The notes under the pieces are model-generated. The model did not search any database, was not told the DNA's origin, and was given only the letters and a program-made list of their open reading frames with translations. A program made the translations under genes and the position numbers. A DNA stretch of 64,000 nt from Biomaibacter acetigenes. GTDB lineage: Bacteria > Bacillota > Thermosediminibacteria > Thermosediminibacterales > Tepidanaerobacteraceae. The DNA is taken from positions 1,736,001-1,800,000 of the forward strand of contig NZ_CP033169.1 in the NCBI RefSeq assembly GCF_003691585.1, read 5' to 3'. Positions 1 to 64,000 of this stretch are shown in pieces. Numbering within the stretch: position 1 is the first letter of the stretch; each line of letters begins with the position of its first letter.

Positions 1-183
1 AGATACAACGATGTTTACCCTATCCATAACTGTTTCTGAAATAAAACTAAAAAAAACGGATAGTCCAAAAGCTAAAATGAAAACCCAGTATACCCATTTA
101 GCTTTTGTGCTTCCGTTGTTTTCATTATTTCTAATCTTTTTTGCTGTTTTCCCGGAAAGATGCTTTTTTGAGTCAGAACTCAA
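1..183 (-). CDS. oapA: OLE-associated membrane protein (OapA-like), N-terminal 61 residues only
   Basis: Only the first 61 codons are present; the gene runs off the left edge of the window. The start is TTG with a GGAGG ribosome-binding site 7 nt upstream. The visible protein has a basic, Lys/Asn-rich head (about residues 5-30) followed by one hydrophobic segment (about 31-50, WVYWVFILAFGLSVFFSFIS), so it is probably a multi-pass membrane protein that begins with a cytoplasmic tail. It lies directly downstream of the OLE RNA on the same strand. Known biology: OapA, a membrane protein that binds OLE RNA, is typically encoded immediately after the RNA. The identity rests mainly on that position; the sequence resembles DUF21-like membrane proteins but too little is visible to prove the family. 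Confidence 0.65.
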   Translation of the reverse strand, partial: MSSDSKKHLSGKTAKKIRNNENNGSTKAKWVYWVFILAFGLSVFFSFISETVMDRVNIVVS

Positions 184-204
184 CTTTTAACCTCCAAGTA
201 CGTT

Positions 205-816
205 GGCCGAAACAGGTGGCAGTGAATTGAGTAAATTTTGTGGCTTAGGTCCAGCTGGATTTCCCAGGAAGGCATCCTATCGTCGCCGATAAGACGGTTC
301 CCCTTTAAGCCCGCCTTTGCCATGTCACCATAGGCAATGCTAGATTACCACTTAGTCCACACTGTAATCCTCAATCCACTTCCATATGGAACAGTCTAGG
401 GGTTTTCCCCACCAAAATCCATCTTCTCCTAGCCCCTTTTGCAAAAAAGGTTTCAAAGGGTATTCCCTAAAATTTGAATTGGCCAATTCAAATTTTAGAC
501 CAAAATGCCTTTTTCCACCCTTTTCACTCAAGGCAGGCTACACTGCACCCAACATGTAATCGAATGCAGGTTCACACCCCAAGCCATAACTTCAAGGAAA
601 TTCCTTCTGTCACGAACTTGGGTCTCCACGGGAGTAGGGTCAACGCCTACATGCCATTGTAGATCGCCCCAGCTCCCTTACTCCCAGCACCAACCCCCGA
701 CTGGGCGTCGGCAGCCAGCACCAGGAACTTCATCGATGTGCCCTTGACGGATTTTTAGCCCCGCCTTCAGAGAAGCGATTTTGACTAGAATACTGTACCA
801 CCTGTTTTTCGATTCA
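205..816 (-). ncRNA. ole: OLE RNA (ornate large extremophilic RNA)
   Basis: A region of about 610 nt without a convincing gene lies between ispA and the oapA-like gene. Its ends form a perfect terminal helix: ACAGGTGG on the minus strand near the 5' end (798-805) pairs with CCACCTGT near the 3' end (212-219). It has its own sigma-A promoter just upstream. Length, the terminal helix and the neighbours (ispA, xseB/xseA, nusB and spoIIIA genes upstream, a membrane protein gene downstream) match the known OLE RNA class, which occurs in extremophilic and anaerobic Firmicutes and forms a membrane ribonucleoprotein with OapA. Two short ORFs on the plus strand inside it look like chance. Family assignment is from recognition and context; a covariance-model search was not possible here. 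Confidence 0.88.
467..498. repeat. 32-bp perfect palindrome inside the OLE RNA
   Basis: The two 16-base arms (467-482 and 483-498) are exact reverse complements meeting at the centre GGCC, and are very AT-rich. In RNA this would be a long helix in the middle of the OLE transcript; a perfect arm with almost no loop could also pair two RNA molecules. Confidence 0.8.
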
Positions 817-822
817 AGAATT

Positions 823-851
823 ATTATATCACAAAAGATATATGCCTTCAA
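823..851 (-). promoter_or_regulatory. sigma-A type promoter of the OLE RNA
   Basis: Read on the minus strand: TTGAAG (846-851), 17-bp spacer, TATAAT (823-828). Predicted transcript start is near 816, just before the terminal helix of the OLE RNA. It lies downstream of the ispA stop, so OLE RNA can be made independently of the xseA-ispA operon. Confidence 0.8.
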
Positions 852-956
852 ACTGATAATAAGCGGTCATTAACCAAAAAAGCAAGCTAAACCCGCTTAC
901 AAAAATATAGTGCATCAATGCTAGCCAATGATTCATACAACTTAAATCTGCTAGAT

Positions 957-1865
957 TTAATAACTTCTTGACTGTAAAAAATCCACCAGTTGAATAAAAA
1001 ACTCATTGTTATCAAACCTGGATACCAGGTCTTTGGCCTCCTGGCTAAGCTTTTCCACCATTTCAAGAGATTCTTGAAAGCCTAACACGGAAGGGAAGGT
1101 GTTTTTGTGATTTTTTACATCACTACCTGTGGGTTTGCCCAGTAATTTTTCATCACCATTGATGTCAAGTATATCATCAACTATCTGGAATATTAAACCG
1201 ATTTTTTCACCATAGTCATCCATTACTTTTAAATCCTGTGCTGGAGCTTCGGCAAGCCTGGCGCCGGACCATAGAGAGGCGCAAATCATACACCCGGTTT
1301 TATGCCTGTCAATATACAACAGGGTTTCTTTATCTATGCTCACACCTGTAGATTCTATATCTACAGTTTGACCTCCGACCATTCCATTGCTGCCTGCATC
1401 CTTTGACACCCTTTTTATAACGTCTATAACCGCTAAAGGAGAAATACCATCAATGTCGGAGTTTCTTGCAATAACGGAAAACGCATGTGTCAAAAGAGCA
1501 TCTCCGGCCAGCAGCGCTACCGCATCTCCAAAGACCCTGTGACAGGTAGGCTTTCCTCGCCTAAAATCATCATTATCCATCACGGGTAAATCATCATGTA
1601 TAAGTGAATAGGTATGTATCATTTCTATACCGCATGCGGTAGGAAGGACTTTTTCAAAAGGCAATCCGAAGAGTTTTGCGCTTTCCATAACCATTACGGG
1701 CCTCAGCCTTTTTCCTCCGGCAAGAGTGCTGTAGCGCATCGCCTGATGTATCTTTCCCGGATAATCATTTTCTCGGGGCAAATAAAAGTCCAGAGCGGCA
1801 TCTACCATTTTTGCTCTTTGGTTGAGAAATTTTTCAAATTCATCCAATCTCTTCAGAACCTCCAT
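957..1865 (-). CDS. ispA: Polyprenyl (farnesyl/geranylgeranyl) diphosphate synthase
   Basis: Trans-type isoprenyl diphosphate synthase of about 302 residues, condensing IPP with allylic diphosphates for quinone, undecaprenyl and carotenoid-type products. The first aspartate-rich motif is HDDLPVMDNDD (about residue 90) and the second is IVDDILD (about residue 230); both bind the Mg-diphosphate. Length is usual. The ATG start overlaps the end of xseB by 26 nt, which suggests coupled translation; an alternative TTG start seven codons in has a GGAGG 11 nt upstream. It is the last protein gene of the nusB-xseA-xseB-ispA run and is followed by the OLE RNA. Confidence 0.95.
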   Translation of the reverse strand: MEVLKRLDEFEKFLNQRAKMVDAALDFYLPRENDYPGKIHQAMRYSTLAGGKRLRPVMVMESAKLFGLPFEKVLPTACGIEMIHTYSLIHDDLPVMDNDDFRRGKPTCHRVFGDAVALLAGDALLTHAFSVIARNSDIDGISPLAVIDVIKRVSKDAGSNGMVGGQTVDIESTGVSIDKETLLYIDRHKTGCMICASLWSGARLAEAPAQDLKVMDDYGEKIGLIFQIVDDILDINGDEKLLGKPTGSDVKNHKNTFPSVLGFQESLEMVEKLSQEAKDLVSRFDNNEFFIQLVDFLQSRSY

Positions 1866-2079
1866 TAAATTCTTTTAAAGATATATTGCCATTCAGGTCT
1901 TTTACCAATATTTCTATTTTCCCCTCGGCTTCATCAAGTATCTTAGAACAAATTTTTGTCAAGTTTATGCCTTCTTCAAAGAGTGTAAGAGCTTCTTCCA
2001 GCGTTAGGTCTCCCTTTTCAAGCCGCCGGGTAATTTCCTCCAGTTTGTTTATTGCCTCTTCATATTTATAACCCGTCAT
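1840..2079 (-). CDS. xseB: Exodeoxyribonuclease VII small subunit
   Basis: A 79-residue, almost wholly helical protein with the family pattern YEEAINKLEEITRRLEKGDLTLEEAL. XseB binds several-fold to XseA to make the single-strand-specific exonuclease VII. It overlaps the end of xseA by 14 nt and the start of ispA by 26 nt, a tightly packed operon. Length is normal for the family. Confidence 0.95.
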   Translation of the reverse strand: MTGYKYEEAINKLEEITRRLEKGDLTLEEALTLFEEGINLTKICSKILDEAEGKIEILVKDLNGNISLKEFNGGSEEIG

Positions 2080-3292
2080 TTTCCATCACCTTTTTCCTCG
2101 CGTCTTTAACCCTGCATAGCAGTTTGCCATCCGAAAGTACCACGAAAACCATATCCCCAATACTAACATCCTCTACTTTTCTTATAATTTTTTGGTCTTT
2201 GCTGCTCTGGCAAATACTATAACCCCGTTGCAGCACCGACAGGGGACTCAATGCCTGAAGCTTGCTTATCTGGCTTTTAAAAATCAGTTTTTTACCGTCT
2301 AATTGGATGTTTATATTTTTAAAAAGGCTCCGCAGTTGTTGGTCCAGCTCAAGTCTGTAAAATGAAACCATGTTCCTGGCTTTGGTGAAAGTTGCGGACC
2401 TTCGGATATATTCCAGCCTCTGCCGCTTGAGATTGATATTGCCCACCGAAGCATTTATTAAACGATTTTTTAACTGCCTGATTTCATTTTTTAGTATGGT
2501 CTTTTCAGGCACCACCATTTCTCCTGCCGCTGAAGGTGTAGGCGCCCTTCTATCCGCTACAAGATCTGCCATGGTAACATCCGTTTCATGACCTACGGCG
2601 GATATAACTGGGATTTTTGAACTATATATAGCTCTTGCCACTATTTCTTCATTAAATGCCCACAGTTCTTCTATGGAGCCTCCGCCCCGTCCCACTATTA
2701 TCACTTCAATCCCGCCCAGGTTATTGAGGTCGTATAGGGCCGAACATATTTGACCGGCGGCCTCCTTGCCCTGAACCAAAACGGGGGCGATAACTATATT
2801 CACATTTGGGTACCTTCTCTTTATGACGGTGAGCAAATCCCTGACAGCCGCTCCGGTAAGTGAAGTGACCAGGCCGATTTTGCGGGGAAGAAAAGGTATT
2901 TGCCTTTTTCTCGCCGTGTCAAATAAGCCCTCTTTTTCAAGCTTTGCCTTTAACTTTTCAAAGGCAATATGTAAAGCTCCTATACCGTCAGGTTCCATAT
3001 CTTCAACATATAGCTGGTATTCGCCGGTTTTATCAAAAACGCTTATGCGGCCGAAAGCAGTGACTTTCATGCCGTTTTCGGGGTTAAAATGGAGTAAAAT
3101 ATTGCTGCTTCGAAACATTATGCACCGAATCTGGGACTTTTCATCTTTTAGAGTAAAATACATGTGTCCGGATATGTGATGTTTAAAATTAGAGATTTCT
3201 CCTTTTATATATACCTGCTGAAGCAAGTCACTTCCTTCCAGCAGGTTTTTGATTATCTGAGTCACTTCACTGACGCTAAAAACCGGTTTCAA
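2066..3292 (-). CDS. xseA: Exodeoxyribonuclease VII large subunit
   Basis: 408 residues. An N-terminal OB-fold (about 1-100) is followed by the catalytic core carrying the family motif VGRGGGSIEELWAFN (about residues 190-205) and a coiled C-terminal region that binds XseB. The start is TTG preceded by GGGGGG at good spacing. The enzyme degrades single-stranded DNA from either end into short oligonucleotides and acts in DNA repair. It sits 21 nt after nusB in the operon. Confidence 0.95.
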   Translation of the reverse strand: MKPVFSVSEVTQIIKNLLEGSDLLQQVYIKGEISNFKHHISGHMYFTLKDEKSQIRCIMFRSSNILLHFNPENGMKVTAFGRISVFDKTGEYQLYVEDMEPDGIGALHIAFEKLKAKLEKEGLFDTARKRQIPFLPRKIGLVTSLTGAAVRDLLTVIKRRYPNVNIVIAPVLVQGKEAAGQICSALYDLNNLGGIEVIIVGRGGGSIEELWAFNEEIVARAIYSSKIPVISAVGHETDVTMADLVADRRAPTPSAAGEMVVPEKTILKNEIRQLKNRLINASVGNINLKRQRLEYIRRSATFTKARNMVSFYRLELDQQLRSLFKNINIQLDGKKLIFKSQISKLQALSPLSVLQRGYSICQSSKDQKIIRKVEDVSIGDMVFVVLSDGKLLCRVKDARKKVMENDGL

Positions 3293-3313
3293 TAAAAATA
3301 ACCCCCCGAAAGA

Positions 3314-3718
3314 CTACCTGTTTATTTCTTCTTTTGCCACAGTGCCCAGTATGCCATTGATATATTTATATGATTGTTCATCACAGTACTTTTTGGCCAT
3401 GTCGACCGCTTCATTTATAGATACGCTGACGGGGATATCCTCGCAAAAAAGCATCTCATAAATCGCCAACCTGAGAATATTCCTGTCAGTGCTGGCAAGC
3501 CTTTCCAGGTCCCATGCAGATGAATATTTTTGAATGGTTTTATCTATAACTTCGAGATGATCAAGTGTTCCCCGGACCTCTTTGAAAATAAAATGTTTGT
3601 GTTGTTCATCGATAGATTTTGATAATACAATTTCTGCCGCTTCTTCTATGGTGTTTTTTCCTTCATGAATGGCATATAGGATTTTAAATGCCAGTTCTCT
3701 TGCTATTCTTCTACTCAA
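3314..3718 (-). CDS. nusB: Transcription antitermination factor NusB
   Basis: About 134 residues, all helical, with the typical beginning SRRIARELAFKILYAI and the later SVSINEAVDMAKKYCDEQSYKYINGILG. NusB joins NusE (S10) on boxA RNA in the rRNA antitermination complex. The longest frame opens with GTG at 3727, but AAGGGAG is too close to it; the TTG at 3716-3718 lies about 8 nt after that site and gives the usual N-terminus, so it is preferred. Gene order nusB-xseA-xseB-ispA is common in Firmicutes. Confidence 0.93.
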   Translation of the reverse strand: MSRRIARELAFKILYAIHEGKNTIEEAAEIVLSKSIDEQHKHFIFKEVRGTLDHLEVIDKTIQKYSSAWDLERLASTDRNILRLAIYEMLFCEDIPVSVSINEAVDMAKKYCDEQSYKYINGILGTVAKEEINR

Positions 3719-3731
3719 AAAAAGCACTCCC

Positions 3732-3950
3732 TTACCTGACTCCCGGAGGTAAAATTTTATCCAGGTAATCTCTCAAACTCATTTTATTATCAAAGAATTT
3801 TCCTATAATATACCCGATGATAGCGGTAAAAACCACAAATAAAGTTTTAAAGAAACCGAAGACTAATATTATTATTCCGATTATAAGGCCCAGTATAGCT
3901 CCCAGAATCTTCCCTTTATGCTCTTGAAAATTATCAGGAAAAAAATCCAC
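3732..3950 (-). CDS. DUF2273 small membrane protein
   Basis: About 72 residues with one long hydrophobic stretch that could form two membrane helices (ILGAILGLIIGIIILVFGFF and LFVVFTAIIGYIIGKFF), ending in a charged tail. This family regularly accompanies Asp23/Gls24 and AmaP genes in Firmicutes envelope-stress loci, as it does here. An in-frame GTG at 3959 is possible, but GAGGTGA is better placed for the GTG at 3948-3950. Precise role unknown; a membrane partner of the Asp23 system is inferred from context. Confidence 0.85.
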   Translation of the reverse strand: MDFFPDNFQEHKGKILGAILGLIIGIIILVFGFFKTLFVVFTAIIGYIIGKFFDNKMSLRDYLDKILPPGVR

Positions 3951-3962
3951 TTTTTTCACCTC

Positions 3963-4499
3963 TTATCTTACGGTTCTCTGTTTATAGGGGTTAAAAATAT
4001 TATCTACACTTATATTCACATCTTTTACCGTAATTCCCGCAGTGGTCTCAATATAATTTTTTATTGACTTTTGAAGTGCGGATGTCATTTCAGGAATGGC
4101 CACGTCATAATTGACCACAAGTTTCAGTAAAATTGAAATTCCATCCTCCCTCTTTTTGATGTGTACCTTTACATCCTTTACATTTTCTATATCCCGGGTT
4201 ATTTTTAAAATAAGGTTTTCAATGGCATTCAGGGAAATGCTGATATTGCCAAGTTCCCCATTTTTAATAACCGTTTCGGAATAACGCTGGGCTTTCAAAC
4301 CGGATAGAAGAAACCTTACGCTTGTGAGTAAGAAGATGAAACCCACTACTCCAACTTCCCACCGACCATAAAGCATAGCAAGCCTTGTCCCAAAATCTTC
4401 TAATGAAATTAACCGTACAGAAAAAAGAATGACTATTACGGAAACTACTGCCAGAAACATGGTGTATACGGTTAAAATAATTCTGTCAAATATGTTCAT
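3963..4499 (-). CDS. amaP: Alkaline shock response membrane anchor protein AmaP
   Basis: About 178 residues. Two N-terminal membrane helices (about residues 6-28 and 47-66) are followed by a soluble Asp23-like domain with the pattern IENLILKITRDIENVKDVKV. AmaP anchors Asp23 at the cytoplasmic membrane. The ATG at 4497-4499 has AAGGGG at good spacing; a TTG two codons earlier is also possible. It lies directly between asp23 and the DUF2273 gene. Confidence 0.88.
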   Translation of the reverse strand: MNIFDRIILTVYTMFLAVVSVIVILFSVRLISLEDFGTRLAMLYGRWEVGVVGFIFLLTSVRFLLSGLKAQRYSETVIKNGELGNISISLNAIENLILKITRDIENVKDVKVHIKKREDGISILLKLVVNYDVAIPEMTSALQKSIKNYIETTAGITVKDVNISVDNIFNPYKQRTVR

Positions 4500-4526
4500 T
4501 CTCAAACCCCTTTCAAAGGAAATTAA

Positions 4527-4546
4527 CCCCCTGATATATCAGGGGG
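4527..4546. other. 20-bp perfect palindrome between asp23 and amaP
   Basis: CCCCCTGATATATCAGGGGG is a perfect inverted repeat, with asp23 ending just upstream and amaP starting just downstream on the minus strand. No T-run follows, so it is more likely an RNA processing or stability stem, or a partial attenuator, than a terminator. Confidence 0.6.
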
Positions 4547-4551
4547 CATTA

Positions 4552-4944
4552 TCATTTCACCCTGCTCTCTTCCTCTTTTACCGGCTGACCAAAGTTCACT
4601 CCCTGCACATGAATATTTACTTCTATTACGGAAAGTCCTGTCATGTTTTCTATGGCTTTTTTGACATTTTCCTGAACATTCCATGCAACCTCAGGTATGC
4701 GGGCACCGTAATTGACTATTATATACAGGTCTACGGCAGCTTCTTTTTCTCCAACCTCAACTTTTACTCCTTTTGAAAGATTTTTCCGGCCCAGAATCTC
4801 CGCAATGCCGCCTACAATACCGCCGCTCATGCCCGCCACTCCTTCCACTTCCGTGGCAGCAAGTCCTGCTATAATACCCACCACTTCATCGGCTATCTTT
4901 ATTGAACCTTTGTCATTGGTATTTTCTATTTTTTCGTTTCCCAT
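4552..4944 (-). CDS. Asp23/Gls24 family envelope stress response protein
   Basis: About 130 residues in the Asp23 fold: IADEVVGIIAGLAATEVEGVAGMSGG near the start, then the typical VDLYIIVNYGARIPEVAWNVQENVKKAIE. The frame can be extended to 5001, but the ATG at 4942-4944 has GGAGGG at the right distance and gives the normal N-terminus. It is probably recruited to the membrane by the AmaP encoded next. First gene of the nusB-side operon. Confidence 0.92.
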   Translation of the reverse strand: MGNEKIENTNDKGSIKIADEVVGIIAGLAATEVEGVAGMSGGIVGGIAEILGRKNLSKGVKVEVGEKEAAVDLYIIVNYGARIPEVAWNVQENVKKAIENMTGLSVIEVNIHVQGVNFGQPVKEEESRVK

Positions 4945-5024
4945 AATATCTATCCCTCCAAACAAAATACACCCAGTAACTATTATAACAAAAAAAGTCA
5001 CACATTACAATTAATTCCTCTAAT

Positions 5025-5230
5025 AAAATGCATAGGAAAGCAAGTATTTTCCTTAATTTATGGCTTTCCGTTATGCATTTCAAAAAAGTTACTGCTATTT
5101 AAATGCTTTGAAATGAAAACTTTTTTAAAATGCATAGGAAAGCAATATTTTCCTTAAATTTACGGCTTTCCGTTATGCATTTCAAAAAAGTTACCGCTTA
5201 TTTATATGCTTTTGAAATGAAAACTTTTTT
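5025..5230. repeat. Two tandem copies of a ~102-bp hairpin-forming unit
   Basis: Copy 1 (5025-5126) and copy 2 (5127-5230) are nearly identical, differing by scattered substitutions and 1-2 base indels. Each has an inverted repeat, AATGCATAGGAAAGC ... GCTTTCCGTTATGCATT, followed by a second looser one built of TTTCAAAAAAGTT and GAAATGAAAACTTTTTT. It fills the gap between the spoIIIAH stop codon, which lies at its right end, and asp23. On the minus strand each unit could act as a stem-loop at the 3' end of the spoIIIA message. Confidence 0.8.
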
Positions 5231-5786
5231 ATTTTCTCTCTATGATAGTAATTTTCTCGATGGGGATACCGGTTGTCTTTGTAACTATATCTGTAATTTG
5301 AGCAACCTGCTTTGACTGAAGGCTTGCCCCTTTGATCACCACATTTGCAAAATCGTTGGAAATAAATATCACCGCATCTTCAAAACCTTTAGCCTTTATG
5401 AGGTTTTCCACTATCATTTCCTTCTCCACTCTTTGTGATAGGGCAATGAGATCTTTCTGGGCCTGGTCCCTGGATTCTCTAGTGGCATTTGGATTATTGA
5501 TAAGCTCCCTTAAATAATCCGCTTCCTGACTTCTGAGCCGATCCCTCTCAAGCTTGTAATCTATAAAGAAATCGCTATTATTTTCTTTTTTATCGAGCGC
5601 CGTCCCCGGGGCGGTTTCTTGTGATGATTGTTGTTGCGACAATACTTTCTGGGTATCAGGCGCGGTGGGATTTTTTTCATAAACTACCCTGGGGAAATTG
5701 CCCAAAAACATCATATAAACCGATATTATAAAAATGGAAGCAAAAAGTATTATTAAAAGCGTCCTCTTCCTTAATAAAAATGCCAT
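5229..5786 (-). CDS. spoIIIAH: Stage III sporulation protein AH
   Basis: About 185 residues: one N-terminal membrane helix (about 8-27), a Gln/Ser-rich linker, then a YscJ/FliF-like ring-building domain (LRELINNPNATRESRDQAQKDLIAL ... AVIFISNDFANVVIKGASLQ). SpoIIIAH in the mother-cell membrane meets forespore SpoIIQ to form the feeding-tube channel. The ATG at 5784-5786 follows GGAGGGAAAACAA and is preferred over the start at 5801. Last gene of the spoIIIA operon. Confidence 0.93.
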   Translation of the reverse strand: MAFLLRKRTLLIILFASIFIISVYMMFLGNFPRVVYEKNPTAPDTQKVLSQQQSSQETAPGTALDKKENNSDFFIDYKLERDRLRSQEADYLRELINNPNATRESRDQAQKDLIALSQRVEKEMIVENLIKAKGFEDAVIFISNDFANVVIKGASLQSKQVAQITDIVTKTTGIPIEKITIIERK

Positions 5787-5806
5787 TTGTTTTCCCTCCA
5801 AAAAAT

Positions 5807-6400
5807 TTATTTTGCCAGCACTTTGATTTTGTAAACCGGAATATCCAGCACCGTGGCTGCAGCCCTGGTAATCTGTTCAATTATCCTGGAAGAAGAAGCA
5901 CCGTCAGCCACAATAAGCACGCCCTTTATCATCGGTGTAGATTTTTTAACCACCAGCGGTTCATCTTCCCCTCCCTTTCGAAGCACAACCACCTGCCTGT
6001 TTGATTGTGTTTCAGTTACTGTTCTAACCCCTCCTTCACTATCTTTTTCTTCTGAGGTCTTTTGGCTGTTGATGGTATTAAAAGCCGGTTCCACCATCAT
6101 ATCATTTTCCAGAGTAATCATTATGCTTACATCACCGACACCATGGACCTTTTTTAAAACCTCCGCCAGTTGTTTTTCAAGCCTTTCTTCATAGGATTGT
6201 TCCACGGCAGCTGGGGTCTGCGCGATACTTATACTGTCCGTACCCGTGATATCTTGAGGACGCATTGGAGGAGCAATGGTTTTTGCTAGAGAAAGAAACA
6301 AAAATCCTATGGCAAATATTACTATCAGATGGGAAATCGCTTTATTTTTAGGATTCTTCAGCCAGTTGAGGATGACTTTGATATTTTGCTTTTCTTCCAT
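5807..6400 (-). CDS. spoIIIAG: Stage III sporulation protein AG
   Basis: 197 residues with an N-terminal membrane helix (about 21-42) and a soluble ring-forming domain that includes LAEVLKKVHGVGDVSIMITLEND and VKKSTPMIKGVLIVADGASS. SpoIIIAG forms a large ring in the SpoIIIA-SpoIIQ complex. Its ATG overlaps the spoIIIAF stop (TAATG), so translation is probably coupled. Confidence 0.94.
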   Translation of the reverse strand: MEEKQNIKVILNWLKNPKNKAISHLIVIFAIGFLFLSLAKTIAPPMRPQDITGTDSISIAQTPAAVEQSYEERLEKQLAEVLKKVHGVGDVSIMITLENDMMVEPAFNTINSQKTSEEKDSEGGVRTVTETQSNRQVVVLRKGGEDEPLVVKKSTPMIKGVLIVADGASSSRIIEQITRAAATVLDIPVYKIKVLAK

Positions 6401-7029
6401 TAATTTCCCTCCAATTGTAATTTAATATTTTTCTCAGGAATATTAAATTGTTTTTGTAGATATTCTTTTAATTCTGATAAGCTCTGTTTGTAATTTATTA
6501 AATCTACTTTGCCTTCATTTTTATTTCCGTCGAACTCCTCGATTTTCACAGAAACCTTTTGAATGTCTTTTTTATCTTTTACCGGAGCTGATGTGGGTCT
6601 GAGCAGTATATATACCTCATCTACCCTTCCGAAATCGCTTCTTTCCTTTTGTTCAGTTATTTTTAAATCGATGTCTTTGACTTCAAAGATGCTTGTTTCA
6701 TCTATGTGATTGGTTATTAAAGATATAAGGTTACTTTTATATTGTTTTATAATCAATTCATTGTTTTTTTCATTAAGGGCTTCGACACGTTTTAACATAT
6801 CTTCCTGATCAACCAGTTGTTTATTGTATTGCCACTGAAATTCGCTAAAGTAATTTTCTTTGTTGAGGAAAGTCAATAGAGGATTTATAATCGTTATAAT
6901 TACCACTAGTCCCAGTAAAACTTTGGCATACCGTAAAAACTTATTGTTGGGTATCAAAAAATCCACAAATGTAGTGAACATAACCACCAGAATTATTTGC
7001 TTAATCCAGGAGCTAAGGCTGTCCAGCAT
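6400..7029 (-). CDS. spoIIIAF: Stage III sporulation protein AF
   Basis: 209 residues: two N-terminal membrane helices (about 10-28 and 34-52) and a soluble domain ending LKEYLQKQFNIPEKNIKLQLEGN. This is the normal SpoIIIAF architecture. It begins 6 nt after the inferred stop of the frameshifted spoIIIAE and overlaps the start of spoIIIAG. Confidence 0.92.
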   Translation of the reverse strand: MLDSLSSWIKQIILVVMFTTFVDFLIPNNKFLRYAKVLLGLVVIITIINPLLTFLNKENYFSEFQWQYNKQLVDQEDMLKRVEALNEKNNELIIKQYKSNLISLITNHIDETSIFEVKDIDLKITEQKERSDFGRVDEVYILLRPTSAPVKDKKDIQKVSVKIEEFDGNKNEGKVDLINYKQSLSELKEYLQKQFNIPEKNIKLQLEGN

Positions 7030-7035
7030 ATGTCA

Positions 7036-8192
7036 TCACCTCATCATAACAGTGGCATTTCCCACAGCCAGTATTACCGTTATGGCTACAAAAAACATCA
7101 TCGCCACGGAAGCCACCGATATGAAAATCATCATCAACGAATTGGCCATATCATTCAAGCATTTAACCATGGATTCCTCTCCGATGGGTTGTATGACGGC
7201 ACCCGCCAGTTTATATATAAAACAATAGATAGTATTTTCAAGACCGGAAAAATGGCGATCATCAATACAATCAGCAGACCAACAAAGCCTATGGCATTTT
7301 TTAGGATAAGGGAACAGCCAACTATGGTATCCACCGTATCGGAAAAGATGCCCCCAACTATGGGAATAAAATTCTTAGAGGCAAATTTTGCCGTCCTTAT
7401 GGTGATGCCATCAATGGTGGCCGATGCTGCTCCCTTTACCACCAGAATTCCAAGAAAAACGCTTAGAAAAAGCCCGAGCAAAAAAACACAGATCTGTTTC
7501 AAAAATGAAGCCAGCATAGAGACATGAAATCTGTCGGAAATATTGTTGATCAATCCCAAAACCGCTGTAAAAAAAATTATTGGTAAGATGATATCCTTGA
7601 TCCAGGTACTTGCCGCCGAAACTCCTATAAAAATAAGAGGGTTGAATACCGCCACCGAAGTAATGCCTCCTATGGATGCAAGCAGTGCAAATATGGTAGG
7701 CATCAAAGCCTGTATAAAGCTCACCATTTGTTCTATGGCATCCTTCCCCACCCTCATAGCCACTGAAAAGCTTTGAATTGCTATAACTATCAGTATGAGA
7801 TATATCACACTGTACGCAACTTTTCCCACATTGTCACTTTCAAAAGCGCTGTTTATATTTCTTAAAACAGCACAGATCACCGAAAGGGCTATTAACTGTC
7901 CAAGCAGCATAAAATTTGCGGAAATCTCTCTAAAAATATATTTTATAATGCCTTTAACCGCTCCCCAAAAATCGTAACCCCGCTCCCCCCTCATGGATTT
8001 TATGAGGTCTTTCAGATCATACTGCGGAATATAATCACCATATTTTTCATTGATCTGCTTTAAAAAAGAATTAATATCATTTAAATCCATATTTTGCAGT
8101 TGTTCATCCACAATATCCAGGGCTAAAACCTGTTTTGTGAAGAAAAACACAGCAAATATGCATATAAAAATTAAAACCATAGCTTTTTTCAA
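7036..8192 (-). pseudogene. spoIIIAE: Stage III sporulation protein AE, one apparent frameshift near the 3' end
   Basis: The first ~325 codons form a normal SpoIIIAE with a signal-like N-terminus and multiple membrane helices, up to PVLKILSIVLY. The annotated frame then reads a short nonsense tail to 7155. The expected C-terminus (LAGAVIQPIGEE ... MVKCLNDMANSLM ... VILAVGNATVMMR) continues in another frame to a TGA at 7036-7038, six bases before spoIIIAF. The span is 1157 bp; adding one base at the short run 7210-7212 gives 1158 bp and 385 residues, the usual size. A 2-bp gain in the adjacent TATATA tract is an alternative. Eight similar indels in the window favour sequence error over real loss. 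SpoIIIAE is a membrane subunit of the mother cell-forespore channel. Confidence 0.88.
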
Positions 8193-8206
8193 GAGACTAT
8201 CCCCTT

Positions 8207-8593
8207 TCAGGGAAGGATTTTAATTAGCAGGTCCAAAACTGCCATCAAAATGGGAATGGATAATACCAATATCATTATCTTTGCCGCAAACTCAATTTTG
8301 GAGGCTGTAGAAGAGGACCCCGCATCCCTGCATATCTGTGCTCCAAACTCCGCTATATAAGCGATACCTATGATTTTTAATACGGCTGACATATATATCA
8401 TGTCTATACTCGCCTTCTGGGACAGGCTTTTTAACACATCCACCACCGATATAATCTTTCCGATCATGAGCAAAAAAATAATGGCGCCTATTACTATACT
8501 GATTTGAAGAGCAATTTCCGGCTTGTCTTCTTTGAGCAGGACTACAAGGATGGTAGCCACAAGGCCCATACCCACTATCTGAACGATTTCCAT
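8207..8593 (-). CDS. spoIIIAD: Stage III sporulation protein AD
   Basis: 128 residues, four predicted membrane helices, with the family pattern VDVLKSLSQKASIDMIYMSAVLKIIGIAYIAEFGAQICRDAGSS. Membrane subunit of the SpoIIIA-SpoIIQ complex. It sits between spoIIIAC and spoIIIAE with gaps of about 13 nt. Confidence 0.94.
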   Translation of the reverse strand: MEIVQIVGMGLVATILVVLLKEDKPEIALQISIVIGAIIFLLMIGKIISVVDVLKSLSQKASIDMIYMSAVLKIIGIAYIAEFGAQICRDAGSSSTASKIEFAAKIMILVLSIPILMAVLDLLIKILP

Positions 8594-8605
8594 GTAAAAA
8601 TCCCC

Positions 8606-8812
8606 CTAATACAACTGAAACATGGTCTTTACATTGGAGAACAACTGGCTTATAAGTTGAATGACCATCATAAGCACAATCACAACTCCCACCAGTGTGG
8701 TCATTTGTGCCTGTTCTTTTCTTCCAGCTTCATCAAGCACTTTACTTAATATGGAGATCACTATCCCTATACCCGCAATTTTGAACAGTATATCGACATC
8801 CAATTTCAACAC
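8606..8812 (-). CDS. spoIIIAC: Stage III sporulation protein AC
   Basis: 68 residues with two membrane helices, similar to the first half of SpoIIIAD (VDILFKIAGIGIVISILSKVLDEAGRKEQA). Normal length. Small membrane subunit of the sporulation channel. Confidence 0.94.
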   Translation of the reverse strand: MLKLDVDILFKIAGIGIVISILSKVLDEAGRKEQAQMTTLVGVVIVLMMVIQLISQLFSNVKTMFQLY

Positions 8813-8830
8813 TCCTTTAGCTAGTATAAT

Positions 8831-9352
8831 CTAGTATAATAATAGAAATATCATTATTCCTGATAAAACCCCCAGGTATCTCCATAACTTTTCATTTTTT
8901 TGCCTTTCCTCCAGAGCGGCAACTTCCTGCTGCCTCAAATGGGTGAGGGTTAATTTTATATTTTTAATCTGGTCTTGTATATCCGTAGCCCCAAGATACT
9001 TTCCAAAGGCTGACAGAATTTCAAAATCCCCTCGGTTTAAATTTGAATTTGGAGCAAAAGCCTCCAGTGCCTTTTCCCATGCTTCACCTGCTGTAAGGCC
9101 TGACCTTTCGGAAAGATACTTCATGGTATTCATAAAAAGCTCCGAGACCTCTTTATCGCACTTTTCTGCAATGTTTTTCAGAGCTTCCGGCAGCGGTGAA
9201 CGACCGTAATTAATCTCTGTTTCAAGCATGGAAATGGCTGTCTGCAAATTTCTTAAAATTTTTGGCCTTATCTGGTAGTATCCGGCCATAAGAAAGCCTA
9301 TCATGCTGCAGGAAATTATGACCATAGTGCCACCCACCAATTTAAACAGCAT
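8831..9352 (-). CDS. spoIIIAB: Stage III sporulation protein AB
   Basis: About 173 residues, with a GspF/T2SS F-domain-like arrangement: an N-terminal membrane helix, LQTAISMLETEINYGRSPLPEALKNIAEKC, and a C-terminal helix LSGIMIFLLLY. The ATG at 9350-9352 is preceded by AGGTGGTTTCAA and gives the standard start MLFKLVGG; the longer frame to 9409 lies inside spoIIIAA. Overlaps spoIIIAA by about 11 nt. Confidence 0.93.
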   Translation of the reverse strand: MLFKLVGGTMVIISCSMIGFLMAGYYQIRPKILRNLQTAISMLETEINYGRSPLPEALKNIAEKCDKEVSELFMNTMKYLSERSGLTAGEAWEKALEAFAPNSNLNRGDFEILSAFGKYLGATDIQDQIKNIKLTLTHLRQQEVAALEERQKNEKLWRYLGVLSGIMIFLLLY

Positions 9353-10370
9353 TTGAAACCACCTTTCCTTTCTTATTTTCATAGATGGTTTTAAAGCTTT
9401 CACCATCAATTACCATTTCCAGGCTTCCTACCCCTGAACTGAAACCCAATATGATATACCGTTTAAAAAAACCGCTGTTTATCAATTTGTGTATAGTGGG
9501 CCTTTTTTTGATTTCCTCCAGATTAGTTCCATGGACCGTTGTTATGATGGTAACTCCGGCGTTGACCGCTTCTTCGATGGCTTTCACATCTTCTATCCTG
9601 CCGATTTCGTCGGTAGCTATAATATCGGGAGACATAGACCTTAATAGCATCATTATGCCCTGAGCCTTGGGACATGCGTCCAAAACATCCGTCCTCAGCC
9701 CCACATTATTTTGCGGCACTCCGTTGTGGCAGCACGCTATTTCGGATCGCTCATCCACAAGGCCTACTTTAAAACCCCTTACATGTAATCTTTCGACACC
9801 CGAACTCAATTGCCTGATTAAATCTCGCAACAAAGTGGTTTTGCCGGCTTTAGGTGGCGATAGAATAAGTGTATTGTATATTCCAAACCTTTTATCTATA
9901 ATGTATGGAAGCACTTTATCTGCGGCTCCCATAACTTCCCTGGCTATCCTGATATTAAATGCCGAGACGGATTTTATGGTTTTGACAGTGCTGCCCTCCA
10001 GAATGACCTTTCCTGTTATGCCAACCCTGTGACCACCGGGAAGGGTTATAAATCCATTTTTCAATTCATCCTCCACCGCATAGACAGACCCCTGACATAT
10101 CAGTTGAAAGGTTTTGTCCATATCTTCTTTTGATACAATATAAACATCATCATATTTACTTGTTAATCTTCCGCCATGAGTCACCATAAAATCCTGGCTG
10201 CCTATGACTAGCATGAGGGGTTTTAGCTGCCTCAACCTTATCTCTTCCAGAAAATCCAGGGAACCAATTGGAACTTTTTGCAGTACCTGTCTTAAAGGAA
10301 AATACAGAAACGGAAATATCTCTAGTTCCAGAAGTTTATCAATCTTTTTGCGGTTTTCTACTTTATCCAT
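9342..10370 (-). CDS. spoIIIAA: Stage III sporulation protein AA, secretion-type ATPase
   Basis: About 342 residues. It carries a Walker A motif PPKAGKTT (about residues 170-177), followed by VDERSEIA and an ATDEIGR Walker B region, the arrangement of VirB11/GspE-like ATPases. SpoIIIAA is the ATPase of the SpoIIIA transport apparatus, expressed in the mother cell under sigma-E. The ATG at 10368-10370 has GGGAGG upstream; the frame can be extended to 10496 but that crosses the terminator. First gene of the operon. The IS element now lies just upstream and could affect expression, although the 70 bp before the start remain intact. Confidence 0.93.
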   Translation of the reverse strand: MDKVENRKKIDKLLELEIFPFLYFPLRQVLQKVPIGSLDFLEEIRLRQLKPLMLVIGSQDFMVTHGGRLTSKYDDVYIVSKEDMDKTFQLICQGSVYAVEDELKNGFITLPGGHRVGITGKVILEGSTVKTIKSVSAFNIRIAREVMGAADKVLPYIIDKRFGIYNTLILSPPKAGKTTLLRDLIRQLSSGVERLHVRGFKVGLVDERSEIACCHNGVPQNNVGLRTDVLDACPKAQGIMMLLRSMSPDIIATDEIGRIEDVKAIEEAVNAGVTIITTVHGTNLEEIKKRPTIHKLINSGFFKRYIILGFSSGVGSLEMVIDGESFKTIYENKKGKVVSNAV

Positions 10371-10429
10371 TTTCTTGTCCTCCCTTTTTATAAATTTATA
10401 TTTAACTTTTATCTCCATTATGACTTGGT

Positions 10430-10459
10430 ACAAAAAAAAAGAGGGTTTTAAAAAACCCT
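10430..10459 (-). terminator. Left copy of the terminator disrupted by the IS, with its T-tract
   Basis: On the minus strand a stem AGGGTTTT/AAAACCCT is followed by CTTTTTTTTT (plus-strand A-run 10431-10440). The original terminator closed the efp-side operon ahead of spoIIIAA. This copy keeps the U-tract and should still stop transcription coming out of the IS. Confidence 0.8.
10442..10459. repeat. 18-bp target duplication, left copy
   Basis: AGGGTTTTAAAAAACCCT directly abuts the left inverted repeat of the IS and is identical to 12073-12090. It is itself a stem-loop with 8-bp arms and a 2-nt loop. Confidence 0.85.
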
Positions 10460-12072
10460 CCAGCTTGTAGACAAAAACCGCTTTTAGAACGCACAACCTA
10501 AAAGCGGTTTTTTATTTGAAGCAAAAAATTTTAAAATCATAAAGAAAAATGAATGCAAAGCAGGGGCTGCCGGTGGAAACATCCCACGTTTTCTCTTCCA
10601 CATGGCCAGCTTTTTTAAATTCATGCATGCGAAAAGAAGCGTGAGATAATGTCCTACTTTGCTCAAGCCTCTTAGATTCGTATAACGCATACCATGCTTT
10701 TCTTTGGCATCGGCAAATACCCGCTCGATGGTCTGGCAGCGCATCTTGTATAATTCTTTGCCTAATTCGGTGTGCCTTATATCTTCTGCTATTTCCACAT
10801 AGTGCTCCCATATGTGCCGGGTTACCACTTTCGTGTAGTTTTTGCTCTGTGTGCATCTCAAACGCATGGGGCATTCCCGGCATATTTGTGGATCGCTCTT
10901 GTATTCCCGGTATCCTGACCGGTTGGTGGTGCTGTATTTTAATACTTGGTTGTTAGGGCATATGTAGCAGTCATAATATTCGTCATATACGTATTCTCTC
11001 TTTTTAAAGTAGCCATCTTTGGTCATTGGCCTTTTATATGGCATGACAGGAAGTATTTCCGCTTCAATGATTTCTCTGCATATGCCGGGGGTCTTGTAGC
11101 CTGCATCAACCACTACTGCTTTTATTTCGGGAAATTTATCGTTTACTTCTTGAAAAAGATCGGAGAATACCTGGCTGTCGTGTACATTTCCAGGTGCTAT
11201 TTTGAAGCCAAGGATGAAGTTGTTGCGGTCGCAGGCTACAGAAGCCGTGTAGGCAAAGCAGCGCTCTTTTTCTCCTTTTTGGAATATGCCGCTTTCAGGA
11301 TCGGTGGTGCTTATCTTTACTCGTTTTCCGTTGGTGGAGCTGTTTCCTCCTTCGGCATCGCCGCTAGCTTCATCGTCATCTTCTTCAAACGGTTCTTTGC
11401 CGTTGGCTTCTCTTTCGGCGTTGATTTCTTTTAAAAGTTCTTTCTTGTATTTTTGTACCTGCTTTTTTGCAACTTTCTCTATGTATTTATTCTTATTGGC
11501 ACTGGCTTTTATGTGGGTGGCATCGATAAATACCGCGTCTTCTTTGATAAACCCGCACTCTATGGCTTCTTTTAATATTCGTTCGAATATCTTTTCAAAT
11601 AGATCGCTTTCTTTAAACCGCCGTTCATAGTTTTTTCCAAAAGTCGAGAAGTGAGGTATTTTTTCTTGGAGCCCATATCCTAGAAACCAGCGGTAAGCCA
11701 TATTGACTTCTGCTTCTTTGATGGTTTGGCGCATAGAGCGGATTCCATACAGTGCTTGGAGCATGAGCAGTTTTATTAATACCACTGGATCAATGCTGGG
11801 TCTGCCTGTATTTTCGCTGTATAGGTCTTTTACTTCGTTATATATGAAGTTAAAGTTGATGCTTTCTTCTATTGTCCTGAGGAGATGGTCTTTAGGTACT
11901 AAGCTATCAATGCTTACTAATTCTATCTGCTCTATTATTTCTCGTCTTTTCTTCGTTAACATTTCATCGCCCCACCGTATGTTTTTATTTCTTTAATTTT
12001 ACTATAAAAATGATCATTTTTATACCCTTTTTACAAAAAAGACTGTCGACAGCTACTTTGTCGACAGTCTGG
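10460..12072 (-). mobile_element. Complete IS1182-family insertion sequence (1613 bp)
   Basis: One transposase gene fills the element. Terminal inverted repeats are imperfect, 13 of 16 matching: CCAGCTTGTAGACAAA at the left end and, read inward, CCAGACTGTCGACAAA at the right end. Identical 18-bp sequences flank both ends. Just inside the left end is a 14-bp stem (10474-10487 with 10498-10511) that would stop transposase transcription. Just inside the right end is a perfect 12-bp stem (12040-12051 with 12059-12070) that could block incoming transcription. The structure looks intact and recent. Confidence 0.9.
10484..11962 (-). CDS. IS1182-family DDE transposase
   Basis: 492 residues, complete. 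It begins with the helical family domain LVPKDHLLRTIEESINFNFIYNEVKDLY and GRPSIDPVVLIKLLMLQALYGIRSMRQTIKEAEV. The DDE core starts at VFIDATHIKASANK (about residue 145), has the second Asp in AVVVDAGYKTPGICREI, and ends with the Glu in CQTIERVFADAKEKHGMRYTNLRGL. A Cys-rich stretch (CYICPNN ... CRECPMRLRC) is usual for the family. The stop codon lies within the left-end terminator stem. No frameshift, so probably active. Confidence 0.92.
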   Translation of the reverse strand: MLTKKRREIIEQIELVSIDSLVPKDHLLRTIEESINFNFIYNEVKDLYSENTGRPSIDPVVLIKLLMLQALYGIRSMRQTIKEAEVNMAYRWFLGYGLQEKIPHFSTFGKNYERRFKESDLFEKIFERILKEAIECGFIKEDAVFIDATHIKASANKNKYIEKVAKKQVQKYKKELLKEINAEREANGKEPFEEDDDEASGDAEGGNSSTNGKRVKISTTDPESGIFQKGEKERCFAYTASVACDRNNFILGFKIAPGNVHDSQVFSDLFQEVNDKFPEIKAVVVDAGYKTPGICREIIEAEILPVMPYKRPMTKDGYFKKREYVYDEYYDCYICPNNQVLKYSTTNRSGYREYKSDPQICRECPMRLRCTQSKNYTKVVTRHIWEHYVEIAEDIRHTELGKELYKMRCQTIERVFADAKEKHGMRYTNLRGLSKVGHYLTLLFACMNLKKLAMWKRKRGMFPPAAPALHSFFFMILKFFASNKKPLLGCAF

Positions 12073-12090
12073 AGGGTTTTAAAAAACCCT
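12073..12090. repeat. 18-bp target duplication, right copy
   Basis: Identical to 10442-10459 and directly abuts the right inverted repeat of the IS. It still forms the hairpin next to the upstream gene but has lost its U-tract. Confidence 0.85.
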
Positions 12091-12103
12091 CTTGCGCTCC
12101 CGG

Positions 12104-12544
12104 TTACTCCGTGTCCTTTGCGTGATCCACATCTATGATGACTTTACAGTTTGGGCACTCGGCTTTTCCGTCTTCATCTATAAGGTCTTCATCGATATAA
12201 ACTGTTTCATGGCATTTGGGGCACTCTACCTCGATGAAATCTTCATCGTCGAAATCAAAGTCATCCCCGTCGTAATCTTCTTCGTCTTCATCATAATCAT
12301 CATCTTCATCTTCGTCATCATCAGCGCCGTAATAATCCTCTTCTAATTCTCCTAAATCCTCATCGATACTTTCAAGGTATTCCTGATTTTCTTCCACCGC
12401 GTTTTCCAGTTCATCCAGAGCTTCTCCCATCTCCGTCAGCACATTTATTATTTCCATCATCAGCTTCTTTTCTTTAGAATCTTGCAGTTCCAGGCCATCA
12501 GCAAGACCTTTTACATAGGATACTTTTGACTTAAAATCACTCAT
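12104..12544 (-). CDS. CD1247-type zinc-ribbon protein with acidic linker
   Basis: About 146 residues. A helical N-terminal domain (SKVSYVKGLADGLELQDSKEKKLMMEIINVLTEMGEALDEL) is followed by a very acidic Asp/Glu/Tyr linker (about residues 70-105) and a C-terminal zinc ribbon with CPKC and CPNC pairs. This arrangement is widespread in Clostridia; function unknown. The ATG at 12542-12544 follows AAAGGAGGCAGTCAA and is preferred over the frame start at 12562. Its terminator is the one interrupted by the IS. Confidence 0.85.
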   Translation of the reverse strand: MSDFKSKVSYVKGLADGLELQDSKEKKLMMEIINVLTEMGEALDELENAVEENQEYLESIDEDLGELEEDYYGADDDEDEDDDYDEDEEDYDGDDFDFDDEDFIEVECPKCHETVYIDEDLIDEDGKAECPNCKVIIDVDHAKDTE

Positions 12545-12563
12545 TTGACTGCCTCCTTTCAAA

Positions 12564-13121
12564 TTAAACCCTGCTTAGATATTCGCCTGTTCTGGTATCC
12601 ACTCTTATGACATCGCCTTTATTTATAAAAAGGGGAACCTGCACCACCGCCCCCGTCTCCAGGGTCGCGGGTTTTGAACCTCCGGTGGCAGTGTCGCCCT
12701 TAAAACCGGGTTCTGTTTCAACTATCTGAAGTTCCACAAAGGTGGGGAGCTCAATTCCGATGGAAACACCTTCATAGAACATGACCATAACTTCCATATT
12801 TTCTTTTAAATATTTGATGGAATCTCCCAACTGGTCTTTGTTCAAAGGGATCTGCTCAAAGGTTTGCGTATCCATAAAATAGTAGGTATCTCCGCTTTGA
12901 TACAGATACTGCATGGTTTTCCTCTCTATGACCGCACGGTTGAGTTTTTCACCCGCTCTAAAGGTCCTTTCAAAAACTTGCCCGGTTTTAACATTTTTTA
13001 TCTTGGTCCTTACAAAAGCGGCTCCTTTACCGGGTTTAACATGCTGAAAATCCACTATCATGAATACATCTCCATCAATTTCAACGGTCACACCTGTTCT
13101 TAAATCGTTTGTAGATATCAT
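12564..13121 (-). CDS. efp: Elongation factor P
   Basis: 185 residues, the exact family length, in three beta-barrel domains. The tip of domain I carries the loop [10 protein letters not shown], whose lysine is near residue 32. EF-P relieves ribosome stalling at proline stretches by binding between the P and E sites. It lies directly downstream of the M24 peptidase gene, as in most Firmicutes. Confidence 0.97.
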
Positions 13122-13148
13122 GCAAAAATACCTCCCAAAAAATATATA

Positions 13149-14201
13149 CTAATTTATAATAATTAAATGCTTATCGGATTTAGTTAAATTATCGCATCCA
13201 TTCCGGGTAACAACCACCAGGTCCTCTATCCTCACACCACCATAATTTTCTATGTATATGCCCGGTTCCACCGTCACTACCATACCCGGCAAAAGTTCCA
13301 TATCACCCTTTGGCGACAGCCTCGGAGATTCATGTATCTCAATTCCCACACCGTGACCTAAGCCGTGGCCAAAGTTGTTTCCATAACCATTTTTATCTAT
13401 TGTTTCCCTGGCTACTCTATCTACATCTTTCCCCAAAAGCCCCGATTTTATATATTCCAGTGCTCTTTGCTGAGCTTCGAGCACTATATTATATATTTTA
13501 ACCTGTGTGTCATCGGGTCTGCCCAAAAAAACGGTTCTGGTCATATCCGAACAGTACCAGGAGTAACGGGCGCCAAAATCCATGGTAATAAAGTCTCCGG
13601 GTTGAAGATTGCGCTCGGAAGCCCTTCCGTGGGGCAGGGAACTCCTTGAGCCCGATGCTACTATGGTATCAAAAGCACTACCATCGGCGCCGTTTTTCTT
13701 CATAAAGTATTCCATCTCACAGGCCAGGTCCCTTTCGGTAACCCCGGGTTTTATATATTCAAGAATATGCGTGAAAGTTTTATCGGTAATTTCCTGAGCT
13801 TTTTTTATGAGGTCAATTTCATGCGGTTCTTTGACTATCCTGAGCTCTTCCACGAGATTGGCTGCAGGTTTAATTTCAACGCCTTCAAAGTGTTTTTTTA
13901 GTTCCTCAAACTGGTTATATGTAAGATAGTGGCTTTCAAATCCCACATTTTCAATTTTTGATTTGAAATTATTTGCACAAACTTCAATAGGCGAAACACC
14001 CGTTTTTAGCTCTATAATTTCAAAATTCGGCGCTTCGTTTTTTGCCTGTTCGGTATATCTGGAATCTGTAATGATAGCGGCGTCTCGATTAGTAACGAAA
14101 ACCACACCTTCGCCGCCGGTAAAGCCACTGACATAAAATTGGTTCTCGGGCTTGTTTATCAAAATACAGTCCAGTTTTTTTTCGGTAAGCTTATTTCTCA
14201 A
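13149..14201 (-). CDS. pepQ: Xaa-Pro peptidase (M24 family)
   Basis: 350 residues from the TTG at 14199-14201. The creatinase-like N-terminal domain is followed by a pita-bread catalytic domain with metal ligands in TMDFGARYSWYCSDMTRT (two Asp), HGLGHGVGIEIHE (His) and VTVEPGIYIENYGGVRIED (two Glu). It removes N-terminal residues ahead of proline. Homologues usually begin with an extra RLxxLR stretch; that stretch (YTKRLDVLR) is encoded just upstream in frame, but the only candidate start there is ATT at 14223-14225, eight bases after GGGAGG. So the real start may be ATT (358 residues). Next to efp and aroQ/aroK. Confidence 0.92.
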   Translation of the reverse strand: MRNKLTEKKLDCILINKPENQFYVSGFTGGEGVVFVTNRDAAIITDSRYTEQAKNEAPNFEIIELKTGVSPIEVCANNFKSKIENVGFESHYLTYNQFEELKKHFEGVEIKPAANLVEELRIVKEPHEIDLIKKAQEITDKTFTHILEYIKPGVTERDLACEMEYFMKKNGADGSAFDTIVASGSRSSLPHGRASERNLQPGDFITMDFGARYSWYCSDMTRTVFLGRPDDTQVKIYNIVLEAQQRALEYIKSGLLGKDVDRVARETIDKNGYGNNFGHGLGHGVGIEIHESPRLSPKGDMELLPGMVVTVEPGIYIENYGGVRIEDLVVVTRNGCDNLTKSDKHLIIIN

Positions 14202-14225
14202 AACGTCCAGCCTTTTAGTGTAAAT

Positions 14226-14672
14226 TTAAATTCCCTCCCTTTTATGAAGGATATTCTTCAATCCCATAAGTGCAAGGATATAACCCTCCGCTCCCAAACC
14301 CGCTATTATACCTATGGCGCTCTGGCCGGTCAAAGTTTTTCTCCTGAAATCTTCCCTGCTGAATATATTGCTCAGATGGACTTCTACAGCCGGTATCCTT
14401 ACGGCTTCCAACGCATCCCTTATGGCTACACTATAGTGAGTATATCCTCCGGGATTTATTATTATTCCGTCGTAGTTGCCCAGGCATTTTTGAATTTCAT
14501 CTATAATAGCGCCTTCACTGTTTGACTGGAAAAAATCCACCGTGGCCCCCATTTCAAGAGCCTTTTTACTGATGTTTTCATTAATTTCGTCAAGGGATGT
14601 TTCGCCGTAAAACCTTTTATCCCTTATACCCAGGAGGTTTAAATTGGGCCCGTTTATTATTTTTATCTTCAT
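14226..14672 (-). CDS. aroQ: 3-dehydroquinate dehydratase, type II
   Basis: About 148 residues with the type II signature MKIKIINGPNLNLLGIR at the start, then NSEGAIIDEIQ, NPGGYTHYSVAIRDAL and EVHLSNIFSREDFRRKT. It catalyses the third shikimate-pathway step as a dodecamer. The ATG at 14670-14672 has GGAGG six bases upstream. It follows aroK and shares an operon. Confidence 0.96.
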   Translation of the reverse strand: MKIKIINGPNLNLLGIRDKRFYGETSLDEINENISKKALEMGATVDFFQSNSEGAIIDEIQKCLGNYDGIIINPGGYTHYSVAIRDALEAVRIPAVEVHLSNIFSREDFRRKTLTGQSAIGIIAGLGAEGYILALMGLKNILHKREGI

Positions 14673-14732
14673 ATCAGACCTCCGCAAAAAAACTCCCAAA
14701 TTATATTACCATATTTTCCACTTTTGAACAGG

Positions 14733-15251
14733 TCAAAATGAGATATTTTTATAATAGGCCACTATCTCTCCTGCTATATTCTCCACAGATTTTCCTGAAA
14801 CATCTATGCTGAAGTCGTTATACTTCTCATATAGATTATATCTTTTTTTATACATGTCCTCTATATCTTTGATGCTTTTGTTATAAGCCAGAGGTCTGTA
14901 ACCATCGTTTTTAACCCTTTCATAAATTAACTCCACAGGTGCCTTAAGCCAAAATATTATCCCGGTGCTGCCAAGGGCTTTCATGTTCCCGGGATTGAGA
15001 ACAATTCCCCCGCCGGTGGCTACCACCGTGTTATTTTTGTTTGCTACTTCTTGCACGATCTGGCTTTCCTTTTCCCTGAAATAATTTTCTCCAAACTTTG
15101 CAAAAATCTCCGGTACAGTCAAGCCTAGAGATTCCTCTATGAGTAAATCGGTATCCACAAAGTCCATATTTAATATACCGGCGGTTTTTTTACCCACTGA
15201 TGTCTTGCCGGTGGCCATGAAACCTATCAGTATTATGTTTGTTTTTTTCAC
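14733..15251 (-). CDS. aroK: Shikimate kinase
   Basis: 172 residues. Walker A GFMATGKTSVGK (about residues 10-21), DTD shikimate-binding motif (VDTDLLIEE), FREKESQIV, GGGIVL and the lid arginine in YRPLAY are all visible. Phosphorylates shikimate. It follows the pilM-N-O genes, so two aromatic genes are attached to the pilus operon. Confidence 0.96.
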   Translation of the reverse strand: MKKTNIILIGFMATGKTSVGKKTAGILNMDFVDTDLLIEESLGLTVPEIFAKFGENYFREKESQIVQEVANKNNTVVATGGGIVLNPGNMKALGSTGIIFWLKAPVELIYERVKNDGYRPLAYNKSIKDIEDMYKKRYNLYEKYNDFSIDVSGKSVENIAGEIVAYYKNISF

Positions 15252-15278
15252 TTCCGATCCTCCTGAAAAAATGTAGCA

Positions 15279-16172
15279 CTATTTACTCTTTTCCGCATCT
15301 TCCAGAATTAATTTAAGAAACCTTTCCATAAAATCTGTAATCATCTTGTCCTGCTGATTGTTTTGCGGACTTGTGGGCATATTGCTTTGGTTTAGAATAT
15401 TTGCGCCGGATTTTGATGAGGTTTTTGAGGGCGTCGGAGATGTGGAGGCATTTGTAGAAGTAGATGCATTATTCCCAGTTTCCAGCGATTTAAACGGGTT
15501 TTGCCTGCCGTAATTCTTATTCATAAAATCATAGGTAGTAGGCTCTTCCATAAGCTTTTGATTATATTTTATGGCAAATGTGCTAATCCCGAGCTGCATT
15601 TCAAGATTTTCGCCTGTATCCCCTTGTTTCTTGTTTAAGGTAATATTTCTTACATTGTATAACCTTTTAAAATTTTCCATAGTGGCCAGAAAGGATATGA
15701 TATTATTATAGGAGCCCTCCAGATTCAATTGTATGGGTATTTCAACATAATCATTGTCATTCACATTATTGATATTATTTTGCGGTTTTAATTGGCCTTT
15801 ATCCGTTGGTTGTTTTTCTTCTTTTTTTTCCTTCGGGGCACTTTCAAAAACTATCCCCGTCAATTTTACTCCCGCACCCTTTGAAAGGCTTTCAAGCTGT
15901 GTAATAATCTCCGGTACTTTTTTGCTGGATGGTATAAGCATTTCCATTTCAGCGATTTGTTTTTTGCTTTTTTCAATTTCTTTAATTAAAAAATCAATGT
16001 CGTTTTTATCTTTTTGTAAGCTTAAAAGTTGCTGTTGATTTATTTTCATATCTTTTTTAAGGGAAAGATATCTATCAATGATGTTTGAAAGAAAAAAATT
16101 ATAATAAGTATAAACAGCTAACCCGACCAGGACAATCACTAAAAGGTTACTCTCTCTTTTACTTAGCTTCAT
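15279..16172 (-). CDS. pilO: Type IV pilus inner-membrane protein PilO-like
   Basis: About 297 residues. A short cytoplasmic tail, one membrane helix (about 10-28), a coiled coil (residues 30-75) and a ferredoxin-like PilO domain (VEIPIQLNLEGSYNNIISFLATMENFKRLYNVRNITL). A Ser/Thr/Pro-rich C-terminal tail, about residues 220-260, is longer than usual. PilO pairs with PilN to link PilM to the pilus machine. Overlaps pilN by 14 nt; the ATG at 16170-16172 is preferred. Confidence 0.85.
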   Translation of the reverse strand: MKLSKRESNLLVIVLVGLAVYTYYNFFLSNIIDRYLSLKKDMKINQQQLLSLQKDKNDIDFLIKEIEKSKKQIAEMEMLIPSSKKVPEIITQLESLSKGAGVKLTGIVFESAPKEKKEEKQPTDKGQLKPQNNINNVNDNDYVEIPIQLNLEGSYNNIISFLATMENFKRLYNVRNITLNKKQGDTGENLEMQLGISTFAIKYNQKLMEEPTTYDFMNKNYGRQNPFKSLETGNNASTSTNASTSPTPSKTSSKSGANILNQSNMPTSPQNNQQDKMITDFMERFLKLILEDAEKSK

Positions 16173-16716
16173 TCTTATCACTTCCATTTACCATATTGCA
16201 TTTGATTTCAAAACCATATAAACCATTTTCCTGCTGGTTTATACTGGCCGGTTCAACTTCAGATATTATATCTATGTTCTGCAAATTAACCAGGAATTGG
16301 GCTACAAGATTATAATTTTGAGCCTGGCCGGATATCTTCAAGCCGCCGTCATTTGTAAAGTTGATTGAAATCAGCTCCATTCCTTCGGGCACTTTTTGGC
16401 CTATTTCAGATATAATTTTCGACCACTCATTACCTTTTGATTGTAAAAAATGTATAATCTTTTGCCGCCTGATCACATCTTTTTCCAGTTCCTGCCTCAT
16501 TATCCTGTATTCCGATATATCTTTCATGCTTGTCACTTGCTTTTTCACCGTTAAACTCTCATCTGACAGTTTATTTATTATGAAAAGCGGTATATATACT
16601 GAAGCGATAATCGAAATTACCATCATTATCATACCTGCTGTTTTTAGTCTTTTTAGTCTGTTTCTTTGTCTTATGTTTCTATACCTTTCGGGTAGAAGAT
16701 TTATTTCTCTTTTCAA
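16159..16716 (-). CDS. pilN: Type IV pilus assembly protein PilN-like
   Basis: 185 residues. It begins with MKREINLLPERYR, the conserved cytoplasmic N-terminal INLLP motif that binds PilM, then a membrane helix (about 28-50), a coiled coil and a compact periplasm-type domain (GMELISINFTNDGGLKISGQ). Forms a heterodimer with PilO. Starts two bases after pilM ends. Confidence 0.9.
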   Translation of the reverse strand: MKREINLLPERYRNIRQRNRLKRLKTAGMIMMVISIIASVYIPLFIINKLSDESLTVKKQVTSMKDISEYRIMRQELEKDVIRRQKIIHFLQSKGNEWSKIISEIGQKVPEGMELISINFTNDGGLKISGQAQNYNLVAQFLVNLQNIDIISEVEPASINQQENGLYGFEIKCNMVNGSDKNEAK

Positions 16717-16717
16717 T

Positions 16718-17776
16718 TTATTCCTCCTCCCGAAAAGCCAGGCCTAAAACATTGCAAAATAAATTAATAATGTCTTCCGGTATGTTGTTTTTTATTTTCA
16801 CAGGAAAAATTCCTTTCAGGGGTAAAATGTTCATGCTTAACTGCTGGGCAAAGTACTTATCGATATGTTTTAGATAACTGCCTCCTCCTGTCATTAAAAC
16901 TGTTTCAATAGATTTTTGAGTCTTAGATTTATAAAACTCCACGGACTGAAATATATTTTTTAAAAGCAGTTCCACAGTGGGCATAATACTTGTCATCATT
17001 TCCCACAAAAATTTATCTTCTGGCTGCTCATTATCAAAAAAAACCCTACCGTGGGTTTTCATATATTTTTCTCCATCCTCCAGCGTCAGGTTAAAGGAAT
17101 TTGCAATGGTCCGGGCAATTTCTTCACTTCCGATTTGTACCAATCGGGTTAGAACCGGCACCCCCTGTTCTGCTATGGTAATAATAGTATTGGAAGCCCC
17201 CACATCTATCAAAACATAATTCTTATCCTTAACATCTCTTAAAAAATTGTTTAAAAACCGGCAAGTGCTGTTGCTGAAAAAATCTATCGCCCGGGGATTA
17301 ATACTAAGATTTTCCAAAAGTTCTATGTAATTTTGTATAATGCCCGAAGGCACTGCGGCTACAAGGACCTTAAATAAATCATTTTGATTTTCTTTTATTT
17401 CTCCGAGTATTTTATAATCAACAATATACTCATCGCTATTGCCGGGAATGAACTGTTCAGCTTCATATTTTACCACGTTTTGAATTTCCTTCTGTTTAAG
17501 TTTTGGGACATCCACGGTTCTGATGACCATTTCGGGACATGCCAGGGTTATCGATGCTTTGGCCACTTTTATCCTATTATTTACAATAACTTCCCTGAGT
17601 TTATCCAAAAGGCTTTGCTTTTCAAGGATTCTGCCGTTCCTGACAGCTCCCAGCGGTGTTTCTTCAAGGCCCCAATTATATATGGTGGGCATATTTTTAG
17701 CTTCACTGTACACGGTCCATTTTATATTGCTGCTGCCTATGTCTAAACCCAGGATTTTATTCCCTGCTCCAAACAT
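16718..17776 (-). CDS. pilM: Type IV pilus assembly ATPase-like protein PilM
   Basis: About 352 residues of actin/FtsA fold: LGLDIGSSNIKW (phosphate 1), VLIDVGASNTIITI (phosphate 2) and VLMTGGGSYLKHIDKYFA (adenosine). PilM is a cytoplasmic ring component that binds the N-terminus of PilN. The ATG at 17774-17776 has GGTGGAGAA before it and gives the usual start. Confidence 0.92.
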   Translation of the reverse strand: MFGAGNKILGLDIGSSNIKWTVYSEAKNMPTIYNWGLEETPLGAVRNGRILEKQSLLDKLREVIVNNRIKVAKASITLACPEMVIRTVDVPKLKQKEIQNVVKYEAEQFIPGNSDEYIVDYKILGEIKENQNDLFKVLVAAVPSGIIQNYIELLENLSINPRAIDFFSNSTCRFLNNFLRDVKDKNYVLIDVGASNTIITIAEQGVPVLTRLVQIGSEEIARTIANSFNLTLEDGEKYMKTHGRVFFDNEQPEDKFLWEMMTSIMPTVELLLKNIFQSVEFYKSKTQKSIETVLMTGGGSYLKHIDKYFAQQLSMNILPLKGIFPVKIKNNIPEDIINLFCNVLGLAFREEE

Positions 17777-17788
17777 TTCTCCACCCAC

Positions 17789-18061
17789 CTAAACACTTTT
17801 ATGCCTTGGATTTTTAGACACTTGCTGAATGGATTCCATGATTGCGGCAATAACATCCACCCTGAACTGGGTATACATTTCTTCCAGCCTAGTATAAATC
17901 TCGCCTTTTTCCGAACTCACATAGTGGGGTTTTAATTTATTGAGAGTTAATGCTGCTATATCATTTACACAATCTTCACATTTACATATACCATCTATAT
18001 CCTTTAAAACAGTCGGCAAAAAGTAAAATACAACATCCTCCATATAGTTTTTTAATTTCAT
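17789..18061 (-). CDS. ComFB-like late competence protein
   Basis: 90 residues with the ComFB pattern: KNYMEDVVFYFLPTVLKDIDGICKCEDCVNDIAALTLNKLKPHYV. The two closely spaced cysteines (CKCEDC) are typical and probably bind zinc. ComFB proteins occur in competence and pilus loci, and some family members bind cyclic dinucleotides. Position between the minor pilins and pilM suggests regulation of pilus function; that is inference. Confidence 0.88.
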   Translation of the reverse strand: MKLKNYMEDVVFYFLPTVLKDIDGICKCEDCVNDIAALTLNKLKPHYVSSEKGEIYTRLEEMYTQFRVDVIAAIMESIQQVSKNPRHKSV

Positions 18062-18077
18062 AAATTTTTCCTCCCCG

Positions 18078-18578
18078 TTATCTTATTTGACGCCAGTATA
18101 AGATTTCAACTTTATTTTCTATGCCGCCGGCTTCATAGTCTTCCACTCTGATCCCGGCTTCTATCTCTCTTGTCATTCCCTCCATCGATGCCTGGGATTT
18201 TAAACTTATTTTGTAAATTCTTTTGTATACCACCGTTTGCTGCTCATCTACATATATGATATCATCAAGCTGCACATTTTCTACCGAAACCGTATAATTA
18301 CCATGAGATTCGGGTTTTAAAAGGTCCTGGTCGCCAGCATCCATCTCCCATGTTTGGAAACTAAGATCGGTGCTAATATTTTCCATTTCAGCTATGTTAT
18401 AAATAGCCTTTTCCAGCCCGGCTTCCGCCAGATAATAAGCCGCAACGCTGTCCCTATATGCCTTTTCCATACGGTATTCATTCATGGTTATCGCCAGTAC
18501 GGAAGTGCCTAAAATAGTAAGTATAAGGGCGTACATCATTACCATAACTAGGGCCGACCCTTTATTGTTATTGAACAT
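18078..18578 (-). CDS. PilX-like minor pilin/pilus assembly protein
   Basis: About 166 residues. The N-terminus NNNKGSALVMVMMYALILTILGTSVLA followed by YRMEKAYRDSVAAYYLAEAGLEKAIYNI is the PilX N-terminal pattern: a Gly before a long hydrophobic helix and the AYYLAEAG motif. The rest is beta-rich and variable. The ATG at 18576-18578 follows AAGGAAGTTA and overlaps the preceding minor pilin gene by 11 nt. Probably part of the pilus-tip priming complex. Confidence 0.82.
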   Translation of the reverse strand: MFNNNKGSALVMVMMYALILTILGTSVLAITMNEYRMEKAYRDSVAAYYLAEAGLEKAIYNIAEMENISTDLSFQTWEMDAGDQDLLKPESHGNYTVSVENVQLDDIIYVDEQQTVVYKRIYKISLKSQASMEGMTREIEAGIRVEDYEAGGIENKVEILYWRQIR

Positions 18579-19038
18579 TAACTTCCTTCCCCCTGGCATT
18601 TATTCGGAACACATAGGTCCCGCTCTTTACACCTTGTCTGGCCTCTGTGGTCAGGGAAATTGAAATGAGATTATTGGAGTATTCAAAGTCGCAGCCGATA
18701 ATATACATGGCTACAGTGCTGCCACTTTCTGCAAGCCTAATTTCCTTTGATGCAGAGTCATAATAATATGACCTTGTGCTGCCGTCATCGAATAATAGTG
18801 ATATCCTTTTTTCAGCGGTGTTTATATTTATTGTATCAGCCATTTGAATCTCGTCACTCAAAGTGTTCATGGCTATCCGGAGGTTCTGCTGGACTTCTAC
18901 CTGGTTTCCGCTGCGTACCCAGGCCTTGACACCCGAAAAATACGCCAGGCTTGCAGCGGTAATAACCAGGCTTACCAGACCGATAGTAACCAGTAACTCC
19001 ACAAGGGAAAAACCTTTAGTATTTTTTAAGAGAAGCAT
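18568..19038 (-). CDS. Prepilin-like minor pilin (PilW/ComGF type)
   Basis: 156 residues with a class III signal KNTKGFSLVELLVTIGLVSLVITAASLAYF: cleavage after Gly9, mature N-terminal Phe, and Glu at mature position 5. The remainder is beta-rich (DEIQMADTININTAEKRISLLFDDG). Substrate of the PilD peptidase encoded in the same operon. Confidence 0.85.
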   Translation of the reverse strand: MLLLKNTKGFSLVELLVTIGLVSLVITAASLAYFSGVKAWVRSGNQVEVQQNLRIAMNTLSDEIQMADTININTAEKRISLLFDDGSTRSYYYDSASKEIRLAESGSTVAMYIIGCDFEYSNNLISISLTTEARQGVKSGTYVFRINARGKEVNVQ

Positions 19039-19053
19039 TTAAGCCACCGCCTG

Positions 19054-19848
19054 TTAAAATCCAAATAGATCCCGTATTGTCAGGCTAATACCGTATCGGT
19101 TTCTAACTTCGTTTTTAAAATGTCCCCAGTTAATCAGTCCATAAGTGTTGTGAATATAAACAAGTATGTCGTAAGAAGCTTTGATTGCATCAATAAAAGG
19201 GCGGTTATGAAGCTCCGGAACCTTTAACCACAATATTAGCGGAATTATGGTAAGGGCTAAAATTATTACTCCTACGGCACGTAAAAAGCTCAGCAATCTG
19301 TGAAACCAGTTCCAGTAATCATCTTCATCTCCCGCCGGTGGCGGCGGCTCCTCAATGTTCCCTCCACCATGTCCACCTCCGTTTCCACCTCCACCACCAT
19401 TGTCATTACCCCCATCATCTTCGCCGCCATTCCCAGGCGGTGACGTATCTATCGATTCAATAAATACATTGGTGGAGTAGGAAGCCAGCATCAAGCCCTG
19501 GGTTTGAGCATCCATCCCCTTCCGGGGAGTCACATACACCTTTACCTTACTCAGGTTATTGTTTTTGGTGCTTTCCGGGACTTCCACCTTTATCTCTACA
19601 CCGTACCTGTCCTTATAATCATTGATTTCCTGTTCAAGGTTTGACCGGTTTATATCACCGGCTTTGATCCTATCCATTATGTCTCTTGCCACCGTTAGAG
19701 CGATAATATCCCGGTTGGTCTTATAATTGTTCTCTACAGAAGATGAAAACAGCCCTATAACAGGTACTATTACGATTCCCAGTATGGCAACAGCCACCAG
19801 GATTTCTATGAGAGTAAAACCTCCACTGTACTTTTTAACCCTTTCCAC
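19054..19848 (-). CDS. PilV-like prepilin with Gly-rich linker and extra C-terminal membrane helix
   Basis: 264 residues from a GTG start. The class III signal is KKYSGGFTLIEILVAVAILGIVIVPVIGL and a short pilin-like head domain runs to about residue 135. After that comes a low-complexity linker (about 137-178), Gly/Asn/Asp-rich then Pro-rich, and then an unusual C-terminal segment with a clear membrane helix (about 187-208, VGVIILALTIIPLILWL) and a 55-residue helical tail. Minor pilins normally have only the N-terminal helix. Either a real fusion or a specialised pilin. Confidence 0.8.
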   Translation of the reverse strand: MERVKKYSGGFTLIEILVAVAILGIVIVPVIGLFSSSVENNYKTNRDIIALTVARDIMDRIKAGDINRSNLEQEINDYKDRYGVEIKVEVPESTKNNNLSKVKVYVTPRKGMDAQTQGLMLASYSTNVFIESIDTSPPGNGGEDDGGNDNGGGGGNGGGHGGGNIEEPPPPAGDEDDYWNWFHRLLSFLRAVGVIILALTIIPLILWLKVPELHNRPFIDAIKASYDILVYIHNTYGLINWGHFKNEVRNRYGISLTIRDLFGF

Positions 19849-19860
19849 AATAACCCCACC

Positions 19861-20316
19861 TTAATAATATACTCTTATCCTTCCGGTGGCCGGTAATATG
19901 GTTATCCTGTATGTCCTGCCGCCACTGTCTTTGCTGTTCTTGATGTAAATTGTCCCACCGGTAGATGGCGCTCCCAGAGAGGTAAAGTGAAATCGGTTTT
20001 CCGGAAAATTGGTACTGATATCGATTCTCCTGTCAAAATTGACCCACTTTATTGTTTTGGGAAGCGGATTGGCATCGACCCGTATGCTATAGAACTTATT
20101 GCTGTTGTCAAATATAATATAACAGTTTATTCTTTCTCCCACAGCTACCTGTTGAGCATGCCTTATATCGGTGACAAGCTCCATAATGGTCGTGTTCATC
20201 CGGGCGTTTGACAGGATAAAACCAAAATTCTGGGTGGCAATGGCAGCTATAATGGAGATAATCACGAGAACAGCCAGCAATTCTACAGTAGAAAAACCTT
20301 TGCTATGTTTATACAA
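19861..20316 (-). CDS. GspH/FimT-like pseudopilin
   Basis: About 151 residues with the signal KHSKGFSTVELLAVLVIISIIAAIATQNF (Gly before Phe, Glu+5) and the GspH pattern NTTIMELVTDIRHAQQVAVGERINCYIIFD. The C-terminal TYRITILPATGRIRVYY is typical. AGGAG is well placed for the TTG at 20314-20316; another TTG two codons earlier is possible. Minor pilin of the tip complex. Confidence 0.85.
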   Translation of the reverse strand: MYKHSKGFSTVELLAVLVIISIIAAIATQNFGFILSNARMNTTIMELVTDIRHAQQVAVGERINCYIIFDNSNKFYSIRVDANPLPKTIKWVNFDRRIDISTNFPENRFHFTSLGAPSTGGTIYIKNSKDSGGRTYRITILPATGRIRVYY

Positions 20317-20327
20317 GAACAATTCTC

Positions 20328-21065
20328 CTATTTAAAATAATATGGAACAATATATTGACCGTAAAAGACCGTCACCATGGCAGCCGCCCCCAGGAAAGGC
20401 CCGAAGGGCACCGCATCCTTCATGCCTTTTTTACGGGTGATCAGTAAGACAAACGCGAATATGCCCCCCAATATAAAGGAAATAAACAGTGCGAGCAGCG
20501 CTTTCCGCCATCCCAGAAAAATGCCAATTACCGCCATGAGCTTTACGTCTCCTCCTCCCATGCCCCCCTTTGAAAGAATGACGATTAACAATAAAATACC
20601 GCTCCCGATTAAAGCTCCGGGGATATAATCTCTCAAAAGATTTTGTATATCTACGCTTGAAAAGATTATCCCTGCCAATAAACCCGCTATAATCATTTCA
20701 TCCGGAATAATCTGGTTTTCCATATCAATAAAACATACAACAATTAAAATTGAAAAAAGCAAACTGTATTTAAAAAATAGCATTCCTATGCTAAACCTGT
20801 ATAGCAAAAATGTATATAATGCGGCCGTTCCCAGTTCAACTATGGGAAACACCGCAGAAATCTTCTCTTTGCAATACGCACATTTGCCTCCCAGTAAAAG
20901 GAAGCTCAAAACAGGCACCATATGACACGGTTTTAACCTCTTTCCGCAGGTCGGACAGGCGGAGGGCGGAAAAATTATTGACTGCCCCCTGGGTATCCTG
21001 TATATGCATACATTTAAGAAACTGCCAATCATGAGTCCAAGGATAAATACAAATAAATAAAACAT
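20328..21065 (-). CDS. pilD: Type IV prepilin peptidase/N-methyltransferase
   Basis: 245 residues, multi-pass membrane aspartyl protease. The N-terminal domain has two CxxC pairs (CPTCGKR and CAYCKEK) in the methyltransferase-linked cytosolic loop. Catalytic aspartates are in FIDMENQIIPDEM and GGGDVKLM. Cuts the pilin leaders encoded around it and methylates the new N-terminus. No strong ribosome-binding site is seen; it may depend on translation from upstream. Confidence 0.94.
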   Translation of the reverse strand: MFYLFVFILGLMIGSFLNVCIYRIPRGQSIIFPPSACPTCGKRLKPCHMVPVLSFLLLGGKCAYCKEKISAVFPIVELGTAALYTFLLYRFSIGMLFFKYSLLFSILIVVCFIDMENQIIPDEMIIAGLLAGIIFSSVDIQNLLRDYIPGALIGSGILLLIVILSKGGMGGGDVKLMAVIGIFLGWRKALLALFISFILGGIFAFVLLITRKKGMKDAVPFGPFLGAAAMVTVFYGQYIVPYYFK

Positions 21066-21102
21066 ATAATGTATCAGTCACTTTCTTGAATAAAAGAATG
21101 GG

Positions 21103-21136
21103 TTCACAGGACAAAATGTATATTTTGCCCTGTGAA
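21103..21136. other. Strong stem-loop between the major pilin gene and pilD
   Basis: Arms 21103-21117 and 21122-21136 pair over 15 bp with a single G-U and a 4-nt loop. There is no T-run, so it is more likely a 3' stabiliser or partial attenuator that lets the major pilin be made in excess over pilD. Confidence 0.6.
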
Positions 21137-21165
21137 ATATAAACCATTGATAAACGAGATTTATT

Positions 21166-21567
21166 TTAATCCAGTAAATTATCTGTAGCATCATTTGTAC
21201 CATCGGTATAAACAACTTTCGTGCAGTTTCCTTTCGAATCAACTGTTGCTTTATAATCATCATATGAAGAATCTGCTTGCACCTCAGGTTTTTCTTTTAA
21301 ATATCCAGCATTGGCTAGGCTGTTTCCTGTATAAGTCTTTTCACTGCTTTCCTGATCATCCAGCCATTTCTGTTCCGCTGCTCTGGCAACAATAGTTGCT
21401 GTCGCTTTATCAGCATTCTTCTTTGCTGTATTTATAGTCCCTGTAAACCTTGGCACGGCAATGGCCGCTATGATGGCCAGCACTGCAAGTACCGCCATCA
21501 GTTCCACCAGTGTAAAACCTCTCTTGTCCTTTCCAATCTTCTTAAAAGCCGTGGCAATTTTTATCAT
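21166..21567 (-). CDS. pilA: Major type IV pilin / ComGC-like prepilin
   Basis: 133 residues. Leader KKIGKDKRG, then FTLVELMAVLAVLAIIAAIAVPRFTGTINTAKKNADKATATIVARAAEQKWL, the classical pilin helix with Glu+5 and Pro22. The C-terminal half is short and acidic. Its own stem-loop follows and its GGGGGTGA ribosome-binding site is strong, which fits a highly made subunit. Between pilC and pilD. Confidence 0.88.
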   Translation of the reverse strand: MIKIATAFKKIGKDKRGFTLVELMAVLAVLAIIAAIAVPRFTGTINTAKKNADKATATIVARAAEQKWLDDQESSEKTYTGNSLANAGYLKEKPEVQADSSYDDYKATVDSKGNCTKVVYTDGTNDATDNLLD

Positions 21568-21640
21568 CGTTCTGATTCACCCCCTTTTCCCCTATAATTT
21601 TTTATTGGCAGAAGGAGAACCCTTCGAGCCTGCGTTTCCT

Positions 21641-22855
21641 TTAGAAGCTGACATTTGTCATTAAATCAAACATGGGCAGTACTATGGATATCACTATAAA
21701 GCCCACCACCACCGCCATACCAATAATTATGGCGGGTTCCAGAAGGGTGGTCATTCTGGTAACGGCACTTTCCACCTCGTCATCATAAAAATCTGCGGTC
21801 TTTGTCAGCATATAATCGAGGGTTCCGGTATCCTCGCCAATCTTTGCCATATGTATTAACATTGGCGGAAAAATTTCGATGCTTTTCAAGGGTTCTGAAA
21901 GCCCCTTGCCTTTTTTGATGCCCTCCTCCACCCCTGAAAGACTTTTTTGTATGACAATATTTCCCACAACTTTTTTGGTAATCTCTATGCCCTGAAGCAC
22001 CGAAATACCGCTGGCCAGCAGTGCGCCCAAGGTCCGGGCAAATCGGGCGGTGATGACCTTTTTGTTGACTATTCCTATAACGGGTAATTTCAATTTTATC
22101 TCATCAAAAAACTCCTTTCCACCCTCGGTGGACGCATATATTCTCACCCCTAGGGCAGAACCGGTTAATAAAACTAACAGCAGCAGCCAGTATTTCCTTA
22201 TTAAATCGCTGATGGACATTAGAATCCGGGTGGAGGGAGGCAGTATGGCTCCTACCTGCTGAAACATAGAGGCGAAGGTGGGTAAAACCACCGTTACAAG
22301 AAATGTTACCACTGCTGTTGCCACTATAGCTACAATGGAGGGATATACCAGGGCATTTTTTACTTTCTGGCTCAGTTTATATTCCTTTTCATAATGTATA
22401 GCCATTCTTTCCATGACTTTGTCAAGGGTGCCGCTTATTTCGCCGGTTTCCACCATGTTGACCAGGAGCTCGGGAAATATGCCTTTATATAACCCCATGA
22501 CCTGGGAGAGGTTCTTGCCTTTCTGAACTTCTTCAAAAAGGATATCTAAAGTTTCTCTCAGTCTGGTATTCTCGGTCTGCTTTCTGAGGATGTCAAGACT
22601 TGCAAGGATGGGAACTCCCGCGTTTACCACCGTTGAAAACTGGCGGCAAAACACCGACAGGTCTTTGGTAGTGACTCGGCTGAACAATCTTTTTAAAGAA
22701 ACGGTATCGGATATTTTTTTATTTTCCTTTATGTCAACGGGAAAATAGTTTTTTTCTCTGAGCATATGCACAACGGCAGTTCTGTCCGCCGCATCATATA
22801 CGCCTTTTATTTCCTGCCCGGAAAGATTTATGGCCGTGTACCGGTATATGGGCAT
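21641..22855 (-). CDS. pilC: Type IV pilus/type II secretion platform protein PilC (GspF)
   Basis: About 404 residues with two repeated GspF domains (LSVFCRQFSTVVNAGVPILASLDIL and ARFARTLGALLASGISVLQGIEI), each followed by membrane helices. It is the inner-membrane platform that the PilB/PilT motors drive. The frame extends to 22981 inside pilT, but the ATG at 22853-22855 (MPIYRYTA) follows GAGGTGAGGAC and matches the family start. Confidence 0.94.
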   Translation of the reverse strand: MPIYRYTAINLSGQEIKGVYDAADRTAVVHMLREKNYFPVDIKENKKISDTVSLKRLFSRVTTKDLSVFCRQFSTVVNAGVPILASLDILRKQTENTRLRETLDILFEEVQKGKNLSQVMGLYKGIFPELLVNMVETGEISGTLDKVMERMAIHYEKEYKLSQKVKNALVYPSIVAIVATAVVTFLVTVVLPTFASMFQQVGAILPPSTRILMSISDLIRKYWLLLLVLLTGSALGVRIYASTEGGKEFFDEIKLKLPVIGIVNKKVITARFARTLGALLASGISVLQGIEITKKVVGNIVIQKSLSGVEEGIKKGKGLSEPLKSIEIFPPMLIHMAKIGEDTGTLDYMLTKTADFYDDEVESAVTRMTTLLEPAIIIGMAVVVGFIVISIVLPMFDLMTNVSF

Positions 22856-22880
22856 GTCCTCACCTCTTAACCCAGGGCTA

Positions 22881-23936
22881 TCAATTGCCCATGAACCGCA
22901 GCAATGCTTCTTCGCTGCTGCAGTATAAAAGGGCGCTTTCATAGGATATAACTCCCTGCCTGTAAAGCTGTGCCAGGGCAAAATCCATGGTCTGCATGCC
23001 GTATTTTCCGCCGGTCTGCATGGAAGTTATTATTTGATGGGATTTGCCTTCCCTGATAAGATTTCTTATGGCCGGTGTGGCAATCATGACTTCCACTGCG
23101 GCTACTCTACCTCTGCCGTCCTTTCGGGCTATTAGGTTCTGGGAAATCACGCCCTGAAGCACCGTAGAAAGCTGCACCTTTATTTGCTGCTGCTGGTAAG
23201 GCGGAAATACATCTATGATTCTGTCGATGGTCTTGTCCGCCCCGATGGTATGAAGGGTCGAAAGCACCAGGTGCCCCGTTTCCGCAGCAGTTATGGCGAT
23301 GGATATGGTCTCCAGGTCCCTCATCTCTCCCACCAGGATCACATCGGGGTCCTGGCGGAGGGCTGCCCTCAAGGCTGAAGCAAAGCTCTCGGAGTCATAG
23401 CCTATTTCTCGCTGGTTGATTATGCTTTTTTTATGTTTGTGGAGGTACTCTATGGGGTCCTCCAGCGTAATGATGTGGCAGTTCCTTTCACTATTTATCA
23501 AGTCTATCATAGCCGCCAGAGTGGTAGACTTGCCGCTGCCGGTGGGACCCGTGACCAGCACCAGTCCCCTGCTTTTTCTTGCCAGTTCTTTTATTACCGG
23601 AGGCAACCCAAGCTGTTCGAGGGTGGGTATGTTGAGGGCTACCAACCTCATAGCAAGACTGTAACTTCCCCTCTGGCGGTATACATTGACCCGGAATCTT
23701 CCTAGACCTTTAATAGAATAAGAAAGGTCAACTTCACCCCGTTTTTTAAGCCTTTCCAGCTGTTCTTCCTCCAGAATTTCTTCCACCATTTTTGCCGTAT
23801 CTTCAGGAGTTAACTTTTCCTGGTTTATAGCAATCAAACTGCCGTTTATCCTGAGGGTTGGAGGAACACCTACGGTAATGTGTATGTCGGAAGCGGAATT
23901 TTTAGTTGCGTATTCCAGAATCTCTCTAAAATTCAA
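22881..23936 (-). CDS. pilT: Type IV pilus retraction ATPase PilT
   Basis: 351 residues. N-terminal PAS-like domain (SASDIHITVGVPPTLRINGSL), Walker A GPTGSGKSTT, Asp box, Walker B VGEMRDLETI and the His box TGHLVLSTLHT; the retraction motif region AIRNLIREGKSHQI is present. TTG start after GGAGAG. Its presence implies pili that retract, for twitching or DNA uptake. Confidence 0.95.
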   Translation of the reverse strand: MNFREILEYATKNSASDIHITVGVPPTLRINGSLIAINQEKLTPEDTAKMVEEILEEEQLERLKKRGEVDLSYSIKGLGRFRVNVYRQRGSYSLAMRLVALNIPTLEQLGLPPVIKELARKSRGLVLVTGPTGSGKSTTLAAMIDLINSERNCHIITLEDPIEYLHKHKKSIINQREIGYDSESFASALRAALRQDPDVILVGEMRDLETISIAITAAETGHLVLSTLHTIGADKTIDRIIDVFPPYQQQQIKVQLSTVLQGVISQNLIARKDGRGRVAAVEVMIATPAIRNLIREGKSHQIITSMQTGGKYGMQTMDFALAQLYRQGVISYESALLYCSSEEALLRFMGN

Positions 23937-23948
23937 GCTGCTCTCTCC

Positions 23949-25637
23949 TTAATCCTGGGTGTAAACCACTTTCACCATTTCTGCCAGGGTGGTAATTCCA
24001 GCGATTACCTGTTCGATGCAGTTTTCCTTGAGAGTTTGCATCCCATGTTCCCTAGAAATCTCTGTCAGTCTATCCGTTGAAGCTCTCTGGGTTATTAGTT
24101 CACGATGTTTTCTAGTTACTACCATTATTTCATTCACCGCAGTCCTGCCCCGGTATCCGGTTCCATTGCAACTGCTGCAGCCTTTGCCTTTATATAGTTC
24201 CAATTCACTTCCCGGTTCAAAGCCGAGAATTTTAAGTTCCTGTTCGGAGGCCGGGTATTTTGTTTTACATTCCGGACATATCTTCCTGACTAATCGCTGG
24301 GCTATAACACCCACCATGGCGGCAGCGGCAAGATAAGGCTCGACACCCATATCCAGAAGCCTCACTACTGAGCTTGCAGCGTCATTGGTATGAAGGGTGC
24401 TTAAAACAAGATGACCAGTTATCGCTGCCCTTACCGCAAGGTTTGCGGTCTCTTCGTCTCTTATTTCCCCAACCATGATGATGTTTGGGTCCTGTCTCAG
24501 AATAGCCCTGAGGCCGTTGGCGAAAGTAAGCCCTATTTTGGGGTTTATCTGTATTTGATTTATCCCTTCCAGCCTGTACTCCACGGGGTCCTCAAGGGTG
24601 ATGATATTTACCGAGGGGCTATTTAGTTCTCTCAAGGCAGTATAAAGGGTGGTGGTCTTTCCGCTCCCCGTAGGACCCGTAACCAGGATGATCCCATAGG
24701 GCATGCGTAAAAGCTGTTCATATTTTTGAATATTATCCTCGGTAAAACCCAATTGTTTTTTGGACATCAGGAAACTGCTCCTGTCCAAAAGCCTGATGAC
24801 CACCTTTTCCCCATAAACGGTGGGCAAAACGGAAATCCTGAGATCTAGATTTTTTCCCGCCACCTCAATTTCGACCCTTCCATCCTGGGGAAGCCTTCTT
24901 TCCGCTATATTGAGGTTGCTCATAATCTTGATCCTCGCCACTACCGCTCCATGGGTCTGCATGGAGGTGCTCATTATTTCATGAAGCTCTCCATCTATCC
25001 GAAATCTTATCCGGAGCCTTCTTTCACCGGGTTCTATATGTATATCGCTGGCCCTGCTGACTACGGCCTGCTCGATAATGGAATTTACAAGCCGTACCAC
25101 CGGCGCATTATTTATTTGCTCCATCAAATCTTTTTCCAGAGTTATATTATTATCAACTTTATATTCTTTTTTGAAATCTTCAATGGCTTTTTCTACGGTT
25201 TGCTTTCCATAATAGAATTCTATGGCTGCTTTTATGTCGTCTTCGGATGCTATGGCCGGCTGGACTTCCAATCCCGATGCGAGTTTTATTTCATCAATGG
25301 CAAATATATTCATGGGATCGCTCATGGCAACGGTAAGTAGTTTGTTAGATTTTTTTATTGGAATAATGTTATACTTCCTGGCAATGGTCTCAGGCACTAT
25401 CCTGGCTACTTCCGGATCAATAAAATACTTGTCCAGCTTTACATGGGGAATCCCAAGCTGGTATTCAAGTATTTCCATCACATCATCCTCCGATACCATT
25501 CCTTCATCCACCAGAATCTTACCCAGCTTGTCTCCCCTTTTTTTCTGCAATTCCACTGCATATTCCAGTTGGTCTTTTGTTATCTTTCCCGATTCAACCA
25601 AAATATCTCCCAGCTTTTTTCTGTTTCTTAGAAGCAT
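23949..25637 (-). CDS. pilB: Type IV pilus extension ATPase PilB
   Basis: 562 residues. An MshEN-type N-terminal domain with the repeated pattern GDILVESGKITKDQLEYAVELQKKRGDKLGKIL (often binds c-di-GMP) precedes the GspE core: Walker A GPTGSGKTTT, Walker B VGEIRDEET, and a tetracysteine zinc site (CPECKTKYP ... CSSCNGTGY). Powers pilus assembly. First gene of the pilus operon. Confidence 0.95.
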   Translation of the reverse strand: MLLRNRKKLGDILVESGKITKDQLEYAVELQKKRGDKLGKILVDEGMVSEDDVMEILEYQLGIPHVKLDKYFIDPEVARIVPETIARKYNIIPIKKSNKLLTVAMSDPMNIFAIDEIKLASGLEVQPAIASEDDIKAAIEFYYGKQTVEKAIEDFKKEYKVDNNITLEKDLMEQINNAPVVRLVNSIIEQAVVSRASDIHIEPGERRLRIRFRIDGELHEIMSTSMQTHGAVVARIKIMSNLNIAERRLPQDGRVEIEVAGKNLDLRISVLPTVYGEKVVIRLLDRSSFLMSKKQLGFTEDNIQKYEQLLRMPYGIILVTGPTGSGKTTTLYTALRELNSPSVNIITLEDPVEYRLEGINQIQINPKIGLTFANGLRAILRQDPNIIMVGEIRDEETANLAVRAAITGHLVLSTLHTNDAASSVVRLLDMGVEPYLAAAAMVGVIAQRLVRKICPECKTKYPASEQELKILGFEPGSELELYKGKGCSSCNGTGYRGRTAVNEIMVVTRKHRELITQRASTDRLTEISREHGMQTLKENCIEQVIAGITTLAEMVKVVYTQD

Positions 25638-25865
25638 AAACCAACCTTCTCCTTAAAACAAAAATCCGACTAAATCTTATAGCCGGTTGCACTACTCCAT
25701 CCGTCCGGTATAAGTGCCCAGATTTAACCGGAATTCATCTGGATCTATAATAAATATGCTTATTTTTTAAATAACTTTTGAGGAAATTCGACCAGATCCT
25801 GCATTATTTTTTATTATAATTCAACAGAAATTTAAAAAATCCTGCTACGTTAGACCTAAAACATA
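25638..25865 (-). promoter_or_regulatory. Leader/upstream region of the pilus operon, with a repeated GCAGGA motif
   Basis: About 230 bp without a gene. Two similar blocks on the minus strand, GCAGGA...AATTTC...AATT at 25816-25844 and GCAGGA...AATTTC...AAGTT at 25773-25802, are spaced 43 nt apart. The second contains GGTCGAA, one change from a Spo0A-type box. A TATAAT lies at about 25815-25820. Closer to pilB are short stems built on CCGG. I do not recognise a GEMM-I or GEMM-II riboswitch here. Confidence 0.4.
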
Positions 25866-25884
25866 AAAAAATAGCCTAACGGCT
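25866..25884 (-). terminator. Rho-independent terminator after the yqeG operon
   Basis: Stem AGCC/GGCT with a 4-nt loop (25873-25884), followed on the minus strand by a run of T (25864-25870). It overlaps the stop codon of the small gene at 25876. Confidence 0.7.
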
Positions 25885-26088
25885 TTTTATAAAATATAAA
25901 CTCATGCGAGGAGTCTTTTGATTTTTACCCGGTAAGCCCACATCCATCAATCTGTAATTACGGAGAATGGGGTTCTTTTCCTTCAATTCCCTGACAATTT
26001 TTTTTACTTCATACACGAGGACTATTGGTTCCTGAAGGTTTAGCTGCAGATGGCGGGGCACTGTTTTATTTATTGTTAATAATTCCAC
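25876..26088 (-). CDS. Small conserved-looking protein of unknown function
   Basis: About 70 residues (ELLTINKTVPRHLQLNLQEPIVLVYEVKKIVRELKEKNPILRNYRLMDVGL). The GTG at 26086-26088 is well placed after GGGGGG; the longer frame would start at 26106. Mixed alpha/beta, no membrane segment, no motif I recognise. It follows yqeG by 5-23 nt and ends in the operon terminator, so it is probably expressed with yqeG. Confidence 0.6.
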   Translation of the reverse strand: MELLTINKTVPRHLQLNLQEPIVLVYEVKKIVRELKEKNPILRNYRLMDVGLPGKNQKTPRMSLYFIKSR

Positions 26089-26111
26089 ATTATATCCCCC
26101 CATCATTATAT

Positions 26112-26627
26112 TTACAAAACCCTGGATATTAATCCTTTTTTTAACATCAGCTTCAATATCATACCTTCAAACCTGCGCATCAACCTGGTCCATATGAATT
26201 CCCTATCACTTACCGGTTTTACCAGTATGGCGAACATACCCATTCTTTTTGCTCCAAATATGTCGGTAAATATCTGGTCACCTACTACCGCCGCCTGGTT
26301 TATTTTTATACCGAGAATATTTAAACCCTTCAAAAATGCTTTTTTACGAGGTTTGATAGCCCTGGTCACTGCCGGTATCTGCAACTGTCGGGCACATTCA
26401 TTGATACGGCGGGCTCTGTTGTTTGATACAATACACAGGGATAAACCCTGGTCCTTACATTTTTTAACCCAATCCCGCAAATCCCGGTCGATATTAGAAC
26501 AATTCCACGGCAGCAAAGTATTATCCAGGTCTATTAAAAGCCCCTTTATGTTCTTTTTCTTTATATATTCAATATCGAGACTATATATGTTATCTAAATA
26601 CAGGTCCGGACAAAACATTTTCAGCAT
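26112..26627 (-). CDS. yqeG: YqeG family HAD-type phosphatase
   Basis: 171 residues, HAD subclass IIIA: motif I LLIDLDNTLLPW (nucleophile Asp), motif II IVSNNRARR, and motif III VGDQIFTDIFGAKRMG. YqeG proteins are predicted phosphatases; substrate unsettled. Normal length and start (MLKMFCPDLYLDNIYSLD). Confidence 0.93.
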   Translation of the reverse strand: MLKMFCPDLYLDNIYSLDIEYIKKKNIKGLLIDLDNTLLPWNCSNIDRDLRDWVKKCKDQGLSLCIVSNNRARRINECARQLQIPAVTRAIKPRKKAFLKGLNILGIKINQAAVVGDQIFTDIFGAKRMGMFAILVKPVSDREFIWTRLMRRFEGMILKLMLKKGLISRVL

Positions 26628-26681
26628 ATTTTACCCCATCACATATGTTTTTCTTTTTATATATGTTATATTAAAAAAACA

Positions 26682-27401
26682 TTATTTGCAACTATCTGTG
26701 TTTAATTCACTGAACAGTTTTTTTATAGCTCTTTTTTCTATTCGTGACACATAGGAACGGGATATGCCCAGGAGCTTGGCTATTTCTCTTTGAGTTTTAC
26801 TCGCACCGTTTAATAAACCGTATCTGAGCTCAATAACTTTTTGTTCCCGGCCTTTCAATACGGTTTTTATTTTTTCATGCAGTTTCTGCTGCTGGAATTT
26901 CTCTGCAATCCTGTCCGTGATGGCGTCGGAATCTGTTCCTAGAACATCCATCAAAGATATTTCGTTTCCTTCTTTGTCGACACCTATGGGGTCCTGTAAA
27001 TAAACTTCTGTTTTTATCTTTTTTGTAGCCCTGAGGTTCATTAATATTTCGTTTTCTATACATCTTGCTGCATATGTGGCAAGGCGGTTGCCTTTTCTGT
27101 TGTTAAAGGTGGTTATGGCTTTTATAAGGCCTATGGTGCCTATGGATATAAGGTCATCCATGTCTTCTCCGGTGCTGGCAAATTTCTTGACAATATGAGC
27201 TACCAGCCGCAGATTTCTTTCTATAAGGATGTTTCTGGCTTCTTCACTTCCGTTCTTGTAAAGTGTCAGGTATTTTTCCTCTTCTTCGGGGGAAAGAGGC
27301 TGCGGAAAAGTAGTACTGTTGGTTATAAATGCCAGCCATGCCAGAAATTCTTTAAAAAATAAAATACCCAAAGTCACCAGGACTGCAAGGGCATTCTCCA
27401 T
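26682..27401 (-). CDS. sigK: RNA polymerase sporulation sigma factor sigma-K
   Basis: About 239 residues. The first ~20 residues are the hydrophobic pro-sequence ([25 protein letters not shown]) removed by SpoIVFB. Then region 2 ([33 protein letters not shown] ... [13 protein letters not shown]) and region 4 with its helix-turn-helix ([27 protein letters not shown]). The gene is uninterrupted: no skin element. The ATG at 27399-27401 follows GGGAGG. Late mother-cell sigma factor. Confidence 0.95.
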
Positions 27402-27464
27402 TATGTTACACCTCCCTGTGCGGTACCTATAATATATGACTTTAGGTTTTAAAATGTGCAAGTA

Positions 27465-29055
27465 TTATTTGTGTAAATTTAATTTTTCTATGATATCCCT
27501 GAATACGGGCGCTGCTTTTACGGGGCCTGACCCTCCCTTTTCCAAAAAAACCGATATGATGTAACGAGGTGATTTTACCGGATAATATCCCACGAACCAT
27601 GCATGGTATTTATTTTTTCCAATTTCCGCGGTCCCGGTTTTTCCGGCACTTTCTCCAAGAGAGGGTGAAGGCATGGCATTGATTCCCGTGCCGTATCTTG
27701 TTACATCTTGCAGCGCCTGTTTAACCATTTTTGCAGTTTTTTCCGATACAACCCTCTTTTTTTCCTGGCTTGAAGGCAGTGGTACGGTCCGGCCGTCGGC
27801 TTCTACCATCTCCATGGTTAAATGAGGTTTTATCAAAATACCATCATTCACTATAGCTAGAACCATCTGTGCAGCCTGCAGAGGGGTAAGCTGTATAGGC
27901 CCCTGGCCAATGGAGATATTGCCTATATCCTGATAATACACATTTTGAGCAGTGGGTATAAATCCAGGTTTTTCTTCGGGCAAATCCCCAAGGGTCTTTT
28001 CTCCAAGCCCGAATCTTTTTGCATATTCAAGGATTTTTTGTTTACCCAATCTCAAACCCAACTGAATAAAAACCGTATTGCAGGACCTGGCGGTTGCTTC
28101 CTTCAGCGTAATTTCACCATGACCACCCCTGTCGTAGCTTTCACATTTGAATATATTGCCGCCCACTTTAATAAAACCAGGACAATAAAATTTTTCATCC
28201 AGGTCTGTTATACCCTCCTCCAAAGCTGCTGAAAGAACGACTATCTTGAAGATGGAACCCGGGGAAAAAGCCTCTATAGCCCTGTTTATCAAAGGCGCAT
28301 CTTCCCTGTTCAGGTATTCTTCTATATGGTATTGTTTATAATTTGGACGGCTGGCCATGGAAAGGACCCTCGCCGGTTTTTGCATCGAGAATTACCACTG
28401 CTCCCATGGGCACCCTTTCATCCATCACCTGCTCCACTATGGCCTGAATATTTTTATCTATGGTGAGTTTTATACCCCCTGTGGCCTCTTTGTATTGCTG
28501 TATCGCACCGGGTATGGGCTGGCCAAAACCATCGCTGATTATGGTGTTTTTTACCCCTAAGTTATTTAATATTTTTTCAAAGCTTTTTTCTATTCCGGTC
28601 TGGTTTTTATACCCCACTACATGGGTAGCCAGTGCCGAAGGCCCATAAGCGACCTTTTTTTTATATATAAAAACACCAGGCGTCTTACCCATTAAGTCCC
28701 GGATTGTATCGTAGTTTTCCTGGCAAATTTTTATATTTTGAGGTTTTTCAGCACCGGAAGAATTTAATATCCCTTTTTCTATAAGCAATTTTCTTTGAGA
28801 GTTTGACAGCCATCGAGGTGATATAATGGCATATGTTTCATAATATGAACCTGTTAAAGGTTCTCCATTTCTGTCATATATTTCACCCTTCAAATTATCC
28901 ACAACAGGGCCAATCCTTTGGGACTCGGCCTTTTTTAAATAAAAAGAACCCCTTAAAACCTGGATATAAAACAAGCGCAATATTAACATAGAACTAAAAA
29001 ACAATATGATAGTATATAGTAAAAACATCCGCATGTCTTTTTGCATCCCGTTCAC
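27465..29055 (-). pseudogene. Penicillin-binding transpeptidase (PBP2/SpoVD-like), one apparent frameshift
   Basis: Two frames together make one class B PBP. The upstream part (28336-29055) has a membrane helix (about 10-30), a dimerisation domain (VVDNLKGEIYDRNGEPL) and ends at VVILDAKTGE. The downstream part resumes with VLSMASRPNYKQYHIEEYL and holds the transpeptidase: SxxK in SPGSIFK, SCN in TARSCNTVF, and KTGTAE. Removing one base from CCC at 28367-28369 joins them into 1590 bp, 529 residues. Synthesises peptidoglycan cross-links; next to mltG and sigK, it could serve division or spore cortex. Most likely a sequence error; if real, the transpeptidase is lost. The start (GTG 29055 or ATG 29046) is uncertain. 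Confidence 0.85.
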
Positions 29056-29167
29056 CCAGGAGTATAATTCCCATTTTATTGGATATTATTCCCCCGGTAA
29101 CCGCTCTGTATATTACTGATATTTAATTTTTCAGGATATCCAGCGGGTACTGGAAATTCCGGCTTTG

Positions 29168-30247
29168 TTATTTGTCACCTTCTGCATGTTTTTTATTCCT
29201 CAGGTGTTCGGCATAGGTTTTATTAAAAGTGTGAGTGCCGTCCCCATTGGAAACAAAGTATAAATAATCGGTATCAGCAGGGTTCAGTGCCGCTTCGATG
29301 GAAGAAATTCCTGGAGCACCGATAGGCCCCGGCGGCAAACCCGAATGTTTATATGTATTATACGGTGAATCCACTTCCAGGTCCTTTAAAGTCAGGAATT
29401 CTTTATGTTCTTTTAGAACATACTCTACTGTGGCGCAGGACTGAAGCGCCATGCCTTTTTTCAGTCGGTTGTGGAAAACCGAGGATATTACGGGCCTTTC
29501 CGCCGCAAGTTTGGCCTCTGCCTCGATAATAGAAGCCAGAGTTACAACCTGGTAAATGGTAAGACCGATTTTTTCCTGCTGTAAATCATAACCTCTGCCG
29601 AAATACATCTCGTTAAACCTTTTCAGTAAAATATCTATATAATAATGGGCAGGTTTTTCCTCGGGCAAAAAATATGTATCGGGGAACAAAAAACCTTCCA
29701 GAGTGGCATCCGGAGGAAGACCCTCAAGAAATTTATATTTATCTTTAAAGTATACAGGTTTGGCCGCCTGCAAAAATTCCTCTTTAGATAAAATATTATG
29801 TTCCTGAAATATTGCGGCCATTTTTTCCAGAGTAATGCCCTCCGGAATTGTTATTTTTTGTTCCTTCCTCAGCACATCTCCTGAAATCATTTTTTTAAGT
29901 ATTTCACCGGGGGACATTGAAGGACTCAACAAATATGTACCGGATTTTATCCTTACATCATACCCATTTATTTTTGCATAAAGGTTAAAAACCATCGGAT
30001 TTTTTATGAGACCTTCTTTGTACATGTTTTGAGCAAGCTCTTTTGCCGGGCTACCGCTTTTCACGTCGAATTCCACAAAGGCTTCGCTGGCTTTATCTTT
30101 TGGATATAACATTAAATGAAACCAGGACAGGGCAAAAAAAACAATACCCAGGATGGTTAGAACAGACACCAGCATTTTTATGTGGCTTTTTATATATAAA
30201 TATATAGCACTCTCTATGAATCTCTGCCATATTATTTTATAATTCAC
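29168..30247 (-). CDS. mltG: Endolytic murein transglycosylase MltG
   Basis: 359 residues from a GTG start. One N-terminal membrane helix (about 23-45), a LysM-like subdomain (ITIPEGITLEKMAAIFQEHN), then the YceG catalytic domain with the Glu in LASIIEAEAKLAAERPVISSVFHNRL and the ending PYNTYKHSGLPPGPIGAPG. Cuts nascent glycan strands to end synthesis. A 112-bp gap without a recognisable gene separates it from the PBP. Confidence 0.95.
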   Translation of the reverse strand: MNYKIIWQRFIESAIYLYIKSHIKMLVSVLTILGIVFFALSWFHLMLYPKDKASEAFVEFDVKSGSPAKELAQNMYKEGLIKNPMVFNLYAKINGYDVRIKSGTYLLSPSMSPGEILKKMISGDVLRKEQKITIPEGITLEKMAAIFQEHNILSKEEFLQAAKPVYFKDKYKFLEGLPPDATLEGFLFPDTYFLPEEKPAHYYIDILLKRFNEMYFGRGYDLQQEKIGLTIYQVVTLASIIEAEAKLAAERPVISSVFHNRLKKGMALQSCATVEYVLKEHKEFLTLKDLEVDSPYNTYKHSGLPPGPIGAPGISSIEAALNPADTDYLYFVSNGDGTHTFNKTYAEHLRNKKHAEGDK

Positions 30248-30268
30248 GGAGTTCTCACCTTCTTTGCC

Positions 30269-30739
30269 TTATTTTTCAAAAAGCCCTGCAAGGCCTGTCC
30301 TTTTTATAAAATAGTATAACGGAATCCCCAGACCTGCCACTGCAACAAATTCCCCTATACCGATGTATAACACGGTTATCCAGTAGGGCATATCATACAA
30401 GAAACTCAGATAGTATGATACTCCAAAGGCATTTAAAACCACAGGCGGTACAGCGCCCAGCAACGGATTTTTCATTTTGCCCGTCATATATGCCGCAACT
30501 AGGGTAATAAGGCTTCCACCGTATATATCCCAGGGGCCCAGGCCCCCCAGAATATTTGCAAGAAGGCATCCCACAAAAAGCCCCGGAATGGCCGAGCTTT
30601 CAAGCATAGGTAAAATGGTCAGGGCTTCGGATACCCTTACCTGTATGGGGCCGTAACTGATGGGCTTTAAAAGGTAAGTGACGGCAGCGTAAATAGATGC
30701 TATGGCTGCGGCTCTTGCCAGATAACGTATTTGATTCAT
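30269..30739 (-). CDS. queT: QueT transporter family protein
   Basis: 156 residues with about five membrane helices and the pattern YLLKPISYGPIQVRVSEALTILP and GLFVGCLLANILGGLGPWDIYGGS. Substrate-binding component of an ECF-type importer for queuosine precursors. QueT genes often follow a preQ1 riboswitch; I do not see one in this leader. tgt at the right end of the window uses the same pathway. Confidence 0.9.
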   Translation of the reverse strand: MNQIRYLARAAAIASIYAAVTYLLKPISYGPIQVRVSEALTILPMLESSAIPGLFVGCLLANILGGLGPWDIYGGSLITLVAAYMTGKMKNPLLGAVPPVVLNAFGVSYYLSFLYDMPYWITVLYIGIGEFVAVAGLGIPLYYFIKRTGLAGLFEK

Positions 30740-30818
30740 AATTACCCTCCTTTCTCAGATATTTTTTGTATTTATACGAAAAATATTATTTCCATAACCC
30801 CTTTACATGACCACTTTA

Positions 30819-30847
30819 AGTTTATCCTTACTTCATCATACAGTCAA
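30819..30847 (-). promoter_or_regulatory. Promoter of the queT-mltG-PBP transcription unit
   Basis: On the minus strand: TTGACT (30842-30847), 17-bp spacer, TAAACT (30819-30824). It leaves an ~80-nt leader to queT that contains an AT-rich stem (TTTTCGTAT/ATACAAAA) but no recognised riboswitch. Confidence 0.6.
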
Positions 30848-30873
30848 CAATTTGAATCCGATCAAAATACTTA

Positions 30874-30902
30874 TTTACAACGAAATTTTTTTATTATATA
30901 AT
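30874..30902 (+). promoter_or_regulatory. Promoter of the riboswitch-ATPase unit
   Basis: TTTACA (30874-30879), 17-bp spacer, TATAAT (30897-30902), directly upstream of the yybP-ykoY leader and divergent from the queT promoter. Confidence 0.75.
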
Positions 30903-30931
30903 TTATAAACATGAGGTAAATATTTATCTAT

Positions 30932-31062
30932 TCCCGTTAAAGGGGAGTAGCCATGTTGATAAAGCCACCAGCACGGTATTTTTACCTGGCTTTATCCTCT
31001 GGATTCACCGGAGGGCAAGACCTTTAACATAATTCGCAAGAGTTATGTAAAGGTCTTTTTTG
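30932..31062 (+). promoter_or_regulatory. yybP-ykoY (manganese) riboswitch with terminator
   Basis: The signature AAAGGGGAGTAGCC (30940-30953) and the matching distal strand GGAGGGCAAGACCTTT (31009-31024) mark the yybP-ykoY class, with a central paired region in between. An intrinsic terminator follows: AGACCTTTAACATAA pairs with TTATGTAAAGGTCT (31019-31054) and then a T-run. The 3' aptamer strand also forms the terminator, so ligand binding should favour read-through. The class senses Mn2+ and usually controls cation exporters, as here. Confidence 0.9.
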
Positions 31063-31161
31063 CTTTCTATAACAATCTTCAGGAAAGGAGTGATTATTTT
31101 TATTATTAAAAACGTGTTATCTACAAATAATATTAATATAAACTGAGAGGGAGGGTAACTT

Positions 31162-33864
31162 TTGGAAAACAAAAAGTGGTATACACTGGAGAAAAAAGAT
31201 GTTTCGAAAGTTTTAAAAACCCACCTGGAAAATGGCCTTTCTTCCGAACAAGCTCAGGAAAAGTTGAAGTCCCATGGTTACAATGAACTTGTGGGTAAGA
31301 GAGGCCAGACCATATGGGAAATGCTTCTGGAACAATTCAAGGATTTTCTGGTACTTATTTTGATTGCGGCAAGTTTAGTTTCCATACTCATCGGAGAGGT
31401 GACTGATTCTGCCGTAATCATACTTATTGTTATATTAAATGCCGTTCTGGGTGTAATTCAGGAGTCACGAGCCAGTAAAGCTCTCGAGGCATTGAAAAAA
31501 ATGGCGGCTCCTGAAGCAAAGGTAATTCGCGATGGACACATTAAAGAAATCCCTGCGCGAGAACTGGTCCCCGGCGACCTGGTCCTTCTAGAGGCAGGAA
31601 ATTATGTGCCGGCGGATTTGCGCCTGGTAGAGAGCATGAATTTGAAGATCGATGAGGCTTCCCTTACCGGTGAATCCGTTCCCGTAGAAAAAAATGCTGA
31701 TATAGTGTTTCAGGAAGAGGTGCCTCTTGGGGATAGGACAAATTCTGCTTTTATGGGAACGGTGGTTAGCTACGGCAGGGGTAAAGGCGTGGTAGTATCC
31801 ACCGGTATGAACACTGAGATAGGCATGATTGCCGAAATGCTTGAGTCCTATCAGGAAGAAGATACTCCCCTGCAGAAAAAACTCGCCGAACTCGGTAAAA
31901 TATTGGGCATTGCCAGCCTCGCCATTTGCGGGGTAGTGTTCCTGCTGGGGCTTTTAAGAGGAGTTCCAGTACTGGAAATGTTCATGACTGCAGTGAGTCT
32001 CGCCGTGGCTGCCATACCCGAGGGACTGCCGGCCATTGTGACCATAGTGCTGGCCCTCGGCATGCAGCGCATGGTTAAACGCCATTCCATAATCAAAAAG
32101 CTTCATGCCGTTGAAACCCTGGGCAGCACCACGGTTATATGTTCCGATAAGACCGGAACACTTACTCAAAATGAGATGACCGCCACCAGGATTTATACCG
32201 ATGGAAAAATGTATTCATTATCGGGCGAAGGTTACCGCCCTTACGGTGAATTCACTTTTGACAATTCCAAAATAGATCCAAAGGCGGATGCTCATCTTCA
32301 GCTTTTGCTTACCATCGGAACACTCTGTAATGATGCAAAGCTGGAGGAAAGCGGTACCGAAAAGGATAACGAGAAATCCTGGCGCATACTGGGGGACCCC
32401 ACGGAAGGCGCCCTGGTGGTCGCTGCCGCAAAGGCAGGTATTTACACATCGGACCTGGAAAAAACCATGCCGCGCCTTCAGGAAATACCCTTTGATTCCG
32501 ATAGAAAGCGTATGACCACCTTCCATCCGGCCGGGCAGGGATATGTTGCCTATATAAAAGGCGCTCCGGATGTAATGCTAAATTTATCCACAACGATTTA
32601 TAAATCGGGCAAGGTGGTGCCCATCACCGATGAGGACAGAAAAAATATTTTAGAGGCAAACCACCATATGGCCACCCAGGCGCTTAGAGTTCTGGCCATT
32701 GCATATAAGGATGTCAACGCTATCCCTCAGGAACCGGACCCCGCGGATATTGAAAAAGACATGACCTTTGTGGGACTGATAGGCATGATAGATCCGGCAA
32801 GGCCTGAAGCCAGAGAAGCCATAAGGGTGTGTAAAGGCGCCGGCATCCGCCCGGTGATGATAACCGGAGACTACAAAGATACGGCCGTTGCCATAGCAAA
32901 AGAGTTAGGAATGCTCGAAGACGAGTCAAGAGTTTTAACAGGGGCAGAACTGGATACGCTGAGCGATGAGGAATTGACCGCGGCGGCAAAAGATGTTTCA
33001 GTTTATGCCAGGGTCTCTCCTGTTCACAAGCTCAAAATCGTGGATGCTATAAAGAAAAACGGTCATATTGTCGCCATGACCGGTGACGGAGTAAATGATG
33101 CGCCGGCTTTAAAGAAAGCGGATATCGGTGTAGCCATGGGTATCACGGGCACCGATGTGGCCAAAGAAACTGCCGACATGATTTTGACCGATGATAATTT
33201 TGCCAGCATTGTGGCGGCGGTAGAGGAAGGAAGGGTCATATACTCCAATATACGCAAATTCATATTCTTCCTTCTGTCATGCAATATAGCCGAGATATTG
33301 ATTATATTCGTAGCAATGCTTATAGGTTTGCCCGTGCCTTTAAAACCCATACAGCTTTTGTGGTTGAACCTGCTGACAGACGCCTTCCCGGCCCTGGCGC
33401 TGGGTATGGAAAAGAAAGAGCCCAATATCATGAACAGGCCGCCGCGGAAGCCCGATGAACCAATAATGGATACCCGCATGAAGTGGCAGATAGCTATCCA
33501 GAGTACTTTCATGACCGTATCGGTCCTTGGTGTTTTCATATATGCATTAAAATTTACAAACGGTGTCGAAGCCGCACGCACCTATGCCTTTGCAACACTA
33601 ATCTTCAGTGAACTCCTGCGGGCATATACATCCCGCTCCGAAACCTACTCGGTATTCAGCATAGGCTTTTTTGCAAATAAATTTATGGTTGGCGGTACCG
33701 TCATATCTTTCTTACTACTATTGATTGTTCTATACGTTCCGTATTTAAGAGGAGTATTCGATACCACATTCCTGTCATTCTACGATTGGGATATAATAGT
33801 GGCCTTTGGTTTAATACCCTTTGTAGCTGCCGAAGTGAGCAAGATTTTTCTCAGAAGGAATTAA
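31162..33864 (+). CDS. Cation-exporting P-type ATPase (Ca2+/Mn2+ type, P2A)
   Basis: 900 residues from TTG after GGGAGGG. Complete P2-type pump: cation N-domain, TGES dephosphorylation loop (about 169), PEGLPA in membrane helix 4 (about 286), phosphorylation motif DKTGTLT (about 327), nucleotide-domain KGAPD, MITGDY, TGDGVNDAP (about 640), and helix 6 NLLTDAFPALALG. The SERCA/PMCA-like sequence alone would suggest Ca2+; the Mn2+ riboswitch upstream makes Mn2+ export the more likely main role. Single-gene unit closed by a terminator shared with fur. Confidence 0.93.
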   Translation: MENKKWYTLEKKDVSKVLKTHLENGLSSEQAQEKLKSHGYNELVGKRGQTIWEMLLEQFKDFLVLILIAASLVSILIGEVTDSAVIILIVILNAVLGVIQESRASKALEALKKMAAPEAKVIRDGHIKEIPARELVPGDLVLLEAGNYVPADLRLVESMNLKIDEASLTGESVPVEKNADIVFQEEVPLGDRTNSAFMGTVVSYGRGKGVVVSTGMNTEIGMIAEMLESYQEEDTPLQKKLAELGKILGIASLAICGVVFLLGLLRGVPVLEMFMTAVSLAVAAIPEGLPAIVTIVLALGMQRMVKRHSIIKKLHAVETLGSTTVICSDKTGTLTQNEMTATRIYTDGKMYSLSGEGYRPYGEFTFDNSKIDPKADAHLQLLLTIGTLCNDAKLEESGTEKDNEKSWRILGDPTEGALVVAAAKAGIYTSDLEKTMPRLQEIPFDSDRKRMTTFHPAGQGYVAYIKGAPDVMLNLSTTIYKSGKVVPITDEDRKNILEANHHMATQALRVLAIAYKDVNAIPQEPDPADIEKDMTFVGLIGMIDPARPEAREAIRVCKGAGIRPVMITGDYKDTAVAIAKELGMLEDESRVLTGAELDTLSDEELTAAAKDVSVYARVSPVHKLKIVDAIKKNGHIVAMTGDGVNDAPALKKADIGVAMGITGTDVAKETADMILTDDNFASIVAAVEEGRVIYSNIRKFIFFLLSCNIAEILIIFVAMLIGLPVPLKPIQLLWLNLLTDAFPALALGMEKKEPNIMNRPPRKPDEPIMDTRMKWQIAIQSTFMTVSVLGVFIYALKFTNGVEAARTYAFATLIFSELLRAYTSRSETYSVFSIGFFANKFMVGGTVISFLLLLIVLYVPYLRGVFDTTFLSFYDWDIIVAFGLIPFVAAEVSKIFLRRN

Positions 33865-33880
33865 AGTCAAACTCAAAAAT

Positions 33881-33912
33881 AAAAAGACCTGTCGTGCTTG
33901 ACAGGTCTTTTT
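33881..33912. terminator. Bidirectional terminator between the ATPase and fur
   Basis: AAAAAGACCTGTC (33881-33893) pairs perfectly with GACAGGTCTTTTT (33900-33912) over a 6-nt loop, giving T-runs on both strands; it serves the convergent ATPase and fur genes. Confidence 0.9.
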
Positions 33913-34384
33913 ATTTATCATACGTTTGCTGACATTCCTTGCAGTATCCAAGGAATTTGACCACATGGTCTACTACTTTAAAGTCATTGCCTATTTCAAT
34001 TTTTTGTTCCAGTTCGTCGAGAAAGTCATCATCAAATTCTAAAACTTTGCCGCATTTAATGCATATAAGGTGATGGTGCTGGTGTTTTTGATCCTCGCTT
34101 AACTCGTATCTATAACACCCATCTCCGAAATTGAGTTTCTTTATTATATCGAAGTCATCGAATAACTGAAGAGTCCTGTAAATGGTGGCAAGACCTACAT
34201 CGGGAAACTTTTCTTTAACAAGACCGTAAATTTCTTCCGTGCTCAGGTGTTTTGACTGGTTTTCTAAAAGTACATCCAGTGTAGCTCTTCTCTGAGGAGT
34301 AAGTTTACATTCTTTTCCCTTTAGTTTTTCCTCAATCAGTTTTATGCGGCGATTTTTTTCATCTTGTTTTTCTGCTAATTCCAC
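33911..34384 (-). CDS. fur: Fur family transcriptional regulator
   Basis: 157 residues from GTG after GGGGGG. Winged helix domain (LTPQRRATLDVLLENQSKHLSTEEIYGLV ... VGLATIYRTLQLFDD), hinge with metal-binding His cluster (QKHQHHHLICIKCGKVLEF) and the two CxxC pairs (CIKC, CKEC) of the structural zinc. Could be Fur, Zur or PerR; the HHH cluster does not settle it. Has its own promoter, so it is separate from serA. Confidence 0.92.
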   Translation of the reverse strand: MELAEKQDEKNRRIKLIEEKLKGKECKLTPQRRATLDVLLENQSKHLSTEEIYGLVKEKFPDVGLATIYRTLQLFDDFDIIKKLNFGDGCYRYELSEDQKHQHHHLICIKCGKVLEFDDDFLDELEQKIEIGNDFKVVDHVVKFLGYCKECQQTYDK

Positions 34385-34413
34385 TTTCGTCCCCCCTGAT
34401 TCGTCCTACCACT

Positions 34414-34442
34414 AGTATAGTGCAAATAAAAATCATTGTCAA
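34414..34442 (-). promoter_or_regulatory. Promoter of fur
   Basis: On the minus strand: TTGACA (34437-34442), 17-bp spacer, TATACT (34414-34419). It overlaps the last bases upstream of the serA stop. The AT-rich spacer could hold a Fur-type operator, but no clean inverted repeat is visible. Confidence 0.8.
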
Positions 34443-34446
34443 GAAT

Positions 34447-36018
34447 CTAGAATTTTATCAAAACCGCATTTTCCATACCATCAATTTTTCTTATTTCACT
34501 CAATATATCATCGGGCAAATTTTCATCTACTCCTAGAGCCATCAGCGCTTCTCCGCGATATGACTTTCTACCAAGCTGCATGTATGCAATATTAATATCA
34601 TTTTTGCCCAGGAGTGTTCCCACTTTACCTACAATGCCGGGTCTGTCCCTGTGGAATGTAAGAAGAATATTTCCCCTGGGAATCAAGTCTATTTTATATT
34701 CATCCACGGCAACAATCCTTTCGTCAGCATTAGCCTGAACCGTCCCGGTGACAGAACCCACGCCTTTATCTGTGGTTACCTTCATAGTTACTACACCCGG
34801 GGCATCCTGTTCCTGGTTTATCTTTTTTTCAATTATTTTGATTCCCCGCTCCCGGGCAAGGAATGGAGCATTCACTAAATTTGCCGGAGTCTGCAGTATA
34901 TTTGACAGTATTCCCTTAATGCCGGCTGTAGTAATCATTTTTACATCCATTCTCTCAATTTTACCCGTATATATCATTTCCACTTCGCTGATCCTGCCAT
35001 TTCTGAGCTGCGTATAAAAAGATCCCATTTTTTCGGCGAGATCCACAAAAGGCCTGATTTCACTGTATTCTTCCGGCCGAATGTGCACCATATTGACAGG
35101 GTTTTTGACCATTTCTCCCTTTAATGCCCTTATTACATCCTTTGCCACATCTACGGCCACACTCACCTGGGCTTCTTGCGTGGAAGCGCCCAGATGCGGT
35201 GTGGCTATCAAATTGGGCAAATCCAGCAATGGGCTTTCCAGCGGAGGTTCCTTTTCAAAGACATCTAAGGCGCATCCGGCTACTTTGCCCGATTTCAATG
35301 CTTCATAGAGAGCTTCTTCATCGATAATACCTCCCCTGGCGCAGTTTATGAGCATTACACCATCCTTCATCATGGAAAACTCTTTTTCGCCCACCATATG
35401 GTATGTGCTCTTAGTCAGCGGCACATGAAAGGTTATAAAATCCGCCTCTTTTAATACGCTATCCAGATCTACTACCTTGATATCAATATTCTCTACCTGC
35501 TGCTTGATAATATACGGGTCGTAGGCCAGTATATTCATGCCAAGGCCGATGGCCTTTTTGGCCACTTCCCTGCCTATTCTGCCAAGGCCAACTACCCCCA
35601 GGGTTTTTCCATTCAACTCGATTCCCATAAATCTCTTTCTGTCCCATACTTTATTCTTTAAACTCCGGACCGCCTCGGGAATGTTCCTGGCCAAGGCCAT
35701 CAACAAAGCAATGGTATGTTCGCTGGCAGCTGTGGTATTACCTTCAGGAGCGTTAACCACCAGAATTCCCTTTTTAGTCGCGGCTTCCAGGTCTATATTA
35801 TCCACTCCTACCCCGGCCCGCCCTATCACTTTCAAATTGCTGTTTTCCATGATTTTAGCTGTTACCTTTGTGGCGCTTCTTACCACAAGGGCATCATAAC
35901 TACCAATTATTTCCACCAGTTCGTCTTCGCTCAACTTTGTTTTTACATCCACCTGGTATTCCTGATTTAAAATATCAATGCCTTCCTGTGCAATATCATC
36001 GCTTACCAGAATTTTCAC
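34447..36018 (-). CDS. serA: D-3-phosphoglycerate dehydrogenase
   Basis: 523 residues, long form. NAD-binding Rossmann motif GLGRIGREVAKKA (about 145), catalytic Arg, Glu and His in CARGGIIDEEAL ... TPHLGAST, then an allosteric substrate-binding domain and a C-terminal ACT domain (ILLTFHRDRPGIVGKVGTLLGKNDINIAYMQLGRK) for serine feedback. First step of serine synthesis. Overlaps the aminotransferase gene by four bases (ATGA). No terminator seen before fur. Confidence 0.96.
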   Translation of the reverse strand: MKILVSDDIAQEGIDILNQEYQVDVKTKLSEDELVEIIGSYDALVVRSATKVTAKIMENSNLKVIGRAGVGVDNIDLEAATKKGILVVNAPEGNTTAASEHTIALLMALARNIPEAVRSLKNKVWDRKRFMGIELNGKTLGVVGLGRIGREVAKKAIGLGMNILAYDPYIIKQQVENIDIKVVDLDSVLKEADFITFHVPLTKSTYHMVGEKEFSMMKDGVMLINCARGGIIDEEALYEALKSGKVAGCALDVFEKEPPLESPLLDLPNLIATPHLGASTQEAQVSVAVDVAKDVIRALKGEMVKNPVNMVHIRPEEYSEIRPFVDLAEKMGSFYTQLRNGRISEVEMIYTGKIERMDVKMITTAGIKGILSNILQTPANLVNAPFLARERGIKIIEKKINQEQDAPGVVTMKVTTDKGVGSVTGTVQANADERIVAVDEYKIDLIPRGNILLTFHRDRPGIVGKVGTLLGKNDINIAYMQLGRKSYRGEALMALGVDENLPDDILSEIRKIDGMENAVLIKF

Positions 36019-37163
36019 TGCCCCATCTCTCCCTTTTCGAAAAATAATTCCGCCTCTCTAACACCTTTTCCGTAAAGGTTCCTGTCCCCCAGCGCCATTT
36101 CCAGGCCTGCCAGCACATTTATTATATCCATTTTGTCCACATAACCCAGGTGCCCTATTCTCATGATTTTGTTTTTCAATTTTTCCTGGCCCCCGGCCAC
36201 CGTAATATTGAATCTGTTTTTAAGCAGCTTTGAAAAATTTTGTGTTTCACATCCGGAAATTTCGATGGAAGTTACCGTCGGGGAAGCCCACCGGTCATCC
36301 ACGAAAAGTTTCATCCCAATAGCTTTGATACCTGCCCTCAATGCTCCGGAAATCATTAAATGCCTTTTAAAAATATTAGGCAAACCCTCTTTTTTCATTA
36401 ACTCCAGAGATTCCTTGAGTGCAAAAATCAAGGACACCGCCGGCGTATAAGGGGTTTGTCCTTTTTCAAGGCTCTTTTTTGCGGCCCTGAAATCCCAGTA
36501 GTATTTTGGCATCCTTGACTGTTCCACCATGGTCCATGCTTTGGCACTCAGAGATATAAATCCAAGACCCGGTGGGAGCATGAGAGCCTTTTGAGAACCG
36601 GTAACCACCGCATCCAGATTCCATTCATCAGTTTTTAAATCCACAGCTCCAAGGGAACTAATGGCATCTACCAGTATGACGGCAGGATGGTTTCCCACCG
36701 CTTCTCTGAGAGCTTTTATATCATTTAACACACCGGTGGAAGTCTCATTGTGGGTAAAAAGTATTCCTTTTATTTCGTGGTTTGTATCTCTGGTAAGCCT
36801 CTCCCTGACAGTATCCGGTGTTACGGGTTTGCCCCATTCCACTTGAATTCTTTCCACATTAGCTCCAAAAGACTCCGCAATTTGAGCAAACCTTTCGCTG
36901 AACACTCCGTTAGGGAAAGACAAAATAAGATCTCCCGGGGAAAACAGGTTTACAATAGCAGCTTCCATGGCTCCAGTTCCTGCTGAAGGGAATATGAGCA
37001 CATCATTTTGAGTTTGAAAAACCTCTTTAATTTCCTCCGAAACCTGTTTGAAAATGCTAATGAATTCTTCTCCCCGGTGGTTTAACATGGGTGTTTGCAT
37101 GGCCCTCATGACACTGTCCGGTACTTCCGTGGGACCGGGGATTCTCAGATGATGTTTTTTCAT
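36015..37163 (-). CDS. Class V aminotransferase (serine-pathway type)
   Basis: About 382 residues from ATG at 37161-37163. Alanine-glyoxylate/serine-pyruvate aminotransferase family: LRIPGPTEVPDSVMRAM at the start, the PLP lysine in VVTGSQKALMLPPGLGF, and PTVTSIEI near the end. Coupled to serA and controlled by the same T-box, so it probably does the SerC (phosphoserine aminotransferase) job or converts serine and glyoxylate; the sequence cannot separate these. The frame extends to 37349 through the T-box and is not used. Confidence 0.9.
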   Translation of the reverse strand: MKKHHLRIPGPTEVPDSVMRAMQTPMLNHRGEEFISIFKQVSEEIKEVFQTQNDVLIFPSAGTGAMEAAIVNLFSPGDLILSFPNGVFSERFAQIAESFGANVERIQVEWGKPVTPDTVRERLTRDTNHEIKGILFTHNETSTGVLNDIKALREAVGNHPAVILVDAISSLGAVDLKTDEWNLDAVVTGSQKALMLPPGLGFISLSAKAWTMVEQSRMPKYYWDFRAAKKSLEKGQTPYTPAVSLIFALKESLELMKKEGLPNIFKRHLMISGALRAGIKAIGMKLFVDDRWASPTVTSIEISGCETQNFSKLLKNRFNITVAGGQEKLKNKIMRIGHLGYVDKMDIINVLAGLEMALGDRNLYGKGVREAELFFEKGEMGQ

Positions 37164-37189
37164 GTATTCCACTCTCCCTTTTGAATATA

Positions 37190-37385
37190 AAAAAACCGCC
37201 CTCATTAAGGGGCGGATTTTACCGCGGTGCCACCCTATTTGGATTTTTCCAAAATAGCTCTCGTTTGACATAACGGCTTTACCCGTTTGACTCTTCGCCA
37301 ACCACTCCGAGGCGGAAATAAAGAACCCCTGCTGATTTGCACCACCCACCAGCTCTCTTATAAGGAATATTCTTTAATTTTCCTC
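37190..37385 (-). promoter_or_regulatory. T-box leader (serine type) of the serA operon
   Basis: On the minus strand the T-box GGGTGGCACCGCGG (plus 37221-37234) is followed by a terminator stem, ATCCGCCCC/GGGCGG with a T-run (plus about 37190-37217). Stem I features are visible: AGAGAGC and GGTGGTGCAAATC. The likely specifier codon is TCC (Ser) in ATTTCCGCC ahead of TCGGAG. Uncharged tRNA-Ser would raise serine synthesis. Confidence 0.88.
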
Positions 37386-37416
37386 TTCATCGCTATAGCT
37401 TATTAAATTAGAATAT

Positions 37417-37445
37417 ATTATAAATATTAATTTGTCGTCTGTCAA
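37417..37445 (-). promoter_or_regulatory. Promoter of the serine T-box operon
   Basis: On the minus strand: TTGACA (37440-37445), 17-bp spacer, TATAAT (37417-37422); consensus sigma-A. Confidence 0.88.
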
Positions 37446-37450
37446 GGTTT

Positions 37451-37783
37451 TTATTCGTCTTCATCATCTATATCTTCTTCTATATCTTCTTCTTCATCAT
37501 CATCGGAAATGTCTTCAATGTCATAATCTCCTTCGCAAATAGCTTCCCATGCCTCTCGTACCGCTTCAAATTCGTCATCGTCTTCGACTTCGGTCAACAC
37601 TTCCTCGCCATTCTCGTCGGCATCAATGCGGAAGATATATGCCTCTTCATCCTCGCTTTCAGATTCGTCCAGAGGTACTAAAATTGCATAATCATTATCT
37701 TCTACATTTACAACACCCAGCACCTCGAACTCGGTTTCCTGGCCATCTTCGTCATACAGAGTTATGGTTTCCTTTTCATCCAT
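37451..37783 (-). CDS. DUF1292 acidic protein (YrzB-like)
   Basis: About 110 residues, beginning EKETITLYDEDGQETEFEVLGVVNVEDNDYAILVPLDE, the DUF1292 pattern, and ending in an almost pure Asp/Glu tail (about 85-110). ATG at 37781-37783 after GGAGTGA. Regularly found after ruvX in Firmicutes; function unknown. The serine operon promoter follows closely. Confidence 0.9.
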   Translation of the reverse strand: MDEKETITLYDEDGQETEFEVLGVVNVEDNDYAILVPLDESESEDEEAYIFRIDADENGEEVLTEVEDDDEFEAVREAWEAICEGDYDIEDISDDDEEEDIEEDIDDEDE

Positions 37784-37829
37784 TTTATTCACTCCAATCA
37801 TTGAAATTAAAAATATTGTATAGTAATTT

Positions 37830-38255
37830 TTATTCAGTGTCAACATGACAACGATAATTGAGGTAACCTTGTAAAATCAATACCGCCGCCACTTTATCAA
37901 TTACACCCTTACGCTTTCTACGAGACATATCTGCATCGATCAAAGACCGTTCCGCTTCTACCGTCGAAAGCCTTTCATCCCAGTACCCCAGCTCAATTCC
38001 AGAATTCTGTTTTAATGCTTCCCCAAACTTTTTAACAGCCTCGCCTTGAGAGCCCAGGGTTCCGTTCATGTTTCTGGGGAGGCCCAGTATTACCTTGCCT
38101 ACTTTGTATTGCTGTATCAACTCTTCAATTTTTTTTAAATCCTGCTTTAAATCCTGCCTTGTTATCACCCCTATTCCCTGGGCTATCAAACCAAGCTCAT
38201 CGGAAACGGCGACGCCTATTTTTTTGTCTCCCACGTCCAATCCCAAAACACGCAT
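37830..38255 (-). CDS. ruvX: Holliday junction resolvase-like YqgF/RuvX
   Basis: 141 residues, RNase H fold: LGLDVGDKKIGVAVSD (catalytic Asp), VILGLPRNMNG, and YWDERLSTVEAER with the conserved DER. Implicated in 16S rRNA 5' processing and recombination. Conserved neighbour of ireB/DUF1292. Confidence 0.95.
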   Translation of the reverse strand: MRVLGLDVGDKKIGVAVSDELGLIAQGIGVITRQDLKQDLKKIEELIQQYKVGKVILGLPRNMNGTLGSQGEAVKKFGEALKQNSGIELGYWDERLSTVEAERSLIDADMSRRKRKGVIDKVAAVLILQGYLNYRCHVDTE

Positions 38256-38270
38256 TTAATAGTACCCCTT

Positions 38271-39218
38271 TTAAATAATTTTTATACAGAACTCAGGGCA
38301 GTAACCGGCACAGTAACCACATAATACGCAGCGGTCCGGGTCCACTCTTGACTTTCCCCGGACAATGGAAAGAGCTTTGAACTTGCAGTGCTGTACACAC
38401 CTTCCACAGCCCTCACACCAGTCTTCAACTATAAGCTTTCTTTTCTGGCTGTCGAGTCTGTTTTTTAATTCTTCAGTTACGGGTCTACCTTCAAAAATTA
38501 AACAATTGGCCTCGACTTCGGCTATGGATTTCATGCCTACGGCCACTGAATGCAGGTATGGAAAATCCAGAATGTATTTAAAAGCCTCTTCCTTAATTCC
38601 TATAAGGTTACCACCGCCCAAGCATTTCATGCCATATATTCCCTTGCTATTTTTGTAGGCTTTCTCGATGGCCCTTTCCATCTGGCAGATATCACCGTCT
38701 TTTATACCGATACCCTTTATGTTTATTATGGGATGGATTACATCAATTTCACTCATGGTTGCGGCAGCTTCCACCACTTCCACAGTGTGGGTGGAAACTC
38801 CTACGGCTTTTATAATACCTTTTTCCTTAGCCTCAATTAAATATTTCAGGGCTTCTCTGTGACCATTCAATGTGAGCCTGGATTCCTGCTCATGAAGCAT
38901 GAAAACATCTATCACATCCCTATCCAGCTCTTTTCTAGCCTTTTCCACACTGGACCGCATGTCTTCATAGGTATATGCGTATGATTTTGACACCACCACG
39001 ATATCCCTGTTTGTAAGCTTTAAAGCCTTTTTGATATAAGGATAATTATTGTAAAACTCTGCTGTATCAATAAAATTAACACCTGCCCGGATGGCTTCCA
39101 GAATTATATCTGTTCCCTCCTCTATGGACAGGTGTGACTGAAGGGGGCTTATCCCCAGACTACCAAAGCAAAGGCGCGAAACCCTTATACCCGTTCCACC
39201 TAAGATTCTATACTCCAT
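38271..39218 (-). CDS. Aldo/keto reductase with C-terminal 2[4Fe-4S] ferredoxin domain
   Basis: About 315 residues. TIM-barrel reductase with NFIDTAEFY (catalytic Asp/Tyr region), VVSKSYAYTYEDM (Lys) and DVFMLHEQES (His). The C-terminus has two clusters, CEGCGRCVQHC and CVLCGYCAGYC. Substrate unknown; the ferredoxin tail suggests electron exchange with reduced iron-sulfur carriers in an anaerobe. It splits the usual ireB-ruvX pair. ATG at 39216-39218 after GGGGAAGG. Confidence 0.9.
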   Translation of the reverse strand: MEYRILGGTGIRVSRLCFGSLGISPLQSHLSIEEGTDIILEAIRAGVNFIDTAEFYNNYPYIKKALKLTNRDIVVVSKSYAYTYEDMRSSVEKARKELDRDVIDVFMLHEQESRLTLNGHREALKYLIEAKEKGIIKAVGVSTHTVEVVEAAATMSEIDVIHPIINIKGIGIKDGDICQMERAIEKAYKNSKGIYGMKCLGGGNLIGIKEEAFKYILDFPYLHSVAVGMKSIAEVEANCLIFEGRPVTEELKNRLDSQKRKLIVEDWCEGCGRCVQHCKFKALSIVRGKSRVDPDRCVLCGYCAGYCPEFCIKII

Positions 39219-39253
39219 ACAAAGACCTTCCCCAAAAAAGCAAGTTCCCTTAC

Positions 39254-39511
39254 TCAAGATTCTTCAATGTAGTTTTTTAATAATTCCTCCAAAAGCTCAT
39301 CCCGCTCCAGCTTTCTAATGAGGTTTCTGGCATTGTTAAAACTGGTTATATATGCGGGATCCCCGGACAAAAGATAACCCACAATCTGGTTTATCGGGTT
39401 GTATCCCTTTTGTTTAAGAGCATCATAAACCTTTTGAAGTATTTCCCTGGAATTGACTGCCTGATCTTTTTCAACTTTAAATTTCATTGTTTCCTGGAAA
39501 TTTTGCCCCAT
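39254..39511 (-). CDS. IreB family regulatory phosphoprotein
   Basis: 85 residues with the family start [13 protein letters not shown], whose Thr is the site phosphorylated by PASTA kinases in known members, and [41 protein letters not shown]. Usually next to alaS and ruvX, as here. Normal length. Confidence 0.93.
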
Positions 39512-39572
39512 CGCATCTCCCTCTCTTTCTATAAGATATATTCTATATTCATATTTAAAATCCTCTTTTTAA

Positions 39573-39601
39573 TTAAAAAGCGTGAAAAATTCCACGCTTT
39601 T
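39573..39601 (-). terminator. Terminator of alaS
   Basis: AAAAGCGTG (39576-39584) pairs with CACGCTTTT (39593-39601); on the minus strand a T-run follows (plus 39575-39579). It separates alaS from ireB. Confidence 0.8.
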
Positions 39602-39651
39602 CCTTTATATTATTACAACTTAACAGGTTTTTATTCCCAATGCCAGCCATG

Positions 39652-42288
39652 TTATAGAGTGCTTAAAATCTGGGGCACGGAATTTAGAGCTTCATCAAGT
39701 TTATCCGGATTTTTCCCACCTGCCTGGGCAAAATCGCTTCTGCCGCCACCGCCTCCACCTGCTATGGAAGCTACCTGTTTCACAATATTGCCCGCATGGT
39801 AACCTTTTTTAGTAAGGTCTTCGGAAACGGAAGCAACAAAGTTTACTTTTTCACCCGAAACACTTCCGAGAACAATGATGCCGCTCTTTAACTTCTGTCT
39901 TAAGGCATCACTTATTTTCCTTAAGTCATCCATCTCTCTGGCTTTTACCCTGGAATAAATAACCTCAACCCCGTCTAAATCTACTTTCTTTGAGAAAATA
40001 TCTTCAATTTGGGCATTTATAGCCTGCTGGCTTAAAGATTCAATTTCTCTTTCCCGGTCCTTTAACCTTTCTATCAATTCATTTATTTTTTGACTGAGTT
40101 CTTGAGGTGAAGTTTTAAGCAAAGCAGCGGCGTCGCTTAAATTCTGCAGCGTAACATCCAGGTAATTTATCAGGTTTTTGCCGGTGACGGCTTCAATGCG
40201 CCTTAAGCCCGCACCGATGCTGGATTCCGAAACTATCTTGAACAAGCCTATTTCTGAAGTGGACTTCACATGGGTGCCTCCGCAAAGTTCTATGCTGTAA
40301 TCACCCATACTCACCATACGCACTTTTTCTCCATACTTTTCTCCAAACAAAGCTATGGCTCCGTGCTTTTGGGCATCCTGCACCGTTGTGATGTCCACCT
40401 TTACGGGTAAATTACTGAGTATGGCTTCATTGACCTTTCCTTCGGTTTGCTTTAATTCCTCCTGGGTCATAGCTGAGTGGTGCGAAAAATCGAATCTCAA
40501 TCTGGTGTCATTTACAAGAGAGCCTGCCTGGTTTACATGTTCTCCCAGAACCTGTTTTAACGCCTTGTGTAAAAGGTGAGTGGCGCTGTGATTGCGGGCA
40601 ATATCTTTTCTCCTGTCAGCATCTACTCTTGCCATTACCATGTCTTTTATGCTGACTTCACCTTTTTCAATCCTTCCTATATGATAAAACTTCCCATCGG
40701 GGGTCTTTTGCGTATTGACAACCCTGAATCTAAAATCATCGTTTTCTATGATACCCGTATCCCCCACCTGGCCGCCGGACTCACCGTAAAATGGGGTCTT
40801 ATCCAGCACCAGCACCACTTCCCTGGATTTGTCATCGAAGCTCTCAACAGGCTCCTGATTTGATATGATGAGCTGCACCTGACCCTCAGATTCCAGTCTA
40901 TCATATCCCAAAAATTCCGTTGGCGGCAGAGGAGCCAAAGTCTCAAAAAGTTCATCTATTTTATAGCTTTCTTTTCTTGCTGCCTTGGCTTTTTCCCTCT
41001 GCTTTTCCATGAGTTCTTCAAAGGATTTTATATCCACGGAAAATCCCTTTTCCTGGGCAATATCACGAGTTAAATCCAGCGGGAACCCATAAGTATCGTA
41101 GAGCATGAAGGCCATCTCTCCAGGAACAACAGCTTTATGTTCCTGTTCAAGTCGGCTTATGCCCTCGGAAAGCATTTTTAAGCCATCGCTCAATGTCTCG
41201 TTAAAGCGCTCTTCTTCAAATTTAACCACTTTCTGGACGTAATCTAGATTCTTTCTCAATTCTGGATAAGCGCATTCCATCAAAGATACTACCTGGGGAA
41301 TTATTTTGTAAAGGAAAGGCTCATTCAAATCCAGCTCCCTGCCATAGCGGGCAGCTCGTCTCAGGATTCTCCTCAAGACATAGCTTCTGCCTTCATTGCC
41401 CGGGACCACTCCATCGGAGATCAAAAATGTTATGGCCCGGGAATGGTCTGCTATAACCCTGAAGGGAAAACCTCTGTCATCCCCGTAGTATTTTTTGCCG
41501 GTCATATTTTCCACAAATGCAATAATGGGTCTCAGTAAATCGGTATCATAATTGCTGTAAACATCTTGCATAACCGTGGCGATTCTTTCAAGGCCCATGC
41601 CGGTATCTATGCTGGGCCGGGGCAGTGGTGTCAAAGTCCCGTTTTCATCCCTGTTATACTGCATGAACACCAGGTTCCACAATTCCCTCCATCGGTCGCA
41701 ATCGCATTTGCCAATTTTACATTCTTCGGCATCGCAGCGGTGATCCTCTCCCCTGTCAATATATATTTCACTGCAGGGTCCGCAGGGACCCGTGTCCCCC
41801 ATGCTCCAGAAGTTGTCTTTTTCACCCATGCGCACTATTCTTTCCGCCGGGATCTTTGCCACTTTCTGCCACAATTCAAAGGCTTCGTCATCTTCTTCAT
41901 ATATGCTCACCCATAATTTATCTTTGGGAAGTCCTAAAACCTCCGTCAAAAATTCCCATGCATAGGCTATGGCTTCTCGCTTAAAGTAGTCTCCGAAGGA
42001 AAAGTTTCCAAGCATTTCAAAAAATGTATGGTGTCTGGCGGTCCTTCCGACACTTTCCAGGTCGTTGTGTTTCCCTCCGGCTCGTACACATTTTTGGGAT
42101 GTGGTGGCTCTTTTAAAGGGTAGCTTCTTCAACCCTAAAAAAACTTCCTTGAACTGGTTCATTCCGGCATTGGCAAAAAGGAGAGTAGGGTCATTGTGAG
42201 GTACCAGTGAAGAGCTGGCTACTCTGGTATGGCCTTTGCTTTCAAAAAAACTTAGGAATTTCTCTCTTATTTCATTGCTTGTCATCAT
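39652..42288 (-). CDS. alaS: Alanyl-tRNA synthetase
   Basis: 878 residues, full length. Class II core (FFESKGHTRVASSSLVPHNDPTLLFANAGMNQFK), editing domain with HSATHLLHKAL and the CGGTHV zinc/editing site, then a coiled linker and the C-Ala domain (GGGGGGRSDFAQAGG). Has its own promoter; no T-box, unlike hisS and serA in this window. Confidence 0.97.
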   Translation of the reverse strand: MMTSNEIREKFLSFFESKGHTRVASSSLVPHNDPTLLFANAGMNQFKEVFLGLKKLPFKRATTSQKCVRAGGKHNDLESVGRTARHHTFFEMLGNFSFGDYFKREAIAYAWEFLTEVLGLPKDKLWVSIYEEDDEAFELWQKVAKIPAERIVRMGEKDNFWSMGDTGPCGPCSEIYIDRGEDHRCDAEECKIGKCDCDRWRELWNLVFMQYNRDENGTLTPLPRPSIDTGMGLERIATVMQDVYSNYDTDLLRPIIAFVENMTGKKYYGDDRGFPFRVIADHSRAITFLISDGVVPGNEGRSYVLRRILRRAARYGRELDLNEPFLYKIIPQVVSLMECAYPELRKNLDYVQKVVKFEEERFNETLSDGLKMLSEGISRLEQEHKAVVPGEMAFMLYDTYGFPLDLTRDIAQEKGFSVDIKSFEELMEKQREKAKAARKESYKIDELFETLAPLPPTEFLGYDRLESEGQVQLIISNQEPVESFDDKSREVVLVLDKTPFYGESGGQVGDTGIIENDDFRFRVVNTQKTPDGKFYHIGRIEKGEVSIKDMVMARVDADRRKDIARNHSATHLLHKALKQVLGEHVNQAGSLVNDTRLRFDFSHHSAMTQEELKQTEGKVNEAILSNLPVKVDITTVQDAQKHGAIALFGEKYGEKVRMVSMGDYSIELCGGTHVKSTSEIGLFKIVSESSIGAGLRRIEAVTGKNLINYLDVTLQNLSDAAALLKTSPQELSQKINELIERLKDREREIESLSQQAINAQIEDIFSKKVDLDGVEVIYSRVKAREMDDLRKISDALRQKLKSGIIVLGSVSGEKVNFVASVSEDLTKKGYHAGNIVKQVASIAGGGGGGRSDFAQAGGKNPDKLDEALNSVPQILSTL

Positions 42289-42322
42289 TTGACAAAACCT
42301 CCATAAATTTGCACTCGAATGA

Positions 42323-42352
42323 ATTATATTAAAAAAATGACACCATTGTCAA
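42323..42352 (-). promoter_or_regulatory. Promoter of alaS
   Basis: On the minus strand: TTGACA (42347-42352), 18-bp spacer, TATAAT (42323-42328). The leader to the start codon is only ~30 nt, too short for a T-box. Confidence 0.85.
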
Positions 42353-42362
42353 TACAGGCAGC

Positions 42363-42788
42363 TCATTGTTCTAAAATATTTACTATGTTCGAAAAATATT
42401 TTTTGGTTTTTTCGGCATTTTGGCTGTAAAAATGAATTCCCAAAAAACTCAGCCCCATGAAAATCAAACCTATCAACAATGAAAATAACTCCGTGGATTT
42501 TATGTGAAAGAAACCTGCTCCACTGTAACCCAGGCCAATTCCAGCTATAAAAGCAACAAGAGGTATTACATATACTATTAAAGTAGCTGAAAGCATAGTG
42601 GATGCTTGCATTTCCACCTCAACCAACTGGCCTACCCTGGCCTTTAAGGGATTTTTTGCCCAAACAAAAAGGGGCTTCTTTTCCGTACCTACCGAACATG
42701 CCCTGCAATGGTCGCACGCTGATGACCTCAATATTTCCACTTTGGCGTCATTTCCCTTATTTTCCACTACCAAAGCTTTCTCTCTCAA
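42363..42788 (-). CDS. SoxR-reducing system protein RseC family
   Basis: 141 residues. N-terminal small domain with cysteines SACDHCRACSVG (like RseC), then two membrane helices (about 66-88 and 100-118). Members support Rnf-type electron transfer to SoxR or redox regulation; role here unproven. TTG start after GGGAGAG. Follows csoR by about 20 nt and is probably cotranscribed. Confidence 0.88.
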   Translation of the reverse strand: MREKALVVENKGNDAKVEILRSSACDHCRACSVGTEKKPLFVWAKNPLKARVGQLVEVEMQASTMLSATLIVYVIPLVAFIAGIGLGYSGAGFFHIKSTELFSLLIGLIFMGLSFLGIHFYSQNAEKTKKYFSNIVNILEQ

Positions 42789-42807
42789 GATTTTTCACTC
42801 TCCCTGG

Positions 42808-43095
42808 TTATTTAATAAATTTGAATATGACATCCACCAGTTCGGATATCTTTTCATCCCGCTTTTCAGTATCCATAGCCTGGGCTACGCAGCCCCTGGT
42901 ATGGTCTTCGAAAACGATCAAACCTACCTTGTTTAAAGCTGCCCGTACTGCTGCAATTTGTACAAGTATATCTACACAATATTTTTCTTCTTCTATCATT
43001 CTTTGTATTCCTTTTACCTGGCCTTCGATTTTTTTCAAACGCCTTAAAATATTTTCCTTGCTTTCCAAATATGAACAGTTGCTATCACATTTCAT
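42808..43095 (-). CDS. csoR: CsoR/FrmR family metal-sensing repressor
   Basis: About 95 residues, all helical: KENILRRLKKIEGQVKGIQRMIEEEKYCVDILVQIAAVRAALNKVGLIVFEDHTRGCV. The Cys-(His-x3-Cys) copper triad is present (YCVD, DHTRGC). ATG at 43093-43095 after GGAGGTGG. Copper export genes are not adjacent; the only co-directional partner is the rseC-like gene. The sensed signal is therefore inferred. Confidence 0.93.
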   Translation of the reverse strand: MKCDSNCSYLESKENILRRLKKIEGQVKGIQRMIEEEKYCVDILVQIAAVRAALNKVGLIVFEDHTRGCVAQAMDTEKRDEKISELVDVIFKFIK

Positions 43096-43108
43096 GCAAC
43101 CACCTCCA

Positions 43109-43125
43109 ATACCATCTAGGGGTAT
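43109..43125. promoter_or_regulatory. Candidate CsoR operator
   Basis: ATACCATCTAGGGGTAT is an imperfect inverted repeat (ATACC ... GGTAT) with a G-rich arm, resembling known CsoR sites, located between the promoter -10 and the csoR start. Autoregulation is inferred. Confidence 0.5.
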
Positions 43126-43129
43126 AATC

Positions 43130-43158
43130 ATTATATAACGTTATGGTAAAATAGTCAA
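43130..43158 (-). promoter_or_regulatory. Promoter of csoR-rseC
   Basis: On the minus strand: TTGACT (43153-43158), 17-bp spacer, TATAAT (43130-43135). The -35 region overlaps the last bases of tcdA. Confidence 0.85.
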
Positions 43159-43907
43159 ATATTTAAAATATCTCTTATTACTTCACCGGCCATGATTAAA
43201 CCTGCTACCGATGGAACATATGATATGCTCCCCGGAATACTTCTTTTAAAGTCACAATGTTTGACGGAATCTTTGGGGCAGATACATCCTGTCTTACATA
43301 AATTTTCCTGCAGAGTTTTGACCGGCTTTTCAGTGGAAAATACCACTTTTACACCTTTTTGTATGCCCAATTTTTTAAGCTCTCTCCGAAGGACCCTGGC
43401 CATCGGACACACTGAAGTTTGAGATATATCAGCTACCCTGAACAGGGTTGGATCCAACTTATTTCCGGCACCCATGGACGAGATTATGGGAATGTTTAAT
43501 TTTTTACATCTTATGATAAGGTCGATCTTTGATTTGATGGTATCTATAGCGTCCACCACATAATTTATATCACCTGTCAAAATTTTATCGGTGGTTTCTT
43601 CCGAATAAAAATCTTTAAAACAGGTTACACGGGCATCGGGATTTATATCAAAAACCCTTTTTTTCATTGCTTCCACTTTGGGTAGTCCCACTGTGGATTG
43701 CAAGGCATGAATCTGACGGTTTATGTTTGTAAGGCATATGACATCGTCGTCTACCAGAACCAGTTCTCCAATTCCCGCCCTGGCCAGTGCTTCGGCCGCA
43801 AAGGACCCAACCCCGCCGATACCTATAATTGCAACTTTTGATTTTTTTAATTTTTCAAGACCTTCATTGCCTATAAGAAGCTCTGTCCGTGAAAACCTGT
43901 GCTGCAA
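43155..43907 (-). CDS. tcdA: tRNA threonylcarbamoyladenosine dehydratase
   Basis: About 250 residues, E1/ThiF fold: VAIIGIGGVGSFAAEALARAG nucleotide-binding loop, LVDDDVICLTNINRQ, and a cysteine-rich region. It makes cyclic t6A37 in tRNA. The longest frame opens at 43937, but the TTG at 43905-43907 follows GAGGTGAAAAA and gives the family start QHRFSRTELLIG. Next to the 6S RNA and aspS, as yrvM is in Bacillus subtilis. Confidence 0.9.
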   Translation of the reverse strand: MQHRFSRTELLIGNEGLEKLKKSKVAIIGIGGVGSFAAEALARAGIGELVLVDDDVICLTNINRQIHALQSTVGLPKVEAMKKRVFDINPDARVTCFKDFYSEETTDKILTGDINYVVDAIDTIKSKIDLIIRCKKLNIPIISSMGAGNKLDPTLFRVADISQTSVCPMARVLRRELKKLGIQKGVKVVFSTEKPVKTLQENLCKTGCICPKDSVKHCDFKRSIPGSISYVPSVAGLIMAGEVIRDILNI

Positions 43908-43941
43908 ATTTTTCACCTCAAAAAAATACCCCACCATGCCG

Positions 43942-44123
43942 TGTTAACTGACAGTAAATAGAGACCCCGCTCAACCCAGGTGGGTGTCCTCCTAAATGCT
44001 TTATATTTCCCTTCCACGAGGGCCTATATGCCGCATTTAGAGACCGGACTCCCTATGTCATAGTGTTGGCTCTTTACTATGTCAGTTTACACGCACACAG
44101 CAGGGATGTTTTTGCTTTTTCTA
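43942..44123 (-). ncRNA. ssrS: 6S RNA
   Basis: A ~180-nt gap between tcdA and aspS with its own promoter. The ends form a long, interrupted helix: GTAAACTGACATAGTAAAGAG (plus 44071-44090) with CTCTATTTACTGTCAGTTAAC (plus 43944-43964), leaving an open central bubble and an inner hairpin, the 6S shape that imitates an open promoter. The location between yrvM/tcdA and aspS matches bsrA of B. subtilis. 6S RNA sequesters sigma-A RNA polymerase. Assigned by synteny and fold; no model search was possible. Confidence 0.8.
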
Positions 44124-44129
44124 GTATTT

Positions 44130-44158
44130 ATAATACCACAAATCTCGTTTTTTATCAA
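44130..44158 (-). promoter_or_regulatory. Promoter of the 6S RNA
   Basis: On the minus strand: TTGATA (44153-44158), 17-bp spacer, TATTAT (44130-44135), giving a start near 44123. Confidence 0.8.
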
Positions 44159-44174
44159 GTTTTAAGAGGATAGT

Positions 44175-45949
44175 TCAAATATTTACCTTAATGTGAAGTT
44201 CCCTCAACTGCCTGGGTTCAACTTCAGCAGGAGCCCCTGTCATAAGGCAAATAGCATTCTGAGTTTTGGGGAATGCAATACAATCCCTGATACTATCAAG
44301 GCCCAGCAAGAGCATCACCATACGGTCAAGGCCGTAGGCTATACCGCCGTGGGGAGGTGTGCCGTATTCAAAAGCCTGCAGTAAAAATCCGAAATTGCTC
44401 TTTGCCCTTTCTTCGGTAAATCCCAGAACTTCAAACATTTTTTGCTGTATATAAGAGTTATGGATTCTAATGCTGCCACCCCCCAGTTCCGTACCGTTCA
44501 ACACTATATCATACGCTTTTGCCCTCACCTTGGATGGATCTTTGTCCAGCAGCGGGATATCTTCATCCATGGGTGAAGTGAAAGGATGATGCATGGCCAC
44601 GAATCTCTTTTCCTCTTCGCTGTATTCCAGCAGTGGAAATTCTGTAACCCATACAAATTCCATGGCGTCTTTTTTCATCAAGCCGAGGGTTTTACCAAGG
44701 TAAAGCCTCATCTGTCCCATTATAGACAGAACCCTGTCCCTGTTGGTGTCTGCGATAAATATAAGGAGGTCATTGGCTTTAGCACCCATTTTCTCCAATA
44801 TTTCATTCATTTTATCTTCAGTAAAGAATTTTGCTATGGGTGATTTGACACCTTCGGGCGTTACATTAATCCATGCCATTCCCTTCGCGCCAAATTCTTT
44901 GCCTTTTCTACCAGTTCATCTATCTGACGGCGGCTGAAAATCTCAACGCCTTTTTCTATATTTATGCCTTTTACGATACCTCCGCCCTTCACAGCATCGG
45001 TAAATACCTTAAACTCGCTTTGAGAGACTATGTCGGATATATCTACCATCTCCATGCCAAATCTCAAATCGGGTTTATCCGAGCCATATCTGTCCATGGC
45101 TTCCTTATAAGTTAATCTCCTGAAAGGTATATCAACTTTTCTGCCGATGGCCTTTTCCACCACATATTTTATCAATTTTTCATTTAAATTGATGACATCA
45201 TCTACTTCCACAAAAGACATTTCCATGTCAAGCTGTGTGAATTCAGGCTGCCTGTCCGCTCTTAAATCTTCATCCCTGAAGCACCTGGCGATTTGATAAT
45301 AGCGCTCCAGGCCTGCCACCATTAAAATTTGTTTGAAAAGCTGGGGAGACTGAGGCAATGCGTAAAAGGTACCCGGGTTGACTCTGCTGGGTACCAGATA
45401 GTCTCTGGCGCCTTCGGGGGTGCTTCTGGTAAGCATGGGGGTTTCAACTTCTATGAATCCATTTTCATCCAGGAAGTCCCTTATAGCCTTATTTACCCTG
45501 TTACGAAAGAGAATATTGTTTAGCATCTGGGGTCTTCTCAAATCCAGGTACCTGTATTTAAGTCTTATGCTTTCATCTACATTTACGTTATCCTCTATGG
45601 GGAATGGAGGCGTTTTTGATTTGCTCAATATGGCAAGATGCTCACATTTTACTTCCACAAAACCAGTGGGAATTTTGGGATTAACATTTTCTTCAGGCCT
45701 CATGTTTACCTTGCCTTTAACCGCAATGACATATTCGCTGCGTATTTCTTCAGCTTTTTTAAAGGCCTCGGAATATTCGGGGTTGATTACAACCTGGCAT
45801 ATACCGCTTCGGTCCCTTAAATCCACAAAAATTATTCCTCCCAGGTCCCTGCGGGTCTGAACCCAGCCCATCAGCCCCACTTCATTTCCTGCATCGCCTT
45901 CCCTTAATTGGCCGCAGTAATGAGTCCTCTTAATTTTTTCATTCAAACT
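44175..45949 (-). pseudogene. aspS: Aspartyl-tRNA synthetase, one apparent frameshift
   Basis: Two frames make one AspRS. The first (to 44861) has the anticodon-binding OB domain ([24 protein letters not shown]) and class II motifs 1 and 2 ([29 protein letters not shown]). The second (from about 44898) has the bacterial insert and motif 3 (GIAYGLDRMVMLLLG). Adding one base to the TTT run 44898-44900 joins them as [17 protein letters not shown], 1776 bp, 591 residues. The enzyme is expected to be essential, so sequence error is by far the best explanation. TTG start at 45947-45949 overlaps hisS by 11 nt. Confidence 0.93.
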
Positions 45950-47222
45950 TGTCACAACCTTTCCGTATACAATTTGATATATATTCAAATATTTTGTCTC
46001 TGGCTACTTTTTGCTGTTCTCCTGCAGTAAGATCTTTTACCGTATAAAAACCAGAGTTTACTTCTTCTTCTCCTATGATAATAGCAAATTGAGCCATAAT
46101 CTTATTGGCATATTTCATCTGTGCCTTTAAGCTTCTTTTGAGGTAGTCGGTTTCCGCCGAAATTCCACTTTCTCTGAAACTATAAAGGAGTTTAAGCGCC
46201 GTATCCACATATTCTTCTTTAAGAGGTGCGATATATATATCCACTTTTTCTTCGGGTATTTTCAATAAATTTTTCTTTTCCAGGATGGTTATCAAGCGCT
46301 CTATCCCCATCCCAAAACCTGCGGCAGGAGTCGGCGGCCCACCGCATTCTTGTATGAGGTTGTCATACCTGCCGCCGCCGCACACGGTGCTCTGGGCTCC
46401 CAGGTCCTCTGAAATTATTTCAAAAACCGTCCTGGTATAATAATCAAGACCTCTAACAATCCTGGGGTTTACCGTATAATCAATATTTATAAGTGACAGA
46501 TCATTCTTTATTGCTTCAAAGTGGGCCTTACATTCATCGCAAAGGTAATCCAGAACTACAGGGGCTTCTTTGAGTGCCCTCTGGCACTCGGGATTTTTAC
46601 AGTCTAAAATCCTCAGAGGATTTCTATTCAATCTAGAGTTACATGTGTTACAGAGGTTTTGTTTGCTTTCATCAAGAAAATCCTTTAAAGCTTTTTTATA
46701 GTCTGCCCTGCAAATTTCACAGCCAATGGAATTTATGTGAAGCTTTATATCATCAAGGCCCAGGTTCTTTAAAAACATTATGCCAAGCACCATTATTTCC
46801 ACATCAATGTGGGGACTGTCAGACCCAAAAGCCTCTATGCCGAACTGGTGAAATTCCCGGAGTCTTCCGGCCTGGGGCCTTTCATATCTGAACCCCGGAA
46901 TGATGTAAAAGAGTTTCACCGGCATAGGCTGTGTGTATAATTTATGTTCTATATAAGCTCTGACAGTGGGTGCGGTTCCTTCGGGTTTCAATGTTATGCT
47001 TCTTCCGGATTTATCCTGAAAAGTGTACATCTCCTTTTCAACTATATCAGTGGTTTCCCCCACACCCCTCTGAAAAAGTTCGGTATGTTCGAAAACCGGT
47101 GTTCTTATTTCTTTATAGGAAAACTCATGACATATTTCTCTGAATTTATTCTCAAGAAATACCCAATTGCCGGCTTCCTCAGGTAAAACATCTCTCGTCC
47201 CTCTGGGAGCCTGTGTAAACAT
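45939..47222 (-). CDS. hisS: Histidyl-tRNA synthetase
   Basis: 427 residues. Class II motif 1 and 2 ([50 protein letters not shown]), histidine-specific [13 protein letters not shown] and motif 3 [10 protein letters not shown]-terminal anticodon domain. Controlled by the T-box upstream and cotranscribed with aspS. Confidence 0.97.
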
Positions 47223-47254
47223 GTGTCATCTCCTCCTTCAAACATAATAAAAAC

Positions 47255-47490
47255 TTCCGCCGCTGATAGTTATATCAGGGACGGAAGTCTTTTCCGCGGT
47301 GCCACCCTGCTTGGTAAAAACCCACTTTGAAAACTCTAACGCGTTTTGCGTAACCCCCTACTTAAATTCGAGGTATCAGCTCCGGGGTGTTCTTCGGTAT
47401 AAATTGCTCAAAAAGCACTCTCAATCGCGGCGCTTTCTCCCTGTTGAGTTTCATACCTTCTGCCCCTTCCTCGCTTTTTCCCATATATTT
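47255..47490 (-). promoter_or_regulatory. T-box leader (histidine type) of hisS-aspS
   Basis: On the minus strand the T-box GGGTGGCACCGCGG (plus 47294-47307) precedes a terminator stem CTTCCG/CGGAAG with T-run (plus about 47249-47290). Upstream, the specifier region reads GAACACCCCGGAGC, giving CAC (His). tRNA-His charging therefore controls both hisS and aspS. A plus-strand ORF here (47299-47670) is a shadow. Confidence 0.9.
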
Positions 47491-47497
47491 GCTTTTA

Positions 47498-47526
47498 ATT
47501 ATATGAAATATTTCTCCATATGTCAA
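47498..47526 (-). promoter_or_regulatory. Promoter of hisS-aspS
   Basis: On the minus strand: TTGACA (47521-47526), 17-bp spacer, TATAAT (47498-47503). The remaining gap to htrA (47527-47666) is AT-rich and must hold the htrA promoter; no clear one was identified. Confidence 0.88.
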
Positions 47527-47666
47527 CATTTTACCGCTTTTTTTGCCTCTAACTTTACAATCCACTATAATTCACAAATTCCTAACAAATTTAACATAAA
47601 CTCAATAAAATCACAGGATAAAATAATAATAGAACTTATAAATAAATACTTTTGGGAGGTTTTAAA

Positions 47667-48845
47667 ATGACCCTTTTTAATAAACACAAATACTTAGTCG
47701 CAGTGCTGCTGGGACTTGCCCTGGGAGCAGCACTGGTGATAGGGGGTATATCAGCATACAATGTGATATATCCATCTAATTCTGCCAGGGCGGGTATGCA
47801 GGGCGCTACCTCTGTAAACACCTCCGTTCCTGAAACGGTTCTCCCCACAAACATACCGGATATAGTAGACAGGGTAAGCAGCGCCGTAGTGTATATCGAA
47901 ACTACCGTTGAGAGCAAATCTGCCTCAGATCCCTTTTTTGACGACCCATTCTTCAGGCAATTTTTCGGAAACAATTTTAGAGTACAACCAACACCGAGGG
48001 TAAGTAAAGGAGTTGGTTCGGGTTTCATCTTCAATGCCGACGGTTATATAATGACAAATGAACATGTTATCGACGGCGCCACGGAAGTTAGCGTAACAGT
48101 AAAGGGGTTTGACAAGCCCTTTAAAGCCACAGTAGTGGGTAAAGACTTTGACCTTGATCTGGCGGTGTTGAAAATCAATTCTTCACAAAAACTGCCTTAT
48201 TTAAATCTCGGCGATTCCGACAGAATGAGGGTTGGCGAATGGGTAATTGCCATAGGCAATCCCTACAGATTGGACCACACCGTAACCGTTGGTGTCATCA
48301 GTGCCAAAGGCAGGCCTGTTACCATCCCTGATGCAAGTTCCGGGAAAGATAGGGTCTATAAAAATCTAATACAGACCGATGCTGCTATAAACCCGGGTAA
48401 CAGCGGCGGACCGCTGATTTCTCTCGGTGGTGATGTAATAGGTATAAACACAGCTATAAACGCCCAGGCTCAGGGAATAGGTTTTGCCATTCCTATCAAT
48501 ACTGCAAAAGAAGTTCTGAATGACCTCATCAAAAACGGTTCAGTAACAAGGCCATATATAGGCGTTGGACTTCAGGATTTGACAAAAGATCTGGTGGATT
48601 ATTTCAAGTTAAAGGATCAGAGCGGTGCTATTATAACATATGTTTACCCGAACAGCCCCGCAGAAAAAGCCGGCCTCCAACAGGGCGACATAATTTTAAA
48701 GATAAATGACCGGGTTATCAAAAATTCCAACGATGTAGTTGAAACAGTCAGCAAAGCAAAGATCAATGACAAACTGGTACTTGTGGTTTTTAGAAATGGT
48801 CAAAACCGTTATATATCCGTTATAGTGGATAAGAAACCCGAATGA
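47667..48845 (+). CDS. htrA: HtrA/DegP-type serine protease with PDZ domain
   Basis: About 392 residues from ATG after GGGAGG. Membrane anchor at about 8-30, linker, then the trypsin-like domain: His in MTNEHVIDG (about 132), Asp in DLDLAVLKI (about 165) and Ser in NPGNSGGPL (about 245). The C-terminal PDZ runs from IGVGLQDLTKDLV to the end. Surface quality-control protease. Monocistronic, closed by a terminator. Confidence 0.95.
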   Translation: MTLFNKHKYLVAVLLGLALGAALVIGGISAYNVIYPSNSARAGMQGATSVNTSVPETVLPTNIPDIVDRVSSAVVYIETTVESKSASDPFFDDPFFRQFFGNNFRVQPTPRVSKGVGSGFIFNADGYIMTNEHVIDGATEVSVTVKGFDKPFKATVVGKDFDLDLAVLKINSSQKLPYLNLGDSDRMRVGEWVIAIGNPYRLDHTVTVGVISAKGRPVTIPDASSGKDRVYKNLIQTDAAINPGNSGGPLISLGGDVIGINTAINAQAQGIGFAIPINTAKEVLNDLIKNGSVTRPYIGVGLQDLTKDLVDYFKLKDQSGAIITYVYPNSPAEKAGLQQGDIILKINDRVIKNSNDVVETVSKAKINDKLVLVVFRNGQNRYISVIVDKKPE

Positions 48846-48854
48846 TAAAAATTT

Positions 48855-48888
48855 CCCGGCGGAATCAAGTTTTCCGCCGGGTTTTTTT
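48855..48888 (+). terminator. Terminator of htrA
   Basis: CCCGGCGGA (48855-48863) pairs perfectly with TCCGCCGGG (48873-48881), followed by seven T. Confidence 0.92.
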
Positions 48889-49101
48889 GGTCCTTGGCGT
48901 CTTAAAGAAAACCGATGGGCCATTTGCCGTTTCTTCGTCTTGCATTTCCTGTTTTATGCTTCTTACAGTTTCAATATCAACATTCATATCCCGTGCTATA
49001 TCCTCATCCATGACATCTTCCTCTTCCAAAAGATCTACAAAGTCCTGATAGTCGCTGATGCCGGGATTAAGATTTTTTACCAACCTGTTTTTCTTCACCA
49101 T
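48865..49101 (-). CDS. Small hypothetical protein, HTH-like
   Basis: 78 residues from ATG after GGGAGGGAAGTT. Mostly helical and acidic in the middle (SDYQDFVDLLEEEDVMDEDIARDMNVDIETVRSIKQEMQ), which resembles a short helix-turn-helix (residues about 32-53), with basic ends. The last eight codons lie in the htrA terminator. No family recognised. Confidence 0.6.
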   Translation of the reverse strand: MVKKNRLVKNLNPGISDYQDFVDLLEEEDVMDEDIARDMNVDIETVRSIKQEMQDEETANGPSVFFKTPRTKKTRRKT

Positions 49102-49157
49102 AACTTCCCTCCCGCTCCTTGTATGGCATTAGTTTCTCCTGAAAGCGAAAAAAATAT

Positions 49158-49781
49158 TTAACGCAGGAAAGGGTTTGTGTCTTTCTCCTGTTTAATGGTG
49201 GATTTTATTCCATGGCCAGGGCATATTATAACGTCATCATCTTGAATAAGTAATTTGTTTTTTATGGATTCCATTAGCTGTTCAAAGGAACCCCCCGGAA
49301 AATCGCTTCTCCCGATAGAACCTGCAAAAAGGGTGTCCCCAGTAAATATTATATTTCCCACTTTTATAGAAATGCTTCCGGGGGTATGCCCGGGTGTATG
49401 AATAACCTCTAACGTTAAATCTCCTAAAGATAACTTCTCATCGCCACCTTTCAGTTTGATTTCAGCCGGAGAAAGACTGAGGGCGGGTCCCCATATATTC
49501 TGAAAGATTTTGCCCGGGCGAAAGAAGCATAGGCGCATCATTTTCATGGATGGCAACCCTGGCACCGGTGCTGCATCTTACTTCCTCCAGGCCGGCTATG
49601 TGGTCAGCATGACCGTGGGTAAGCAAAATCAAATCTACAGTAAACCTTCTTTTTTTACAATGCTTAATATATCTTCAGCATTTCCTCCCGGATCAATTAT
49701 AACTGCCTTTTTGTTTTTTTCATCCCCCAGTATATAGCAGTTAGATGCCAGCACTCCTACCTGCAAACATTTCAAAAACAT
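49158..49781 (-). pseudogene. Metallo-beta-lactamase fold hydrolase (glyoxalase II-like), two apparent frameshifts
   Basis: Reading frames must be joined twice. Frame 1 from ATG 49781 (GGAGGTGG upstream) gives FLKCLQVGVLASNCYILGDE. After adding one base at about 49641 the next frame gives TVDLILLTHGHADHIAGLEEV with the metal motif HxHxDH. After removing one base from CCCC at 49489-49492 it continues GPALSLSPAEIKLKGGD, HTPGHTPGS and FTGDTLFAGSIGR to CPGHG. Reconstructed length is 624 bp, 207 residues, normal for the family. Probably hydrolyses thioesters or similar; substrate unknown. Indels are most likely sequence errors. Confidence 0.88.
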
Positions 49782-49791
49782 AGTCCACCTC

Positions 49792-50241
49792 CTAAAAAAG
49801 CTTCTTGCTGTCAAGTAAAATAGTTACCGGACCATCATTATATATTTTCACCAGCATCTCTGCTTGAAATTTGCCTGTGGTCACTTTGGATATCTTACTC
49901 CGGCATATATTTACAAAGTCATTGTAAAGTTTCTCTGCCACTTCAGGTGAGGCTGCCTGAGTGAAACTTGGCCTCCTTCCCTTTCTCGCATCTCCCATAA
50001 GGGTAAATTGTGATACGATTAGCAAACCTCCGCCAATATCCTGGAGGGACTTGTTCATTTTTCCCTCTTCGTCTTCGAATATCCTCAACGCAATAACCTT
50101 TTCCGCCAGGTAATTGGCATCATCAATGCTATCCTCGGTTCCGACTCCCAGAAGTAATACCAGGCCTTTGTCAATACTGGCTATCACCTCTTCCCCCGCG
50201 GTTACCGAGGCTTTTTTCACTCTTTGAACTACGGCACGCAT
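49792..50241 (-). CDS. dtd: D-aminoacyl-tRNA deacylase
   Basis: 149 residues. Both signature motifs are present: [17 protein letters not shown] and [11 protein letters not shown] (Gly-cisPro). Frees tRNAs charged with D-amino acids or glycine. Starts 15 nt after relA, the usual Firmicutes order. Confidence 0.97.
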
Positions 50242-50255
50242 TCAAATTCCTCCCA

Positions 50256-52431
50256 CTACTGGTTCATGACCCTTCTAACATCGTAGATTCCATGAACCTT
50301 TCGCAATTTTTGCATTACTGTTTCAAGATGTTGTTTGTCGTTTATCTCCAGGACCAGGTCGATTACTGCCACGCCATTCTTGGAAGCTCTGGCGTTTACT
50401 GCATCTATGGTGGTTTTCATATCTCCTATAATATTTATTATATCCGAAAGCACTCCCGGCCTGTCATAGGCCGAAGCCTCAATTTCCACAGGATATGAGG
50501 TCTCCTGAAATCCTTCCCATTTAACCTCAATCAATCGTTCCCTGTCATAAAGATTACTTATCACATTAGGGCAGTCCGTTCTGTGGATGGACACGCCCCG
50601 TCCCCTGGTTATATATCCGACTATCTTATCCCCGGGCACGGGGTTACAGCACCGCGAAAACTTAATTAGAAGATTGTCCATTCCATCTACCTTTATACCC
50701 TGGTCGACTTTTTTCTTGCCCCTGGCTTTGGTTTCGGTTTTGTCAACAGTTAATTCCGTTTTTTTCTGCCTTGACATTTTTCCTGTATTCGTCAAGTATT
50801 TTTTGCAATACCTGGTTGGAGGTCATGCCGCCATAGCCTATGGCGGCATACAAATCGTCCAGATTAGAAAGACTCATTTTCTTAAGAAGGTTGGGCATAA
50901 AATCATATTTGAGCAGCTGAAAAATATCATAGCCCTGCCTTTTGGCCTCTTTTTCAAGCATTTCCTTGCCCCGGGCTATATTTTCCTCCCGCCGCTCCTT
51001 TTTAAACCACTGCCTTATCTTATTCTTGGCCTGGGTGGATTTGACAATATTCAACCAATCCCGGCTGGGACCATTACTGTGGGCCGATGTTACTATTTCA
51101 ATAATATCACCGTTGACCAGTTTATAATCAAGGGGTACCATTTTGCCGTTAACTTTTGCTCCGACGCAGCGGTTGCCTACATCGGTGTGAATCCTGTATG
51201 CAAAATCTATGGGACAAGAACCCATAGGCAGGTCAATTACATCCCCCTTGGGAGTAAAAACATAAACCTCATCGGAAAAAAGGTCTATTTTTAAAGACTC
51301 CATGAACTCTCTGGCATCTCTCAGTTCCCGCTGCCAGTCCAATATTTCTCTGAGCCATGATAATTTTTTGTCAAAATCCCTGTCTCCCTTATCCCCCTCT
51401 TTATATCGCCAGTGGGCTGCAATACCGTATTCTGCGGTTTTGTGCATTTCATAGGTTCTTATCTGAATTTCCAGGGGGTCTCCCAGAGAATCTATGACAG
51501 TTGTATGCAGGGACTGGTACATGTTAGGCTTTGGCATGGCAATATAATCCTTGAACCGTCCAGGAATGGGTTTCCACAATGTGTGGACTACCCCCAGCGC
51601 AGCATAACAATCCCTGATGCTTTCAACTATAACCCTTACCGCTGTCAGGTCATAAATCTGGTCAAAAGACTTATTCTGTTCTTTCATTTTTTTAAAAATG
51701 CTGTAAAAATGCTTTGGGCGGCCTTGAATTTCGGCGGATATTCCAGCGGCTGACAATTTCTCTCTTAAAATAGCTATCATCTTATTTATGTGTTCTTCCC
51801 GCTCTTTTCTTTTCTTTGCAACCTTGTCCACCAGTTCATAGTAATGTTCCGGCTCCAGGTATCTAAAGGCAAGGTCTTCCAATTCCCATTTTATTTTAGA
51901 AATACCAAGGCGGTGAGCCAGTGGCGCAAAAATTTCCACGGTTTCCACGGCTTTTTCTTTCTGTTTTTCTTTGGGGAGATATTTTAAAGTTCTCATATTG
52001 TGGAGACGGTCAGCCAGCTTGATTAGGATTATTCGGATGTCTTTGGCCATGGCCAGGAACATCTTTCTAAGGTTTTCCGCCTGCTGCTCTTCTTTTGTCC
52101 TGTATTCCAGCTTTCCTAGTTTTGTTACTCCATCCACCAGCAGAGCGATTTCCGGACCAAAATTTTTTTCAATATCTTCTACGGTGTACTGCGTGTCCTC
52201 AACCACATCATGTAATAGGCCGGCTGCAATGGTAGCTATGTCAAGCTCCAGATCTGCCAGAATGATGGCTACTTCCAGGGGGTGGAATATAAAAAGTTCT
52301 CCTGATACCCTGTGCTGACCACTGTGGGCATTTTTGGCGAATTCATAAGCTCTCCTAATCAGTGAAAGATCAGCAGAAGGGTTGTAAGATAATATCTTTT
52401 TTTCTAATAAAGCAAAACTCAAATCTTCCAC
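50256..52431 (-). pseudogene. relA: Bifunctional (p)ppGpp synthetase/hydrolase, one apparent frameshift
   Basis: Two frames. The long one (50743-52431) carries the HD hydrolase (GLLHDVVEDTQYT), synthetase (YDLTAVRVIVESIRDCYAALG, MYQSLHTTVI) and TGS (VYVFTPKGDVIDLPMGSCPIDFAYRIHT) domains. The second (50256-50795) carries the zinc-finger/RIS region (FSRCCNPVPGDKIVGYITRGRGVSIHRTDCPN) and C-terminal ACT domain. Removing one base from the seven-T run 50759-50765 joins them at KAEKTELTVDK, 2175 bp, 724 residues, the normal length. Almost certainly a homopolymer error. Between apt and dtd as usual. Confidence 0.93.
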
Positions 52432-52442
52432 CCCTGCTCCAT

Positions 52443-52961
52443 TTAATATTTAATAAGGGAGATCACATCATATCCCGACAGGCTGTCCCTGCCTTTCAAC
52501 TCGGTCAGCTCAATCAAAAAACCACTGCTGAAATGACACCGCCTAATTTTTCCACCAGTTCTATTGTAGAAAAAATGGTGCCCCCGGTGGCCAGCAGGTC
52601 ATCTGCCACTATAACTTTTTGACCTTTTTTTATGGCATCCACATGCATTTCTAGAACATCACTACCATATTCCAGCTTGTAATCCGCCTTAACAGTTTTT
52701 CCCGGCAATTTTCCCCTTTTTCTTGCCGGAACAAATCCCACTCCCAGTTCATAAGCCAGCGGGGCTCCGATGATGAATCCCCGGGCTTCCGGTCCCGTAA
52801 TTAGATCAAATTCTTTCTGTCTTACTAGATCAGCAAGAGACTTAATAGAATATCTATAGGCCTCACCATCTTTTAACAATGTGGTAATATCCTTAAAAAC
52901 TGATACCCTTTTTTGGAAAATCCTCGATAACCCTGATTTTTTGCTTTAAGTCCATCTGCAT
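52443..52961 (-). pseudogene. apt: Adenine phosphoribosyltransferase, two apparent frameshifts
   Basis: The middle frame (52514-52879) has the PRPP-binding motif [13 protein letters not shown] and TGPEARGF. The N-terminus [20 protein letters not shown] lies upstream in another frame, joined by removing one base from the five-A run 52895-52899. The C-terminus [13 protein letters not shown]...IKY lies downstream, joined by adding one base to the six-A run 52516-52521. Result is 519 bp, 172 residues. Salvages adenine. Start ATG 52961 (six bases after GGGGGG) or 52955. Probably intact in the organism. Confidence 0.9.
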
Positions 52962-55495
52962 CATATTCCCCCCTGTAATTGTTCAAATTCTTTAAGCTTT
53001 TTTTTGATAAAAACAAATTCACGGTATGTATTCGATGTTTCAAGACTGGTCTTTTGCGGCTGGCCGCTTTGTTTATCAATCTGTATAAAACCCTGTTTTA
53101 TCTTAAAATCCATCATCACTCCCATTTCCTGAAAAACTTTTAAAACATTAATCAAACCCATGTAATGCAAATCAAAATCTGTATACCGGCGTAATTGGGC
53201 TTTGAAATCACTGATATTTATTACAAATCTCAATTTGCCCGATGATAATCGGTTGAGCAAGCCGTGTATGGTTCGGATGTCTTCTATTTCAGGGAGCATT
53301 TTTTGACACACCATATGGTTAAAACGAAAGTCCGCCTTTTTAAAAATAGCATGAATTGTGGAACCGGCAGACATATTTTTTAACCTCAATCCGAGAATTT
53401 GGGCGCTAAATGGTGCATCATAAAAAACTATATCGTCGGCGTTTTTTTTACAGCCTATATCTACAGGATTTATCAATATAATATTCTTTTTTCCCCGCTC
53501 GGTATCCGGATTTAAGCTGAAAAACACTCCTGTATCATTTTTTATGTCCTCCATGTCTTTTAAATATTCCAGAAGCTGCCATGCCTGATACGGAGTATTT
53601 ATTATAACCAGGACCCTCCGGCCTTTCAAAAATAGTTTCTTTACATATTCATTTTTCTCCAAATTATCCTCATTTTTTATGAACTCAGTGCTACTCGTGT
53701 CCGGTAAGGGTCCTGAAGAAGCGAGCCGAACCATTTCATTTTTAAAGTTGGAAAAGAATCTTCTATAATAACCTTCCTCAATTTTAATTAATAGTTCATC
53801 CTGTAGATAGGGTATTTTTATATCTTTTATTTTCAATTGTGGTTCCGTAATTCCCTGCCACCGGTTTACCTCAAGGTAAAAAGCAATATCCAGTACCGGG
53901 GCCATATTTAATTCTTCTTTATATAAACCAAAATTAAAACCTATAGCCGCTATCTGTTTTTGTTTTTTCTTGAGGCTGAGCTTCAAATGCCTGTCTTCGT
54001 TTCCCACGGTACGAATATGGTTGACACAAAAGTTTTTACACATGAAAACAGGTTTTGGGTTGCCATATCCAAAGGGTTCCAGTAATTCGAGTTGACCAGC
54101 GAGGTCCAGAGTTATGTCTTCTTCCTTCAATTCCATGTCTATGTTTAATTCAGGAGTATACTTTCTATTTAATGTATTTCCGGCAATTTTGTTGATTTCT
54201 TCTCTAAAAATCTCTATATTATTGACGCTTATGGCAAGTCCCGCTGCCTGTTCGTGGCCGCCGTACCTTGTTAGTAGATGGGAAACCTGACTTAATGCTT
54301 CAAAAATATTAAAACCTGGAATGCTCCTTCCTGATCCCTTACCCTCTTCACCTTCCATGGCTATTAATATACATGGCCGGTTATAAATTTCTACTAGCTT
54401 GGATGCCACTATCCCGATGACTCCGGGATGCCATTCCTGGCTTGAAGCTACAATTACCCTGTCTTCATCCAGATCCAGGTCCTTCTCGATCATTTCCCGC
54501 GCCTGGGTCAGGATCTTCGATTCGATGGCCTGTCTTTCCTGATTTATGCTTTCAAGGGTCTGGGCTAATTCAAAAGCTCTGGTTTCGTCCCCGGTAAGAA
54601 GAAGTTCCACGGCTATTTCCGCGCTGGAAATCCTACCAACAGCATTCAGCCTTGGTGCCAGTAAAAAACTCACCTTTGTAGTGTCCAACTGCATATCCGA
54701 TATATTGAGCAGTGATTTCATGGCTTTTAAGCCCTTATTGTCGGTTTTTTCCAGGTGTTTGAGCCCATACTTTGCAATTATACGGTTTTCATCCAGAAGC
54801 GGCACAATATCTGCTATGGTGCCCAGGGCTGCCAGCTCCAGATTATCTTCCAGGGTTTGCTGATCAAGGTTGGTCAGGGCATGGGCCAGTTTTAAAGTGA
54901 CTCCCACACCTGCCAGATTCTTGAATGGGTAATGGCAATTGTTTTGCTTTGGATTAACTACTGCCACGGCCTGCGGAATCAGATCTTGAGGTTCATGGTG
55001 GTCCGTAATGATGACATCCATACCTAAACTTTTTGCATAATCCACTTCTTCAAAACTACTAATGCCGTTATCCACCGTTATTATAAGGGTCGTGCCCCGC
55101 CCGTGGATTTTTTCAATAGAATCCCTATTCAAACCATAGCCTTCATCGAGCCTTGAGGGAATATAATAATCAACATTACCCCCCATTTTTTTCAAGGTTT
55201 TCATCATTATGCAGGTACTTGTTATACCATCCACATCATAATCTCCATAAACTGTTATCTTCTCAGATTTCTTTACTGCGCTCTTTATCCTATCAACTGC
55301 TTTTTCCATATCCTTCATCAGCATTGGATTGTACAGGCATTCTATCCTTGGGTCCAAAAACCTTTCAATTTGTTCCCGGGATTCGACCCCCCTTTTTCTC
55401 AACAGTTGCAATATTACAGGATTTAAATCCGGAAAGTTCATTACTTCATGTAATGTTTCCCTGGGACTTATCTTCCATTCGGCACTTTTCATCAT
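52961..55495 (-). CDS. recJ: Single-stranded-DNA-specific exonuclease RecJ
   Basis: 844 residues, longer than enterobacterial RecJ because of a C-terminal extension common in Firmicutes. DHH motifs: VYGDYDVDGITS, TVDNGISS, ITDHHEP; DHHA1 motif RYGGHEQAAGL; then an OB domain and a large poorly conserved C-terminal domain (about 570-844). 5'-3' exonuclease for recombinational and mismatch repair. Overlaps the apt start. Confidence 0.95.
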   Translation of the reverse strand: MMKSAEWKISPRETLHEVMNFPDLNPVILQLLRKRGVESREQIERFLDPRIECLYNPMLMKDMEKAVDRIKSAVKKSEKITVYGDYDVDGITSTCIMMKTLKKMGGNVDYYIPSRLDEGYGLNRDSIEKIHGRGTTLIITVDNGISSFEEVDYAKSLGMDVIITDHHEPQDLIPQAVAVVNPKQNNCHYPFKNLAGVGVTLKLAHALTNLDQQTLEDNLELAALGTIADIVPLLDENRIIAKYGLKHLEKTDNKGLKAMKSLLNISDMQLDTTKVSFLLAPRLNAVGRISSAEIAVELLLTGDETRAFELAQTLESINQERQAIESKILTQAREMIEKDLDLDEDRVIVASSQEWHPGVIGIVASKLVEIYNRPCILIAMEGEEGKGSGRSIPGFNIFEALSQVSHLLTRYGGHEQAAGLAISVNNIEIFREEINKIAGNTLNRKYTPELNIDMELKEEDITLDLAGQLELLEPFGYGNPKPVFMCKNFCVNHIRTVGNEDRHLKLSLKKKQKQIAAIGFNFGLYKEELNMAPVLDIAFYLEVNRWQGITEPQLKIKDIKIPYLQDELLIKIEEGYYRRFFSNFKNEMVRLASSGPLPDTSSTEFIKNEDNLEKNEYVKKLFLKGRRVLVIINTPYQAWQLLEYLKDMEDIKNDTGVFFSLNPDTERGKKNIILINPVDIGCKKNADDIVFYDAPFSAQILGLRLKNMSAGSTIHAIFKKADFRFNHMVCQKMLPEIEDIRTIHGLLNRLSSGKLRFVINISDFKAQLRRYTDFDLHYMGLINVLKVFQEMGVMMDFKIKQGFIQIDKQSGQPQKTSLETSNTYREFVFIKKKLKEFEQLQGGI

Positions 55496-55577
55496 ATAAA
55501 CGATCTTCCCCTGATTTTGATTTAAAGTTCATTGCTAAACAATATTAATTATAAACTAAACAATTGATTATATCAAT

Positions 55578-55617
55578 AAAAAACACAACCGGTGAAGCAG
55601 CCTGCGGTTGTGTTTTT
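55578..55617 (-). terminator. Terminator between the LapA-like gene and recJ
   Basis: AAAAAACACAACC (55578-55590) pairs with GGTTGTGTTTTT (55606-55617) across a G/C-containing loop; T-run on the minus strand. Confidence 0.85.
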
Positions 55618-55632
55618 ATCAGGCTAATTACA

Positions 55633-56055
55633 TTATGATGAAGTATCGGTTTCCTGGGGTATGCCTTCATCGTGCATATCCTCTGCATTTTGAGCTTCCA
55701 TTGCTTTTTTCACGGTCTCATACTGTTCCTTCACTTCTTTGAGCTCTTTCTCCAGTTTTTTAATTTTCCCCTGATATTCCCACATTTTTATTTTTGATTT
55801 AACCTGTGAAAATACTCCCAGCATCAATACTACTACCGAGCCGATAGCGGCAGATCCGAGAATGACCAGTGCCTGGGAGATGGGGTAATTTCCCCAGGGA
55901 AACCGGATTACAACTTCATTGGCATTGGATATGGCAAAAATAGCTACCAGGAGTGCAAATATCAATGCAAACACTAGAACTAACTGCATAAAAGACCCCC
56001 TATTCTTTTTGGGTTTTATATTGTTTATTCTATATTTTTTCTCAAAATCCTCCAT
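55633..56055 (-). CDS. LapA family (DUF1049) membrane protein
   Basis: 140 residues. Two membrane helices (about 20-40 and 58-80) with the LapA pattern ALLVAIFAISNANEVVIRFPWG between them, then a coiled coil (about 85-125). Function in Firmicutes unsettled. ATG after GGAGG-like sequence. Confidence 0.88.
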   Translation of the reverse strand: MEDFEKKYRINNIKPKKNRGSFMQLVLVFALIFALLVAIFAISNANEVVIRFPWGNYPISQALVILGSAAIGSVVVLMLGVFSQVKSKIKMWEYQGKIKKLEKELKEVKEQYETVKKAMEAQNAEDMHDEGIPQETDTSS

Positions 56056-56085
56056 TTTTCTATATCAAAATCTTCGATCTTAACT

Positions 56086-56178
56086 CTTCGAGGCAAGCCT
56101 CGAAGTTATTTAAGAGGTGGATTTGATGAAATTTTGTGCGGCATTATCTTGCCCGCAAGCGGGCAGATGAATGCCGCA
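56086..56178. other. Two adjacent strong stem-loops without T-runs
   Basis: Stem 1: CTTCGAGGC/GCCTCGAAG (56086-56094, 56097-56105) with a 2-nt loop. Stem 2: outer TGCGGCATT/AATGCCGCA (56137-56145, 56170-56178) enclosing TGCCCGC/GCGGGCA (56150-56156, 56159-56165). They fill the 127-bp gap between the VWA gene stop and the LapA-like gene and are GC-rich for this genome. Confidence 0.65.
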
Positions 56179-56182
56179 GTCG

Positions 56183-57829
56183 TTATAAAAGTTGTCCACT
56201 TTCTCTTGTGACATCTATAAGTACATCCCTGTTTAGCTCATCCACCACAAAAAGTTTTCCCTTTGCCGCCTTAGTAATATTTATAAGGCAATCTTTATTA
56301 GGTTGAAGGCCGATACAGCAAAAATCTATATTTTTCTTGGCTATTTTTGATGCCGCATTTATAGCATCTTTGATGGGGTCTTGCGTCCAGAGGGAGACGG
56401 TGGGGATTCCATCGGTTATGAGTATTATCAGGGGATTTTTTACAAGTCTGGAACTCATATATGAAATGCCCTTATCAATAGCAAGGGCCAGGGGTGTAAG
56501 ACCTGTGGATATTATTTCATTGAGCCCAGCATCAAGAGTGCTGAAGTTTCTGGTAAAAGGCACATACACCTTGACTTCCCTTTCCTGAAAAGCCAGCACA
56601 CTAATCCTTCTATGAAAATTGAGCACCAGATGTTTTGCCAGAAATTTGGCATTTCTAAGCCGGTAACCAGCCATACTGGCACTGGCGTCTATAATAAGAC
56701 ATATGTCCTGGCTCATCTTTGGATTGCGCTTTAAAGAAACAAGGTCCTGCTCATCTATACTGAATCTTTGTTTTTTGCAATAACATCTTGTGAGGGCGTT
56801 TTTTACTGTTTCATTTATTTCCAGTTCCCCAATCCAATTTGCCGGATTAAATGTTTCAGAAATAAGCGGGCCCTTATTATCCAGACCTGTCCTATTTGAA
56901 GAATACACGATGTGAAACCCATTGTTATTTTTTAGTTTCGGTAAATTTTTTATGAATTTCTTTAACATTAGCTCCAATTCTTTTCGGTTTACTTTAAAAT
57001 AATCCTTCAGCTTTATTCCATCCCTGGTGAGGCAATAGCAATTTGAGTCTTTTTCAATAAAATTGTTTTGTTCCATATGTTTAATTATATCATCCATGTC
57101 ACCGTATTTTTTCTTTAAATTGTATAGGTTATCACCCGAGACCTGACTTCTGCTCAAAGCATCTAAAATATCCTCTATTTCCCTTATACTGTTAAAATGC
57201 TCAATTAAAGCGGCGGCTTCCCGGCGTATCTTATTATCGTAAGTGTTTGACCAATTCTGTCTGAGGTTGGAATCCGAATTTGTGGCGTAGGGTGACATAT
57301 CTATGGGGTAGCTGCCTATCTCATTGAAGATTTTTTCCACTTTTCTTAATTCAATATTTTGCAATTGTATAACTTCTTCCACCTTATCTACCAGAAAAAA
57401 CACCATATCAAGCCTGTCATCGGGAATTAAACCCGCCAGGTGGACATGGTTCAGATGGTCTTTTACAAGGCTTTCACTCAGACCATAGTTTAAACTACCG
57501 GAAAGCCTGCCGCCGCCGCTTCCGGTCTGAATATCTATATAATCAATAAAATTGTTCAAACCACTTTCTACCATGCTTTTTTTTAAGTATTCGGCAGCTT
57601 TTTTAATATCAATAGCAGCGATTTCGTGAAACAAATCTATATGGATGATTTCATTTTCATTAAACCGATTGTAAAAAACCCGTCCAGCATCGGAGTTCAT
57701 TATTATATGCACTTCTTCCGGTTGATGCGGGTCTATGGTGTGAATTTTTCTGCTGACTACCGCGGTTTCCCCAATCCTTACCCCCCTGTGTTTCTCCAGT
57801 TCTGAGCGGAGTATTTCTACATGTATCAC
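56183..57829 (-). CDS. VWA-domain protein (magnesium-chelatase D-like)
   Basis: 548 residues. A long helical N-terminal part (about 1-370) without a motif I recognise is followed by a von Willebrand A domain with an intact MIDAS: IIDASASMAG (DxSxS, about 382), the Thr in STGLTPLALA and ITDGIP. The GTG start overlaps the MoxR stop (GTGA). MoxR plus VWA pairs act as metal- or cofactor-inserting chaperones in other systems; the client here is unknown. Confidence 0.85.
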   Translation of the reverse strand: MIHVEILRSELEKHRGVRIGETAVVSRKIHTIDPHQPEEVHIIMNSDAGRVFYNRFNENEIIHIDLFHEIAAIDIKKAAEYLKKSMVESGLNNFIDYIDIQTGSGGGRLSGSLNYGLSESLVKDHLNHVHLAGLIPDDRLDMVFFLVDKVEEVIQLQNIELRKVEKIFNEIGSYPIDMSPYATNSDSNLRQNWSNTYDNKIRREAAALIEHFNSIREIEDILDALSRSQVSGDNLYNLKKKYGDMDDIIKHMEQNNFIEKDSNCYCLTRDGIKLKDYFKVNRKELELMLKKFIKNLPKLKNNNGFHIVYSSNRTGLDNKGPLISETFNPANWIGELEINETVKNALTRCYCKKQRFSIDEQDLVSLKRNPKMSQDICLIIDASASMAGYRLRNAKFLAKHLVLNFHRRISVLAFQEREVKVYVPFTRNFSTLDAGLNEIISTGLTPLALAIDKGISYMSSRLVKNPLIILITDGIPTVSLWTQDPIKDAINAASKIAKKNIDFCCIGLQPNKDCLINITKAAKGKLFVVDELNRDVLIDVTRESGQLL

Positions 57830-59163
57830 CTGCGGAGTTCCTCCTCTTTTTTTACATAATCCTTTAACTCCAGCTGCTTAATGGATAAAGCCTTTCCCGA
57901 AGGAGCCTTAATATCTATATTTTTAGGGTCAAATGAAAGTGGTCTGCTGCTTTTTCCGCCTGCAGAAGGCGAAAATTTATTTGTTAAATATGACATCATT
58001 TTTTCAACAGGATTAAAAAATCTATCCTGTAATTTCCTGGCATTCGCCCCGGTCTTTTCGTTGTTAGTTTTTTGCAAAATAGTTTTTTTTGATTCCGGGT
58101 CCAGGATTTTTACTACGGGTTCCGATTTTTTTTCAGCCTGACATCTTTTTTGTTCCAGATACTTCATAAGTTCATTTAAATTTTTAGCGTCCATCCTGTG
58201 GCGAAGGGCGAATCTTGACAAAAATATAATTTCTTCGATATCCGGAGATTTTCCCAGAAGTGCTCCCCTTATTCTCGCCCCCAGCATTATTGCTTCAATG
58301 CTTCTCAGGCTCTCCAGACCAAAATCCACATACATCGAAGCCAGTATGGCCTTTATTTCGTCAGAAATGGAAAAATCATTGATTATTGTTTGAGTTTGCC
58401 GGAATTTTTCTTTTTTAGCTTCTATCATTCCACTGTCGTAATTGTGTTCATTATTTCCATCCAATATCATCTTTAAAACACCTGTATCCAGTGGTCTTTC
58501 TACATTTACTGAAAAATCAAACCGGTCAGAAAGCTGTCTTCTTATATCTTCAAGAGGTCCCGGTTCTTCGTCGGGATTTGAAGCCGCCCAGATACTTACC
58601 TGAACGGGTATTACAACGGTGGGTAATCCTACTTCCTCTATTTGGATCCTACCGGGTTTTGTTCCCATGACATCCAGCAAGATATCCGCAAGTTCCGGAG
58701 CAGTATCTGCAATACGGTTTATCTCATCTACAAATATTATCCCTCTGTGAGCCCGGGGAATGGTTCCTAAAAGCAGCGCTGCTTCAGGGTTATCTCTTGA
58801 AGCTATTTTCTTGAGGTCGATGCTTCCAATCACCGTACCTTTTTTTGCAGATGGGGAAATTTCCAGAAAAGGCATATCGATTAATTCAATATCGAGGTTT
58901 TCTATTTCCTTTTTTGAAAGATTTCTGTGCTCAGGACAGTGCGGATTCAAAGGATCACAGTTATACACGCATCCCTTTATCCTTTCAATTTTTGGTAATA
59001 TGTCTTTTGCTGCCCTGATAATGGTGGTTTTACCCGTACCTCGAAGTCCTTCGGCGTGAAAATGTACCGGCATATTTGCCAGAGTTCCGAGAATAGAAAT
59101 ATCAATCAAATCAAATAAAAAATTGTTGCCCGGGTGCCGTATTAGTTGAGAATAATTCTTCAT
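57826..59163 (-). CDS. MoxR/magnesium-chelatase I-like AAA+ ATPase
   Basis: About 445 residues. Walker A GLRGTGKTT (about 42-50), Walker B IIFVDEINR (about 150), sensor 1 WAASNPDEEPGPLEDIRRQLSDRFD. Between Walker A and B is a cysteine stretch CVYNCDPLNPHCPEH that could bind metal. The C-terminal ~90 residues are basic and disordered-looking. ATG 59163 follows GAGAGGG. Operates with the VWA protein encoded next; no large chelatase subunit nearby. Confidence 0.87.
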   Translation of the reverse strand: MKNYSQLIRHPGNNFLFDLIDISILGTLANMPVHFHAEGLRGTGKTTIIRAAKDILPKIERIKGCVYNCDPLNPHCPEHRNLSKKEIENLDIELIDMPFLEISPSAKKGTVIGSIDLKKIASRDNPEAALLLGTIPRAHRGIIFVDEINRIADTAPELADILLDVMGTKPGRIQIEEVGLPTVVIPVQVSIWAASNPDEEPGPLEDIRRQLSDRFDFSVNVERPLDTGVLKMILDGNNEHNYDSGMIEAKKEKFRQTQTIINDFSISDEIKAILASMYVDFGLESLRSIEAIMLGARIRGALLGKSPDIEEIIFLSRFALRHRMDAKNLNELMKYLEQKRCQAEKKSEPVVKILDPESKKTILQKTNNEKTGANARKLQDRFFNPVEKMMSYLTNKFSPSAGGKSSRPLSFDPKNIDIKAPSGKALSIKQLELKDYVKKEEELRR

Positions 59164-59230
59164 ACACATCCCTCTCTAAAAAATCCTGCTGTCATAACAA
59201 TATTTTCTCCTAAAAGGATATTTTTAATAA

Positions 59231-59259
59231 AAAAAAAAGAGGCTACTCAGCCTCTTTTT
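59231..59259 (-). terminator. Terminator after the coiled-coil protein gene
   Basis: AAAAGAGGCT pairs with AGCCTCTTTTT over a 4-nt loop; on the minus strand about ten T follow. The gene's stop codon is within the loop. Confidence 0.88.
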
Positions 59260-59554
59260 CACCTAAAATTCTATTGACTTTTTCTTCTAGAATTTCAAGC
59301 CTGTGTTTAATCTCCTCTAAATCGGATTTTTTTACTATCTTCATTGATGAGATAACATTTTCCACCTGTTCCTGGACTTTCTGCTTTAATTTTTCTCTCT
59401 CTTCCTGCATTTTACTCAATAAGTTGTTTAAAGCATCTTTTCCGTCTTCTTTTGATAGTTCACCTTTTTTTACCAGTTCAGATATAATCTCTTCAGCTTT
59501 CTCTTTAGTAAGGGTGGCAAGACCTATGCCTGCATAAAACAGTTCTTTAAACAT
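59243..59554 (-). CDS. Phasin/PhaR-like coiled-coil protein
   Basis: 103 residues: a short hydrophobic start (FKELFYAGIGLATLTKEKAEEIISELVKKGELSKEDGKDALNNLL) then a coiled coil to the end (MQEEREKLKQKVQEQVENV ... RLEILEEKVNRILGE). The pattern matches the phasin-like/poly-hydroxyalkanoate regulator families often annotated in Clostridia without PHB genes. Function unknown. Confidence 0.75.
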   Translation of the reverse strand: MFKELFYAGIGLATLTKEKAEEIISELVKKGELSKEDGKDALNNLLSKMQEEREKLKQKVQEQVENVISSMKIVKKSDLEEIKHRLEILEEKVNRILGEKEAE

Positions 59555-59569
59555 GATTTTTCACCTCTT

Positions 59570-60442
59570 TTAAGCTTTCGCTGCTCTGGGTTTTTGCCTC
59601 CACATGGCCCATAGCGGGCTTGCTATAAATATTGAAGAGTATGTTCCGCTAGCGATACCCACGATAAGCGCCAGGGTAAAATCCCTGATGGTTTCTCCGC
59701 CAAAAAGGAAAAGGGCTATAATAGTTATTAAGGTAGTCAATGAAGTATTTATAGACCTTGCAATGGTCTGAATAATACTCAAGTTTGCCACATCATTAAA
59801 TGGCGTTTTCTTCATAAACCTCAGGTTTTCCCTGATCCTGTCAAATACCACTATAGTATCGTTTATTGAATAACCTACTATTGTCAGTATTACCGCAATA
59901 AAAGTGCTGTCTACAGGAATCCTCAAAATAGCATATAAACTTATTACCATCATTACGTCATGTACCAATGCCAGTATGGCAGCCACAGCCGATTTGAATT
60001 CAAACCTGAAGGTGATGTAAATGAGCATGCCGATGTTTGCTATAATCAGAGCAATAATAGCCTGTCTTTGAAGTTCTTTTCCGATTACGGCATCTACTTT
60101 TTCAGCCCTTATTAGTTCCAGATTGGCCCATTTTTGTTTTAAAGCTACTGTTATATCAGCCTGCTGTTCTTTCGTCAGCAGTACCGTTCTGATGATCAAT
60201 TCCTGTCCCGTATCACCGGCTTTTTTGACATCATAGTCCTTCAAGTTAAACCTGGCCAAAACATCCCTTACATCCTGCAGGTTATAAGACTCATGGATAT
60301 TGTATTGAAGAATGTTACCCCCGGTAAAATCTATGCCCCAGTTAAGGCCGTACAAAAAGATATTTACTAACCCTATAGCAATTATAGTAAAAGAAATTCC
60401 AAACCAGAGCCATTTTTTCTCCATTATTTTATATGTTTTCAC
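59570..60442 (-). CDS. secF: Protein translocase subunit SecF
   Basis: About 290 residues, six membrane helices, with GLNWGIDFTGGNILQ in the first external loop and the SecD/F motif region TIVGYSINDTIVVFDRIRENLR. Uses the proton/sodium gradient to help pull proteins after SecA. GTG at 60440-60442 follows GAGGTGATAAAA. Directly after secD. Confidence 0.95.
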   Translation of the reverse strand: MKTYKIMEKKWLWFGISFTIIAIGLVNIFLYGLNWGIDFTGGNILQYNIHESYNLQDVRDVLARFNLKDYDVKKAGDTGQELIIRTVLLTKEQQADITVALKQKWANLELIRAEKVDAVIGKELQRQAIIALIIANIGMLIYITFRFEFKSAVAAILALVHDVMMVISLYAILRIPVDSTFIAVILTIVGYSINDTIVVFDRIRENLRFMKKTPFNDVANLSIIQTIARSINTSLTTLITIIALFLFGGETIRDFTLALIVGIASGTYSSIFIASPLWAMWRQKPRAAKA

Positions 60443-60454
60443 TTTTATCACCTC

Positions 60455-61696
60455 TTATACACCATATAATTTTTTGTTGGTGAAGAGCTTTGCGTTTATC
60501 AAATTTACTAGAATTACTCTTGTAACAGTAATAGCCGTAAACATACTGGTGAGGATACCGATTATAAGTGTTACCGCAAAGCCTTTAATCGGCCCGGACC
60601 CAAAGTATAAAAGTACAACCCCGGCTATAATGGTAGTTACATTGGAGTCGATTATGGTGTTCAAGGCTCTGTGGAATCCAGCGTCGATGGCCGCTCTCAA
60701 TGTCTTTCCATTTCTCAGTTCTTCCTTTAATCTTTCAAAAATCAATACATTAGCATCAACTGCCATACCTATAGAAAGAATAAATCCTGCAATACCCGGT
60801 AGGGTTAAAGTGGCTCCGATGGCTGTAAAAATTATTAAGACAAGCATCACATATACAAGGAGGGCAAAGTCCGCCACAAGACCGGGAATACGGTAATAAA
60901 ACAACATGAATAATAATACCACAATAACGCCTATTTCTCCCGCTCTAATGCTCTTGCTCAGCGAGTCTGCTCCCAGCGTGGGGCCTATAGCCATAACCTG
61001 CCTCTGTTCCAGGTCCACAGGAAGAGCACCGGCCCGGATTAAAGTAGCCAGTTCTCCGGCTTTATCAATGCTGGGTAGCCCGGTAATTACCGCTTCGCCT
61101 CCTGTGATTACATCCTGAACGGTGGGAGCCGAAATAACCTGATTATCAAGTTTTATGGCAATTTGCTGATGTAAAAATTTAGAGGTTGCATCAGCGAATT
61201 TTTTTGCGCCTTTTGAGTCCAGCTTCAAGCTAACCATGGGTTCACTTTTATTTCCGTAAACTGCCTTTGCATCTCTCACATCGTCTCCGGTCAGAATTAC
61301 CTTTCCGTCGGGGCCGACAAATTCCAGGGAAGCTGTTTTACCGATGATGTCTAGTGCCTTCTGAGAATCCTTGACACCGGGCAGTTCAACTCTAATCCTT
61401 ATATCACCCTGTCTGGTGATGAGGGGCTCGGCCACACCCAACTGGTCAACCCTTCCCCTTATGACTTCCACTGCTCCGTTCATTTTTTCATTTGTTACGG
61501 CTTCCCCCGGTTTGGGCTTGGCCTCGAGCAGTACCGAAACGCCGCCCTGTAAATCAAGGCCCAGTTTAATGGCTTTTTTAATGGGAACAACTTTGTAGCC
61601 GGCCACCTGAAAACCAACAAGAAGCGAATAGGCTAAAAAGGCTGCCAAAATAACTGCGGCTACTATTTTGAGTATACTTTTAGTTTTTAAATCCAT
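60455..61696 (-). CDS. secD: Protein translocase subunit SecD
   Basis: 413 residues, the short form typical of Clostridia. First membrane helix (about 9-30), LGLDLQGGVSVLLEAKP, the P1 domain, and five C-terminal helices with SIGMAVDANVLIFERLKEELRNGK. Works with SecF, SecYEG and YajC; yajC is nearby in the same locus. Confidence 0.96.
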   Translation of the reverse strand: MDLKTKSILKIVAAVILAAFLAYSLLVGFQVAGYKVVPIKKAIKLGLDLQGGVSVLLEAKPKPGEAVTNEKMNGAVEVIRGRVDQLGVAEPLITRQGDIRIRVELPGVKDSQKALDIIGKTASLEFVGPDGKVILTGDDVRDAKAVYGNKSEPMVSLKLDSKGAKKFADATSKFLHQQIAIKLDNQVISAPTVQDVITGGEAVITGLPSIDKAGELATLIRAGALPVDLEQRQVMAIGPTLGADSLSKSIRAGEIGVIVVLLFMLFYYRIPGLVADFALLVYVMLVLIIFTAIGATLTLPGIAGFILSIGMAVDANVLIFERLKEELRNGKTLRAAIDAGFHRALNTIIDSNVTTIIAGVVLLYFGSGPIKGFAVTLIIGILTSMFTAITVTRVILVNLINAKLFTNKKLYGV

Positions 61697-61835
61697 TTAG
61701 TCACTTCCCCCAATCTAAGCTTAATGCAGCTTTAATTATATCCCTGGATTTATAGGCTTGTCAATAATTTCGAAAGTTGCAATCATTCCCCGAAATACCA
61801 TGTTATTAGGATATTATAAAATTAAAATCACATAT

Positions 61836-61857
61836 AAAAAGGGCCTCTTTCAGGCCC
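61836..61857 (-). terminator. Terminator of scfA
   Basis: GGGCCT (61841-61846) pairs with AGGCCC (61852-61857); on the minus strand the stem is followed by TTTTT (plus 61836-61840). It separates scfA from secD. Confidence 0.8.
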
Positions 61858-61860
61858 GAA

Positions 61861-62010
61861 TTATTTATCTTTTTGGCAAACCTGATTTGCTACTGTACAG
61901 GAAGTTTTGCATGCTGATTGGCATGAAGATTGACATTCTCCACAGCCTTTTTTTCCAACACTTTCACTGCAATTCAAATTTCCCTTATGTATTGTTACAA
62001 TATGGCGCAA
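61861..62010 (-). CDS. scfA: SCIFF six-cysteine ranthipeptide precursor
   Basis: 49 residues from TTG after GGAGGAGC. Cysteines at 23, 26, 30, 34, 38 and 45 in the run CGECQSSCQSACKTSC...VC match the SCIFF family (six cysteines in forty-five residues); there is one extra Cys at 14. The leader starts MRHIVTIHKGN, also typical. SCIFF peptides receive thioether cross-links from the radical SAM enzyme ScfB. That maturase is normally adjacent but is not between secD and yajC here. Neighbours (secDF, TIGR04086, yajC, tgt) match the usual SCIFF locus. Confidence 0.93.
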   Translation of the reverse strand: MRHIVTIHKGNLNCSESVGKKGCGECQSSCQSACKTSCTVANQVCQKDK

Positions 62011-62042
62011 TGTAAGCTCCTCCTTTTAATTTTTCTTAAAAG

Positions 62043-62071
62043 ATTATAACATAAAATGGTACTAATGAAAA
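62043..62071 (-). promoter_or_regulatory. Probable promoter of scfA
   Basis: On the minus strand: TTTTCA (62066-62071), 17-bp spacer, TATAAT (62043-62048). The -35 is weak. It suggests the peptide can be made apart from the yajC operon. Confidence 0.6.
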
Positions 62072-62146
62072 GATAAATTTAACAGGTTTGAAACCGTAAC
62101 TAACCGATAACCCTTGCCGGTCTGACCAGTTCATGCGGGGGCCTCC

Positions 62147-62530
62147 CTACAGATTCACTCCCAGCACCCCTGCCAGTGCTCCTACAGCAAAGCCTAAAAC
62201 TAAATCTATCACCGTACCCAAACCAAAAGACATCGAAGGCATGACAAAAAGTCCCAGTATTAAAAGTATAGCTACGTATAAGAATCCAATCAACCCTCCA
62301 TGGAGCCAGCCAAGTTGTTCAATATCCCTGGTAGCGTTTATACCGCTTATTATTATACTCACCGCACTCAATACTATCACTACTGGAGGTATGATGTTTT
62401 CGGATATTTTAGTGAAATACAGTATTCCACCGAATATTAGAAACAAAACCAGTGTCAGCAAGTAAGCATTTAAAGTGCCCCGGGCAATTTTAATGTAATT
62501 TAGACCTTTTTTTATCTTGGAAGACTTCAT
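62147..62530 (-). CDS. TIGR04086 family membrane protein
   Basis: 127 residues with four membrane helices (about 20-40, 46-66, 76-96, 104-125) and the family pattern GINATRDIEQLGWLHGGLIGFLYVAIL. Found beside SCIFF genes in Clostridia; role unknown, possibly peptide export or immunity. Its ribosome-binding site is buried in a hairpin. Confidence 0.9.
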   Translation of the reverse strand: MKSSKIKKGLNYIKIARGTLNAYLLTLVLFLIFGGILYFTKISENIIPPVVIVLSAVSIIISGINATRDIEQLGWLHGGLIGFLYVAILLILGLFVMPSMSFGLGTVIDLVLGFAVGALAGVLGVNL

Positions 62531-62537
62531 AATAAAT

Positions 62538-62581
62538 CGACCTCCTTTTTTTACTAATACTTTATTTACTAAAGGAGGTCG
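62538..62581 (-). promoter_or_regulatory. Hairpin sequestering the ribosome-binding site of the TIGR04086 gene
   Basis: On the minus strand CGACCTCCTTT (plus 62571-62581) is exactly complementary to AAAGGAGGTCG (plus 62538-62548), with a 22-nt AT-rich loop. The downstream arm is the GGAGG site 8-10 nt before the ATG at 62528-62530. Paired, it should block translation; no T-run follows, so it is not a normal terminator. Confidence 0.75.
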
Positions 62582-62593
62582 AATATGACAAAA

Positions 62594-62878
62594 TTATTCG
62601 CTTTTTTCCGCTTTCTTTAAAACATTTCCTATAGCCGAGCGTGTCACCTTTATCTTTAGTTTGTCTCCAACTTCTAAAGTTATGACATCTTCCTTGATGT
62701 TAAGAATCCTACCGTAAATCCCGCCGATGGTGATAATATCATCACCTTCTTTTAAGCTGGCGAGCATATTTTTACGATCTTTTTCCCTTTTTTGCTGAGG
62801 CCTGATAATCAAAAAATAAAAGATCGCAAATATTAATATTAGTGGGCCAAATTGCTGCAGGAAAATAGCCGGATTCAA
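62594..62878 (-). CDS. yajC: Preprotein translocase subunit YajC
   Basis: 94 residues: one membrane helix (about 10-24), then RPQQKREKDRKNMLASLKEGDDIITIGGIYGRILNIKEDVITLEVGDKLKIKVTRSAI. Accessory of SecDF. Between tgt and the TIGR04086 gene. Confidence 0.96.
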   Translation of the reverse strand: MNPAIFLQQFGPLILIFAIFYFLIIRPQQKREKDRKNMLASLKEGDDIITIGGIYGRILNIKEDVITLEVGDKLKIKVTRSAIGNVLKKAEKSE

Positions 62879-62953
62879 ATTACGATCCCGCCCTTTCTCT
62901 TATATTTATAAATATTTAATTCTATACAAAAGTGAAAAATCCTTTTTTATACA

Positions 62954-64000
<1,047 letters not shown>

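Follow-up and report, generated by a model that had tools for sequence, protein, structure and literature searches.

The locus

The stretch of DNA analysed here, 64,000 nucleotides of Biomaibacter acetigenes (contig NZ_CP033169.1, positions 1,736,001 to 1,800,000), is referred to as the window. Towards its right end lies the gene row tgt-yajC-TIGR04086-SCIFF-secD-secF, with the following features.

61861..62010, minus strand: scfA, SCIFF ranthipeptide precursor; TTG start, 49 aa, 7 Cys; TIGR03973, single copy, aligned with the SCIFFs of relatives
62017..62026, minus strand: ribosome-binding site AAAGGAGGAG upstream of the scfA TTG; a strong Shine-Dalgarno site, by sequence
62043..62071, minus strand: promoter-like TTTTCA-17-TATAAT with TG before the -10 (extended -10); scan, 10 of 12 matches
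61841..61857, minus strand: terminator-like hairpin GGGCCTGAAAGAGGCCC followed by the T-run TTTTTATATG, directly after the scfA stop; scan
60455..61696, minus strand: secD, the next gene downstream of scfA; TIGR01129, 412 bits
59570..60451, minus strand: secF; open reading frame recognised by eye and by membership of the same homology cluster as secD
62147..62530, minus strand: TIGR04086 membrane protein; 91.4 bits, cut-off 30
62594..62878, minus strand: yajC; TIGR00739, 98.5 bits
62954..64000, minus strand: tgt, continuing past the window end; TIGR00430, 544 bits

The product of scfA, as translated in the list of open reading frames, is MRHIVTIHKGNLNCSESVGKKGCGECQSSCQSACKTSCTVANQVCQKDK. It matches TIGR03973 with 67.7 bits (E 6e-19) in the profile search of the window, and since the curated cut-off is 50 bits, this SCIFF match is far beyond chance. 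The same model applied to the whole genome gives the peptide 66.1 bits and identifies it as the only SCIFF of the organism. Counting the cysteines bears out the original prediction of a 49-residue SCIFF with six core cysteines and a seventh in the leader: they stand at residues 14 (leader) and 23, 26, 30, 34, 38 and 45 (core). A SCIFF, usually some 45 residues long, should have six cysteines in its C-terminal core, as this one does. The core, CGECQSSCQSACKTSCTVANQVC, has the usual SCIFF form, and the threonine acceptors of the C-K-T-S-C-T segment that follow the fourth core cysteine (residue 34) are present (...CKTSCTVANQVC). When relatives' SCIFFs are aligned, the CQSACKTSC core is almost invariant. 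TTG or GTG starts occur in the SCIFF genes of several relatives as well.

The usual neighbours named in that prediction are also in place. Profiles identify secD downstream of scfA and TIGR04086, yajC and tgt upstream of it, and secF was assigned downstream by eye and by its homology cluster. The predicted absence of ScfB between 61.0 and 64.0 kb extends further, as neither the list of open reading frames nor the profile search of the window contains a radical SAM gene anywhere at 56.2-64.0 kb. Two other features lie beyond secDF. A small coiled-coil, phasin-like protein (59243-59554, minus strand; NF047773, 37.9 bits, cut-off 35) adjoins secF and is conserved in relatives. A gene pair at 56183-59169 (minus strand), kept downstream of secDF in several relatives, encodes an AAA ATPase of 447 aa and a VWA-type protein of 548 aa; both match cobalto-/magnesium-chelatase models below the cut-off.

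The flanking signals suggest how scfA might be expressed. An AGGAGG-like site occupies the same place in most relatives, a TG(T/C)TATAAT-like element stands at about the same distance upstream of their scfA, and a similar hairpin follows the scfA stop in those relatives that were inspected. Because promoter-like and terminator-like elements flank scfA and recur in relatives, scfA looks like a single-gene transcription unit with its own putative promoter and terminator. The scan found another promoter-like site, with perfect consensus, ahead of secD (61764-61735).

The maturase is encoded elsewhere in the genome

The genome consists of one contig of 3.4 Mb and is 99.6% complete, and we searched it with profiles. 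The search for the TIGR03974 maturase that had been proposed as a check yields one full-length ScfB (G000:C1:1358269-1359603, plus strand), an open frame without stops that scores 620.1 bits against a cut-off of 425. Two other TIGR03974 matches score about 20 bits, which is background; controls yield similar values. The distance from the scfA match to scfB is 438,270 bp, so that scfB does not lie directly downstream of scfA in this genome, nor is the maturase just beyond the locus and cotranscribed, the case that had been named as one that would make the locus ordinary.

ScfB residues 41-485 align to CteB (5wgg/5why) with 538 bits. In this alignment the enzyme retains the radical SAM motif CxxxCxxC in the form CNLRCKYC, as well as the C-terminal cysteines of the SPASM auxiliary clusters. 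A full-length ScfB with these motifs in the same genome means that the pair is complete, and the enzyme looks functional as judged from its sequence. Hence, of the two fates that had been offered for the maturase, "elsewhere" is right and "lost" is wrong. The idea of a lost maturase and a relic peptide, prompted by the window having no maturase, has practically no chance of being true, given an intact ScfB on the same contig and an almost invariant SCIFF core. What had been suspected to be an orphan SCIFF is thereby removed. It is very probable that the window gene encodes an ordinary SCIFF whose product is modified in trans. This is a known family and a complete system with its genes apart, a modest curiosity of genome layout; what is new are small details, namely the class-wide separation of scfA and scfB and a recurrent leader cysteine.

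We also considered whether ScfB might have private substrates. A screen for small cysteine-rich open reading frames up to 2.5 kb from scfB, which covered the class and its sister group in the ScfB tree, showed nothing recurrent other than FmdB-like zinc ribbons and probable chance reading frames. The weak second SCIFF matches that these genomes contain are unconvincing.

A search of contigs with ScfB brought up two loci only, both from Tepidanaerobacteraceae. One is an odd second match in G007 (L029, on contig 1, which seems to be the contig of L025 too), an open frame in which about 310 residues resembling, by eye, an aldehyde ferredoxin oxidoreductase are fused to ScfB residues 106-390. Its ScfB part is 88% identical to the ScfB of the window genome, which makes it closer to that enzyme than the full-length copy of G007 is. 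It may be a fragment produced by recombination or an error of the assembly.

How common the separation is

Each of the two genes is present in 14 of 14 good genomes of the order. Among the high-quality genomes of the class (completeness at least 95%), both occur in 13 of 13 and are adjacent in none. In the four that are single contigs the genes are 57, 309, 404 and 438 kb apart; for the remaining ones separation means that they lie on different contigs. Retention of both genes in all 13 with adjacency in none suggests that selection keeps the pair without linkage.

Our sample of the phylum comprises 298 genomes, with the maturase in 232 and the peptide in 233. Among the matches listed, which are the best ones and therefore biased to high scores, 129 genomes have comparable positions, and in 106 of these scfA precedes scfB on the same strand by 16-390 bp. 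The other 23 (again among the matches listed) comprise the 13 class genomes plus 10 more, so that outside the class 106 of 116 are adjacent and 10 are not. In those 10 genomes the two genes are on different contigs, and since they span several families, separation probably arose more than once. The absence of a neighbouring maturase is real, but the oddity implied originally becomes smaller: separation is the rule in the class and is found elsewhere in the phylum.

Separation need not be costly. In many linked genomes a hairpin between scfA and scfB is also apparent by eye, which means that the peptide may exceed the enzyme even there.

History of the separation

In a tree of 57 ScfBs, the 13 class sequences group in a single clade (support 100/99). 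The surroundings of scfB are shared by most genomes of the order, with a dnaG/rpoD-like block on one side and mraZ/mraW/ftsL-like genes on the other (names read from the sequence, without profiles). In the window genome, G001 and G007 the neighbours are different and mutually similar, some of them being common to the rest of the order. Given the single clade and the scfB neighbourhood shared by most of the order, the separation is, on the evidence of these comparisons, an old trait of the class that would have been kept by descent. Two accounts of its origin can be offered. They are rivals on history only; maturation in trans would be identical under both.

We give about even chances to a single move of the native scfB away from scfA in the class ancestor, with further rearrangement in G022. 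The single clade and the neighbourhood that most of the order share fit such a move, as does the fact that scfA remains at the secDF/yajC locus. G022, however, belongs to another order and has a different scfB neighbourhood, and the sister group of the class clade also counts against a simple move. That sister group (99/96) consists of G115b, G050a, G203 and G168. The first two are extra ScfBs, not linked to SCIFF, carried by genomes of other families that also hold a linked one (G115 C1:934033-935367, L100; G050 C34:1845-3182, L101), and the ScfB of G203 is unlinked.

As the nearest relatives include second unlinked copies of other families, it is conceivable, though we consider it somewhat improbable, that in the class ancestor the linked ScfB gave way to an enzyme of an unlinked lineage (paralogous or acquired by transfer), which took over the resident SCIFF, while scfA stayed beside secD. 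The outgroup G115 has the row yajC-SCIFF-scfB-secD-secF, with scfB at the position left empty in the window, which suggests that this is the older layout. The AU test weakly rejects a grouping of the class with the linked G115a, G210 and G176 (p-AU 0.031), but this group was named after the tree had been seen, and the tree contains 57 sequences only. Moreover, the tree would be explained equally well if the native gene moved in the ancestor and the unlinked copy was later passed to other families.

A bolder version of replacement can be imagined. A second unlinked maturase lineage in Bacillota, "ScfB2", would have displaced the linked enzyme in the class ancestor and driven a change of the leader (two more residues and the recurrent extra cysteine); in genomes with both enzymes, the target of ScfB2 may be a different peptide that has escaped recognition. 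We regard this as unlikely. Near the second maturases L100 and L101, no gene for a cysteine-rich peptide was recognised.

Known systems and possible function

Ranthipeptides are characterised by thioether bonds to the beta or gamma carbon of residues in the mature peptide. The pairs CteA/CteB of Clostridium thermocellum (thermocellin) and Tte1186a/Tte1186 of Caldanaerobacter subterraneus belong to the same two families, TIGR03973 and TIGR03974, as the pair of the window genome, whose ScfB aligns with CteB (5wgg) nearly end to end. Their genes are adjacent, whereas those of the window genome are 438 kb apart. In both known systems a single thioether was found, which links Cys32 with a threonine (PMC8326336, PMC8172795). 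Like SCIFF, freyrasin (PapA/PapB, Paenibacillus polymyxa) is a ranthipeptide that depends on a radical SAM/SPASM enzyme, but it has another precursor and six Cys-X3-Asp bridges.

By analogy with CteA/CteB and Tte1186a/Tte1186, the following route can be proposed. ScfA would be made from its single-gene transcription unit. ScfB, encoded 438 kb away, would bind the ScfA leader, and its radical SAM chemistry would join core cysteines to nearby residues via thioether bonds. The mature peptide would have a conserved cellular role, probably in signalling and not in killing. When precursor and enzyme were disrupted in C. beijerinckii, sporulation genes went down and agr went up (Chen et al. 2020, cited in PMC8102284). 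That SCIFF and maturase have both been retained during evolution although their genes are not adjacent (13 of 13 good class genomes) supports a conserved physiological function.

Every ScfA is expected to have an ScfB (PMC5300114), and the window genome obeys this expectation. The survey behind it collected 234 radical SAM genes at most 500 bp from a SCIFF gene (PMC5300114). Because selection was by this distance, separated pairs like the present one were invisible to it; cluster-based mining that demands adjacent genes can overlook a whole class of SCIFF systems.

Variation of the leader

Compared with most of the SCIFFs aligned, the scfA product of the window has a leader that is two residues longer and carries an extra cysteine. 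The start-to-core distance is two residues longer in most members of the order, and among 20 members compared, 13 carry a cysteine in the leader (at residue 14 in two, including the window peptide, at 13 in eight and at 11 in three); seven have none. In the aligned SCIFFs from outside the class it is absent; a single exception, at residue 2, hinges on which start is chosen. Its shifting position among members of the order counts against a single fixed structural role. Leader variants of this natural kind could be of use in mapping substrate recognition by ScfB. In L104 and L115 (G203 and G168, whose ScfBs belong to the sister group of the class) the core reads CGECKNSC instead of the usual CGECQ[STA]SC.
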